Shown here: piece by piece, positions 1-47,172 of the stretch
Layout of the letters: the number at the start of each line of letters is the position of its first letter
Position numbering within the stretch: position 1 is the first letter of the stretch
Source: Candidatus Coprenecus stercorigallinarum
Lineage (GTDB): Bacteria; Bacteroidota; Bacteroidia; Bacteroidales; UBA932
Assembly (NCBI GenBank): GCA_018711305.1
Contig: DVIL01000082.1
Coordinates: 1-47,172, forward strand
DNA length: 47,172 bases
Direction of reading: 5' to 3'
The notes under the pieces: generated by a model
Database searches by the model: none
Seen by the model: only the letters and a program-made list of their open reading frames with translations
Told to the model about the DNA's origin: nothing
Program-made: the position numbers and the translations under genes

Positions 1-2
1 CT

Positions 3-944
3 CACTTTTTTCTCAGGTTCCTCAAAGGAGACCTCAACTATTTCCTGTCAGTCAACTCATTCAATGCATTCAAGCGATCATACGATGCTGTCGGCCGCGG
101 TATAGTGGAACAGCCGCTCAATCTGACCAAGGCACAGGCGGCCGAGATATACGCGTTCCTGCTCGACAACTACAAACCTTCCAACAGATACTACCTGTAT
201 GACTTCCTGCAGGACAACTGCGCCACCAGGATACGCGATATTTTCGACCGCAACGGATTCAGCGTAAGCGATACCCTGACCGGATACACATACAGGGACG
301 AGCTGCAACGGCTTGTAGGTGACAGAAGATGGATGATGTTCGGCATCGACCTGATACTCGGGGCAAAGACCGACCGGAAGATTACGGTACGCGAATCCAC
401 TTTCCTGCCGGACCGCCTCTCCGAAGTCCTTACCGCGTATTCCAACACTGAGATAGACGGAGAACCGCTGGCGTCCTCCCCCTCAAGGATAAGTATGCCG
501 GCCCCCGGACCTGGAAAACTGAAGGAAGTGCTCTCAAAAGCAACCAGTCCTTTCACGGTATTCACCCTCCTTTTCATACTCTATCTGGTAATATACCTGC
601 GTAGCAGCAACAAATGGAAGTTCATGAATATCTGCTCCACCGTCACTTACATCATTCTGGGCACAGGAGGTGTCATCATCTGCCTGATGTGGTTCGCCAC
701 CAACCACGTATGGACGGAAAACAACTGGAACCTGATATGGATGAACCCCCTTTTCCTGATTCCTGTCTGCATGCCTGACTGCTGGGCCAAGAACCTGGTC
801 ATCGACCTGCTGGCGGCGGTAGCGGCTATCGGCCTTATCGCTTCATGGCTCCTGCCCCAGGCATTCCATCCTGCCGTGGCTGTCATAATCCTGTCAGTAG
901 TGATGCTTGCCATAAGCCGCCGCGCCATTTACAGAAAATACTAA
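3..944 (+). CDS. DUF4105 (Lnb-like) membrane protein, 5' partial
   Basis: The reading frame is open from the window edge, so the N-terminus lies outside; a GTG at 105 is internal to the frame. The visible part carries the conserved block YYLYDFLQDNCATRIRD, typical of DUF4105, a papain-like domain related to the N-terminal domain of the lipoprotein N-acyltransferase Lnb, with the Cys in DNCAT as the likely catalytic residue. About 180 residues into the visible part come four or five hydrophobic segments (from FTVFTLLFILYLVIYL to the end), so the C-terminal half is embedded in the membrane and the domain presumably faces the periplasm. Bacteroidetes genomes commonly carry this architecture. A role in lipoprotein acylation or envelope maintenance is inference only. 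The next gene starts 15 nt downstream on the same strand. Confidence 0.8.
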   Translation, partial: HFFLRFLKGDLNYFLSVNSFNAFKRSYDAVGRGIVEQPLNLTKAQAAEIYAFLLDNYKPSNRYYLYDFLQDNCATRIRDIFDRNGFSVSDTLTGYTYRDELQRLVGDRRWMMFGIDLILGAKTDRKITVRESTFLPDRLSEVLTAYSNTEIDGEPLASSPSRISMPAPGPGKLKEVLSKATSPFTVFTLLFILYLVIYLRSSNKWKFMNICSTVTYIILGTGGVIICLMWFATNHVWTENNWNLIWMNPLFLIPVCMPDCWAKNLVIDLLAAVAAIGLIASWLLPQAFHPAVAVIILSVVMLAISRRAIYRKY

Positions 945-959
945 ACACGTCATTGATTT

Positions 960-1406
960 ATGATACTCGACTCACTCAAAAGTTTCGAAAAATACGTAAA
1001 CCTGCATGCCTCTTTCGGCAAAGTTCTGGAATTCATCCGCAAAAACGACCTGCACACCCTCTCTGAAGGCAAGCACGTCATCGAGGAGGACAATATCTGG
1101 TGCACCATATCCACCGCACAGTGCAAGGACGAGTCCGAATCACCCCTGGAGGTGCACGACTCCTTCATCGACATCCACGTAGTACTGGAGGGCACCGAGA
1201 TTATCGGGTTCCGCGACAGGGCCAAGTGCATGGGCGTCAACGTAGACTACAATGCCGAGAAGGACGTGGCCTTCCTCAAGGAAGAGCCCGAGGCATACAT
1301 AAGCTACGGGGACGACAACATGGTCATCTGCTTTCCCCAGGACTGCCACGCACCCCTTATCGGGGACGGGGAAATCCGCAAGGCTGTGTTCAAGGTTCGC
1401 TTCTAA
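960..1406 (+). CDS. YhcH/YjgK/YiaL family protein (DUF386)
   Basis: This 148-residue protein is full length for the YhcH/YjgK/YiaL (EbgC-like) family, small beta-barrel proteins linked in other bacteria to handling of sialic acid or other sugars, possibly as anomerases or isomerases. The family signature is visible as HDSFIDIHVVLEGTEIIG near the middle, where His and Glu/Asp residues bind a metal, and as CFPQDCHAP near residue 125, where the His of DCHAP is the conserved barrel ligand. The C-terminal IRKAVFKVRF strand also fits. It sits 3 nt before the TIGR01212 gene and 15 nt after the DUF4105 gene. No sugar-catabolic genes are next to it, so the substrate cannot be inferred. Confidence 0.85.
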   Translation: MILDSLKSFEKYVNLHASFGKVLEFIRKNDLHTLSEGKHVIEEDNIWCTISTAQCKDESESPLEVHDSFIDIHVVLEGTEIIGFRDRAKCMGVNVDYNAEKDVAFLKEEPEAYISYGDDNMVICFPQDCHAPLIGDGEIRKAVFKVRF

Positions 1407-1409
1407 ACT

Positions 1410-2348
1410 GTGCCGCTTGCAGTGGGCAGGTACAATTCCTACATAGGATATTTCAGAAAGACCTACGGAGAGCGTCTCCAGAAAGTAGTGGTGGACGCCG
1501 GCTTTACCTGTCCCAACCGGGACGGACTGGTCGGGACCGGCGGCTGCACCTACTGCGACAACGCCGCCTTCCATCCCGGCTACAGCACTGCCGGCATACC
1601 CATTCACGAGCAGATAGACGAGGGCATAAAGTTTCACAGAGTGCGTTATCGCAAGGCGGGGAAATTCCTGGCCTACTTCCAGCCTTATTCCAACACATAC
1701 GCCCCTTTGGACAGGCTTCGTACCCTCTACGAGGAAGCTCTCTCCCACCCTTTAGTGGCCGGCATCGTCATAGGTACCAGGCCGGACTGCGTGGATGAAG
1801 AGAAACTGAACTACCTCGCATCGCTGGCCTCACGGGGCCACATCGTCATCATCGAATACGGTATCGAGTCGTGCCATGACCGGACCTTGAGGCGTATCAA
1901 CCGGGGACACACCTTCGAGGATGCCCTGCGGGCAGTGGAGATGACTGCCGCCCGCGGACTTACCCAGGGTGCCCACTTCATCTTCGGGCTGCCCGGTGAA
2001 TCGGTCGGGGACATGCTCGCCTACGCACCTATTATAAACAGCATGCCGCTGCACTCGGTCAAGTTCCATCAGCTGCAGATAGTGCGCGGCACGGCTATGG
2101 AGCGTGAGTTCGCCTCGCGCCCGTCCGACTTCGTCTCATTTTCCCTGAAAGGATACCTGGATTTCATGACCGACCTGCTGGAGCGCCTCCGCCCCGACCT
2201 GTACATCGAGCGTTTCGCCGGCGAGGTACCTCCCCGCTTCGTCAACTCCACTCCCTGGGGCCTGCTCCGCAACACCGAACTCATACGACTGCTGGAGCAG
2301 CGTCTTGAAGAGCGCGATACCTTCCAGGGCCGGCTCTACCACCCATAG
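1410..2348 (+). CDS. TIGR01212 family radical SAM protein (YhcC-like)
   Basis: This 312-residue protein matches the TIGR01212/YhcC family of radical SAM enzymes. Its SAM-binding iron-sulfur motif is the family variant: CPNRDG is followed by GGCTYCDN, so the cluster cysteines fall in a CxxxxxxxxxCxxC spacing starting near residue 33. Further family blocks are IGTRPDC, EYGIESCHDRTL and HFIFGLPGE. The biochemical role of the family is not settled; in this position it is probably involved in RNA or cofactor modification. The start is a GTG at 1410, 3 nt after the previous stop; a second GTG at 1422 is possible. A weak hairpin follows the stop. Confidence 0.88.
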   Translation: MPLAVGRYNSYIGYFRKTYGERLQKVVVDAGFTCPNRDGLVGTGGCTYCDNAAFHPGYSTAGIPIHEQIDEGIKFHRVRYRKAGKFLAYFQPYSNTYAPLDRLRTLYEEALSHPLVAGIVIGTRPDCVDEEKLNYLASLASRGHIVIIEYGIESCHDRTLRRINRGHTFEDALRAVEMTAARGLTQGAHFIFGLPGESVGDMLAYAPIINSMPLHSVKFHQLQIVRGTAMEREFASRPSDFVSFSLKGYLDFMTDLLERLRPDLYIERFAGEVPPRFVNSTPWGLLRNTELIRLLEQRLEERDTFQGRLYHP

Positions 2349-2349
2349 A

Positions 2350-2379
2350 CTTTCCGTGACCGGCAACTCCCCCGGAAAG
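2350..2379 (+). terminator. weak hairpin after the radical SAM gene
   Basis: CTTTCCG and CGGAAAG form a 7-bp stem around a 16-nt loop immediately after the stop codon at 2348. The bases that follow (CCTTTACAA) are not a clean T tract, so termination is only a possibility. The rest of the gap to 2563 holds an imperfect hairpin around 2470-2508 and nothing that looks like a gene. Confidence 0.3.
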
Positions 2380-2563
2380 CCTTTACAATACCAACGTAGC
2401 TGCTCTTGCGGCTGCTATAAAGCACATGATCTAACAGTAAGTAGTTGATTGTCAAAATTATTACAAAACAGGTGCGCTTTATGGCCGGAAAAAAGAGACC
2501 ATAGAGCACGCCGCATATCCAGGAAACACTGTCTATCAAGGGCTTGCGACAGCCATACGTCCT

Positions 2564-3439
2564 TTATGGATTACACTCAGGCAAAGGTTTAGGGGGATGC
2601 TTGAGGAGAACCGAGGCCAAAATCTTCCGATCAGTCATAGTCAGACGAGCCAGCTGACTTATACTCAGCCCATATTTTTTACGCAACCCGGCCGCGAGAC
2701 GATAGCGGTCCTCTATGCACAGACTGTCGGGCGAGTCTGACCGGAACATGTCCCGGCACATACGCCCGACTGCCCCATACAGTTCCTTATCTCCGTAACG
2801 ATGTCTGTCAAGAAGACCTGATTCCAACTCCATCTCCATATCCTCGTTGCGCGACAGATAGAACATCATGCGCGCCGGATACCGGAACAGCGCCTCCACC
2901 TCCTTATAACAGACATAACACGCCGGGTCCACATACATCTCCCGTGTCAGACGGTAAGTCTCAGGCAGCTCTACACGTGAGGCAAGTATCTTTCTCAACA
3001 TCCGCTTACTTACATCCGAGACTGGACTCATCTCCAGACTACTGTACATACTGTTGAAATACAATGCCCCCGAACTCCAGCGGTAAGTGACTGGCAGAAC
3101 ATCCAGGCCGGCAGACATCGGATTACGCAGGACATACGCTATCACCCGCCTCAGGTACTCCTCATCACAGATCTCTTTCAGGCACTCGTCCGCCATTGTC
3201 ATATCAGCCAAGGACGAAAGCCGTCTCTTATAATATTTTATAAACCTGAGGCACTCATCCCGGCTGCCTTTGACTACAAAATGCACATGATTGTCCATCA
3301 GACAAAATGCCAGTATCTTCAAACCATATATCAGCGAGAAGACCGCTACCCCGTTCATCCCGTAGACAAAGTCCTCCCCGCTCTTGAAGATCACCTCCTT
3401 CTCCAACCCACGCGTGCAGATATGCCAATAATCTCTCAT
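2564..3439 (-). CDS. REP-associated tyrosine transposase-like protein (Y1_Tnp/RAYT)
   Basis: This 291-residue protein belongs to the Y1 HUH single-strand transposase superfamily. The HUH metal site is MDNHVHFVV (His51, His53) and the catalytic tyrosine is probably Tyr102 in AYVLRNPMSAG, matching the YIxxNPVRAG block of RAYT proteins. The N-terminal YWHICTRG strand is also typical. About 180 further residues follow, longer than minimal IS200 TnpA, and end in a helix-turn-helix-like segment (ISQLARLTMTDRKI) that could bind DNA. RAYTs are usually single-copy, domesticated enzymes acting on REP hairpins. The ATG at 3439 lies only 4 nt after a perfect promoter -7 box, so the mRNA may be leaderless. 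The gene is intact. Confidence 0.85.
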   Translation of the reverse strand: MRDYWHICTRGLEKEVIFKSGEDFVYGMNGVAVFSLIYGLKILAFCLMDNHVHFVVKGSRDECLRFIKYYKRRLSSLADMTMADECLKEICDEEYLRRVIAYVLRNPMSAGLDVLPVTYRWSSGALYFNSMYSSLEMSPVSDVSKRMLRKILASRVELPETYRLTREMYVDPACYVCYKEVEALFRYPARMMFYLSRNEDMEMELESGLLDRHRYGDKELYGAVGRMCRDMFRSDSPDSLCIEDRYRLAAGLRKKYGLSISQLARLTMTDRKILASVLLKHPPKPLPECNP

Positions 3440-3443
3440 AGCA

Positions 3444-3474
3444 CAAAGCTAACAATTCCCGCCCACATTGCAAA
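3444..3474 (-). promoter_or_regulatory. consensus Bacteroidetes promoter for the RAYT gene
   Basis: On the reverse strand TTTG (3471-3474) is followed by exactly 19 nt and then TAGCTTTG (3444-3451), a perfect match to TTTG-N19-TAnnTTTG. Only 4 nt separate the box from the start codon, so transcription would begin at or next to the ATG. Confidence 0.75.
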
Positions 3475-3567
3475 CAACTTCAACAAGGTGATTGTCAACT
3501 TTTTACAGAATTGGTAATTTAGGGATAGCCTCACTGCCAACAAACGGTTCTACATCCGTAGAGTCAC

Positions 3568-3607
3568 ACCCATGAAGCACCGGCCTTAAAACACCTGCTT
3601 CATGGGT
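3568..3607. repeat. 12-bp perfect inverted repeat near the RAYT gene
   Basis: ACCCATGAAGCA (3568-3579) and TGCTTCATGGGT (3596-3607) form a perfect 12-bp stem with a 16-nt loop. It has no T tract on either side, so it is not a normal terminator. Its position beside a RAYT gene makes a REP-like target hairpin possible. It lies in the 318-bp gap between the RAYT start and the pnp stop (3440-3757), which otherwise holds the RAYT promoter, the right-hand 10-bp repeat and the pnp terminator. Confidence 0.6.
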
Positions 3608-3638
3608 AAATGCACGCCAGACCCAGTAAGCGAGACAT

Positions 3639-3674
3639 AAAAAGCGTGTGCCCCCAATGTCTGGAAACACACGC
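3639..3674 (-). terminator. intrinsic terminator of pnp
   Basis: Read on the reverse strand, GCGTGTG and CACACGC form a 7-bp stem around a 17-nt loop, followed directly by TTTTTAT. It lies about 85 nt past the pnp stop codon. Confidence 0.75.
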
Positions 3675-3757
3675 CGGATATTTATAACCGTCCGGGCCGT
3701 AAGCCGATACCTTCGCCGGACTTGGATCTGTCAGGCACATTCCTGACGGGACGGGAC

Positions 3758-6004
3758 CTACTTGCGGCCGCCTTTGTCTCCGTCGCGGCGGGGACCTCTT
3801 CCGCGGTCGCCTCCACGGTCACGGCCTCCGCGGCCGCCATTGGAGCCGGCTCCGTTGAGACGGGGCTTGCGCTCATGCTCTACCCATCCTTCGGGAGCGG
3901 GCAGAAGAGCCCTGCGGGAAAGCCTCATCTTGCCGGTCTTCTGGTCGATCTCGAGGAGCTTGACATCCACCTCGTCACCTACCTGAAGCACATCCTCCAC
4001 CTTGTCGACCTTCTTGTAGTCGAGCTCGGAAATGTGCAGCAGACCTTCCTTACCGGGCAGGATCTCCACGAAGGCACCGAATTCGAGTATCGATACGACC
4101 TTGCCATGATAGGTCTCGCCGACCTCGGGCACAGTGGTGATGGCCTTGATGCGTGCCAGAGCGGCATCCATCGAGTCCTTGTTCTCGCCGAAGATATCGA
4201 TGATACCCTTGTCACCTTCTTCAGTGATGGTGATGGTGGTACCGGTAGTCTTCTGGATATCCTGAATAACCTTGCCGCCGGTGCCGATAACGGCTCCGAT
4301 AAACTCGGAAGGAATGGTAATCTGAACGATACGGGGTACGTTGGGACGGTAGTCGGCGCGGGGCTCGGAGATGGTCTTGAGCATCTCGCCCATGATGTGC
4401 GCACGTCCTTCCTTGGCCTGGGCAAGAGCCTGCTCGAGAACCTCGTAGGGAAGGCCGTCCACCTTGATATCCATCTGGGTGGCGGTAATTCCGTCCTTGG
4501 TTCCGGTCACCTTGAAATCCATGTCTCCGAGGTGGTCCTCGTCACCGAGAATATCGGAGAGCACCACGAACTTGCCTGTCTTCTCATCGGAGATAAGACC
4601 CATGGCGATACCTGCTACGGGCTTCTTGATCTTCACGCCACAGTCCATCAGTGCCAGTGTACCGGCGCAGACTGTAGCCATGGATGAAGAGCCGTTGGAC
4701 TCGAGGATGTCGGACACCACGCGGACGGCATAGGGATTCTCCTCACCTACGGGCACTACGGGCTTCAGGGCCCTCCATGCCAGGTTGCCGTGGCCTATCT
4801 CCCTGCGGCCCACACCTCTCTGGGGCTTAGCCTCGCCGGTGGCGAAGGGAGGGAAGTTGTAGTGCAGCACGAACTGCTGGGTGTCCTGTACCAGTACCTC
4901 GTCGAGCTCCTTCATGTCCATCTTGGTACCGAGGGTGACAGTCGACAGGGACTGGGTCTCACCACGGGTGAAAATGGCCGAGCCGTGCGCTCCGGGCAGA
5001 TAGCCCACCTCGCACCAGATAGGGCGGATCTCAGTGGTGCTGCGGCCGTCGAGGCGCACACCCTCGTCTATGATCATGCGGCGCATGGCTTCTTTCTCCA
5101 CTGCACCGTAATATCTTGCCACCATCATCTCCTTCTCCTCTCTCTCCTCCTCGGGGATGGTCTCCATGAACTCCTCCTTCAAGGCATCGAAAGCATCCTC
5201 ACGCTCATGCTTTGCCAGACCGCTCTTGGCGATGGCGTAGCACTTGTCATAGCAGTAGTCATGAACGGCCTTGCGCAGGTCCTCGTCATTGACCTCGTGG
5301 CAGTAAGCCTTCTTCTCCACCTTGCCTGTCTCCTCCATCAGCTCCTTCTGGGCGCGGCACTGGCCCTTGATGGCCTCGTGGGCACACTTGATGGCCTCGA
5401 GCATCTCGGCCTCGCTCACCTCGTTCATCTCGCCCTCCACCATCATGATATTCTCTTCGGTGGCGGCTACTATCAGGTCTATGTCAGCATCCTTTACGAT
5501 GTCGAAAGTAGGGTTGATCACGAACTTGCCGCCGATGCGGGCCACTCTTACCTCCGAGATGGGTCCGTGCCAGGGTATGTCGCTCACTGCCAGTGCGGCG
5601 GAAGCGGCCAGTCCTGCATAGGAATCAGGCATGTTCTGCTTGTCAGCTGAAATCAGGAGCACGTTTACAAACACCTCGGCATGGAAATCATCCGGGAAGA
5701 GGGGACGCAGAGCCCTGTCCACCAGTCTGGCCACCAGGATTTCCGAATCCGAAGCGCGGCCCTCCCTCTTGAGGAATCCGCCGGGATAGCGGCCTGCAGC
5801 AGCATATTTTTCCTTGTACTCCACCGACAGAGGCATGAAATCCACATCCTCCTTGGCATCCTTTGCACATGTGACTGTAGCCAGCAGCATGGTACCGCCG
5901 ACCTTTACGACTACCGAACCGGCTGCCTGCTTGGCGAGTTTGCCGGTCTCGATCTCAATGATCGTTCCATCACCCATTGTGATGGTCTTCTTAACTATAT
6001 TCAT
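3758..6004 (-). CDS. pnp: polyribonucleotide nucleotidyltransferase (PNPase)
   Basis: PNPase degrades RNA 3' to 5' by phosphorolysis in the cytoplasm. All domains are visible: RNase PH domain 1 (about 5-230), a helical linker, RNase PH domain 2 (about 315-545) with the catalytic Asp cluster in [10 protein letters not shown], a KH domain with the GxxG loop IGTGG near residue 578, and an S1 domain (about 632-703). The last 40 residues form an RG/GG-rich basic tail ([15 protein letters not shown]), a probable extra RNA-binding or low-complexity extension. Residue numbers are counted from an upstream in-frame ATG at 6016. I prefer the ATG at 6004 (MNIVKK) because AAGGA lies 4 nt before it. It is downstream of rpsO, the common rpsO-pnp order, but rpsO has its own terminator. 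Confidence 0.97.
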
Positions 6005-6055
6005 ATTGTCCTTCAAATTGTGTCTGCCTTATGAGAGCCGGTCACAGCTACTAAG

Positions 6056-6089
6056 AAAAAGGGGCTGCCCAGTCTGTCTTGACAACCCC
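6056..6089 (-). terminator. intrinsic terminator of rpsO
   Basis: On the reverse strand GGGGTTGTC pairs with GGCAGCCCC (9 bp, two G-U pairs) around an 11-12 nt loop and is followed by TTTTTC. It lies between the rpsO stop and the pnp start, so pnp is reached only by read-through or from a further promoter that I could not identify. Confidence 0.7.
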
Positions 6090-6113
6090 GTTTCTCTTAC
6101 GATGCCAAAGCCG

Positions 6114-6389
6114 TTACTTACGTAAGTTGAGCGCTTTGACAATCTCCCTGTATCTCTCAATATCTTTGGCCTTCAGGTAGTCGAGGAGGCGGCGCCTCTT
6201 ACCTACAAGACGGAGCAGGGCACGCTGGGTGCCGAAGTCCTTCTTGTTGTTGCGAAGGTGTTCTGTCAGATGAGCGATACGGTAGGAAAATAGAGCAATC
6301 TGACTCTCAGCCGAGCCGGTGTCCGTATTAGACTTCCCGTATTTAGCGAAAATCTCCTGCTTCTTGTCTGCTGCAAGATACTCTGCCAT
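6114..6389 (-). CDS. rpsO: 30S ribosomal protein S15
   Basis: This 91-residue protein is a full-length S15, which binds the 16S rRNA central domain junction. Family blocks TDTGSAESQIALFSYRI, HLRNNKKDFGTQRALLRLV and GKRRRLLDYL are all present. In many bacteria S15 represses its own mRNA by binding the leader; a leader of about 50 nt exists here between the -7 box (6447-6454) and the ATG, but I did not identify a specific S15-binding fold in it. Confidence 0.97.
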   Translation of the reverse strand: MAEYLAADKKQEIFAKYGKSNTDTGSAESQIALFSYRIAHLTEHLRNNKKDFGTQRALLRLVGKRRRLLDYLKAKDIERYREIVKALNLRK

Positions 6390-6446
6390 AAACCTTTAAA
6401 TTAAAAAATCAGTTAAACTTATAATTCTTTCCCAAAATCGGGGTTG

Positions 6447-6454
6447 CAAAGATA
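6447..6454 (-). promoter_or_regulatory. -7 box for rpsO
   Basis: The reverse strand reads TATCTTTG, a perfect TAnnTTTG element, 57 nt before the rpsO start codon. No clear TTTG -33 element was found at the usual spacing. It is back to back with the box of the divergent metallopeptidase gene. Confidence 0.6.
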
Positions 6455-6476
6455 TGCAATTAAAATCAAATTCCGC

Positions 6477-6484
6477 TACTTTTG
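6477..6484 (+). promoter_or_regulatory. -7 box for the YgjP-type peptidase gene
   Basis: TACTTTTG is a perfect TAnnTTTG element 40 nt before the ATG at 6525. The -33 element is not evident. Confidence 0.5.
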
Positions 6485-6524
6485 CAGACAATTTTCTTCC
6501 AATATCTTATCAAATAGGTCCGAC

Positions 6525-7118
6525 ATGCATACGGGAAAAACAGTAAGGATTCCTGAAATAGGGGAAGTCATCATGATCAGGCGCAAAGGCACGGCACGGC
6601 TGCGGATAAGCGTGTCGCCGCGACGGGGTGTCACGGTCTCGGTGCCGTGGCTGATGCCTTATGCTGTCGCAGAGAGATTCCTGATGTCCAAGCGGCAATG
6701 GGTCACTGATACCATGAAAAGGCAGGCGCTAAGGCAGCAGGAAGCAGTACAGACCGGAAAGACAGCCGCTGTACCGGGTGATCCCGCAGAACTCGAAAGA
6801 ATGAGGGAGAAGGCACGGGCCCTGCTCGAGCCGAAACTCAGAGAGGCAGCCGCACGTCACGGCTTCGGTTTCAAAGGCCGGGTGGCTATCAAGAACAACG
6901 TCACCAACTGGGGCTCCTGCTCTTCCAAAGGCAACATCAACCTCAACATGCGCCTGATCCTCCTGCCCGAGCACCTGCAGGACTACGTCATCCTCCACGA
7001 ACTCTGCCACCTCCGCCACCAGAACCACGGCCCTCAGTTCCACGCCCTGCTGGACTCCCTGCTCGGCGGCCGGGAAAGGTCTCTGAGCGGCGAACTCCGC
7101 GAATGGCGGATTATTTAG
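6525..7118 (+). CDS. YgjP-like (DUF45/M48-type) metallopeptidase
   Basis: This protein of about 197 residues carries the YgjP/DUF45 signature: WGSCSSKGNINLNMRL followed by the zinc site HELCHLRHQNHGPQF, where HELCH supplies two His ligands and the catalytic Glu, and the later His in HGPQF is the third ligand. The N-terminal half is a basic beta-rich domain (RLRISVSPRRGVTVSVP). There is no signal peptide, so it acts in the cytoplasm; the family's substrates are mostly unknown. An in-frame ATG at 6444 lies upstream of the promoter box, so the ATG at 6525 is the better start. The gene is divergent from rpsO and is followed by the thiamine operon promoter. Confidence 0.88.
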   Translation: MHTGKTVRIPEIGEVIMIRRKGTARLRISVSPRRGVTVSVPWLMPYAVAERFLMSKRQWVTDTMKRQALRQQEAVQTGKTAAVPGDPAELERMREKARALLEPKLREAAARHGFGFKGRVAIKNNVTNWGSCSSKGNINLNMRLILLPEHLQDYVILHELCHLRHQNHGPQFHALLDSLLGGRERSLSGELREWRII

Positions 7119-7128
7119 AAAATTTGAT

Positions 7129-7136
7129 TATATTTG
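7129..7136 (+). promoter_or_regulatory. -7 box of the thiamine operon
   Basis: TATATTTG is a perfect TAnnTTTG element ending 5 nt before the first paired base of the TPP riboswitch, which places the transcription start at the foot of riboswitch helix P1. No TTTG -33 element is seen at the usual distance. Confidence 0.6.
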
Positions 7137-7141
7137 TAACC

Positions 7142-7232
7142 GAAAAAGAGGGGTGCCTGCCGTAAGATGACCGGTTGGCTGAGATCATACCCGCTGAACC
7201 TGATACGGTTAGTACCGTCGTAGGGACTTTTC
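7142..7232 (+). promoter_or_regulatory. TPP riboswitch (THI element)
   Basis: The conserved TPP-sensing core is plain: GGGGTGCC near 7150, GGCTGAGA near 7178-7185, ACCCGCTGAACCTGAT near 7189-7204, and CGTAGGGA near 7219-7226. GAAAAAG at the 5' end pairs with CTTTTC at 7227-7232 to form P1. It lies upstream of thiE, thiC and thi4 and should turn the operon down when thiamine diphosphate is plentiful. Confidence 0.96.
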
Positions 7233-7273
7233 AAGGACTTCGTGTACGCATGGCCGGCTTTATCCGCAGCCGC

Positions 7274-7307
7274 ATCTCTCTTTTTCACGGCACAAACAAA
7301 GAGAGAT
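7274..7307 (+). promoter_or_regulatory. start-codon-masking hairpin of the TPP riboswitch
   Basis: ATCTCTCTTT (7274-7283) and AAAGAGAGAT (7298-7307) are a perfect 10-bp inverted repeat with a 14-nt loop, and the second arm touches the thiE ATG at 7308. Together with the TPP aptamer just upstream this looks like an expression platform that blocks translation by hiding the purine-rich ribosome landing site. A second small hairpin (CGGCT/AGCCG, about 7255-7272) precedes it. There is no stem directly followed by a T tract, so transcription termination is less likely. Confidence 0.7.
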
Positions 7308-9705
<2,398 letters not shown>

Positions 9706-9717
9706 ATCCATAAAACA

Positions 9718-10491
9718 ATGATTGAGACAAAAGTATCCAGAGGTATCATCAGTACCTATTTCGACAAACTCCAGGAGTGCCTCGAGCTGGACGCCGCCAT
9801 CGTGGGCGGAGGTCCCTCGGGAATTGTAGCCGCATACTATATGGCCAAGGCCGGACTCAAGGTGGCCCAGTTCGACCGAAAGCTGGCCCCCGGCGGAGGA
9901 ATGTGGGGAGGAGCCATGATGTTCAACCAGATCGTAATCCAGGAAGAGGCGATGCACATCGTAAAGGATTTCGAGATCAACCACACTCCCTACGGAGACG
10001 GCCTCTACACCATGGACTCTGTCGAGAGCACCTCTTCCCTGCTCTATCACGCCGTACACGCCGGAGCCCGCATCTTCAACTGCTACTCGGTCGAGGACGT
10101 GATATTCAAGGACAATAAAGTCAGCGGAGTAGTGGTCAACTGGACTCCCGTCCTCCGCGAGGGGCTGCACGTGGACCCGCTGAACATCCTGGCCAAGGTC
10201 GTAGTGGACGGCACGGGACATGACAGCGAGATAGCAGCCACCGTCGCCCGCAAGAACGGCATCCGCTTGGACACCGAGACCGGCGGAGTCATCGGCGAGC
10301 GTTCCCTCGACGTAGCTTCCGGCGAGCAGGAAGTGGTAAACGGCACAAAGGAAATCTATCCCGGCCTCTACGTCTGCGGCATGGCCGCCTCGGCTGTCTC
10401 CGGCACACCCCGCATGGGGCCCATCTTCGGCGGAATGCTCCTCTCCGGAAAGAAAGTAGCCGACCAGATTATAGCCCGTCTCGGAAAATAA
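9718..10491 (+). CDS. thi4: thiazole synthase Thi4, histidine (sulfide-using) type
   Basis: Thi4 makes the adenylated thiazole of thiamine from NAD, glycine and sulfur, using iron. This 257-residue protein shows the dinucleotide-binding start AAIVGGGPSGIVAAYYMAKAG, then APGGGMWGGAMMFNQ and the C-terminal GMAASAVSGTPRMGPIFGGM. In yeast and plant Thi4 a cysteine gives up its sulfur and the enzyme dies after one turnover; in the archaeal type that position is His and free sulfide is used. Here the equivalent segment reads REGLHVDPL, giving His151, so a multi-turnover sulfide-dependent enzyme is expected, which suits an anaerobe. It replaces thiG, thiS, thiF and thiH, none of which is present nearby. 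The start is the ATG 12 nt after thiC. Confidence 0.92.
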   Translation: MIETKVSRGIISTYFDKLQECLELDAAIVGGGPSGIVAAYYMAKAGLKVAQFDRKLAPGGGMWGGAMMFNQIVIQEEAMHIVKDFEINHTPYGDGLYTMDSVESTSSLLYHAVHAGARIFNCYSVEDVIFKDNKVSGVVVNWTPVLREGLHVDPLNILAKVVVDGTGHDSEIAATVARKNGIRLDTETGGVIGERSLDVASGEQEVVNGTKEIYPGLYVCGMAASAVSGTPRMGPIFGGMLLSGKKVADQIIARLGK

Positions 10492-10494
10492 GCC

Positions 10495-11121
10495 GTGGAT
10501 ATCATAGTCATCACAGATCCGGATTTTCTGCCAGGCGAGGCGGAAATCATCATGAGACTGCTCGATGAAGGAGCATACCGGGTGCATGTGAGAAAACCGG
10601 CCGCGGATACCCGCAGTACAGCACACCTCATAGAGGAGCTGCCTGCGGGATATCGCAGCCGTTTGTCACTCCACGACCACCACTCCATCGCCACTTGCCT
10701 AGGCATCGGCGGAATACATCTGAACAGCCGGGATCCGCAGCCTCCCGAAAGTTTTTCAGGTCTCATAAGCCGTTCCTGCCATTCTCTGGAAGAAATCAGA
10801 AAATACCGCGATGAATGCAGCTATATGTTTCTCAGTCCCGTATTCGACAGCATATCGAAAGAAGGGTACAGATCGGCCTTTTCCATGGAAGATCTCAGGA
10901 AAAGCGGCATCAGCCTGCATAACGTCTTTGCCCTCGGAGGAATAAGTCCGGACAATGCGGCTCTGGCTGCCTCCACCGGCTTCGGAGGAGTGGCTGTCTT
11001 AGGTTGGCTCTGGCAACAGTACCGCCACGATCATGACGCCGACGCGTTGTTGGAGAGATTCCGCTGCCTGTTCTTCCTCCAAAGCTGCCAGGAATTGAAC
11101 AGGTTCTGCCAGATGGCATAG
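10495..11121 (+). CDS. ThiE/TenI-like thiamine phosphate synthase paralogue
   Basis: This 208-residue TIM-barrel protein is a second ThiE/TenI family member: HVRKP, LSLHDHHSIATCLGIGGIHL, MFLSPVFDSISKEGY, FALGGI and GFGGVAVLGWLW correspond to ThiE/TenI blocks. Several phosphate-binding residues of true ThiE are changed (for example HLNSRDP in place of HLGxxD). It may therefore act on another thiazole form, for example as a TenI-type thiazole tautomerase, although Thi4 chemistry should not need that; the role is uncertain. It starts with GTG 3 nt after thi4. Its last 91 nt overlap the 3' end of the BASS gene on the other strand. Confidence 0.8.
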   Translation: MDIIVITDPDFLPGEAEIIMRLLDEGAYRVHVRKPAADTRSTAHLIEELPAGYRSRLSLHDHHSIATCLGIGGIHLNSRDPQPPESFSGLISRSCHSLEEIRKYRDECSYMFLSPVFDSISKEGYRSAFSMEDLRKSGISLHNVFALGGISPDNAALAASTGFGGVAVLGWLWQQYRHDHDADALLERFRCLFFLQSCQELNRFCQMA

Positions 11122-12008
11122 GTACCGGGTGCAAGCGAGGAAATGGGGGTGAGATAGGTATAGGCCATCCAGATAGCAAACACCGTATTCTTCTGTCCAA
11201 GGGCCTGGCCGGCGGTGATGACATCTCCATAACAGCGTCCGGTACGCTTGCCGAACCAGTACTGCACGATACAGCTGAGCAGGGCAGCACCGGCTATCAT
11301 CCACAACACCAGTGCGGTAGCCGTACTGTTGTGCAGGGAGCGCACAGTCTGTCCTATAGCCAGGGCAAGAGCGCCTGCCCACAGGTAAAACGCGACTCCG
11401 GCCTTCGCCTTGAAGAAATCATGGGCCCGGGGCCAAAGGTACTTGAGCAGTACTGCCAGCAGGAACGGGCATATCAGCAGCGGGAATACTTTAGAAAGTA
11501 TCTTGAGAAAAGCGACGAAGAATCCGGAACCGTCGTGGATCTCCACCAAAGGAAAGACGACAGGCGCGAAGACGGCCGCAAGAATATTGGACATCAGATT
11601 GTACACAGTGATACGGGCCGCACTGCCCCCGAGTTTGTCAGTAACCACCGCCGCTGCAGTGGCGGTAGGACAGATGAGGCAGACCATCGCACCCTCGAAT
11701 ATCTCACGGTAAGCCTCATTCATGGGGACATATCTCAGAACAGCCGCTATCGCCAGCGCAGACAGACACTGGAAAGCCAGCACTATCCAGTGCCACCGCA
11801 TCACGCGCAGATCCTTCAGCTCTATCTTGCAGAACGTCAGAAACAGCTGGATGAATATCAATGAAGGCGTAAGAATCTGCACTGCCGTCCACACCGCAGG
11901 CTTCAGCGGAGCAAGCGGTCCGATACCGTGGAACAGGAAGTAGCCCCCTGCACCCGCCGCCATGGCGATGGGCAGGGTCCAGTCCTTGAATATCTGCTTC
12001 AATGTCAT
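11031..12008 (-). CDS. BASS-family (bile acid:sodium symporter-like) transporter, possible thiamine-related importer
   Basis: This 325-residue protein is very hydrophobic, with about nine or ten membrane segments, and has the look of the bile-acid:sodium symporter (SBF/BASS) fold: an inner-membrane carrier with the conserved helical block CLICPTATAAAVVTDKLGGS and the late TAGQALGQKNTVFAIW, which resemble the two crossover regions of BASS carriers. Its ATG overlaps the thiN stop as ATGA, so the two genes are translationally coupled. That coupling, and the thiamine operon converging on it, suggests uptake of thiamine or a pyrimidine/thiazole precursor. This is inference; BASS proteins move many organic anions. 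No TPP riboswitch was seen on this strand. Confidence 0.8.
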   Translation of the reverse strand: MTLKQIFKDWTLPIAMAAGAGGYFLFHGIGPLAPLKPAVWTAVQILTPSLIFIQLFLTFCKIELKDLRVMRWHWIVLAFQCLSALAIAAVLRYVPMNEAYREIFEGAMVCLICPTATAAAVVTDKLGGSAARITVYNLMSNILAAVFAPVVFPLVEIHDGSGFFVAFLKILSKVFPLLICPFLLAVLLKYLWPRAHDFFKAKAGVAFYLWAGALALAIGQTVRSLHNSTATALVLWMIAGAALLSCIVQYWFGKRTGRCYGDVITAGQALGQKNTVFAIWMAYTYLTPISSLAPGTYAIWQNLFNSWQLWRKNRQRNLSNNASAS

Positions 12009-12715
12009 TTTATTTCCTGCACATTAAGAGAACGGCCATGCCACCCCGAAAGATAAAGCAGGACCTTGGACGGACGGCTCATGCGAAGTTCCACCCTGCC
12101 CCCCGACGCACGGTTCAGTGCCGCCTTCCACCACATGTCGAAGCGGACGCGATCCGTCGGATACTGCAGACCGGTACTGACAATGTTCAGTTCCTGGTCA
12201 AAGGCAAAAATAGACAGGGACTGTCCCTCCGGCAGCTCAAAAGTGCATGATCCGAGCACCGGTACGAATACTCCGTAATCAGTCACCAGTTCCAGACCGG
12301 CCCTGACCCCGTTACGGTCAAGATATTCGGCAAAATCAGCCAACAGGGAGATATTGCCCAAGGTATGGTCCTCGCGCTTGCCGGTGGCTCCGAAAACGGT
12401 TATGGAAAACTCCGGCAACGAGCGGCCTTCCTGCCCTATTCTGAGCATCGAGCAGATACAGCGGAAAGCCTTGGAAAGGTCATTGCTCTCCTGCTCGCTG
12501 ACCTGGAAAAGCCGGTCGGAAAGATCTTCCATCACTCCTTCGGGCAATGAATCCATATCCCCGACCACGAACTCGGGTCTGCGGAAACGCATGAACTGTG
12601 ACGCCGCCCCATCGCAGCAGACCACTACGTCGCACGAGAGCAGACGGTCACGTACCTCCTGACTGCCCGGGAAATCCCCGTCGCAGAGTATTCCATAGGA
12701 CACGGCAGGTCTCAT
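12005..12715 (-). CDS. thiN: thiamine diphosphokinase
   Basis: This enzyme turns thiamine into thiamine diphosphate with ATP. The 236-residue protein shows the family blocks CDGAA, FVVGDMDSLPE, QESNDLSKAF and FGATGKREDHTLGNISLL, which form the nucleotide- and metal-binding catalytic domain, and a C-terminal beta domain (ELPEGQSLSIFAF, SGGRVELRM) for thiamine binding. Its ATG overlaps the stop of the lptF-fmt gene (ATGA at 12712-12715) and its own stop overlaps the BASS transporter start in the same way, so the three genes are translated as a unit. Confidence 0.94.
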   Translation of the reverse strand: MRPAVSYGILCDGDFPGSQEVRDRLLSCDVVVCCDGAASQFMRFRRPEFVVGDMDSLPEGVMEDLSDRLFQVSEQESNDLSKAFRCICSMLRIGQEGRSLPEFSITVFGATGKREDHTLGNISLLADFAEYLDRNGVRAGLELVTDYGVFVPVLGSCTFELPEGQSLSIFAFDQELNIVSTGLQYPTDRVRFDMWWKAALNRASGGRVELRMSRPSKVLLYLSGWHGRSLNVQEIK

Positions 12716-15162
12716 TGCTGCACGCCCCTCCAGCCGGCGAGAAAACTCTGCACGGGCATACGCTTCCTGGCAGGTGCCTGCAGCTCCAGAATACTGAGCA
12801 GCCCGGATCCGCAGCGTACGAGAATATGCGAGCGGTGATCGGTCCAGGCCGTTCCGGGACGCGAGGAAAGGAAATCTTCCGAAGCCCCAGAACCGGCCGC
12901 ATCCGCATCAGAAAGGACCGTCGTGGAATATATTTTCAGCTCTATCTCCTGTCCGTCGAGAAGCAGACTGCCATGAGCCCCCGGGCGCGGTGAAAGGCCC
13001 CGGACAAGATTGTGCAGGGAGACCGCATCCCGGCCCCATTCCATCAGACCGGTCTCGCGGCTCAGCTTGGGGGCACTCATCTGCAGCGGTGTCAGACCGT
13101 CCGTATTCTGCGGATGCGGCACGGCGGTGCCGTCTGCCAGAGCGTCCACTGTCTTGAGTACCAGATCAGAGCCGACTTTCTTCAGCCTGTCGTACAGACT
13201 GCCGAAGTCCTCCTCCGGCCCGATAGCCACCTGCTCCTGAAAGATTATTGAACCGGTATCCATATGCTCGTCGAGAAGGAATGTCGTGACCCCCGTACTG
13301 GTCTCACCGTTGATTACCGCCCAGTTGATGGGAGCGGCCCCGCGGTAGGCAGGCAGAAGCGAAGCATGCAGGTTGAATGTACCCATGTGAGGCATGGTCC
13401 ATACCTCGCGCGGGAGCATCCGGAAAGCCACTACGACAAACATGTCCGCATTCCACTCCGAAAGTGCCTGAAGGAAAGCGGGATCTTTGAGAGATTCCGG
13501 TTGCAGCAGCGGAAGGTCCTGGGACACTGCATAATCCTTGACAGGAGAAGTACCTGTCTTCTGTCCCCTCCCTATCTTTTTGTCAGGGACGGTAACTACG
13601 CCGGCGACCCTGTATCCGCCCTCCACGAGAGCCCTGAGAGAATCCACTGCAAACTCAGGGGTTCCCATGAACACTATGGCAGGCTTGCCCACCCGGCTCA
13701 GGAAGCCGTCGGTACTGCCGGTAATATTGTTTTTTTTCATTGACAGTTTTGCAAAAAATTTCTTTATCGGTATCAGATATGTTTCCAGATTGAACATCGA
13801 CGAATCCTTTGTGGATTTCCACGTCAGGAACACGCCTATAGGCAACAGCACTATCGTGGAGATAAAAGCGCCGAGCTCGGGGGAGATCACTCCGTCCCTC
13901 GCCAGTTTCTTGCCGGATATATCCACCACCCAATAGAGGACGAAAAAGAGTGCCGAGACAATGACAGGAGTTCCCAGTCCGCCTTTCCGGATAATGGCGC
14001 CGAGAGGGGCTCCGATGAAAAAGAATATGAAGCAGGCAAACGACAGCGTGAATTTTCTCAACGACTCCAGGTCTATCCTGCGCAGGAAGAAAGTAAACTG
14101 CAGTGCCTCCCTGTCATAGCTCTGCATGGTCTGTATCGCCTTCTGCACTCCTTTCAGGGACTGCTGCACCGCATCCAGTTCGGCTGCTGCAGTGGCCCAT
14201 ACGAGAGTGTCTATCGGGAAATTGTCCCGGTAGCCCTTGTTTAGGGAGGTGTCCAGCTGACGCGGGTTGCCGAGGGAGATGTTGTAGACTATCTTCTTCC
14301 GCTGCTCGTCCACTGTCTTCAGGTGGAGGGCACCGATAGAGTCCCTGTCATGGTGCAGCTGCTCCAGGTTCCTGGCCATGATATCATTGCCATAACGGGT
14401 CTCCTCCGATTTCTGGAAAGCGTAGTTTTCCAACGGTATCACCACTTCCTGCATATCGAAGTCCACCTGCTGGAGCTGGTACACCGTGTCCCGGTAATTT
14501 CTGGTATTGTCCTCCTCATAGGATACTCCGTGATAGAGGGTGAATACCAGAGCCTGCTTGTCGGGAGTGGAACGTATCATTCCGGAATCGGCTACGGCAA
14601 GAGAGATATTGCCCTTGTTCTTGGTGTGGTTGTAGACCATGACATTGTACATCATGTCAGTCTCCTTGTTGCGGGAGTCCACCCGGAGGGAATATCCGTC
14701 TATACCGTTGTAGAATGTTCCGGTCGGTATCTTTATCTCGTCCTTCGTACGGGCTATGTCATACTGGAGAGTATATATCTTGTTGTATGCCAAAGGGATG
14801 AGATTGTTCGACACAAAAAACGCAGCTACACTGATGCCGAATGCCACAAAAATAAGCGGCAGGAATATCCTCTGCAGGGAGATGCCGGCAGCCTTCATGG
14901 CCAGCAGCTCGTTGTTCTCGCCCAGGTTGCCGAAGGTCATGATAGAGGCCAGCAGCGTGGCGAGAGGCATGGACAGCGGCAGGATAGTAGCCGAACCCCA
15001 TGCCAGGAATTCCATGATAACCCAGAAACTGAGCCCCTTGCCCACCAGTTCGTCTATGTAAAGCCACAGGAACTGCATCACCAGTATGAATACCGTGATG
15101 AAGAACGTCATTACGAACGGGCCGAGAAACGACTTGAGTATGAAGAGGTCCAGTTTCTTCAT
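12712..15162 (-). CDS. LptF/LptG-family permease fused in frame to methionyl-tRNA formyltransferase
   Basis: This one 816-codon frame holds two normally separate proteins. Residues 1 to about 470 are a LptF/YjgP-type permease of the lipopolysaccharide export ABC transporter: three N-terminal membrane segments, a periplasmic beta-jellyroll, and three C-terminal membrane segments ending near LPIGVFLTWKST. From about residue 495 to the end is a complete Fmt, which formylates Met-tRNA for initiation: FMGTPEFAVDSL, NLHASLLPAYRGAAPINW with catalytic Asn and His, and LDEHMDTGSI with the catalytic Asp. No stop separates them. An internal ATG at 13740 and GTG at 13692 could start Fmt alone. If one T were missing from a T6 run (13753-13758), lptF would stop in a TGA overlapping the ATG at 13740, the same ATGA layout as the next two junctions. 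Topology would allow a cytoplasmic Fmt tail. Whether the fusion is real, strain-specific or a sequencing slip cannot be told here. Confidence 0.85.
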   Translation of the reverse strand: MKKLDLFILKSFLGPFVMTFFITVFILVMQFLWLYIDELVGKGLSFWVIMEFLAWGSATILPLSMPLATLLASIMTFGNLGENNELLAMKAAGISLQRIFLPLIFVAFGISVAAFFVSNNLIPLAYNKIYTLQYDIARTKDEIKIPTGTFYNGIDGYSLRVDSRNKETDMMYNVMVYNHTKNKGNISLAVADSGMIRSTPDKQALVFTLYHGVSYEEDNTRNYRDTVYQLQQVDFDMQEVVIPLENYAFQKSEETRYGNDIMARNLEQLHHDRDSIGALHLKTVDEQRKKIVYNISLGNPRQLDTSLNKGYRDNFPIDTLVWATAAAELDAVQQSLKGVQKAIQTMQSYDREALQFTFFLRRIDLESLRKFTLSFACFIFFFIGAPLGAIIRKGGLGTPVIVSALFFVLYWVVDISGKKLARDGVISPELGAFISTIVLLPIGVFLTWKSTKDSSMFNLETYLIPIKKFFAKLSMKKNNITGSTDGFLSRVGKPAIVFMGTPEFAVDSLRALVEGGYRVAGVVTVPDKKIGRGQKTGTSPVKDYAVSQDLPLLQPESLKDPAFLQALSEWNADMFVVVAFRMLPREVWTMPHMGTFNLHASLLPAYRGAAPINWAVINGETSTGVTTFLLDEHMDTGSIIFQEQVAIGPEEDFGSLYDRLKKVGSDLVLKTVDALADGTAVPHPQNTDGLTPLQMSAPKLSRETGLMEWGRDAVSLHNLVRGLSPRPGAHGSLLLDGQEIELKIYSTTVLSDADAAGSGASEDFLSSRPGTAWTDHRSHILVRCGSGLLSILELQAPARKRMPVQSFLAGWRGVQQ

Positions 15163-15172
15163 CCGGGAGTGC

Positions 15173-17800
15173 TTAGCCTATGTTGTTGACAGACTCGATC
15201 ATAGCGGTAAAAGCCGCCATCAGGCCGTCGGGATCCTTGCCTCCTGCTGTCGCAAGGAAAGGCTGGCCTCCGCCACCGCCCTTGATGTGCACTGCCGCAG
15301 CCTTGACATCCTTGCCGGCATGCGCTCCGGCTGCCACCAGATCATCGGTGTACATCATCAGCAGCGACGGCTTGCGTTCGGGTGTCATGATCGCGGCCAC
15401 CATGGCTGCACGGGTATTTTCCTTGCGCAGCTCGAATGCCACTTCCTTTATGATATCGGGAGAATAAACTCCTGTAATACTGAACAGACGTACGCCTGCC
15501 GGTGTAGTCTCTACCTTCTCCGTCAAGGTTTTCTTGAGAGCCGCCGCCCTTTCCCTGGCGACTTCCTCAAGAGAATGGCGGAACGATTCGTTTTCTGCCA
15601 CCAATTTCCTTATGGCGGTGATTATATCGGGAGTATTCTCGAAGAAGGAGCGCACGGACGCTATCTGGTCCTCCACCCCGTCTATGACATCCTCTACATA
15701 ACTGCCTGTGACTGCCTGTATACGGCGTACTCCTGCAGCAACTGCCGACTCGGACACAATTTTCAGCATTCCTATGCGTCCGGTAGATGCAGTATGCGTT
15801 CCGCCGCACAACTCGATCGAGTCCCCGAAACGTACTGCACGGACCCTGTCTCCGTATTTTTCTCCGAAGAGGGCCATGGCACCCATTGCCTTTGCCTCGG
15901 CAATAGGTATGTCGCGGTACTCCTGACGGGGGAAGTCGGAGCGGATCAGACGGTTGACCATCCTTTCCACCTCACGCAGCTTTTCAGGAGAGACTTTCTC
16001 GTAATGCGAAAAGTCGAAGCGGAAATACGAAGGGCATACGTAGGAGCCCTTCTGCTCGATATGGGTTCCGAGCACGGAACGCAGAGCCTGGTGCAGAAGA
16101 TGGGTAGCCGAATGGTTATTGGCCGTCTCCTGACGTTTCTGTCCGTCCACCACGGCATGGAATCCACCTTCGGGCTCAGCCGGGATGCGGTCGGCAATAT
16201 GGATGCTCAGATTGTTCTCCTTGACGGTATTGACGATATTTATCTTCTCTCCTGAAGTGGAAAGTATGTATCCGCAGTCTCCTACCTGACCGCCGCTCTC
16301 GGCATAGAAGGGCGTACGGTCGAACACGAGCTGGTAGACCTCCTTGCCTTTTGTTTTTACTGTACGGTACTTGACTATCTGCACATCGGTCTCAAGCAGG
16401 TCATAACCCACGAAAGAGTGCTCGTCGGTATCGTTGAGGACCACCCAGTCGCCGGCCTCCACGGCTGCCGCATTACGCGCCCTGGCCTTCTGCCTGCCCA
16501 GTTCCACCTCGAATTCCTCCAGATCGATGACATATCCATGCTCACGGGCTATAAGTTCGCTGAGGTCTACAGGGAATCCGTATGTGTCATAGAGGATGAA
16601 TGCATCCTTGCCGGAGATACGCTTTGTTCCGGCATTGCGTTCCATGATAGAGCTGATCAGACCAATGCCCTTTGCAAGAGTACGCAGGAAAGCCTCCTCT
16701 TCCTCACGGATAACGTTCTCGATCAGAGCCTGCTGACGTCCCAGCTCAGGATAGGCGTCACCCATCACGTCGACAAGTACGGGAACGAGCCGGCACAGGA
16801 ACGGTTCTGTCAGTCCGAGGAATGTGTAACCGTAGCGTACGGCCCTGCGCAGGATACGGCGTATGACATAGCCGGCCTTTACATTGGACGGCAGCTGCCC
16901 GTCCGCAATCGAGAAGGAAATGGCCCTTATGTGGTCCGCCACAACCCTCATGGCAACATCCACATCTTCTGACTCTTTTCCGTACACATGCCCGGAGATT
17001 TCACCTATCCTGGCTATGATGTCCTGGAACATGTCCCCGTCGTAATTGCTCTTGTTGCCGTTTACCGCCATGACCAGACGCTCAAAGCCCATACCCGTAT
17101 CCACATGCTTGTGAGGCAACAGTTCGAGAGTACCGTCAGCCTTGCGGTTGTACTGGATAAACACGAGGTTCCAGATCTCTATGACCAGGGGGTCTCCCTG
17201 ATTGACGAGATTGCGGCCGGGTACTGCCCTGCGGTCAGCCTCGTCACGCAGATCTATGTGGATCTCGCTGCAGGGGCCGCACGGGCCGGTATCGCCCATT
17301 TCCCAGAAATTGTCTTTCTTGCAGCCATATAGGATCCTGTCCTCCGGAAGATATTCCTTCCATATCTCCAGAGCCTCCGAGTCCGGTCCCAGTCCGTCCT
17401 CGGCACTACCCCCACATACAGTGGCATACAGCCGCTCCGGGTCAAGTTTATAGACCTGTGTAAGCAGTTCCCAGGCCCAGGCGATGGCCTCTTTCTTGAA
17501 ATAGTCCCCGAAGCTCCAGTTGCCGAGCATCTCGAACATGGTATGATGGTATGAGTCGTGGCCCACCTCTTCGAGGTCATTGTGCTTTCCGCTTACCCTA
17601 AGGCATTTCTGGCTGTCCGCAACCCTCGGATACAGTATGGGAGTATTGCCAAGGAACCAGTCCTTGAACTGGTTCATTCCGGCATTGGTGAACATTAGCG
17701 TGGGATCTCCCTTGACCACCATCGGGGCCGAAGGGACTATCCTGTGACCCTTCGATGCGAAGAAGTCCAGGAACTGTTTTCTTATCTCTTTAGATGTCAT
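15173..17800 (-). CDS. alaS: alanine--tRNA ligase
   Basis: This 875-residue protein is a full-length bacterial class II AlaRS. The N-terminal catalytic domain begins [17 protein letters not shown], with motif 2 region [15 protein letters not shown] and [20 protein letters not shown]. The editing domain carries the zinc site HSATHLLH and later CGGTH, and a C-terminal DHHA1/C-Ala domain ends with [15 protein letters not shown]. It lies 10 nt before the lptF-fmt gene. It has its own -7 box between it and lptG. Confidence 0.97.
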
Positions 17801-17828
17801 ATAATAGCGAACTGATCAGTTGAAACTG

Positions 17829-17836
17829 CAAATATA
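17829..17836 (-). promoter_or_regulatory. -7 box for alaS
   Basis: The reverse strand reads TATATTTG, a perfect TAnnTTTG, 28 nt before the alaS ATG and just past the lptG stop. No matching TTTG -33 was found. Confidence 0.5.
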
Positions 17837-17840
17837 AATA

Positions 17841-18941
17841 TTATTTCGGTGCCAGACGGTAGAGGACCGCGGCAATAACTGCATACAGGATGTTGGGCAG
17901 CCACAGGGCCAGCCAAGGCGGAAGGGTGTCGGTGATAACGAACATCTGGCTGAAACGCAGGAAAAGGATGTAGGAGAAACTCAGCGCGATGCCTATTCCG
18001 AGATTGAGTCCTATGCCGCCCCGGCGTTTCTTGGAGGAAAGCGACACCCCTATCAGTGTAAGGATAAACGCCGAGAAGGGCACCGCAAAACGGGTGTTTT
18101 TCTCTATGAGGGAATATTTCACCATACTGTCACCCCTCATTTTCTGCATGGAGATGAGATCTTCCAGCTCTCTGTAGTTCAGCGTTTCCACGGTGTTTTT
18201 CCGTCTATAGAAGTCATCCAGCTTGAGACTGATGACTGTATCCAGCTCTTCCCCGTATGTGATACGCTGCTGCGAGGTGGAGTAATCCCTGATGGTATAG
18301 TTCTTCAGCCTCCAGCCGCCCGTAGTAGAGTCCCATGCGGCACTCTCTGCCATCAGCTTGGAGACCAGATGACTCTCGCGGATGCTCTCGAGGGTGAACT
18401 TGTATGCCGTATTGTTCCACGTACTGAACGACTCGACATAGACGAATTCGCCCGGAGCTATCTGATAGTGTATGTCACGGTTCGTGTTGTAGAATTTCTG
18501 TCCCTTTATGTACTTTTCCTCGAAGGCGATACGCCTCTCGTTGGCATCCGGTATAACAAACAGGTTGAGACACAAGCTCATGGATGCAATGAACAATGCC
18601 GACAGGAAATACGGGTACATCAGGCGGCTGAAACTGACCCCTCCCGACAGCATGGCTATGATCTCACTGTTGCCGGCCAGCTTCGAGGTGAAGAATATCA
18701 CGGTAATGAACACGAACAGCGGACTGAACATATTGATGAAATACGGGATGAAGTTGAGATAGTAATCGAATACTATGACCTTCAGTGTCGCCTCCTTGTC
18801 CACGAAGTCGTCTATCTTCTCACTGATGTCGAAGATGATGACTATCACGATTATCAGCAGCAGAGCCATGAAGAAAGTCCCTATGAACTTCCTTATGATG
18901 TACCTGTCAAGTAACTTTATTCTGAATGTGCTGAGATCCAT
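17841..18941 (-). CDS. LptG/YjgQ-family permease
   Basis: This is an inner-membrane permease of the LptB2FG transporter that pulls lipopolysaccharide out of the membrane. About 366 residues are arranged as in the family: N-terminal YIIRKFIGTFFMALLLIIVIV, two more membrane segments (LFVFITVIFF, FLSALFIASMSL), a periplasmic beta-jellyroll domain (about 120-260), then three C-terminal membrane segments. The frame opens at 19004, but that start would overlap tgt by 43 nt; the ATG at 18941 (MDLSTFRIKLLDRYI) lies 20 nt after tgt and fits the family start. Next to tgt, a common Bacteroidetes arrangement. It would pair with the LptF half of the downstream fusion gene. Confidence 0.88.
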   Translation of the reverse strand: MDLSTFRIKLLDRYIIRKFIGTFFMALLLIIVIVIIFDISEKIDDFVDKEATLKVIVFDYYLNFIPYFINMFSPLFVFITVIFFTSKLAGNSEIIAMLSGGVSFSRLMYPYFLSALFIASMSLCLNLFVIPDANERRIAFEEKYIKGQKFYNTNRDIHYQIAPGEFVYVESFSTWNNTAYKFTLESIRESHLVSKLMAESAAWDSTTGGWRLKNYTIRDYSTSQQRITYGEELDTVISLKLDDFYRRKNTVETLNYRELEDLISMQKMRGDSMVKYSLIEKNTRFAVPFSAFILTLIGVSLSSKKRRGGIGLNLGIGIALSFSYILFLRFSQMFVITDTLPPWLALWLPNILYAVIAAVLYRLAPK

Positions 18942-18961
18942 CCGTGATATTGCTTCGTCTT

Positions 18962-20092
18962 CTATAACCTGTTCTGTAGTTTCTTTACAGCTGCATTCTT
19001 CCACTGCAGGAAATCGCCTGCCTCGATATGCAGCCTGGCCTGCTTCACGACATCCAGATAGAAAGCCAGATTGTGCTCGCTGGCTATCTGGGCGGCCAGC
19101 ATCTCGCCGGCTATGAAAAGATGCCGCAGGTAGGCTTTGGTGTAGGCAGTGTCAACAAAGGACGTGCCATAGGGGTCAATCGGGGAGAAATCCCTCTCCC
19201 ACTTCTTGTTGCGCATGTTCATCCTCCCCTCCCAGGTGAACAGCATGCCGTTGCGTCCGTTGCGGGTGGGCATCACGCAGTCGAACATGTCTATGCCGCG
19301 GGCAATGCCCTCGAGCAGGTTTTCGGGAGTTCCCACTCCCATCAGGTAGCGCGGTCTGTCTTCAGGAAGTACCGGATGTACCGCCTCTATCATCTCGTAC
19401 ATCACCTCTGTAGGTTCGCCTACGGACAAGCCGCCTATGGCGTAGCCCTCGCAGTCATACGAAGCCACGTCCTCTGCCGCCTCGACCCTCAAGTCCGGAT
19501 AGACGCAGCCCTGGACTATAGGGAAAAATGCCTGGGAATACCCGTAGAGCGGTTCCGTCTCCCTGAAACGCGCAATACCCCTCTTCAGCCACTGCTTTGT
19601 CAGGTCCAAAGACTTGCGAGCATAATTCCTGTCCGCGTCTCCGGGAGTGCACTCATCGAGGGCCATGATGATGTCGGCTCCGATGATGCGTTGCGTATCG
19701 ACATTGTTTTCCGGTGTGAAACTGTGGGCGGAACCGTCTATATGCGAACGGAAAGTACACCCTTCAGGTGTCAGTTTCCTGCTGTCTGCCAGAGAGAAAA
19801 CCTGAAAGCCCCCGCTGTCGGTCAGAATGGGACGGTCCCATCCTGCGAATTTGTGCAGTCCGCCGGCCATACGCAGGGTTTCAAGTCCGGGCCGCAGATA
19901 CAGATGATATGTGTTCCCGAGGATTATCTGTGCCCCTATGTCCGATTTAAGGTCTCTATGATACACTCCTTTAACAGAACCGACGGTACCCACGGGCATA
20001 AAGACCGGTGTCTCTATGATCCCGTGGTCCGTCCGGATCTGTCCTCTGCGTGCATTACACGCAGGGTCTGTCTTGAGAAGCCCGAATCTCAT
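18962..20092 (-). CDS. tgt: queuine/preQ1 tRNA-guanine transglycosylase
   Basis: Tgt swaps guanine 34 of tRNAs with GUN anticodons for preQ1 in queuosine synthesis. The 376-residue TIM barrel has LTDSGGFQVFSL with the general-acid Asp, the GGLSVGE loop and FDCVMPTRNGRNG with the nucleophile Asp. The zinc site is altered: E. coli Tgt has three cysteines after PIDP, whereas here the segment reads PIDPYGTSFVDTAYTKAYL, with Gly, Ser and Asp instead; only the distal His in EHNLAFY remains. The fold may therefore hold without zinc. I think related Bacteroidetes share this but cannot confirm. Its ATG abuts the tdh stop codon. Confidence 0.93.
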   Translation of the reverse strand: MRFGLLKTDPACNARRGQIRTDHGIIETPVFMPVGTVGSVKGVYHRDLKSDIGAQIILGNTYHLYLRPGLETLRMAGGLHKFAGWDRPILTDSGGFQVFSLADSRKLTPEGCTFRSHIDGSAHSFTPENNVDTQRIIGADIIMALDECTPGDADRNYARKSLDLTKQWLKRGIARFRETEPLYGYSQAFFPIVQGCVYPDLRVEAAEDVASYDCEGYAIGGLSVGEPTEVMYEMIEAVHPVLPEDRPRYLMGVGTPENLLEGIARGIDMFDCVMPTRNGRNGMLFTWEGRMNMRNKKWERDFSPIDPYGTSFVDTAYTKAYLRHLFIAGEMLAAQIASEHNLAFYLDVVKQARLHIEAGDFLQWKNAAVKKLQNRL

Positions 20093-21046
20093 TTATTTGC
20101 CGAGCTTCGCTGCAATGGCCTTGAGCATATCGTCCACCATGGCATCGATGTGCCACTGGGGATTCCAGCCCCACTCTTCCCTTGCGCAGCTGTCATCCAT
20201 CATGTTGGGCCATGAATCTGCGATGGCTGCCTTGACAGGGTCTACATTGTAGTCGAATGTAGCTGAAGGGATGCGCTCTTTGATCTTGGCGAAAAGCTCG
20301 CGGGGGCAGAAGCTCATGCAGGTGATGTTGAAACTGTTGCGGTGTTTCAGCTTGGAAGGGTCGGCCTCCATCAGCTGTACCACTGCATTCAGTGCGTCAG
20401 GCATGTACAGCATATCCATGTAGGAATCCTCGGGAATGGGGCATGTGTAATGGCCTGTCTTCAGTATCTCATAGAACACCTCTACGGCATAGTCGGTGGT
20501 ACCGCCTCCGGGCAGACAGCCGTTGGAGATGATGCCGGGGAAACGCACGCTCCTTGCGTCGACTCCGAAACGGTGGAAATAGTAGTCGGAGAGAAGCTCG
20601 CCGGTCACCTTGCAGACACCGTATATCGTGTCAGGTCTCATGACTGTATCCTGAGGAGTCTTGTCGTGGGGAGTGCTTACACCGAAGGCTCCGATGGAGC
20701 TCGGGGTGAATACCGCTGTCTTGAACTCCTTGGCAAGGGTAAGGGAATTCACCAGCGCACCCATGTTGATCTTCCACGCGAGCTCGGGATTCTTCTCGCC
20801 GGTAGCGGAAAGAAGGGCTACAAGGTTGAAAATGGCGTCTATGTTGTTGTCTTTGACAGCCTGCCCGAAAGCGTTGAAATCAAGGGCATCGAGTTTTATG
20901 GCCCTGGCATAGGTCCCTATCTTGGCGACAGCTTCATCCTTGAGGTCAGCACCGATGACGTTGTCATGACCGTAGACTTTCTGAAGGTGGGGGACAAGTT
21001 CCGTTCCGATCTGTCCGCCGGCACCGATAACTAATATGCGTTTCAT
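20093..21046 (-). CDS. L-threonine 3-dehydrogenase, SDR (epimerase-like) type
   Basis: This is an NAD-dependent short-chain dehydrogenase of the extended epimerase group, about 317 residues. The Rossmann motif is GAGGQIG near residue 8, and the catalytic Ser/Tyr-x-x-x-Lys set is visible in FTPSSIGAFG and YGVCK. The segment PGGGTTDYAVEVFYEIL followed by YMDMLYMPDAL is typical of the SDR-type threonine dehydrogenases, which turn threonine into 2-amino-3-ketobutyrate. I therefore favour that over a UDP-sugar epimerase. An upstream ATG at 21091 overlaps the promoter; MKRILVIGAGG at 21046 is the natural start. Confidence 0.85.
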   Translation of the reverse strand: MKRILVIGAGGQIGTELVPHLQKVYGHDNVIGADLKDEAVAKIGTYARAIKLDALDFNAFGQAVKDNNIDAIFNLVALLSATGEKNPELAWKINMGALVNSLTLAKEFKTAVFTPSSIGAFGVSTPHDKTPQDTVMRPDTIYGVCKVTGELLSDYYFHRFGVDARSVRFPGIISNGCLPGGGTTDYAVEVFYEILKTGHYTCPIPEDSYMDMLYMPDALNAVVQLMEADPSKLKHRNSFNITCMSFCPRELFAKIKERIPSATFDYNVDPVKAAIADSWPNMMDDSCAREEWGWNPQWHIDAMVDDMLKAIAAKLGK

Positions 21047-21079
21047 ATCTTCAGTATTTTTAGAGTGTTTTCCAAAAGG

Positions 21080-21113
21080 CAAAAATAGCATTTTTCTACT
21101 AATCTTCTACAAA
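21080..21113 (-). promoter_or_regulatory. promoter of the tdh-tgt-lptG unit
   Basis: On the reverse strand TTTG (21110-21113), 22 nt, then TATTTTTG (21080-21087) match the Bacteroides promoter consensus. The box is 33 nt before the tdh start codon and begins just after the GSCFA gene stop. Confidence 0.6.
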
Positions 21114-21118
21114 ATGGT

Positions 21119-21931
21119 TCACTTTCCAATCTCTTCTGAAAAACGCTGCCAGACAGTATCTATGGCATCCTGATTAGGATGGGCGCCGTCGGCCTCGAAC
21201 CAGCTGCGGTCACGGAGTTCGTCGATGATGATTTCATAGGAAGGGAAATATTCCGCATTGGGATGCGAGCGGACAAGAATATCCTCTGACAGAAGGAGGG
21301 TGGCCTTTGAGAGCTGGTTGCCGTGAAAACCGTCCCGAAGATGACGTATCGGCGAGACCGTAAGGATAAAGCGTTTGTCTCCGAACCGGCTCAGGATGGG
21401 AGACCACAGGCCTACTGTCTCTTCTACACTCATGCGTACGCGGAGGAATTCGCTTGCCGGGTGCTTGTGACAGTTCGATACGATCATGTCCCTTTCCATG
21501 TGGCGGAACACCCATGAGGTACCGAACGTGACTATGACTGTCGCGGCCTGGCGGAAAGCGGCAGAGGCTTCTGCCAGGGCCCTGTTCGCATTGTCCAGAA
21601 ACTCTTCGGGGGTCTTCCTGGCAAATGAGCCGTGATGCCAGAACGACACGTACCCTCCCCCGTCCGGGGCTATGGGCCGGTGATCCGGAGACACCGGTCT
21701 TGGCCTGCGCCCTTCCCGCACCGGATTGGTATCTCTCGGGATTACATCCTCCTGTTCAAAAGGCCTTCCGTCAGCAAGCCGCAACAGGGACGAGGCGACC
21801 GATGCAGGATTGTACAGCACTCCGAACGGATTTACGCACATCCGGTAGCCGGCCTCCGACATTCTCCTGCCGATCTCGGCAGAAAAGCAAGAGCCGAGGG
21901 ATACCGTGATACTTTCCTTGTCAATTTTCAT
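21119..21931 (-). CDS. GSCFA domain protein
   Basis: This protein of about 270 residues has the family-naming motif LGSCFSAEIG at residues 12-21 and the downstream blocks NPFGVLYNP, VIVTFGTSWVF and ILTVSPIRHLRDG. It ends in a segment (DGAHPNQDAIDTVW) that carries the SGNH-like His. GSCFA proteins are an SGNH-hydrolase-like family found mostly in Bacteroidetes and alphaproteobacteria; the substrate is unknown. A longer frame opens with GTG at 21982 but lies inside the rplQ terminator, so I use the ATG at 21931. A -7 box ends 5 nt before that ATG, hinting at a leaderless mRNA. Confidence 0.85.
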   Translation of the reverse strand: MKIDKESITVSLGSCFSAEIGRRMSEAGYRMCVNPFGVLYNPASVASSLLRLADGRPFEQEDVIPRDTNPVREGRRPRPVSPDHRPIAPDGGGYVSFWHHGSFARKTPEEFLDNANRALAEASAAFRQAATVIVTFGTSWVFRHMERDMIVSNCHKHPASEFLRVRMSVEETVGLWSPILSRFGDKRFILTVSPIRHLRDGFHGNQLSKATLLLSEDILVRSHPNAEYFPSYEIIIDELRDRSWFEADGAHPNQDAIDTVWQRFSEEIGK

Positions 21932-21936
21932 GCAGG

Positions 21937-21944
21937 CAAATTTA
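21937..21944 (-). promoter_or_regulatory. -7 box directly before the GSCFA start
   Basis: The reverse strand reads TAAATTTG, a perfect TAnnTTTG, ending 5 nt before the ATG at 21931. No -33 TTTG was seen upstream, where the rplQ terminator lies. Confidence 0.45.
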
Positions 21945-21958
21945 CGCAATTTTGAAAT

Positions 21959-21995
21959 AAAAAACCGGACCGCGGATGGCACGGACCGGTTTTTT
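21959..21995 (-). terminator. intrinsic terminator of the ribosomal cluster (after rplQ)
   Basis: AAAAAACCGG and CCGGTTTTTT form a perfect 10-bp stem, extended by CCG/CGG past a single mismatch, with a 9-nt loop. The T tract is part of the stem, and because the hairpin is symmetrical it could work in both directions. It lies 22 nt after the rplQ stop. Confidence 0.85.
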
Positions 21996-22016
21996 CAATG
22001 TCGGGACAGACCCTGA

Positions 22017-22511
22017 CTACTCTGCCTTGGGAGCCTCTGTCTCAGCTGCAGGCTCTGCTGCGGGAGCGGCCTCTGCCTTGGCTGCGGCTTTCTTACGGCT
22101 GCGGCGGGTGGATGTCTTCTTCTCGGCTGCCTTGGATGTTCCGAGAGCTGCCTCGTTGAAGTCTACCAGCTCTATGAAAGCCATGTCAGCGGCATCGCCC
22201 TGACGGAAGCCTGTCTTGATGATGCGGGTGTATCCGCCGGGACGGTCGGCGATCTTGGGAGCCACGTTACGGAAGAGCTCTGTCACGGCCTCTTTCTGCT
22301 TCAGATAAGCGAAGACTGTACGGCGTGAGTGGGTGGAGTCATCTTTCGACTTTGTGATCAGGGGCTCTACATACTCTCTGAGAGCTTTTGCCTTGGCGAC
22401 GGTGGTCTCAATCCTCTTGTGGAGGATCAGCGAGCATGCCATGTTTGCAAGCATGGACTTGCGGTGACCGCTCTTGCGTCCTAAATGATTGATTGTCCTA
22501 TTGTGCCTCAT
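22017..22511 (-). CDS. rplQ: 50S ribosomal protein L17
   Basis: This 164-residue protein has the L17 core in the first 115 residues ([60 protein letters not shown]). An Ala/Lys/Glu-rich tail of about 45 residues follows, absent from E. coli L17 but of the kind often seen in Bacteroidetes. The start overlaps the end of rpoA by 14 nt. It is the last gene of the cluster, with a strong terminator behind it. Confidence 0.96.
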
Positions 22512-23529
22512 TGTTTTCTACGTCTGTTTTCTTCTTTTTAACTTCAATATTGTATTTGCTGACATCCATGCCGAAATTGAGTTTCACACGGTCCATCAGG
22601 ACGTCTATCTCGTTCATGGACTTCTTTCCGAAGTTTCTGAAACGGATGAGTTCTGCTCTCTGGTGGGATACCAGATCGGCGAATGTCTCGATATCGGCTG
22701 CTTTCAGACAGTTCAGAGCCCTCACTGAGAGTTCCATGTCAGAGAGTTTGGTCAGCAGCAGATGCCTCATGCGCAGTGCCTCCTCATCGAGTGCCTCGGG
22801 AGCGCTCTTCTCGGGAGGGGTCTCAAGAGAAATCTTTTCGTCTGAGAAAAGCATGAAGTGGTAAATGAGAATCTTGGCAGCCTCGGTCAGCGCATCCTTG
22901 GGATGTATCGAACCGTCGGTGGTGATCTCGAGGTTCAGCTTGTCGTAGTCGGTCTTCTGCTCCACCCTGTAGTCTTCTACAGAATAGTTGACATTCTTGA
23001 TGGGAGTGAAAATCGAGTCGATGGGGATGGTACCCATAGGTGCTGAATCCACCTTGTTCTCATCGGAAGGCACATAGCCGCGGCCCTTGCCGATATGAAG
23101 CTCAACGACGAGCTTTACGGAAGGATCCATGGAGCAGATGTGCAGCTGGGGGTTGAGCACAGAGAAATTGCACAGGTTCTTGGATATATCCTCGGCTGTG
23201 AACTCCTGCTTTCCGGTAACTGTAAAGTTCACCGTCTCGCTCTCTTCCTCCTTGACTTCCCTCTTGAAACGGACCTGCTTGAAATTCAGGATGATGTCTA
23301 CTACACTCTCAATAACGCCGGGGATAGTGTCAAACTCATGGCTAACCCCCTCAATCCTTATGGAAGTGATGGCAAATCCCTCCAACGAGGACAACAGGAC
23401 CCTGCGAAGTGCATTGCCTATTGTAATCCCGTATCCGGGTTCCAGCGGGCGGAACTCGAACTTTCCGAATGTATCGGTCGATTCGAGCATTATAACTTTG
23501 TCCGGTTTCTGAAATGCTAAAATTGCCAT
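22498..23529 (-). CDS. rpoA: DNA-directed RNA polymerase subunit alpha
   Basis: This 343-residue alpha subunit has the N-terminal dimerisation domain ([20 protein letters not shown], residues about 35-54) and the C-terminal domain with the helix-hairpin-helix region ([32 protein letters not shown]). A charged tail ([14 protein letters not shown]) follows. It assembles the RNA polymerase core. It lies between rpsD and rplQ, the usual order, and overlaps rplQ by 14 nt. Confidence 0.97.
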
Positions 23530-23540
23530 GACGTTAATTA

Positions 23541-24143
23541 TTATTTGGAGTACAGTTCGACGATCAGCTGCTCGTTGATATTCTCAGGAATCTCAGTTCT
23601 CTCGGGGAGATTGAGGAATTTGCCGGTAAGATCGGCACGGTTCCACTCGATCCATGCGTACTTGCATGTATCAGCCACACTGTTCTGAATGACCTCAAGG
23701 CTCTTTGACCTCTCGCGGACACATACAGTCTCACCGGGCTTGACGATTGTGGAAGGAACATTGCATACATCGCCGTTGAGGACAATGTGGCAGTGTGACA
23801 CGAGCTGGCGGGCAGCCGCACGTGTGGGAGCTATGCCCATACGGTAAACGATGTTGTCAAGACGGGACTCGAGAAGCATGAGAAGGTTCTCACCTGTACG
23901 TCCCTGCATCCTGCGCGCCTTGGCGTAGGTGTTGCGGAACTGTCTCTCGAGGACACCATAGGTATATTTTACTTTCTGTTTCTCTTTCAGCTGGTTTCCG
24001 TACTCGGAAATCTTTTTGCGCTTCTTGGCCATTCCGTGCTGTCCGGGAGGATAGTTTTTCTTCTCGAAATACTTATCCGGACCGTAGATCGGTTCACCGA
24101 ACTTGCGGGCTATCTTGGTGGTAGGTCCTGTATATCTTGCCAT
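23541..24143 (-). CDS. rpsD: 30S ribosomal protein S4
   Basis: This 200-residue S4 begins [19 protein letters not shown], has the assembly block [22 protein letters not shown] and an S4 RNA-binding domain ([20 protein letters not shown], residues about 95-160). It lacks the N-terminal zinc cysteines of some bacterial S4 proteins. It is a primary 16S binding protein and, in some bacteria, the repressor of this operon. Confidence 0.97.
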
Positions 24144-24179
24144 AATTCAATACTTTTAAAATCTGTCGTGTTAAACAAT

Positions 24180-24572
24180 TTATACTTTACGGCGTCCTTT
24201 AGGGCGGCATCCATTATGAGGAAGCGGAGTCACGTCGATGATCTCGGTTACCTCAATACCGGCTCCGTGGATTGTACGGATTGCTGACTCACGACCGGCA
24301 CCGGGACCTTTGACATATGCCTTGATCTTACGCAATCCCAAGTCATAAGCAACTTTTGCAGCATCTGCGGCAGCTACCTGCGCGGCATACGGGGTGTTCT
24401 TCTTGGAACCTCTGAAACCCATCTTGCCGGCCGAAGACCAACTGATAACCTGACCGAGGCTGTTGGTCAAGGTCACGATCACATTGTTGAAAGTCGATGA
24501 TATATGGGCCTCGCCGTAGGCGTCGACCTTTACGACTCTCTTCTTATTGGTTGTTCCTGTTTTCTTTGCCAT
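24180..24572 (-). CDS. rpsK: 30S ribosomal protein S11
   Basis: This 130-residue S11 has the family blocks [49 protein letters not shown] and the C-terminal [13 protein letters not shown]. It binds 16S rRNA at the platform of the small subunit near the exit site. It lies 13 nt after rpsM and 36 nt before rpsD. Confidence 0.97.
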
Positions 24573-24585
24573 ATTCAGTTACTTG

Positions 24586-24963
24586 TTACTTAGTTGCTTT
24601 TTTCTTGTTGGCCACAGTCTTCTTCTTACCCTTACGTGTACGGGCATTGTTCTTTGTGCTCTGTCCGCGTACAGGAAGTCCGAGACGGTGACGGATTCCT
24701 CTGTAGCATCCGATATCCATCAGACGCTTGATATTCATCTGTACGGATGAACGGAGTTCACCCTCGATCTTGTAGTGCTCAGCGATAGTGGACCTGATCG
24801 CTGCGATCTGCTCGTCGTTCCAGTCGCTCACCTTGGTGTCGAAATCGATACCGCAATCGGTAAGGATCTTACGGGCGGAACTACGGCCGATACCATAGAT
24901 ATAGGTAAGTCCTATCTCTCCTCTTTTGTTTTTAGGTAAATCTACACCGGCTATACGTGCCAT
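24586..24963 (-). CDS. rpsM: 30S ribosomal protein S13
   Basis: This 125-residue S13 has [33 protein letters not shown] (helix-hairpin-helix) and the basic C-terminal tail [20 protein letters not shown] that reaches the P-site tRNA. It follows rpmJ by 34 nt. Confidence 0.97.
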
Positions 24964-24997
24964 ACTATATTACTTTTTTATTTGTTTTACACATTTA

Positions 24998-25114
24998 TTA
25001 ACCCTGGCGCATCTTGAACTTGGGATTCTTCTTGCAGATGATATAAAGGCGGCCTTTGCGCCTTACTATTTTGCAATCCTCACTGCGCTTTTTGATGGAT
25101 GCTTTAACTTTCAT
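24998..25114 (-). CDS. rpmJ: 50S ribosomal protein L36
   Basis: A 38-codon gene between infA and rpsM, translating as [20 protein letters not shown] and continuing [18 protein letters not shown]. The zinc ribbon of classical L36 (Cys, Cys, Cys, His) is only half kept: Cys14 and Cys27 remain, while the first Cys is Ser11 and the His is Phe32, so zinc binding is doubtful. This resembles the zinc-free L36 forms known from several phyla. Confidence 0.95.
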
Positions 25115-25126
25115 TGTCGTAAATTT

Positions 25127-25345
25127 TTATTTGTACCTGAAAGAAATTCTTCCTTTTGATAAATCATAAGGGGACATCTCTACTCTGACCTTGTCGCCGG
25201 GCAGAATCCGGATGTAGTGCATCCGCATCTTGCCGGAGATGTGGGCTATGATCACATGGCCATTGTCCAGCTCCACACGGAACATGGCGTTGGAAAGTGC
25301 CTCGATTATAGTTCCATCTTTTTCTATTGCAGCTTGCTTGGGCAT
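25127..25345 (-). CDS. infA: translation initiation factor IF-1
   Basis: This 72-residue single OB-fold protein has [20 protein letters not shown], the block [20 protein letters not shown] and the C-terminal [13 protein letters not shown], typical of IF-1, which occupies the A site during initiation. It lies 20 nt after map and 12 nt before rpmJ. Confidence 0.97.
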
Positions 25346-25365
25346 AAGTACTTGTCTCTTACAAC

Positions 25366-26145
25366 TTAATATTGTCTTTTACCTTCTATAAAGTCAAAAG
25401 TAGACAGAATATCGGCTTTCTCGTCCCCGACGGCGACAGTCAGTTCGAAATGGGCCGAGTTTTTCTTGTCGATTGTGCTCACTGCCCATCCGTTGTCGTG
25501 GAGGTAAATTGCCTTGCCTCCGGCATTGATCATCGGCTCGATGCAGATCGTCATACCCTTGACGAGCTTCTTGCCGGAGCCCGCCTTGCCATAGTTGGGA
25601 ACCTCGGGATGCTCGTGCATATCCTTGCCTATCCCGTGTCCCACCATCTCGCGGACTACCGAGAAACCGAAACTCTCGGCGTAGGACTGTACCGCATGGC
25701 CGATATCCCCTATCCTGTTGCCGGCGACTGCTTTTTCTATGCCGCGATACAGAGACTCCCTGGTAACTCGGAGGAGGAGTGCAGTCTCCTCGTCCACCTC
25801 CCCTACAGGGAAGGTATAGGCCGAGTCACCATAGTAGCCTTTGTATATAGTTCCGCAGTCGACGGACACTATATCCCCTTCACGGAGCTTGTAGTCGGAC
25901 GGGAAACCGTGGACCACGACATCGTTGACAGAGATACAGAGTGTATAGGGGAAGCCGCCGTATCCCAAGAAGCCCGGCTCTGCTCCGTTGTCGCGGATAA
26001 AGGTCTCGGCAATCTTGTCGAGCTGCATGGTGGTGACACCGGGAGCCACGTGCCTGCCTACTTCCGCCAACGTCTTGGAGACGAGTATCGCATTCTCTCT
26101 GAGAATCTCGATTTCTTCTTCGGATTTTATTCTTATCATACTCAA
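25366..26145 (-). CDS. map: type I methionine aminopeptidase
   Basis: This 259-residue enzyme removes the initiator methionine from new proteins. The pita-bread fold metal ligands are visible: Asp in [11 protein letters not shown], Asp in [10 protein letters not shown], His in [11 protein letters not shown], Glu in TICIEPM and Glu in HFELTVAV. There is no N-terminal zinc-finger extension, so it is the short bacterial form. The start may be the first ATG (26145) or the third codon (26139). It sits between secY and infA, the usual place. Confidence 0.97.
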
Positions 26146-26160
26146 AGAACTTTTTGAGAA

Positions 26161-27480
26161 TTACATTCCCGAACGGCCTTTAAGACGTCCGGTCTTCATC
26201 AAACCGTCGTAGTGACGCATGAGCAGATGCGATTCGATCTGCTGCAGAGTGTCGAGCACTACGCCTACAAGGATAAGCAGCGAAGTTCCGCCGTAAAACT
26301 GCGAGAACTGGTTGTTTATCCCGAACATCATAGCAAATGCCGGAAGTATCGCCACGATTGCCAGGAAAATGGAACCGGGCAGGGTGATACGTGACATGAT
26401 TGCATCAAGGTAGTCGGCTGTCTTCTTTCCGGGCTTCACTCCGGGAATGAATCCGCCGTTCTTCTTCATTTCCTCAGCCATCATGGTAGGATTCACGGTT
26501 ACTGCGGTGTAGAAGTACGTGAATGCTACTACGAGGAGACCGAAAATGAAATTATACCAGAATCCGGTATAGTCGCTCAATGTAGCCGCGAGCCCCTGGG
26601 AAGCGTCGAAACGGGAAAGGAGGAGCGGGAACATCATCAGGGCCTGTGCGAAAATAATCGGCATTACGCCGGCCGCGTTTATTTTCAGAGGTATGTACTG
26701 ACGGACTCCACCGTACTGACGGTTTCCTACAACTCTCTTTGCATACTGTACAGGCACTTTGCGCTGTCCCTGCACGAGGGCGATGGTGGCGATGAAGACG
26801 AGGAAGAGAATCACGATCTCAATGAGGAACATGAGAGCTCCGCCATTGGTCTGGTTGAATCTCTGTGCGCCTTCAGCGAAGAGGGCGAAGGGCAGACGGG
26901 CGATGATACCGACCATAATGATCAGGGAGATACCGTTACCGATACCCCTGTCGGTAATGCGCTCGCCGAGCCACATCACGAACATCGTACCTGCCATCAG
27001 CACGATGGTTGCAAAGATATTGAATCCGAAACCTTGTACTAAGAACGCATCTGCAGGCAATTGTGCGTGAAGGTTGGTAATATACGCAGGTCCTTGAAGC
27101 AGAAGGATTACAATTGTGAGATAGCGTGTCCACTGGTTCATTTTTCTACGTCCGCTCTCCCCTTCTCTCTGCATCTTCTGGAAATAGGGGACCATCACAC
27201 CCAGAAGCTGGATGACGATGGACGCGGAGATATACGGCATCACTCCCAACGCGAAGATGGAAGCATTGCCGAAAGCGCCGCCGGAAAACATATCCAACAG
27301 ACTGAGGAGGCCTGTCGAAGCCTGGGCCTCGAGCTGCTCGAGCTTGGTAGGGTCGATACCCGGCACTACGATGAAGCACCCGAGGCGGTACACAAGCAAG
27401 AGGAGAAAGGTATATCCCAACCTTTTCCTCAGCTCTTCAATCTTGAAGATATTCTTGATTGTCTGTATAAATCTTTTCAT
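26161..27480 (-). CDS. secY: protein translocase subunit SecY
   Basis: This 439-residue protein with ten membrane segments is the channel of the Sec translocon. It starts with IEELRKRLGYTFLLLLVYRLG and has the plug region DMFSGGAFGNASIFALGVMP and the cytoplasmic loops with GQRKVPVQYAKRVVG, which bind SecA and ribosomes. It ends just after HYDGLMKTGRLKGR. It lies 15 nt after rplO and 15 nt before map. Confidence 0.97.
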   Translation of the reverse strand: MKRFIQTIKNIFKIEELRKRLGYTFLLLLVYRLGCFIVVPGIDPTKLEQLEAQASTGLLSLLDMFSGGAFGNASIFALGVMPYISASIVIQLLGVMVPYFQKMQREGESGRRKMNQWTRYLTIVILLLQGPAYITNLHAQLPADAFLVQGFGFNIFATIVLMAGTMFVMWLGERITDRGIGNGISLIIMVGIIARLPFALFAEGAQRFNQTNGGALMFLIEIVILFLVFIATIALVQGQRKVPVQYAKRVVGNRQYGGVRQYIPLKINAAGVMPIIFAQALMMFPLLLSRFDASQGLAATLSDYTGFWYNFIFGLLVVAFTYFYTAVTVNPTMMAEEMKKNGGFIPGVKPGKKTADYLDAIMSRITLPGSIFLAIVAILPAFAMMFGINNQFSQFYGGTSLLILVGVVLDTLQQIESHLLMRHYDGLMKTGRLKGRSGM

Positions 27481-27495
27481 CGGCCGCTTTGCTTA

Positions 27496-27942
27496 TTAGA
27501 GTACTATTGCCTTACCCTCGAGAGCCTCGATTTTCTCCTTGGCGGACTTTGAGAATGCATCGGCAGTAATCTCAAGCTTTGCCGTGAGTTCACCGTTGCC
27601 GAGAATCTTCACCTTCTCGTTCTTGGAAACGAGTCCTGCCGATACAAGAATATCGAAGTCAATGACCGATACGCCCAGCTTCTCGCTCAGGGTCTGGAGT
27701 GTTGAAAGGTTTACTGCCTTATACTCCACTCGGGTGGGGTTTTTGAATCCGAACTTGGGCAGACGTCTCTGGATAGGCATCTGACCGCCCTCGAATCCGA
27801 TCTTGTGACGGTAACCGGAACGTGACTTTGCACCGTTCATTCCGCGGGTAGACTGTCCGCCATGACCGGAACCTTCTCCGCGACCGACACGCTTGACATT
27901 CTTGCGGGAGCCTTCTGCAGGTTGTAAATTATGTAGTTTCAT
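27496..27942 (-). CDS. rplO: 50S ribosomal protein L15
   Basis: This 148-residue L15 has the Gly-rich, basic N-terminal tail GRGEGSGHGGQSTRGMNGAK and GYRHKIGFEGGQMPIQRRLP, which winds into 23S rRNA, and the globular C-terminal domain. It follows rpmD by 15 nt. Confidence 0.97.
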   Translation of the reverse strand: MKLHNLQPAEGSRKNVKRVGRGEGSGHGGQSTRGMNGAKSRSGYRHKIGFEGGQMPIQRRLPKFGFKNPTRVEYKAVNLSTLQTLSEKLGVSVIDFDILVSAGLVSKNEKVKILGNGELTAKLEITADAFSKSAKEKIEALEGKAIVL

Positions 27943-27957
27943 GTCTTTTTACCTTGG

Positions 27958-28140
27958 TTAGTTTATTTCTTCAACTTTTACAAGATGTAGAACCTTCTGG
28001 ATCATACCGTTGGTAACGGGAGTAAGTTCTATTTCCACTGACTGGTGCATACGGTGCAGTCCGAGGGACTCGAGATTGGCTCTCTGCCTCTTGGTAGAAC
28101 CGTTCTTGCTCTTGATCTGGGTTATCTTAACTTTTGCCAT
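27958..28140 (-). CDS. rpmD: 50S ribosomal protein L30
   Basis: This 60-residue L30 has KVKITQIKSKNGSTKRQRAN, then LESLGLHRMHQSVE and a C-terminal MIQKVLHLVKVEEI, the complete short bacterial form. It lies between rpsE and rplO. Confidence 0.95.
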   Translation of the reverse strand: MAKVKITQIKSKNGSTKRQRANLESLGLHRMHQSVEIELTPVTNGMIQKVLHLVKVEEIN

Positions 28141-28152
28141 TGTCTTGCCTCC

Positions 28153-28671
28153 TTATCCTTTAAATACTCTCTGCATGGGAATACCGCGGACTCCGGCTAC
28201 TGTATAGGCGTCACGGAGCTCAACAAGGGCGGCGATAGTGGCCTTCACCAGGTTGTGAGGGTTGGACGATCCCTTGGACTTTGCCAGCACGTCCTGAACT
28301 CCCACTGACTCGAACACGGCACGCATCGCACCTCCTGCCTTTACTCCGGTACCGGGAGCTGCAGGCTTCATGAACACTCTTGCACCTCCGAACTTGGCTT
28401 CCTGCTCATGAGGGATGGTCCTCTTGTTCAAAGGCACCTTTACAAGATTCTTCTTGGCGTCCTCTATTCCCTTGGAGATAGCGGTGGTAACTTCGTTGGC
28501 CTTTCCGAGACCATAACCTACGACACCCTTCTCGTCGCCGACTACTACGATAGCAGCGAAACTGAAGTGGCGGCCGCCTTTGGTTACTTTCGTAACCCTC
28601 TGTACTGCTACCAATCTGTCCTTGAGCTCCAGATCGGTGGTTTTTACTTTCTTAACATTGATATCTGCCAT
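28153..28671 (-). CDS. rpsE: 30S ribosomal protein S5
   Basis: This 172-residue S5 has the double-stranded RNA-binding block [20 protein letters not shown] and [20 protein letters not shown]. The fold continues with [20 protein letters not shown] and [16 protein letters not shown]5 supports decoding accuracy and mRNA unwinding at the entry channel. Confidence 0.97.
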
Positions 28672-28677
28672 AGTCTC

Positions 28678-29040
28678 TTAGAATTTAAGACCGCCCTCGC
28701 GGGCAGCGTCTGCCAAACTTTTAACTCTTCCGTGATAGAGGTAGCCTCCGCGGTCGAAAGACACGGTAGTAATACCTTTCTCAGCAGCACGCTCAGCGGC
28801 AAGCTTGCCCACCAGTGCAGCAACTTCAGTAGCGGTCTTGCCCTTTACAGCCTCTGCAAGAGACTTGTCGGTAGAACCGGCGGATACGAGGGTGTTGCCC
28901 TTAGTGTCATCTATGATCTGAACATATATCTGCTTGTTGCTTCTGAATACTGACATCCTGGGTCTCTCAGGAGTACCGCTTACCACTTTACGGATACGGT
29001 AACGTATTCTCTGTCTTCTTTCTATTTTAGTCATTGCCAT
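28678..29040 (-). CDS. rplR: 50S ribosomal protein L18
   Basis: This 120-residue 5S rRNA-binding protein begins with a basic tail ([19 protein letters not shown]) and has [19 protein letters not shown] and the closing [21 protein letters not shown] second ATG two codons downstream could be the start. It lies 15 nt after rplF and 6 nt before rpsE. Confidence 0.97.
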
Positions 29041-29055
29041 ATTCTTATCCTCCTA

Positions 29056-29616
29056 TTATTTAGCTCCGGCTGACTTACCGGCCTTGCGGCGAAGCTGCTC
29101 GCCGACAAACTTGATACCTTTACCCTTATAAGGCTCGGGAGCACGCATAGAGCGGATCTTGGCGGCTACCTGGCCGAGCAGCTGCTTGTCGCAGCTCTTG
29201 AGAACAAGAACAGGGTTCTGTCCCTTCTTCACAGGCTCAGCCTCGGCCTTGATCTCCGAGGGAAGCATGAAGTGGATGTCGTGAGAGTAACCGAGAGAGA
29301 GCTCGAGGATCTGGCCCTTAACCTCAACACGGTAGCCGACACCGATGAGTTCCTGCTTGATGGTAAAACCGGTGGAGACTCCGGTCACCATGTTGTGAAT
29401 GAGTGCGCGGTAGAGTCCGTGCAGGGAACGGTGACGGGGCTGGTCCGTAGGACGGCTGACCGTAAGAATATTCCCTTCAACGGATACTTTGATGTCAGGA
29501 TCAACTTTCTGACTCAGTTGTCCGAGCGGTCCTTTAACCAGTACCACATTGTCGGCGCCGACTGTTGCGGTCACGCCCTGCGGCAGGTGTACAGGCAATT
29601 TTCCAATTCTTGACAT
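29056..29616 (-). CDS. rplF: 50S ribosomal protein L6
   Basis: This 186-residue L6 has both duplicated domains and the signature PEPYKGKGIKFVGEQLRRKA near the C-terminus that binds 23S rRNA by the factor site. It starts MSRIGKLPVHLPQGVT, the common L6 start. It lies 22 nt after rpsH. Confidence 0.97.
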   Translation of the reverse strand: MSRIGKLPVHLPQGVTATVGADNVVLVKGPLGQLSQKVDPDIKVSVEGNILTVSRPTDQPRHRSLHGLYRALIHNMVTGVSTGFTIKQELIGVGYRVEVKGQILELSLGYSHDIHFMLPSEIKAEAEPVKKGQNPVLVLKSCDKQLLGQVAAKIRSMRAPEPYKGKGIKFVGEQLRRKAGKSAGAK

Positions 29617-29638
29617 TGTATTCTGACTTTTTTAAATT

Positions 29639-30034
29639 TTAATAAACATAACAGAGGACCTCGCCGCCGACATTCATATCCTTGGCTTCCTTGTCGGTGA
29701 TGATACCCTTCGATGTGGAAAGGATGGCTATACCCATACCGTTGAGTACACGGGGCATATCCTCCACGCCTACATACCTCCTGAGACCGGGAGTGGACAC
29801 TCTCTGGATCTTCTTGATAGCGGCCTGCTTGGTAGCGGGATGGTATTTGAGCGCTATCTTGATGGTGTTGCAGGGGGTTCCTTCAACAAGTTTGTAGCTG
29901 AGGATATAACCTTTCTCATGAAGGATGCGGGTTATCTCCATTTTCATCTTTGATGCAGGGATCTCGACTATCTTGTGCTTTGCGAGATATGCGTTTCTGA
30001 CTCTCGTCAGGTAATCTGCTATTGGATCAGTCAT
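29639..30034 (-). CDS. rpsH: 30S ribosomal protein S8
   Basis: S8 of 131 residues from MTDPIADYLTRVRNA, with the rRNA-binding C-terminal blocks RRYVGVEDMPRVLNGMGIAI and LSTSKGIITDKEAK, ending GGEVLCYVY. An in-frame ATG at 30067 adds 11 basic residues that are not part of the family, so I start at 30034. S8 represses the spc operon in E. coli. Here the gap before rpsH is about 220 nt, unusual for this cluster, and holds a long palindrome and two copies of AAGTTAATTT in tandem (30099-30118). Confidence 0.95.
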   Translation of the reverse strand: MTDPIADYLTRVRNAYLAKHKIVEIPASKMKMEITRILHEKGYILSYKLVEGTPCNTIKIALKYHPATKQAAIKKIQRVSTPGLRRYVGVEDMPRVLNGMGIAILSTSKGIITDKEAKDMNVGGEVLCYVY

Positions 30035-30131
30035 TTTGTTTGTTTTGTTTTTAGTGGTTCGACGCATTTCTGCGCCCGATATCCAATGGTTTATAAATAA
30101 GTTAATTTAAGTTAATTTATCTTCACTACTT

Positions 30132-30252
30132 GCTGTACTTTATTCGGGCGATTTTCAAGGCCTGCGAGCGAGGAGACACCGGAGTTTACTATCGTAAATG
30201 AGGATGTCGCCGAGTGAGCAAAACGCAGAAAATCGTTCGAAGAAAGTGCAGC
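30132..30252. repeat. 121-bp imperfect palindrome between rpsN and rpsH
   Basis: The outer arms at 30132-30156 and 30228-30252 match in 21 of 25 positions when one is reversed and complemented. The centre is the hairpin TTTAC-TATC-GTAAA (30185-30198), exactly at the midpoint of the element. The middle parts (for example GGAGACA against TGTCGCC) pair partly. It abuts the rpsN stop codon. Three of the four arm mismatches are G-U on the plus strand but A-C on the transcribed minus strand, which speaks against selection as an mRNA structure and for an inserted interspersed repeat. Confidence 0.8.
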
Positions 30253-30255
30253 GGC

Positions 30256-30525
30256 TTACCATGATGCCTTCCTTACTCCGGGGATCAGACCCTTGCTGGC
30301 CATCTCGCGGAACTGAATACGGCTGATACCGAAAATACGCATATAGCCTTTGGGACGTCCGGTAATGGAGCAGCGGTTGTGCTGGCGGCAGGGACTCGAG
30401 TTCTTGGGGAGTCTGTCGAGAGCGGCCCAGTCGCCGGCTTCCTTGAGAGCTTTACGTTTTTCTGCGTATTTAGCGCACATTCTCGCACGTTTCACTTCGC
30501 GAGCTTTCATTGATTCTTTTGCCAT
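30256..30525 (-). CDS. rpsN: 30S ribosomal protein S14
   Basis: This 89-residue S14 is of the long, zinc-free type: there is no CxxC pair before [20 protein letters not shown], and the C-terminal [20 protein letters not shown] is complete. It follows rplE by 7 nt and is followed at once by the 121-bp palindrome. Confidence 0.96.
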
Positions 30526-30532
30526 ATCTTAA

Positions 30533-31138
30533 TTACGATTTTTTGTTCTTAAAAGGCAGTCCGAATTCGCGGAGAAGAGCATATGCCTCCTCATCCTTCT
30601 CTGTGGATGTCACAAAAGTGATCTCGAGTCCGAAGATCTTGGTAATCTTGTCGATGTCGATCTCGGGGAAGATGATCTGCTCCTTGATACCGAGGGTATA
30701 GTTTCCACGGCCGTCAAACTTCTCGTTGATACCGTTGAAGTCACGGATACGGGGAAGCGATACGGCGATGAGCCTCTCGAGGAATTCATACATACGGGCA
30801 CCCCTGAGGGTAACCTTTACTCCGATTGCGGTACCGCGGCGGAGTTTGAAGTTGGAGATATCCTTCCTGGAATATGTGGTAACGGCTTTCTGACCTGCGA
30901 TGGCGGTAAGCTCCTGCTGGGCCACCTCTACGAGCTTCTTGTCTCCGGTAGCATCCCCGATACCCTGGTTGAGGGTTATCTTCATAAGCTTGGGAACCTG
31001 CATTACAGTTGCAAAACCGAACTCCTTCTGGAGCTTGGCCACGATTTCCTCTTTGTATTTTTTCTGAAGGTTAGGAACGTATCCTTCCAAGCTGACATGC
31101 TGTTCCTGCTTGGCCTCTTCTGTTTTTTTCTTTGCCAT
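30533..31138 (-). CDS. rplE: 50S ribosomal protein L5
   Basis: L5 of 201 residues; it binds 5S rRNA and contacts P-site tRNA. It has [20 protein letters not shown], the block [20 protein letters not shown] and the ending [16 protein letters not shown]. An N-terminal extension of about 18 residues ([20 protein letters not shown]) precedes the standard L5 start. The ATG overlaps the rplX stop by 1 nt. Confidence 0.97.
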
Positions 31139-31461
31139 TATTTAATCTCCTCTCCTGATTTTTTAGCGTAACGGACCAACTTTCCATTCTCGCCCATACG
31201 GCGGCCGATCCTGGTAGGGCCTCCCTTGGCGGGATCCACTACCTGAAGGTTGGAAATATGAATTCCGGCTTCCTGTTTGATAATACCGCCCTGAGGATGC
31301 TTTGCATTGGGTTTGGTGTGCTTGCTCACCATGTTGACACCCTCCACGATAGCGCGGTCCTTCTTGGTGATGATCTCGAGAACCTTTCCGGTCTTGCCCT
31401 TGTCATTGCCGGCGTTGACGTAGACCATGTCGCCTTTCTTGATATGTAATTTCTTGTTCAT
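31138..31461 (-). CDS. rplX: 50S ribosomal protein L24
   Basis: This 107-residue L24 has the KOW motif near the start ([20 protein letters not shown]), the block [20 protein letters not shown], and ends in [20 protein letters not shown]. It is an early 23S assembly protein. Its stop overlaps the rplE start by 1 nt. Confidence 0.97.
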
Positions 31462-31478
31462 GTCTGTACCTCCTATTA

Positions 31479-31844
31479 TTATAGTACCTCGGGTGCAAGA
31501 GAGACAATCTTCATATAGTTGTCGCGCAGCTCGCGGGCAACCGGTCCGAAGATACGTGTGCCACGGACCTCACCCTGGTTGTTCAAAAGCACGCAGGCAT
31601 TGTCATCGAAACGGATGTACGAACCGTCCGGACGGCGGATCTCTTTCTTTGTACGCACTACTACGGCCTTGGATACCGATCCCTTCTTGGCGTCACCGCC
31701 GGGGATAGCGCTCTTGACAGCGACAACGATCTTGTCGCCCACGCTTGCATAACGGCGGCGGGTACCTCCGAGAACACGGATGCAGAGGACCTCTTTAGCT
31801 CCGCTGTTGTCAGCTACCATTAAACGTGATTCCTGTTGTATCAT
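31479..31844 (-). CDS. rplN: 50S ribosomal protein L14
   Basis: This 121-residue L14 has [60 protein letters not shown] and the closing [14 protein letters not shown], the complete family pattern. It contributes to the bridge with 16S helix 14. It starts 1 nt after the rpsQ stop. Confidence 0.97.
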
Positions 31845-31845
31845 T

Positions 31846-32100
31846 TTACTTCACTTTTTCTACGATTTCTACTAATCTCCAGCGTTTTGTCTTGCTCAGG
31901 GGACGGGTCTCCATGATGCGGACAGTATCGCCTTCGTCGCATACGTTCTTCTCGTCATGAGCGACGAATTTGGTGGTCTTGTTTACGAACTTTCCGTAAA
32001 CAGGGTGTTTTTCCTTTACTCTTACAGCCACTACGATGGATTTTTCCATCTTGTTGCTGACCACCACCCCGATTCTTTCCTTACGTAAATTTCTTTCCAT
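31846..32100 (-). CDS. rpsQ: 30S ribosomal protein S17
   Basis: This 84-residue OB-fold protein has [39 protein letters not shown] and [20 protein letters not shown], the full S17 pattern. It is a primary 16S binding protein and lies 5 nt after rpmC. Confidence 0.97.
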
Positions 32101-32105
32101 AACTG

Positions 32106-32309
32106 TTACTCTGCTTTAGCCTGGTTTTCCTTTTCAGTCAGGACGGTGAGCATACGGGCGATGTCCTTTCCTGCCTTTCTGATCTTTGAGGTATCCTCAA
32201 TGGGGGAGACGGCGTGGTTCAGCTTCATCTGCGCAAGATTGGCCTTCTCGGTCTCTATGCGCTCGCGCAGGTCCTTGATCGACATTTCTCTGATTTCCTT
32301 GGGTTTCAT
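32106..32309 (-). CDS. rpmC: 50S ribosomal protein L29
   Basis: This 67-residue two-helix hairpin protein has [40 protein letters not shown] and [15 protein letters not shown], as in L29 at the tunnel exit. The second in-frame ATG (ninth codon) is less likely because the first gives the family N-terminus. Confidence 0.95.
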
Positions 32310-32327
32310 TTCTTCTCCTCCATTTTA

Positions 32328-32750
32328 TTACTGTTCTACATAATCTCTGCGCACCACGAACTTGGTGGTAACAGGCAGCTTCTGTGCTCCGAGACGGAGA
32401 GCCTCCTTTGCGACTTCCAAAGGCACACCCTCTGCTTCGATGAGCATACGGCCGGGAGTGATGGGTGCTACGAATCCCTCGGGATTACCTTTACCTTTAC
32501 CCATACGTACCTCTGCCGGTTTCTTTGTGTAAGGTTTGTCAGGGAAAACGCGAATCCAAATCTTACCTTCACGTTTCATGTAACGCACTACAGCCTGACG
32601 GGCAGCCTCTATCTGCTGGCCGGTAAGCCATGCGGACTCGAGGGTCTTGATGCCGAAAGAACCGAAAGAGAGCTCAGTACCACGGTGAGCATTACCTTTC
32701 ATACGGCCTTTCTGCTGCCTTCTGAACTTGGTTTTCTTTGGTTGTAACAT
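32328..32750 (-). CDS. rplP: 50S ribosomal protein L16, first gene of the cluster
   Basis: This 140-residue L16 begins [20 protein letters not shown] and has [60 protein letters not shown] and [20 protein letters not shown]. It organises the A-site region. In most bacteria rpsC precedes it, but here the upstream neighbour is a divergent NagB-like gene and a consensus promoter stands 68 nt before the start codon, so rplP leads this transcription unit. Confidence 0.97.
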
Positions 32751-32818
32751 TGTCTATACTTTTTGTAAGTCTATTATTTTCAGTCAACTAAATACAATTC
32801 TCCCATTAAACGGGGCTG

Positions 32819-32849
32819 CAAAGATATTACAAATTCCTGTAACACCAAA
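32819..32849 (-). promoter_or_regulatory. consensus promoter of the rplP-rplQ cluster
   Basis: On the reverse strand TTTG (32846-32849), exactly 19 nt, then TATCTTTG (32819-32826) is a perfect TTTG-N19-TAnnTTTG. AT-rich sequence with T and A runs lies just upstream (32851-32880). The leader to rplP is about 65 nt. Confidence 0.8.
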
Positions 32850-32881
32850 CTTTTTTGGTATTTTTTTAAAAAATTTACAAA

Positions 32882-32971
32882 CATTTTCGACCGTAAAATT
32901 TCAATGTCAAAAGTGCCATGTTCAGCAACTTATAAAAATCAGAAAAATTCCGGGAACGGCATTTTCGACCG
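32882..32971. repeat. 12-bp direct repeat between the two divergent promoters
   Basis: CATTTTCGACCG occurs twice, at 32882-32893 and 32960-32971, 78 nt apart. It lies in the 328-bp gene-free gap (32751-33078) between rplP and the NagB-like gene. Apart from the two promoters and this repeat I see no gene or RNA there. The pair could be binding sites of a regulator. Confidence 0.5.
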
Positions 32972-33025
32972 GAGCACGGACTGAATCTCCGGTTGTCTGG
33001 CGGCAGCACAAACCGGACAAGTTCA

Positions 33026-33057
33026 TTTGCATTGCTCTTGGGATATCATTATATTTG
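33026..33057 (+). promoter_or_regulatory. consensus promoter of the NagB-like fusion gene
   Basis: TTTG (33026-33029), 20 nt, then TATATTTG (33050-33057) match the Bacteroides promoter consensus. The box ends 21 nt before the ATG at 33079. Confidence 0.75.
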
Positions 33058-33078
33058 TAGCTTAAAAAAGTTTTTGGT

Positions 33079-35394
33079 ATGTGTAATAATTTCACAAAAG
33101 TAGAGCAGACCTTCATCGGCTCTGTAAAACACAGATTCCCAAGCAATATTCCCTACATCACCGTAGAGAACTTCCCAAAGCTCGGCAAACTTACGGCCTT
33201 CCGTTTCCTCGAGTGGGCCGCCGGGCATCCTGAAGGAGTCATCAGCCTTCCTACTGGCAAGACTCCCGAATACTTCATCGCATGGGTACAGAAAATCCTG
33301 AAAGAATGGGACACGCCGGAAGGCGCCTCCCTCAGGCTTGAAAGCGGACTCGATCTGTCCAAAAAGCCTGATCTCAGAGGCCTGCACTTTGTTCAGATAG
33401 ACGAGTTCTATCCTATTGACCCCAGACAGCACAACAGTTTCTACAACTACGTACAGAAATACTACGTAGAGGATTTCGGACTGGACGCCTCCCGTGGCAT
33501 CTTCATCAACTGCGACCAGATTCCTCTGGTTGACGGCAAGCATTTTACCGAAGTGTTCCCTGACGGAGTCATCGATCTGAGCCTCCGGTACCGTGACGCC
33601 AAGACCTCTGCCGAAAAGATGCAGCAGAAGTCCATCTTCATGATAGACAACTGGTGCGCTGAGTACGACCAGAAAGTAAGGGATCTCGGCGGAATAGGAT
33701 TCTTCCTCGGCGGTATAGGCCCTGACGGACATATTGCATTCAACGTCCGCGGCAGCGACCCCCACTCCACCACCCGCCTGACCCACACCAATTATGAGAC
33801 CCAGGCTGCCGCAGCCGGCGATCTCGGCGGTATCGAGATATCCAGAATCAAGCCCGTGATCACCATCGGTCTCGACACCATCACCCACGACCCCGAAGCC
33901 GTAGCCATAATCTTCGCTGCCGGAGAGGCAAAGGCACCCGTAGTTGCAGACGCCCTGGAGAAGACCCCCTGCAACCTCTACCCGGCATCCGTGCTTTCAA
34001 AACTGCCCAACGCCCGCTTCTATCTTACAACCGGCGCCGCATCCATGCTGCACGAATCAGTCTACCACTATTATGCAGACTCCCCCTGGTCGCAGGAAAA
34101 GACAGACCGCGCAGTCATCGACTGCTGCAACCGCATCAACAAATACGGCGACAAGATCACTCTCGAGGACCTCAAGGCCGACGAGTACTGCAGCATGATT
34201 CCTGACCTGAGCGAGGACACAGTGCAGAGCGTCATCGACTCCCTCACAAGGAAGATTGCACGCGGAACCTCTACCTGGAGCAACCAGGTGTTCTACTACA
34301 CGGGCCCTCACCACGATGACATACTCCTCGGACTGCTCCCGCACATCCACAGAGTGTCACGCAACGAGACAAACGAATCGCATTTCTCAGTCATGACCTC
34401 CGGCTTCAACGCCGTGACCAACCACTTCCTGATCGATGCACTCGAAGAGACCCTGGGCTTCCTCGATGCAGGCAAGATAGAGATGACCGACTACCCCGAT
34501 TTCTTCACAGAAGGATGGAAGCTCAAGAGGGAAAAGGATATCTACCACTCCCTCATCAATGTGGCTTCCGGCAATATGGAAGAACGCCTCAGGGGCAGGT
34601 CCCACCGTCTTGTCCGCGACTTCATCGAGATCTACGGAGTGAAGAACAAGGAGGAGCTGCGCAAGAAAATACTCGACGTGATAGACGAGACCAGACACAG
34701 CTATGACGGACAGAAGATGTCTGCCGATATCCGTCTGCTCAAAGGCATGATCCGCGAATTCGAGGAAGAGCTGGTATGGGGATTCTTCGGAATAAAGAAC
34801 GAGAATGTCCACCACCTCCGCTTAGGTTTCTACACCGGAGACATATTCACCGAACAGCCTAACCGCGAGAGAGACGTAGAGCCCATCCTCCAGGAGCTGC
34901 GCACAATCAAACCTACCGTAATCAGCATCGCCTTCGACCCTGAAGGAAGCGGTCCTGACACCCACTACAAGGTACTTCAGGCCATTGCAGACGCCATTCG
35001 CGAGTGGGGCAAGGAAGAAAATCTGAGCAACCTCAAGATCTGGGGCTACCGCAACGTATGGTACCGCTTCCTGCCTTCCGAAGCCACCCACATCGTACCT
35101 GTGTCCCTCAATGCAATGAGCGTGTTTGACAACGCTTTCTGCAACTGCTACGCCTCACAGGTACATGCCGACTTCCCCAGCTACATGCTCGACGGCAAGT
35201 TCAGCGACCTGGCCAAGATCATCTGGGTTGACCAGCTGGCAAAAGTGCAGAGGGTTCTCGGCAAACCGTTCTTCTACCAGAATCCCAGCCCGAGACTCAG
35301 AACCACTCACGGTCTGCTGTTCTTCAAGGAGATGAACGTGGAAGAGTTCCTCAAATCAGCACGCGAGCTCCAAAAGTCGATGACAATCGCTTAA
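33079..35394 (+). CDS. NagB-like isomerase/deaminase fused to a PIG-L (LmbE) deacetylase-like domain
   Basis: This 771-residue two-domain protein is of a kind found in Bacteroidetes and usually named glucosamine-6-phosphate deaminase. The N-terminal half (about 1-340) has the NagB fold: SLPTGKTP phosphate loop, QIDEF with Asp108 and GGIGPDGHIAFN with Asp216 and His218. The glutamate that follows FNE in true NagB is Val223 here, so the classic deaminase mechanism is in doubt. The second half (about 400-771) starts with YYTGPHHDDILLG, the zinc motif of PIG-L/LmbE N-deacetylases (His412, Asp413, Asp414). The natural substrate is probably an N-acetylated amino sugar phosphate, but this is inference. 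It has its own promoter and terminator. Confidence 0.85.
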   Translation: MCNNFTKVEQTFIGSVKHRFPSNIPYITVENFPKLGKLTAFRFLEWAAGHPEGVISLPTGKTPEYFIAWVQKILKEWDTPEGASLRLESGLDLSKKPDLRGLHFVQIDEFYPIDPRQHNSFYNYVQKYYVEDFGLDASRGIFINCDQIPLVDGKHFTEVFPDGVIDLSLRYRDAKTSAEKMQQKSIFMIDNWCAEYDQKVRDLGGIGFFLGGIGPDGHIAFNVRGSDPHSTTRLTHTNYETQAAAAGDLGGIEISRIKPVITIGLDTITHDPEAVAIIFAAGEAKAPVVADALEKTPCNLYPASVLSKLPNARFYLTTGAASMLHESVYHYYADSPWSQEKTDRAVIDCCNRINKYGDKITLEDLKADEYCSMIPDLSEDTVQSVIDSLTRKIARGTSTWSNQVFYYTGPHHDDILLGLLPHIHRVSRNETNESHFSVMTSGFNAVTNHFLIDALEETLGFLDAGKIEMTDYPDFFTEGWKLKREKDIYHSLINVASGNMEERLRGRSHRLVRDFIEIYGVKNKEELRKKILDVIDETRHSYDGQKMSADIRLLKGMIREFEEELVWGFFGIKNENVHHLRLGFYTGDIFTEQPNRERDVEPILQELRTIKPTVISIAFDPEGSGPDTHYKVLQAIADAIREWGKEENLSNLKIWGYRNVWYRFLPSEATHIVPVSLNAMSVFDNAFCNCYASQVHADFPSYMLDGKFSDLAKIIWVDQLAKVQRVLGKPFFYQNPSPRLRTTHGLLFFKEMNVEEFLKSARELQKSMTIA

Positions 35395-35414
35395 GGAGCC
35401 CGCAAATGAGTTTC

Positions 35415-35460
35415 AAAATACGGCGTCCGGCTACACCTTTGCCGGCACGCCGTATTTTTT
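35415..35460 (+). terminator. intrinsic terminator of the NagB-like gene, overlapping the hypE 3' end
   Basis: AAAATACGGCGT (35415-35426) pairs with ACGCCGTATTTT (35447-35458), and inside that CCGGC pairs with GCCGG, with one bulged C and a 9-nt loop; a run of six T ends it. The right arm and loop encode the last codons and stop of hypE on the other strand, so one hairpin serves two converging genes. Confidence 0.85.
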
Positions 35461-36369
35461 AAATATACCTAAGGCATTTCCGATAGTTTTTTCAGAGGGT
35501 GCTGCCATCGGCACATTATCTCTGTTGTACACTGTACCCATACGGGTGTGCTTGTTCTTACCTATATCATGATAGGGCAGGAGCTCGACATAAAGCGGCA
35601 ACCTGTCCAGCGATGCCAGGAAAGAGGCCGTAGCTTCTATATTCCCGTCATCGGAGTTGACCCCGTCTATAAGGGGAATCCGCACCAGATAGTCAGCAGC
35701 TCCTTCGGAAGCAACCATCCGGACATTTTCCAGAATGACTTCATTGGGCACACCGCAGAATTTCCGGTGCTTTTCCGAATCCATAACCTTGATGTCCACC
35801 AGAAAGAGCTCGCACCTGTGTGCCACCTCCCTGACAAGTTCCGGCTTTGCAAAGAGGGTCGTATCGACAGTCCTATGCAGCCTGTACCCGTCCTTTTCCG
35901 CCGCACGGCCGATATAATCCAACAGCTCCGGCAATGCCTCCCCCTGATAGAGAGGCTCCCCGCCGCTGAAGGTCACGCCACCGCCGGAAGCAGAAAAAAA
36001 CGGACGTTCCTTGGCAATCTCCGCATATACCTGAGCGGCCGTATAGGCCTTGGCTGCCATTTCCACAGCCTTAGTAGGACAGACCTCGGCGCATTTTCCG
36101 CAAAGGGTACAGAGACCGCTGTCGCAAACCACCCCGTGCCCCCTGACGATCCTGAGGGCATGTGAAGGGCAGAAATGCACGCAGGCACCGCACTGGATGC
36201 ACTTGGAAGCGGTGTACATACGTGTCTGGCTGCGGGATATTCCCTCCGGATTGTGGCACCAGATACAGGACAGCGGGCATCCTTTGAAGAAAAAGGTGAT
36301 ACGGATGCCCGGTCCGTCGTTTATCGAGTACCGTTTGATGTCAAATATGCGGTATCCGGCTTCACTCAT
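35431..36369 (-). CDS. hypE: glycyl-radical enzyme activase (HypE-type)
   Basis: This is the radical SAM activase that installs the glycyl radical on the neighbouring dehydratase. It has 312 residues, with the radical SAM motif CPLSCIWC (Cys31, Cys35, Cys38) in the activase-typical HNPEG context, then a ferredoxin-like insert with two four-cysteine motifs, CIQCGACVHFC (57-67) and CTLCGKCAEVC (87-97). PflA of pyruvate formate-lyase lacks that insert, so this belongs with the dehydratase-type activases. TFSGGEPL and VDIKVMDSEKH are further activase blocks. It starts 10 nt after hypD and its last codons lie in a terminator hairpin. Confidence 0.9.
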   Translation of the reverse strand: MSEAGYRIFDIKRYSINDGPGIRITFFFKGCPLSCIWCHNPEGISRSQTRMYTASKCIQCGACVHFCPSHALRIVRGHGVVCDSGLCTLCGKCAEVCPTKAVEMAAKAYTAAQVYAEIAKERPFFSASGGGVTFSGGEPLYQGEALPELLDYIGRAAEKDGYRLHRTVDTTLFAKPELVREVAHRCELFLVDIKVMDSEKHRKFCGVPNEVILENVRMVASEGAADYLVRIPLIDGVNSDDGNIEATASFLASLDRLPLYVELLPYHDIGKNKHTRMGTVYNRDNVPMAAPSEKTIGNALGIFKKYGVPAKV

Positions 36370-36379
36370 AACCCTGAAA

Positions 36380-38806
36380 TCAGAATGCAGTGTTCTCGGT
36401 ACGTGCTATGATCTCCTCCTGGTAATCGGCGCAAAGATCATTGAAGTAGTCGCTGTAGCCGGCCACACGTACCATCAGGTCACGATACTGTTCGGGATGC
36501 TTCTGTGCATCGCGGAGAGTAGCGGTATCCACAATGTTGAACTGGATATGATGTCCTCCGAGTCCGAAATAGGCACGGATAAGCTGACCGAGCTTATTGA
36601 GGTCCTCTTCTTTCTTGAGGATCTGGGGAATCAGACGCTGGTTCAGCAGCGTACCGCCCGAAAGACTCTGGTCCAGCTTGCCGAGTGACTTCACGACTGC
36701 TGTAGGTCCGTGAGTATCCGCTCCGTGCGAAGGGGATGTTCCGTCCGAAATGGGAAGGGTGGCGTGACGTCCGTCCGCAGAAGCTCCGAGCACCTTGCCG
36801 AAGTAGATATGGCATGTGGTGGAAAGCATATTCATGTGATAGCAGGAGCCCTTGATGTTGGGACGTCCCTCGATGGCCTTGAACAGGTCGTCATACACCC
36901 TCACGGCTATCGAATCTGCATAGTCGTCATCGTTTCCGAAGAAAGGAGTATGGTTGACAATCCATTGACGGTCGAACTCATAACCCTTGAAATCAGCCTT
37001 GAGCATCTTCAGCATCTGGTCCATGGTATAACGGCCCTCCTCGAAGACATGCTTCTTGACTGAAGACATGGCATCTGTAACTGTACCGAGTCCGGTGCAC
37101 TGGATATAGTTGGTATTGTACCTCGGACCGCAGTTGTAATAATCCTTGCCCTTTGCTATGCAGTCATCGATAAGCACTGACAGGAAAGTCGCAGGAGCAT
37201 ATTCGGCAAACATACGGTCGATGTAGTTGTTGACCTTGATCTTCTCCAGTACCACATATTCGAGCTGCTTGAGAAATGCCGCATACAGGTCCTCGAAAGT
37301 CCTGAACTCCCTGGAATCGCCTGTTGCGATGCTTATCTGCTTGCCGGTAACGGGGTCCACACCGTTGTTGAGGGCCAGTTCGAAAAGCTTGGGCACATTC
37401 AGATATCCTGTCAGCAGATACGCCTCCTTTCCGAAAGCACCTACCTCTATACATCCGCTGCATCCTCCCTCGCGGGCATCCTCAAGACTCTTGCCCTGAC
37501 GGACAAGTTCCTTGACATAGGTATCGGGATTGAACAGGGAAGGATACCCGTAACCGAGACGGATAACCTTGCATGCTGCCTTCAGCAAGTCGTCGGAAGT
37601 CTTCTCGCTCACATGGACAGAGCAGCCGGGCTGGAGGATATGCAGTTCCCCGAGTACTTCCAGAAGGATATAGGATACCTCGCTCTCACCCGAGGTTCCG
37701 TCGCGCTTCACTCCACCTATATTGATATTGGTGAAATCGTTGTATGTGCCGCTCTCCTTTGCGGTAATACCCACCTTCGGAGGAGCGGGATGATTGTTGA
37801 CCTTAATCCAGAAGCAGCTTATGTACTCCTTGGCCTGTTCACGGGTAAGGGTTCCGGCAGCAATCTCCTTCTCATAGAACGGAGCCAGATGCTGGTCGAA
37901 ATGTCCGGGATTCATGGCATCCCATCCGTTCAGTTCCAGAATGGTGCCCAAATGGCAGAACCAGTACATCTGGACGGCCTCCCTGAATGTCCTCGGCGCC
38001 TCCTCGGGTACGCGGGTGCAGACCTCTGCGATGTCCTGCAGTTCCTTGATCCTGCGCCGGTAGGCATCCTCCTGTGTTTCTCCGCTGAACGGAGTCACTT
38101 TGAAGGCAGGGCCTCCTGCAAGGGCCTTCTCTATCTTCGCTATCTGCTTGCGTGCCTCTGCGGCATGACGGTGTCCGAACAGGATAAGTGCATCGCACGA
38201 GATGGACATGGCATTAAGCTCATCCTGCTTGTCGGTAGCCTCCGGGTCATTGAGAAAATCCAGCTTGGCGAGCTGGGCTGCAATCTTCGCCTTGAAGTCA
38301 TTCATACCCATGTGGTACATCTTGCCATCCAAGGCAGTATGGCCGGGAGCCCTCTGCTCCATGAACTCGGTGAACACACCTGCTTCATAGAGGGATTTCC
38401 AGCTTTCGGGAACGTGGTTGAAAATACGGTCCCTCTGGGTCCTTCCCTTCCAGTAGGGGATCACCTCGTTCTTGTACTTTTCAATTTCTCTGTCAGATAT
38501 GGAATAGTGCTGTATCTCGCGGCTGCGGAGCACCTTGAAATCCTCAACCGAGTGGCAGTTGAGCTCCGGGAATGTAGGCACGGCCTTGGGCTTGGGTCCG
38601 CGTTCACCGACGATGAGCTCATTGTCGCCGATGTATATCTTCTTCTTGGCACAGAGGTTATAGAAATTCTTTGCCCTCATGACGGGTATGGAATACCTGC
38701 CGTCATTTTTTTTGTAAAATTCGGTTTCAATCAATGCACGCTCGATTGTAAGCGAGGGCTCGGCATTGACAGACTGCTCGCGCAGCATGTTTATCCTTTC
38801 AGTCAT
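36380..38806 (-). CDS. hypD: glycyl-radical trans-4-hydroxy-L-proline dehydratase (HypD)
   Basis: This 808-residue glycyl-radical enzyme has the thiyl Cys452 in GGCSGCIEVGAFGKEAY and the radical Gly783 in RVAGYSDYF. Compared from memory with the Clostridioides difficile HypD active site, a constant shift of 18 places every residue correctly: Asp296, Ser352, Asp357, Phe358, Cys452, Glu454, Tyr468, Thr663 and Gly783, with Phe148 and His156 keeping their own spacing. This separates it from pyruvate formate-lyase, choline lyase and glycerol dehydratase. It should turn trans-4-hydroxyproline, for example from collagen or plant wall protein, into pyrroline-5-carboxylate, which ProC reduces to proline. 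No proC lies beside it. The enzyme is oxygen-sensitive, so the host is anaerobic. Confidence 0.9.
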   Translation of the reverse strand: MTERINMLREQSVNAEPSLTIERALIETEFYKKNDGRYSIPVMRAKNFYNLCAKKKIYIGDNELIVGERGPKPKAVPTFPELNCHSVEDFKVLRSREIQHYSISDREIEKYKNEVIPYWKGRTQRDRIFNHVPESWKSLYEAGVFTEFMEQRAPGHTALDGKMYHMGMNDFKAKIAAQLAKLDFLNDPEATDKQDELNAMSISCDALILFGHRHAAEARKQIAKIEKALAGGPAFKVTPFSGETQEDAYRRRIKELQDIAEVCTRVPEEAPRTFREAVQMYWFCHLGTILELNGWDAMNPGHFDQHLAPFYEKEIAAGTLTREQAKEYISCFWIKVNNHPAPPKVGITAKESGTYNDFTNINIGGVKRDGTSGESEVSYILLEVLGELHILQPGCSVHVSEKTSDDLLKAACKVIRLGYGYPSLFNPDTYVKELVRQGKSLEDAREGGCSGCIEVGAFGKEAYLLTGYLNVPKLFELALNNGVDPVTGKQISIATGDSREFRTFEDLYAAFLKQLEYVVLEKIKVNNYIDRMFAEYAPATFLSVLIDDCIAKGKDYYNCGPRYNTNYIQCTGLGTVTDAMSSVKKHVFEEGRYTMDQMLKMLKADFKGYEFDRQWIVNHTPFFGNDDDYADSIAVRVYDDLFKAIEGRPNIKGSCYHMNMLSTTCHIYFGKVLGASADGRHATLPISDGTSPSHGADTHGPTAVVKSLGKLDQSLSGGTLLNQRLIPQILKKEEDLNKLGQLIRAYFGLGGHHIQFNIVDTATLRDAQKHPEQYRDLMVRVAGYSDYFNDLCADYQEEIIARTENTAF

Positions 38807-38995
38807 AGTTATGTGTTTTTTTGTATTGTCGATGATAAAGAAAACAGTTCAGGTTGCATGAAGCGACATGCGACCACTCCTGGAATGTACGGCTGTCAGC
38901 AGATACAGCACGAGAACAGGCCGCGTCCGGGCTTGTGATACAGGTTGACTATGTAGTAATATCGAATCATCTGTGCAAAATTAAAAGTTTTCCCT

Positions 38996-39003
38996 TATAT
39001 TCG
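38996..39003 (+). promoter_or_regulatory. possible -7 box for the DUF4294 gene
   Basis: TATATTCG differs from TAnnTTTG at one base and ends 12 nt before the ATG at 39016. No -33 element is seen. The 209-bp gap between hypD and this gene holds nothing else that I recognise, and no consensus box was found for hypD. Confidence 0.35.
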
Positions 39004-39015
39004 CAACACATTGTG

Positions 39016-39675
39016 ATGAAAGTTTTTGTATTGATAATAATTTTTTTCGCGACTGCCTCCGTACAGGTCCGCGCACAGGACAAGGAGACGCAGCTCATGC
39101 AGTTCATCATCGATGACAGGGGGGACACCGTGTACCTCGACAGCCTCGATCCGGTGGTCAAGACTGCAAAGCGTAAAGGCAAAGAATGGCGGCGCTACTA
39201 CAGGCTGGTACACAATTTCGCGAAAGCCTACCCCTACGCAGTTCTGGCCCAGGAGAAACTGCTTGAAGCCGACTCCACCATAACTGCCGGAGAGATGAAC
39301 AGAAGGAAGCGCAACAGATACATCCGGATCCTCCAGGACGAGCTTTTCGAGACTTTCAAGAAACCGCTCATGAATCTGACCGTCAGCCAGGGACAGCTCC
39401 TGCTCAGACTCATTGACAGACAGACCGGAATCACTCCGTACGAAATCATCCACACATATAAAAACAAAGCCGCTGCCGGTTTCTGGCAGGGCATCGCACG
39501 CATCTTCGGATCCGACATGAAACGTCCATACGACCCGGACGGAGAAGACCGTCAGACCGAAGAGCTTGTGCAGCTGTATCTTAAAGGAGAATTCAATATC
39601 CTCTACCGTTCCATCTTCGGGAAGAACCCACCCGAGCCGGTAGTCAGATCCCGTCTTGACATCCCGCAGAAATGA
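39016..39675 (+). CDS. DUF4294 family exported protein
   Basis: This protein of about 219 residues has a clear signal peptide (MKVFVLIIIFFATASVQVRA, cut before Gln21). The DUF4294 pattern follows: DDRGDTVYLDSLDPVVKTAK, the block YYRLVHNFAKAYPYAVLAQE and LMNLTVSQGQLLLRLIDRQT. The family is confined largely to Bacteroidetes and has no known function; it acts outside the cytoplasm. A longer frame from 38854 would hide the signal peptide, so I start at 39016. Its 3' end overlaps lpxH on the other strand by 32 nt. Confidence 0.85.
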   Translation: MKVFVLIIIFFATASVQVRAQDKETQLMQFIIDDRGDTVYLDSLDPVVKTAKRKGKEWRRYYRLVHNFAKAYPYAVLAQEKLLEADSTITAGEMNRRKRNRYIRILQDELFETFKKPLMNLTVSQGQLLLRLIDRQTGITPYEIIHTYKNKAAAGFWQGIARIFGSDMKRPYDPDGEDRQTEELVQLYLKGEFNILYRSIFGKNPPEPVVRSRLDIPQK

Positions 39676-40432
39676 TCCTCAGACCGTCCTTTCTGCTGTA
39701 TACGGCATACTCTCCGCCGTCTACCCAGCACCCGAGAATATGCATTTCCCCTCCGGAAGGGATCCCAATGGACCCGGGAGTATGATAATGCCCGAAAATA
39801 TAATAATCCGGCGTCACTCCTCCATGGGCAGCCCCGTATTTCCGGCCGAAATTATCGGCAAAGCGGTAAAGAGGCTCATCCTTTCCACGGAAGACATACC
39901 TGCCGGCCCGTCCCGGCTCGTTCTTCACTTTGCGGGAGTGGGACGCCCAGGCATAGCCTAAGCCGAATGCCCAACGGGGATGAATGGCTGAAAACAGAAT
40001 CTGGAGGACACGGTTGTGGAACATCCAGCGGATAAAGCGGAACATCGGCTCGGTCCGGCCCAGACCGTCTCCGTGTCCAAGACAGAACCTGCGTCCCTCT
40101 ATCTCCACCACACAGGGCTGTCCGAGCACCTTCATACCGAGTTCCTGCTCAAAATACCCATAGGCCCATACATCGTGATTGCCCTTGAAAAAGAACACCC
40201 TGGTACCGCTGTCGCACAGCCTTGCCAGCGCTCCGAGCGCCCTGGTGTGACCTCTGGGTATCACATAACGGTACTCATACCAGAAATCAAAGATATCACC
40301 GAGAAGATACACCCCGGCCGCTTCCGGCCCTATACTCTCAATGAAAGAGACGAAACGGTCTTCCAAAGCCCTGCGGTCACAACAGGACACACCGAGGTGC
40401 ACATCTGAAATGAAATAGTATTTATCCTTCAT
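39644..40432 (-). CDS. lpxH: UDP-2,3-diacylglucosamine diphosphatase (LpxH-type)
   Basis: LpxH cleaves UDP-diacylglucosamine to lipid X in lipid A synthesis. The 262-residue calcineurin-like metallophosphoesterase has all metal-binding blocks: ISDVHLG (Asp10, His12), LLGDIFDFW, FFKGNHD, LGHGDGLG and FGHYHTPG. It works on the inner face of the cytoplasmic membrane. It starts 3 nt after uppP, so it is part of the ftsX-DUF3098-uppP-lpxH unit. Confidence 0.9.
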   Translation of the reverse strand: MKDKYYFISDVHLGVSCCDRRALEDRFVSFIESIGPEAAGVYLLGDIFDFWYEYRYVIPRGHTRALGALARLCDSGTRVFFFKGNHDVWAYGYFEQELGMKVLGQPCVVEIEGRRFCLGHGDGLGRTEPMFRFIRWMFHNRVLQILFSAIHPRWAFGLGYAWASHSRKVKNEPGRAGRYVFRGKDEPLYRFADNFGRKYGAAHGGVTPDYYIFGHYHTPGSIGIPSGGEMHILGCWVDGGEYAVYSRKDGLRIISAGCQDGI

Positions 40433-40435
40433 AGG

Positions 40436-41269
40436 CTACACGGCCTTGGTCATCTCCAGCACGAAACAGAGTACTGCAGCCGCACAGCAATATATGGAAA
40501 AATAGCGAAGGCGGGCTTTCTGGACAATACGGATCATCCAGCGGCATGCCACATAACCGGACCCGAACGCAGTCAGAGTACCTAAAATCAGCGACAGCGT
40601 GGAAATTCCGGAAGACTCAGCCGCAAAATCCCCTCCCACAAGCTGCAGGAAGGCCTCACCCAGAATAGGTATAAGGACCATGAGGAATGAGAACTGGGCC
40701 ATTGCGCTCTTCCTGACTCCGAGCATCAGACCAGTGGCGATGGTAGTACCGGAACGGGAAAGTCCGGGCAATACGGCGAATGCCTGGCCTATACCTATTA
40801 TAAATGCCTCTTTATAGCCCACTTCCTTGCCCGGTTCACGGCCCTCGAGTGCCGCCTTGCGGGCCTGCCTGTTGGATAGGACCTCGCCCACAAACAGGAG
40901 CACGGCCGTCAGAAGCAGCATGGCGCCTACAATGACAAGCCCGGAACCGAATATATCGGTCACGAAATCCTTGAAAAACACGCCTACGATAAACACCGGT
41001 ATCATGGAAACGCATATTTTCAGAAAATACTGCGTCTGCTCGTTGTACCTGAACTTGAATACACCGCCGATGATATCCCATATCTCCTTGCGGAAGGCGA
41101 CTATAGTACTTACCACGGTAGCGGCATGCACCGCCACTTCAAAACTCAGATTCTCGGCATCTATGCCGAAAAGCGCCTTGAAAATCGTAAGATGACCGCT
41201 GCTGCTCACCGGCAGAAACTCTGTAAGACCCTGGACAAGACCCAGGACCACAGCCTGAAACCACTCCAT
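40436..41269 (-). CDS. uppP: undecaprenyl-diphosphatase
   Basis: UppP (BacA) recycles the lipid carrier undecaprenyl diphosphate for cell-wall and O-antigen synthesis. The 277-residue membrane protein has the two signature blocks, [14 protein letters not shown] near residue 15 and [15 protein letters not shown] near residue 165, and about eight membrane segments. It lies 11 nt after the DUF3098 gene. Confidence 0.96.
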
Positions 41270-41280
41270 ATCCTATCTGC

Positions 41281-41523
41281 CTATTTTGCTTTTTTAAACA
41301 GTCTGACCGGCTTCTTTCTCAACAGCACTACGATCTCTATAACGAAGCCTGCAAGTATCAGCAACGGGGCCACATACATTCTGGTAAAACTGAACAGAGC
41401 ATAATTGAACACCTCCGGACTGTCGGCCCCGCCCCCCATCAGGAACAGATAGCCTATGACCATGATGCACAGCCCGGCAATAAGCCAGACAATGTTTTCT
41501 TTGGGAACAGCAAATTTATCCAT
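41281..41523 (-). CDS. DUF3098 family small membrane protein
   Basis: This 80-residue protein has two membrane segments (IVWLIAGLCIMVIGYLFLM and LLILAGFVIEIVVLL) and a basic tail. DUF3098 proteins are typical of Bacteroidetes and commonly sit between ftsX and uppP; the function is unknown. I start at ATG 41523 (MDKFAVPKEN), which overlaps the ftsX stop by 8 nt; an upstream ATG at 41535 is possible. Confidence 0.85.
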   Translation of the reverse strand: MDKFAVPKENIVWLIAGLCIMVIGYLFLMGGGADSPEVFNYALFSFTRMYVAPLLILAGFVIEIVVLLRKKPVRLFKKAK

Positions 41524-42397
41524 AATACAATTCATTTTTATTCAACGATATCATAGTTCTTACCCCGGCAGACGTGGATACCATGCATATCACCACTCCG
41601 AGAAGGACCACAGCCGCCATGACCATCCCGAGAAGCATGGCGTCGAAAAGCGAGAAAAGCTGATAGAACTCATTGCGGATCAGGTACAGGGCCCCCAGGA
41701 TGAACACATCCGCGATTGCCCCGGAGATAAGTCCCTGGAAAAAGGCCTGTCCCACAAACGGGCGGGTAATGAATCCCTTGGTCGCCCCGACAAGCCTCAT
41801 AGTATGGATGGTAAAACGCTTGGAGTAGACATTGAGACGGACTGTGTTGTTGATCAGCACCACCGAGATGAACAGAAGCAGAAGCACGAACACACCGGCG
41901 ACAAGGCCGATACGCTCCAGATTGGCGTTCAGGAGCTCTACCAGAGACTGCTGGTACACCACATCATCCACCGCAGGGAAATCAAGCAGCGAACTCTCGA
42001 TGACACTGAGACTGTCGGTAGAGATATAGTCCGCCGATATCTGCAGCTCGAGCGAGACCGGAACCGGATTGACCTCGAACACATCCATAAAATCGTCCCC
42101 GAGTATCTCCTTCATCTCTTCGACCCCCTCCTCCCTGGTCACGATACGTACATCCTTGACGTACCCTGTGCTGACAAGTTTGTCCGCCAGAGCCGAAGCA
42201 TCCGCCTCATCCGCCTCGACGGTAAGAATCGCAGACACCGTAATATTTTCCTTGAAATAATTGGATACAGAACGGGCATTGACGATGAGCACACCTACCA
42301 TACCTACCAGGAAAAGCACCAGGCTGATGCTTATCACGGATGAGAAGTATGATCTCAACAGTCTCCTATACAAAATGTTACTCTCGCTTTTTCCCAT
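41516..42397 (-). CDS. ftsX: cell division protein FtsX
   Basis: FtsX is the permease of the FtsEX complex that controls peptidoglycan hydrolases at division. From the ATG at 42397 it has 293 residues: one N-terminal membrane segment (VISISLVLFLVGMVGVLIV), a periplasmic domain of about 115 residues, then three membrane segments with VLINNTVRLNVYSKRFTIHT and MRLVGATKGFITRPF between them, as in the family. The reading frame is open back to 42664 but that stretch contains the promoter and the divergent gene. ftsE is not next to it. Confidence 0.93.
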   Translation of the reverse strand: MGKSESNILYRRLLRSYFSSVISISLVLFLVGMVGVLIVNARSVSNYFKENITVSAILTVEADEADASALADKLVSTGYVKDVRIVTREEGVEEMKEILGDDFMDVFEVNPVPVSLELQISADYISTDSLSVIESSLLDFPAVDDVVYQQSLVELLNANLERIGLVAGVFVLLLLFISVVLINNTVRLNVYSKRFTIHTMRLVGATKGFITRPFVGQAFFQGLISGAIADVFILGALYLIRNEFYQLFSLFDAMLLGMVMAAVVLLGVVICMVSTSAGVRTMISLNKNELYYG

Positions 42398-42420
42398 TGA
42401 CTTTCGTCTGATAAATCTTC

Positions 42421-42428
42421 CAAAGATA
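42421..42428 (-). promoter_or_regulatory. -7 box for ftsX
   Basis: The reverse strand reads TATCTTTG, a perfect TAnnTTTG, 23 nt before the ftsX ATG. The AT-rich gap to the divergent gene shows no matching -33 TTTG. Confidence 0.5.
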
Positions 42429-42462
42429 AATAAAAATATAATAATTTTAGATTTTTTATTAT

Positions 42463-42470
42463 TATATTTG
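42463..42470 (+). promoter_or_regulatory. -7 box for the GT5-like gene
   Basis: TATATTTG is a perfect TAnnTTTG, 17 nt before the ATG at 42488. No -33 TTTG is seen at the usual spacing. Confidence 0.5.
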
Positions 42471-42487
42471 CAAAAAATGTATCCAGA

Positions 42488-43321
42488 ATGAAAGATCCCA
42501 AAAGAGTACTTTTCGTAAACTCGGAGATTTACCCGTATCTGCCGGAGACAACCATCTCCATCGTAGGCAGATATCTCCCTCAGGGCATACAGGAGTCCGG
42601 CAAGGAAATCCGAACATTCATGCCGCGCTACGGCTGTGTCAACGAAAGACGCAACCAGCTCCATGAGGTAATCCGTCTCTCAGGGATGAACATGGTCATA
42701 AACGACATCGACCGCCCGCTTGTGATCAAGGTGGCCTCGATATCTTCGGCCAGGATGCAGGTCTACTTCATAGACAACGACGACTATTTCCACCGGAAAA
42801 CCATCTACGAGGACTCCGACGGGACATTCATGGAGGACAACGACGAAAGGGCCATCTTTTTCGCCCGCGGCATTCTGGAGACTGTCAAAAAGCTCAGGTG
42901 GAAGCCCGACATCGTGCACTGCTCGGGCTGGATCTCGCAGCTGGTCCCCCTCTATCTCAAAAAAGCATACAAGAACGACCCCATATTCTCAGATTCGAAA
43001 GTGGTGCTGTCACTGTACGGTGAATATCAGGAATGCGATTTCGCCGCTGACATGAAATCCAAAATTCCTGTAACCGGCATCAAGGCCAAGGACATCGAAC
43101 TGCTCAAGACACCCAATGGCATAAATCTTGCAAAACTCGCCGTTCAGTATGCAGATGCCGTCATCATGGGCTCAGAGAACATAAGCCCCGAGATTGTAGA
43201 ATACATCGGCTCCAGAAAACTCCCGGTGCTCGATTTTACGCCGATTGACCATCCTGACGGCACGTACATACAGAAGTACAACGAGTTTTACGACAAATTA
43301 CTTGACCAAGATGCCCTTTAA
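42488..43321 (+). CDS. GT5 glycogen/starch synthase-like N-terminal domain protein
   Basis: This 277-residue protein resembles only the first half of glycogen/starch synthase: RVLFVNSEIYPYLPE at the start, FMPRYGCVNERR, and KPDIVHCSGWISQLVPLYLK match the GT5 N-terminal domain. The KxGGL nucleotide-sugar motif near the N-terminus is replaced (ETTIS) and the whole C-terminal GT-B domain with the catalytic Glu pair is absent. It is therefore unlikely to be a working synthase. Similar short proteins occur in Bacteroidetes beside panC and DUF4270 genes. Its end overlaps the DUF4270 start by 11 nt. Confidence 0.8.
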   Translation: MKDPKRVLFVNSEIYPYLPETTISIVGRYLPQGIQESGKEIRTFMPRYGCVNERRNQLHEVIRLSGMNMVINDIDRPLVIKVASISSARMQVYFIDNDDYFHRKTIYEDSDGTFMEDNDERAIFFARGILETVKKLRWKPDIVHCSGWISQLVPLYLKKAYKNDPIFSDSKVVLSLYGEYQECDFAADMKSKIPVTGIKAKDIELLKTPNGINLAKLAVQYADAVIMGSENISPEIVEYIGSRKLPVLDFTPIDHPDGTYIQKYNEFYDKLLDQDAL

Positions 43322-44675
43322 AACAGCATTTTACACCTTTATTGCCATCGCGGCCGCAGTCCTGGCCGCATCCTCCTGCGTGGAAAACGACCGTACAATG
43401 GGACAGAGCCTTGTTCCGGATGAATACAATCTGGCGTTAGGCACAAAGACATTCGACCTTCCGGTTACCAACCGCATCAGCGACTCCACACAGGCATCCA
43501 ACACCAACAACATGCTCATCGGCACTCTGTCCGACCCCATATTCGGCACAATCACCGCCAACTCGGCGTCCTACATCCTGCCATACTCGGACTCGACAGA
43601 CTTCGGAGACAACCCCGAGCTGCTCTCAGCCTATATGACACTGCAGATAGACTCGACCTACTGCCTGGAGGACAACCAGAAGGGCATACACCAGAGGATT
43701 CACATCTACAAGCTGACAACCCCCATAGACAGCACCAAGATATTCTGCAACTCCATTACCCCGGACGACTACGACCCCACCCCGGTGACTGTCAGTGATC
43801 CCGTCATATACGGAAGCGGATCGGTAAGACTCGATCTGACCGACGAATTCGCCCAGGAACTTCTGGATACCACCCCTGAGGAATTCGAGGACCTCAATCT
43901 CTTCATCAAGCGTATCCACGGCCTGTACATAGAAGTTGAACAGCCGCTCAACACACAGTCGGGAGGAAGGCTCAACTACCTCACACTCGGATACTCCACC
44001 ATCAACGTCAACTACAGGCTCAATGATCCCGACCGCGGAGCCATCGACACCACCGAATCTTTCGTATTCGGATACACCACCGCACTCAACAATTACACAA
44101 CGACTTCCGCCCACCTGGCAGACAACCAGCCAGGGGACTCCCTCTTTCTCGAAGGTCTCTCAGGTGTAAAACCGCATATCGCGGCAATGGACCTCAAAAG
44201 GATGTTCGAAAAATGGATCAAGGAAGAAGGTCTGGAAGGACGCACCATATTCCTCTCCCGTGCACAGCTGACATTCCCCTACGAAATGCCGGAAGACTAC
44301 GAGAGATTTGACCTGGAGCATCCTGCTTCCATCTATGCGTTCACTAGCACTCCCTCGGCCACCGACACGCTGAGACTGTTTGACCCGCTGCCTGAAGTCT
44401 ACGACGTCAGCAACAGGGGCGCCATCAACCGTTCGCTCAAAGAATACTCTCTGGACGTGACAGCCTACATGCAGGACCTCCTAATGACCGACTCCACCGA
44501 CATAGACAGCTCAATGGACCTGTGGATAGCCCCGCTTGCAGAAACGACAGACAGCTACTACAGCACAACCTATTACAATTTTGACACCGGTAACTACAAC
44601 AAGATAATCCTCAACGGCCCCACATCAGAAAGGAAGCCGACTCTCACAATTACTTACGGAGTGATGGATGAATAA
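43311..44675 (+). CDS. DUF4270 family lipoprotein
   Basis: This 454-residue protein starts with a lipoprotein signal peptide (MPFKTAFYTFIAIAAAVLAA, lipobox ASSC, Cys23). The mature part is rich in Ser, Thr, Asp and beta-strand patterns, with blocks such as NMLIGTLSDPIFGTITANSA and the repeated YxLDVT and LTITYG strands of DUF4270. It is expected on the outer membrane or its inner leaflet. The function is unknown. The ATG at 43311 lies inside the last codons of the GT5-like gene, so the two are translationally coupled. The 3' end overlaps fabF by 26 nt on the other strand. Confidence 0.85.
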   Translation: MPFKTAFYTFIAIAAAVLAASSCVENDRTMGQSLVPDEYNLALGTKTFDLPVTNRISDSTQASNTNNMLIGTLSDPIFGTITANSASYILPYSDSTDFGDNPELLSAYMTLQIDSTYCLEDNQKGIHQRIHIYKLTTPIDSTKIFCNSITPDDYDPTPVTVSDPVIYGSGSVRLDLTDEFAQELLDTTPEEFEDLNLFIKRIHGLYIEVEQPLNTQSGGRLNYLTLGYSTINVNYRLNDPDRGAIDTTESFVFGYTTALNNYTTTSAHLADNQPGDSLFLEGLSGVKPHIAAMDLKRMFEKWIKEEGLEGRTIFLSRAQLTFPYEMPEDYERFDLEHPASIYAFTSTPSATDTLRLFDPLPEVYDVSNRGAINRSLKEYSLDVTAYMQDLLMTDSTDIDSSMDLWIAPLAETTDSYYSTTYYNFDTGNYNKIILNGPTSERKPTLTITYGVMDE

Positions 44676-45912
44676 AGGCCAGGCAGGAATTGTGGCCTCC
44701 GAAACCGAACGTATTGTTCAGTGCCACGAGGACTGACCTTTTCTGCACTCTGTTGAGTGTCAGATTCAGGCGGTAATCAATATCCGGGTCCTCGTGCTGG
44801 AAATTGATTGTAGGCGGAACAGACGACGAATCTATTGCGTGAATGCAGGCCAGAGCCTCCACAGCCCCTGCAGCTCCGAGCAGATGCCCGTGCATGGACT
44901 TGGTAGAACTGATATTCAGCTTATAGGCATGCTCCCCGAATAAAGACAGCACCCCTTTGAGTTCAGCCACATCCCCGAGCGGGGTAGATGTGCCGTGCAC
45001 ATTGATATAGTCCACATCTTCAGGAGCAAGACCGGCATCATCGAGCGCGAGCCTCATCACCTTTGCAGCACCGCTTCCGTCCGGTAACGGCGCAGTGATA
45101 TGGTAGGCATCGGCACTCATTCCGGCACCGGCTACCTCGGCATAGATCCTTGCACCCCTGCGCAGAGCATGCTCCCTCTCCTCGAACACGAGCAGCGCAG
45201 CACCCTCACCCATAACGAAGCCGTCACGTGTGGCATCAAAGGGACGGGAAGCCGTCTTGTAGTTGTCATTGTTTGTAGACAGCGCCTTGGAGGCGTCGAA
45301 TCCGCCGATTGAGGGAATGGACACGGGAGCTTCGGCTCCACCTGTCAGTATCACATCTGCCTTGCCCAGACGGATGAGATTGAGCGCATCACCCATGGCA
45401 TGTGAAGAAGAAGCACATGCAGACGTGGTGGTATAGTTGGGCCCCGCAAAACCGTAACGGATCGATATCAGACCGGGAGCCATATCCGATATCATCTTTG
45501 TAATAAGAAAAGGGCTAAAGCGGGGGATACATCCTCCCTCGCAATAACCCATTATTCCTTCTGTAAGGCTTTCTATGCCTCCGATCCCCGAGCCGAGTAT
45601 CACGCCCGCCCTGTCCAGATCGATGGACTTCAGATCCAGGCCACTGTCCTCTACCGCCTGAGCGGCCGCCGCCATTGCGAACTGGGCGAAACGGTCAATC
45701 CGTCTCAGTTCCTTGCGGTCAATTCCATGCTCGGATGGATCGAAATTTTTAACAGTACATGCAAATTTGGTCTTGAAGAGAGAAGTATCGAAAGTCGTTA
45801 TCAGTTCAGAACCGCTTACCCCCGCATCAAGGTTGGAAAAATACTCTTCTACAGTAGTGCCAAGCGGGTTGATCGTTCCAAGTCCTGTTACTACTACTCT
45901 CTTCAGCCCCAT
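44650..45912 (-). CDS. fabF: beta-ketoacyl-ACP synthase II
   Basis: FabF condenses malonyl-ACP with acyl-ACP in fatty acid elongation. The 420-residue thiolase-fold enzyme has the catalytic Cys in TTSACASSSHAMGDA, the first His in VHGTSTPLGD and the second in KSMHGHLLGAAGAVEA. A Lys at the usual place is in ISSTKSMHG. I start at MGLKRVVVTG (45912), 9 nt after acpP; two earlier codons in frame add MC. It is the standard acpP-fabF pair. Confidence 0.96.
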   Translation of the reverse strand: MGLKRVVVTGLGTINPLGTTVEEYFSNLDAGVSGSELITTFDTSLFKTKFACTVKNFDPSEHGIDRKELRRIDRFAQFAMAAAAQAVEDSGLDLKSIDLDRAGVILGSGIGGIESLTEGIMGYCEGGCIPRFSPFLITKMISDMAPGLISIRYGFAGPNYTTTSACASSSHAMGDALNLIRLGKADVILTGGAEAPVSIPSIGGFDASKALSTNNDNYKTASRPFDATRDGFVMGEGAALLVFEEREHALRRGARIYAEVAGAGMSADAYHITAPLPDGSGAAKVMRLALDDAGLAPEDVDYINVHGTSTPLGDVAELKGVLSLFGEHAYKLNISSTKSMHGHLLGAAGAVEALACIHAIDSSSVPPTINFQHEDPDIDYRLNLTLNRVQKRSVLVALNNTFGFGGHNSCLAFIHPSLRK

Positions 45913-45921
45913 GCACAAACA

Positions 45922-46158
45922 CTATTTGGTATGCTCTTCGATGTAATCGATGGCTTCGCCTACTGTAGATATCTTCTCGGCGGCGTCATCGGGAATCTCG
46001 ATATTGAACTTCTTCTCGAACTCCATAATCAGTTCCACTGTGTCGAGAGAGTCAGCACCTAAATCATTTGTAAAACTTGCATTGCGGGTTACCTCGCTTT
46101 CATCAACACCGAGTTTGTTGACGATGATGGCTGTTACATCTGAAACAATATCTGCCAT
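45922..46158 (-). CDS. acpP: acyl carrier protein
   Basis: This 78-residue acidic four-helix protein carries growing fatty acids on a phosphopantetheine arm attached to Ser in the motif [13 protein letters not shown] near residue 37. It is upstream of fabF in one unit. Confidence 0.97.
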
Positions 46159-46204
46159 GGTCTAAATTTTAGTTAATGAATAAATGTTAAATCAAATTTG
46201 GCTG

Positions 46205-46212
46205 CAAACTAA
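46205..46212 (-). promoter_or_regulatory. possible -7 box for acpP-fabF
   Basis: The reverse strand reads TTAGTTTG, one base from TAnnTTTG, 46 nt before the acpP ATG. No -33 was found. Confidence 0.35.
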
Positions 46213-46221
46213 CATATAATT

Positions 46222-46251
46222 TTTGAAATAATGAAATTTTTATGAACTTTG
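46222..46251 (+). promoter_or_regulatory. probable promoter of purN
   Basis: TTTG (46222-46225), 18 nt, then GAACTTTG (46244-46251), one mismatch to TAnnTTTG, 22 nt before the purN ATG. Confidence 0.45.
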
Positions 46252-46273
46252 CAAGAATCCAACAACGAAAAAA

Positions 46274-46879
46274 ATGGGGACAAATATTCCGAATATCGTC
46301 GTATTCGCCTCAGGCTCAGGCACAAATGCAGAGAACATCATAAACTGGTCTGAAAACCGCAAGACATATCGCGTCAAAGCCGTATTCTGCAACCGTACCG
46401 ACGCCTATGTCCTGACACGCGCAGAAAGGCACGGCATCCCATCCTGGACATTCTCGGCACGGGATTTCAAAGCGGACACCTTAATATATAAAGGCAGACA
46501 GACTTCCCTTACGGAGACTCTCGCCGGGCTGTCCACAGACTACATTGTCCTGGCGGGTTTTCTGCTGAAAGTACCCGATTACCTCCTGGCTGCCTACCCT
46601 GAACGGATTCTGAACATACATCCGGCCCTCCTGCCCTCATACGGAGGCAAAGGCATGTACGGAGATCACGTACACAGGGCAGTCATCGCCGCCGGAGAAA
46701 AGGAATCCGGAATCACCATCCATCTGGCCGACAACCAATACGACCACGGACGCATCCTCTATCAGGCCAAGTGCCAGGTCACGCCTGAAGACACCCCTGA
46801 GACCCTGTTTGCCAAGGTACACGAGCTCGAGAAAGCATACCCGCATGTCATCGAGGACTATGTATACGGACGTATCTGA
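46274..46879 (+). CDS. purN: phosphoribosylglycinamide formyltransferase
   Basis: PurN adds a formyl group from 10-formyl-THF to GAR in purine synthesis. The 201-residue protein has the GAR-binding loop FASGSGTNAENII, LAGFLLKVP, the catalytic Asn/His pair in ILNIHPALLPSYGGKGMYG, and the catalytic Asp in YDHGRILYQ. It is a standard-length enzyme and single-gene unit between the acpP-fabF pair and the next gene. Confidence 0.95.
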   Translation: MGTNIPNIVVFASGSGTNAENIINWSENRKTYRVKAVFCNRTDAYVLTRAERHGIPSWTFSARDFKADTLIYKGRQTSLTETLAGLSTDYIVLAGFLLKVPDYLLAAYPERILNIHPALLPSYGGKGMYGDHVHRAVIAAGEKESGITIHLADNQYDHGRILYQAKCQVTPEDTPETLFAKVHELEKAYPHVIEDYVYGRI

Positions 46880-46957
46880 ATCTTTATTCTAAAAAAAGTT
46901 TATACTACATACCCCTCAGGTTCTTTTCTTAAAATTTGTTGAAAATAAAATAATTTA

Positions 46958-47009
46958 CCGCATTGGATTATCCATAGCGGCATTTATTGAATAATTACCC
47001 TTTCGGGTA
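46958..47009 (+). promoter_or_regulatory. dyad symmetry elements before the ThiF-like gene
   Basis: CCGC-at-TGGAT-t-ATCCA-ta-GCGG (46958-46980) is a near-perfect 23-nt dyad, and TACCC-TTTC-GGGTA (46996-47009) is a second small hairpin. They lie in the 182-nt gap between purN and the next start codon. They may be an operator or part of a structured leader; no T tract follows, so they do not look like a terminator. Confidence 0.4.
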
Positions 47010-47061
47010 TAGGATAACCAAATCTTTTGAACAAACTTTGTCAGAACAAGAATTCTGAACT

Positions 47062-47172
47062 ATGGGACGGTATGATTACAACAGGATTTTCATCTCTGAC
47101 GAAGATCAGGAGAAAATCCGCAACTGCAGGGTATTTATTGGCGGTGCGGCTTCAGGCAGTATAATCGCCGAA
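47062..47172 (+). CDS. ThiF/E1-like adenylyltransferase family protein, 3' partial
   Basis: Only the first 37 codons are in the window: it opens MGRYDYNRIFISDEDQEKI and continues RNCRVFIGGAASGSIIAE. The pattern of a short amphipathic start followed by a Rossmann loop resembles the ThiF/MoeB/HesA E1-like family, which adenylates the C-terminus of small ubiquitin-like proteins or tRNA sites. The nucleotide loop GxGGLGS is altered to GGAASGS. The rest lies beyond the window, so the assignment is provisional. Confidence 0.6.
   Translation, partial: MGRYDYNRIFISDEDQEKIRNCRVFIGGAASGSIIAE

Follow-up and report, generated by a model that had tools for sequence, protein, structure and literature searches.

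A probable conserved gene fusion tethers methionyl-tRNA formyltransferase to an LptF-type permease in Candidatus Coprenecus and its bacterial family

Introduction

The export of lipopolysaccharide (LPS) and the first step of protein synthesis are core functions with no obvious link between them, yet one protein of Candidatus Coprenecus stercorigallinarum appears to combine the two. Its gene lies in a stretch of 47,172 nucleotides of contig DVIL01000082.1 (hereafter, the window), where an LptF-type permease runs without a stop into methionyl-tRNA formyltransferase (Fmt). The locus raises the question of whether this frame is a true gene fusion and, if so, whether a formyltransferase can work at the end of a membrane protein. 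As noted in PMC3711429, genes that are neighbours in one genome can occur as a fusion in another, which is a general phenomenon. The pairing of an LptF-type permease with Fmt is a new combination of two well-known proteins; text searches of the literature on the fusion or on the organism gave no report of it among the matches listed.

Results

One frame with two complete halves

The initial annotation described one frame of 816 codons with both halves complete, and this was borne out by the list of open reading frames, the translation and a Pfam search in which all domains scored above their cut-offs (Table 1). The permease half covers positions 3–353 of the 353 in the PF03739 profile (LptF_LptG), which is its full length, and is followed in order by the domains Formyl_trans_N and Formyl_trans_C. 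The Fmt half passes the curated NCBIfam model TIGR00460, with 225 bits against a cut-off of 201.5. The permease half is nearer to LptF than to LptG (94 bits on the NCBIfam LptG model, cut-off 240), and with 146.8 bits it misses the cut-off of 230 of the LptF equivalog TIGR04407; it is therefore called LptF-type here, not LptF as an equivalog.

The gene order on the minus strand is tgt, a second LptF/LptG permease, alaS, the fusion, thiN and a BASS-type transporter. The second permease overlaps tgt if its longest reading is taken. The ATGA-type overlaps reported downstream agree with the coordinates of the frames, at 12712/12715 for fmt/thiN and 12005/12008 for thiN/BASS, 4 nt each. The landmarks of the joint, all on the minus strand, were likewise found in place: a run of six T (T6) at 13758–13753, an internal ATG at 13740 and a run of eight A (A8) at 13737–13730. 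When the sequence is read one base on (frame +1), the next stop after T6 is the TGA of the ATGA, at −59.

Table 1. Features of the fused gene and its neighbours in the window.
Feature	Coordinates	Strand	Basis or remark
Fused lptF-type permease::fmt, 816 aa (P0001)	12712..15162	-	One open frame; single frame in 18/18 genus loci
LptF/LptG permease domain, residues 8–449	13816..15141	-	PF03739, 246.9 bits
Tail and linker, residues 449–494, basic (9 K/R vs 3 D/E)	13681..13818	-	Alignment, hydropathy and charge
Cluster of AT-ending codons, codons 457–470, with T6 (13753–13758); possible internal translation-initiation region	13753..13794	-	
Internal ATG(A), start 13740; TGA out of frame	13737..13740	-	In 9/18 genus loci
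Fmt catalytic (formyl transferase N) domain, residues 496–670; N597, H599, D635	13153..13677	-	PF00551
Fmt C-terminal domain, residues 699–810	12733..13068	-	PF02911; sole match in genome
Second, stand-alone LptF/LptG permease, putative partner	17841..19004	-	PF03739, 242.2 bits
alaS, upstream neighbour; ends 10 nt ahead of the fused gene	15173..17800	-	PF01411
Thiamine pyrophosphokinase thiN; 4-nt overlap (ATGA) with the fused gene	12005..12715	-	PF04263
SBF/BASS-type transporter; 4-nt overlap with thiN	11031..12008	-	PF01758

Conservation of the open frame in the genus and the family

Nineteen genomes of the genus were searched, and the fused frame is present in all 18 Candidatus Coprenecus loci read by sequence; the nineteenth genome (G005, 81% complete) gave no match to the permease or the Fmt half. 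The stops marked inside four of the genus rows were ambiguous at first; the loci themselves show that these rows are fused, each stop being the true end of the gene.

According to PMC8035907, GTDB-Tk assigns the genus to UBA932, which is therefore the probable identity of the family searched. At least 142 of its 299 genomes, the window's own included, are open across the joint among the best 150 places listed; this is a table count, part of which was read letter by letter, and among the rows counted are the four of Coprenecus whose stop is the end of the gene and a few that break off where a contig ends. In eight of the best 150 places (rows of genera g4 and g13) the two genes are neighbours that share a frame and are separated by a stop.

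Of the loci from the family and the outgroup, 99 were read by sequence, with 50 proving fused and 49 split. The fused rows belong to genera g1, g2 (1/3), g3, g5, g14, g15, g16, g22 and g23 (1/3), and the split rows to g2, g4, g6, g7, g9, g10, g11, g13, g17, g18, g21, g23 and g25. A genome of another family (G072) has split lptF and fmt with a stop between them. The low-scoring rows of g14 and g22 were searched again: in four genomes (G219, G224, G259, G266) the pieces are divided between two contigs, the single piece of G154 reaches residue 586, and G204 and G324 have open frames. One locus at a contig end, beyond which fmt would lie (L069), was left out of the 99; loci L032–L049 (15 of 18 fused, 3 split) lie on contigs already represented by other loci and entered neither the tree nor the counts; and for L105, whose LptF is in two pieces, the larger piece alone was used. 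All findings are based on assemblies, many of which are titled MAGs and incomplete.

Outside the family, no uninterrupted fusion was listed in a scan of the order (393 genomes, E up to 1e-130) or in a scan of the phylum (395 genomes, E up to 1e-110), with at most two candidates scored per genome; the latter scan would miss distant fusions.

The fused copy is the only Fmt found

Formyl_trans_C has one match in 18 of the 19 genus genomes, always within the fused frame, and none in G005. The fused copy is also the sole Fmt found in all 20 other fused genomes tested, each with one Formyl_trans_C match. Residues N597 and H599 are kept in 50/50 fused and 49/49 split rows, and D635 in 50/50 fused and 48/49 split rows (one gap); we take these to be the active-site Asn, His and Asp of Fmt. 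Nine genus pairs give low dN/dS values for the LptF part (0.02–0.14) and for Fmt (0.05–0.14), and noisy ones for the short linker, from 0.10 to 1.25.

The genome of the window has two peptide deformylase matches and, by our own reading, an initiator-like tRNA-Met with a GGG/CCC anticodon stem and a mismatched 1–72 pair, so that the formylation cycle appears to be present. One bacterium without Fmt is reported in PMC4378268.

Five of the 50 fused genes lack ATG, GTG and TTG throughout the 30 codons that precede the Fmt core, and no further Fmt copy was found in the four of these five genomes that were tested (G014, G020, G051, G031). With neither an internal start codon nor another Fmt, the fused protein seems to be the only source of Fmt there, unless it is cut after translation. 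Since no other Fmt turned up in the fused genomes tested, the enzyme most likely acts in its tethered state at the inner membrane; a membrane-tethered, working Fmt is the likeliest reading of these sequences, and from them we infer that the fused form is active as a formylase.

AT-ending codons over the T6 run and a possible internal start

The initial annotation named, as one of several possibilities, that both separate and fused products are made. One route to them would be an internal start near 13740 that also gives free Fmt, coexisting with the fused Fmt, with the AT-rich, weakly folded stretch over T6 serving as an initiation region of the Bacteroidetes type. PMC6847099 describes starts in Bacteroidetes that do without SD sequences and are tuned through the structure of the mRNA and through particular bases, for instance A at −3.

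Codon choice at the joint lends this route some weight. Of all 10-codon windows in the gene, the nine with the lowest GC3 begin at codons 461–469. In 14 close genomes, 27 of 542 usable columns are AT-ending in at least 80%, and five of these 27 (458, 462, 468, 469 and 470) lie within codons 458–470. Codons 457–470 are the densest 14-codon window of conserved AT-ending codons in the gene; such a density was reached at this place in 0/5000 permutations and by any window in 16/500. Columns 469 and 470 are the only ones of 42 Phe columns, and 468 the only one of 28 Lys columns, to have the rarer codon in at least 12 genomes. TTT makes up 26% of Phe codons, and the two Phe codons of T6 are TTT in 13/14 and 12/13 genomes. 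The joint is AT-rich and weakly folded in fused as in split genes, a comparison made at the best of 17 positions, hence biased, and without a matched control. Finally, 36 of the 50 fused genes have an ATG within the last 30 codons before the Fmt core, and free Fmt would be possible in these.

Other results count against this route. The scan of synonymous identity did not single out the joint, which ranked about 41st of 256 four-codon windows. A 30-codon dip in codon choice reaches significance in 7 of 18 genus rows, and the window's own gene is not among them (p 0.21). The association of the ATG with the dip (Mann–Whitney p 3.7e-5, kinship ignored) is lost over independent pairs (median p 0.625). 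The ATG of the window has T, not A, at −3, an ATG followed by A stands at codon −20 in 9 of 18 genus loci, and 14 of the 50 fused genes have no ATG within the last 30 codons.

As the codons over T6 are kept AT-ending, an internal start with some free Fmt is possible in Coprenecus, and codons 458–470 may point to an internal start region or to what is left of one, in agreement with the SD-free starts described in PMC6847099. The five fused genes without any of the three start codons mean that such a start cannot be general. The suggestion of two products thus retains a possible basis within the genus, by way of an internal start, and fails for the family as a whole. On balance, we consider it rather unlikely that free Fmt is made in this way beside the fused form.

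Membrane topology and the linker

Seven hydropathy windows, two of which overlap and were merged, fit six transmembrane helices around a large domain (about 125–370). AlphaFold2, run on 16 sequences, gave a poor model of the fusion (pLDDT 53.6), so the topology is drawn from hydropathy and from that of E. coli LptF. Together with the basic tail, the six hydrophobic segments and the topology of LptF would put Fmt on the cytoplasmic side, in line with its proposed position at the inner face of the membrane.

PF03739 has two matches in 16 of the 19 genus genomes, the window's included, one being the fused copy and one another gene. G006 and G007 have three matches each (one a contig-end piece in G006, one under the cut-off in G007), and G005 has none. 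The permease half is probably needed too.

In the 50 fused rows, the tail has 31–48 residues and a net charge of +3 to +9. The sequence and the length of the linker vary among relatives, and the frame is always kept. A short, basic and variable linker would suit a protease that cuts the fusion once it has been made, leaving Fmt soluble after all; the linker alignment reveals no conserved site across genera by eye, and we find such processing highly unlikely.

Slippage or artefact at the T6 run

The other proposed route to separate products was slippage at T6 (or A8), during transcription, translation or replication, as a toggle between fused and separate forms. A T run of six does stand near the joint in 12 of 18 genus loci, and one base on, the frame meets the TGA at the ATGA in 9 of the 18. 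In the other six loci, however, the T run is shorter and the frame is intact (locus L015 has TTTTTC in frame), no frame-broken T5 or T7 occurs among the 18, and A8 is found in the window's genome alone. The linkers of other fused genera differ as well. That the frame is kept in relatives with changed T6 letters argues against slippage; the shorter T runs, the unique A8 and the presence of the ATG in half of the genus loci count against both a slip and the need for an internal start. Six T is a short run for known slip sites. Instead of the conserved slippery tract by which programmed frameshifting or slippage is recognised, we found a T run that varies and a frame that is open in all 18 loci. 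Tuning by slippage is therefore not upheld, and we give a switch of this kind very little credence.

An assembly or sequencing artefact or a strain-specific one-nucleotide insertion, which an assembly of 102 contigs might have made plausible, is already refuted by the relatives, in which the same open frame recurs throughout the genus and in the family genomes counted above, with 15 of 18 named loci fused and drawn from several isolates and projects.

Split pairs and the origin of the fusion

Split lptF–fmt pairs (g4, g9, g10, g11, g13, g17, g18, g21, g25) have the same order and strand as the fusion and often overlap; they differ from it in having two frames or a stop between the halves. An ATG for Fmt lies in the last 10 codons before the core in 42/49 split rows versus 19/50 fused rows. 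In the 42 split rows with such a near ATG, 37 have their fmt start at most 30 nt from the stop of lptF, and in 22 of the rows fmt overlaps that stop. In the split genera nearest to Coprenecus (g11 and g18, five loci), fmt starts 7–8 codons ahead of the Fmt core, and the lptF frame enters fmt, where it is closed by a TAG that falls in the codons of a conserved Ile-Val pair of Fmt. The history in which an ATGA junction was lost is thus doubtful, since lptF of these genera stops inside fmt and not at the window's ATG at −20.

Trees were built quickly under a simple model (LG+G4) and carry long-branch warnings. They need four changes of state for both halves together, four for the LptF half alone and six for the Fmt half alone; the changes forced by well-supported branches alone number three, three and two, respectively. 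A single clade of all 50 fused rows is rejected for both halves together (p 2.6e-5). L086 is a fused gene nested among split genes; without it, a single fused clade is still rejected for both halves together (p 0.0023) and for LptF alone (p 0.011), but not for Fmt alone (p 0.275). When Fmt is analysed alone, the sequence from G019 (fused, g2) lies on a long branch beside split g4 genes, a placement that the LptF tree does not share.

As the trees need four to six changes of state, the fusion probably arose more than once. At least two changes of state appear firm on these trees, and three or four are likely; as a single clade is not rejected on Fmt alone, the trees leave it uncertain how many origins there were and do not separate gain from loss. 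The ancestor would have been a tightly packed, often overlapping lptF–fmt pair in the same bacterial family. Small frame changes would have joined the genes, one net insertion or deletion sufficing to put lptF into the frame of fmt, probably on more than one occasion.

Discussion

The window very probably holds a genuine, evolutionarily conserved gene fusion that tethers Fmt to an LptF-type permease. Its product would be a single polypeptide of about 90 kDa, in which an LPS-export permease with six membrane helices and a large periplasmic domain carries a complete Fmt on its basic cytoplasmic tail, where it would formylate initiator Met-tRNA. In Coprenecus a little free Fmt from an internal start may be added, which cannot be the rule in the family.

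A bolder reading is that the LPS exporter in the inner membrane became the site of initiator-tRNA formylation several times, independently, because a link between fMet-tRNA and envelope synthesis pays, with the conserved AT-rich element at the Coprenecus joint setting the ratio of tethered to free Fmt. We regard this as speculative and improbable; if true, the supply of fMet-tRNA would be tied to membrane or envelope synthesis.

The tethered Fmt proposed above has wider consequences of its own. About half of the genomes searched in this gut-associated family carry the fusion, and no second Fmt was found in those tested, which suggests that Fmt is able to work while anchored in the membrane. 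The fused and split sister genera form a natural series from an overlapping gene pair to a fusion. The expectation that such a frame reflects a sequencing slip is corrected here, and annotations that name one half of these proteins would miss the function of the other.

Compared with known Fmt (TIGR00460; E. coli 1fmt/2fmt), the fused Fmt has both domains and the active-site N-x-H and D in common, and it matches 1fmt with an E-value of 1.1e-53, with N597, H599 and D635 aligned. Known Fmt is a free soluble enzyme, whereas here Fmt is the C-terminus of a membrane permease. With the LptF/LptG permeases of LptB2FG (PF03739; 6mhu, 6mit), the fusion shares the whole Pfam domain and six hydrophobic segments, although the solved LptF chains match the fused permease weakly in sequence (residues 13–242). 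As in the LptB2FG pair, a second LptF/LptG gene is found here too, beyond alaS. Unlike LptF of LptB2FG, the fused permease falls under the NCBIfam equivalog cut-off, has a longer permease domain (about 440 residues versus the 353 positions of the PF03739 model) and is extended by the tail and Fmt.

The synonymous divergence (pS) within each of two pairs of fused loci from Candidatus Coprenecus was compared for the two halves of the gene. In the L011/L013 pair, pS was 0.64 in the LptF half versus 0.23 in the Fmt half, and the corresponding values for the L005/L008 pair were 0.44 versus 0.15. These differences look as if one half had been swapped by homologous recombination between species.

In genus g23 a single gene, L086 (genome G115), is fused, and its congeners carry lptF and fmt as separate genes. 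The joint of L086 is AT-rich and its linker contains no ATG. Judging from this one 80%-complete assembly, L086 is probably a recent, independent fusion.

At locus L069 (genome G029), lptF lies at the edge of a 3.3-kb contig and the expected position of fmt falls past the contig end. A search of genome G005 for LptF, Fmt and the fusion returned no matches to any of them. Both the missing fmt and the absent matches are likely to be assembly gaps.

The position of residue 601 of the window's fused protein, the Ser of the Fmt motif H-x-S-L-L-P, is Ala in all 16 sequences read from genus g22 and Ser in the remaining 34 fused and all 49 split sequences.

In the window, the tRNA and translation genes tgt, alaS, and fmt alternate with both LPS-export permeases in a single tight gene run (11031–20092, minus strand).
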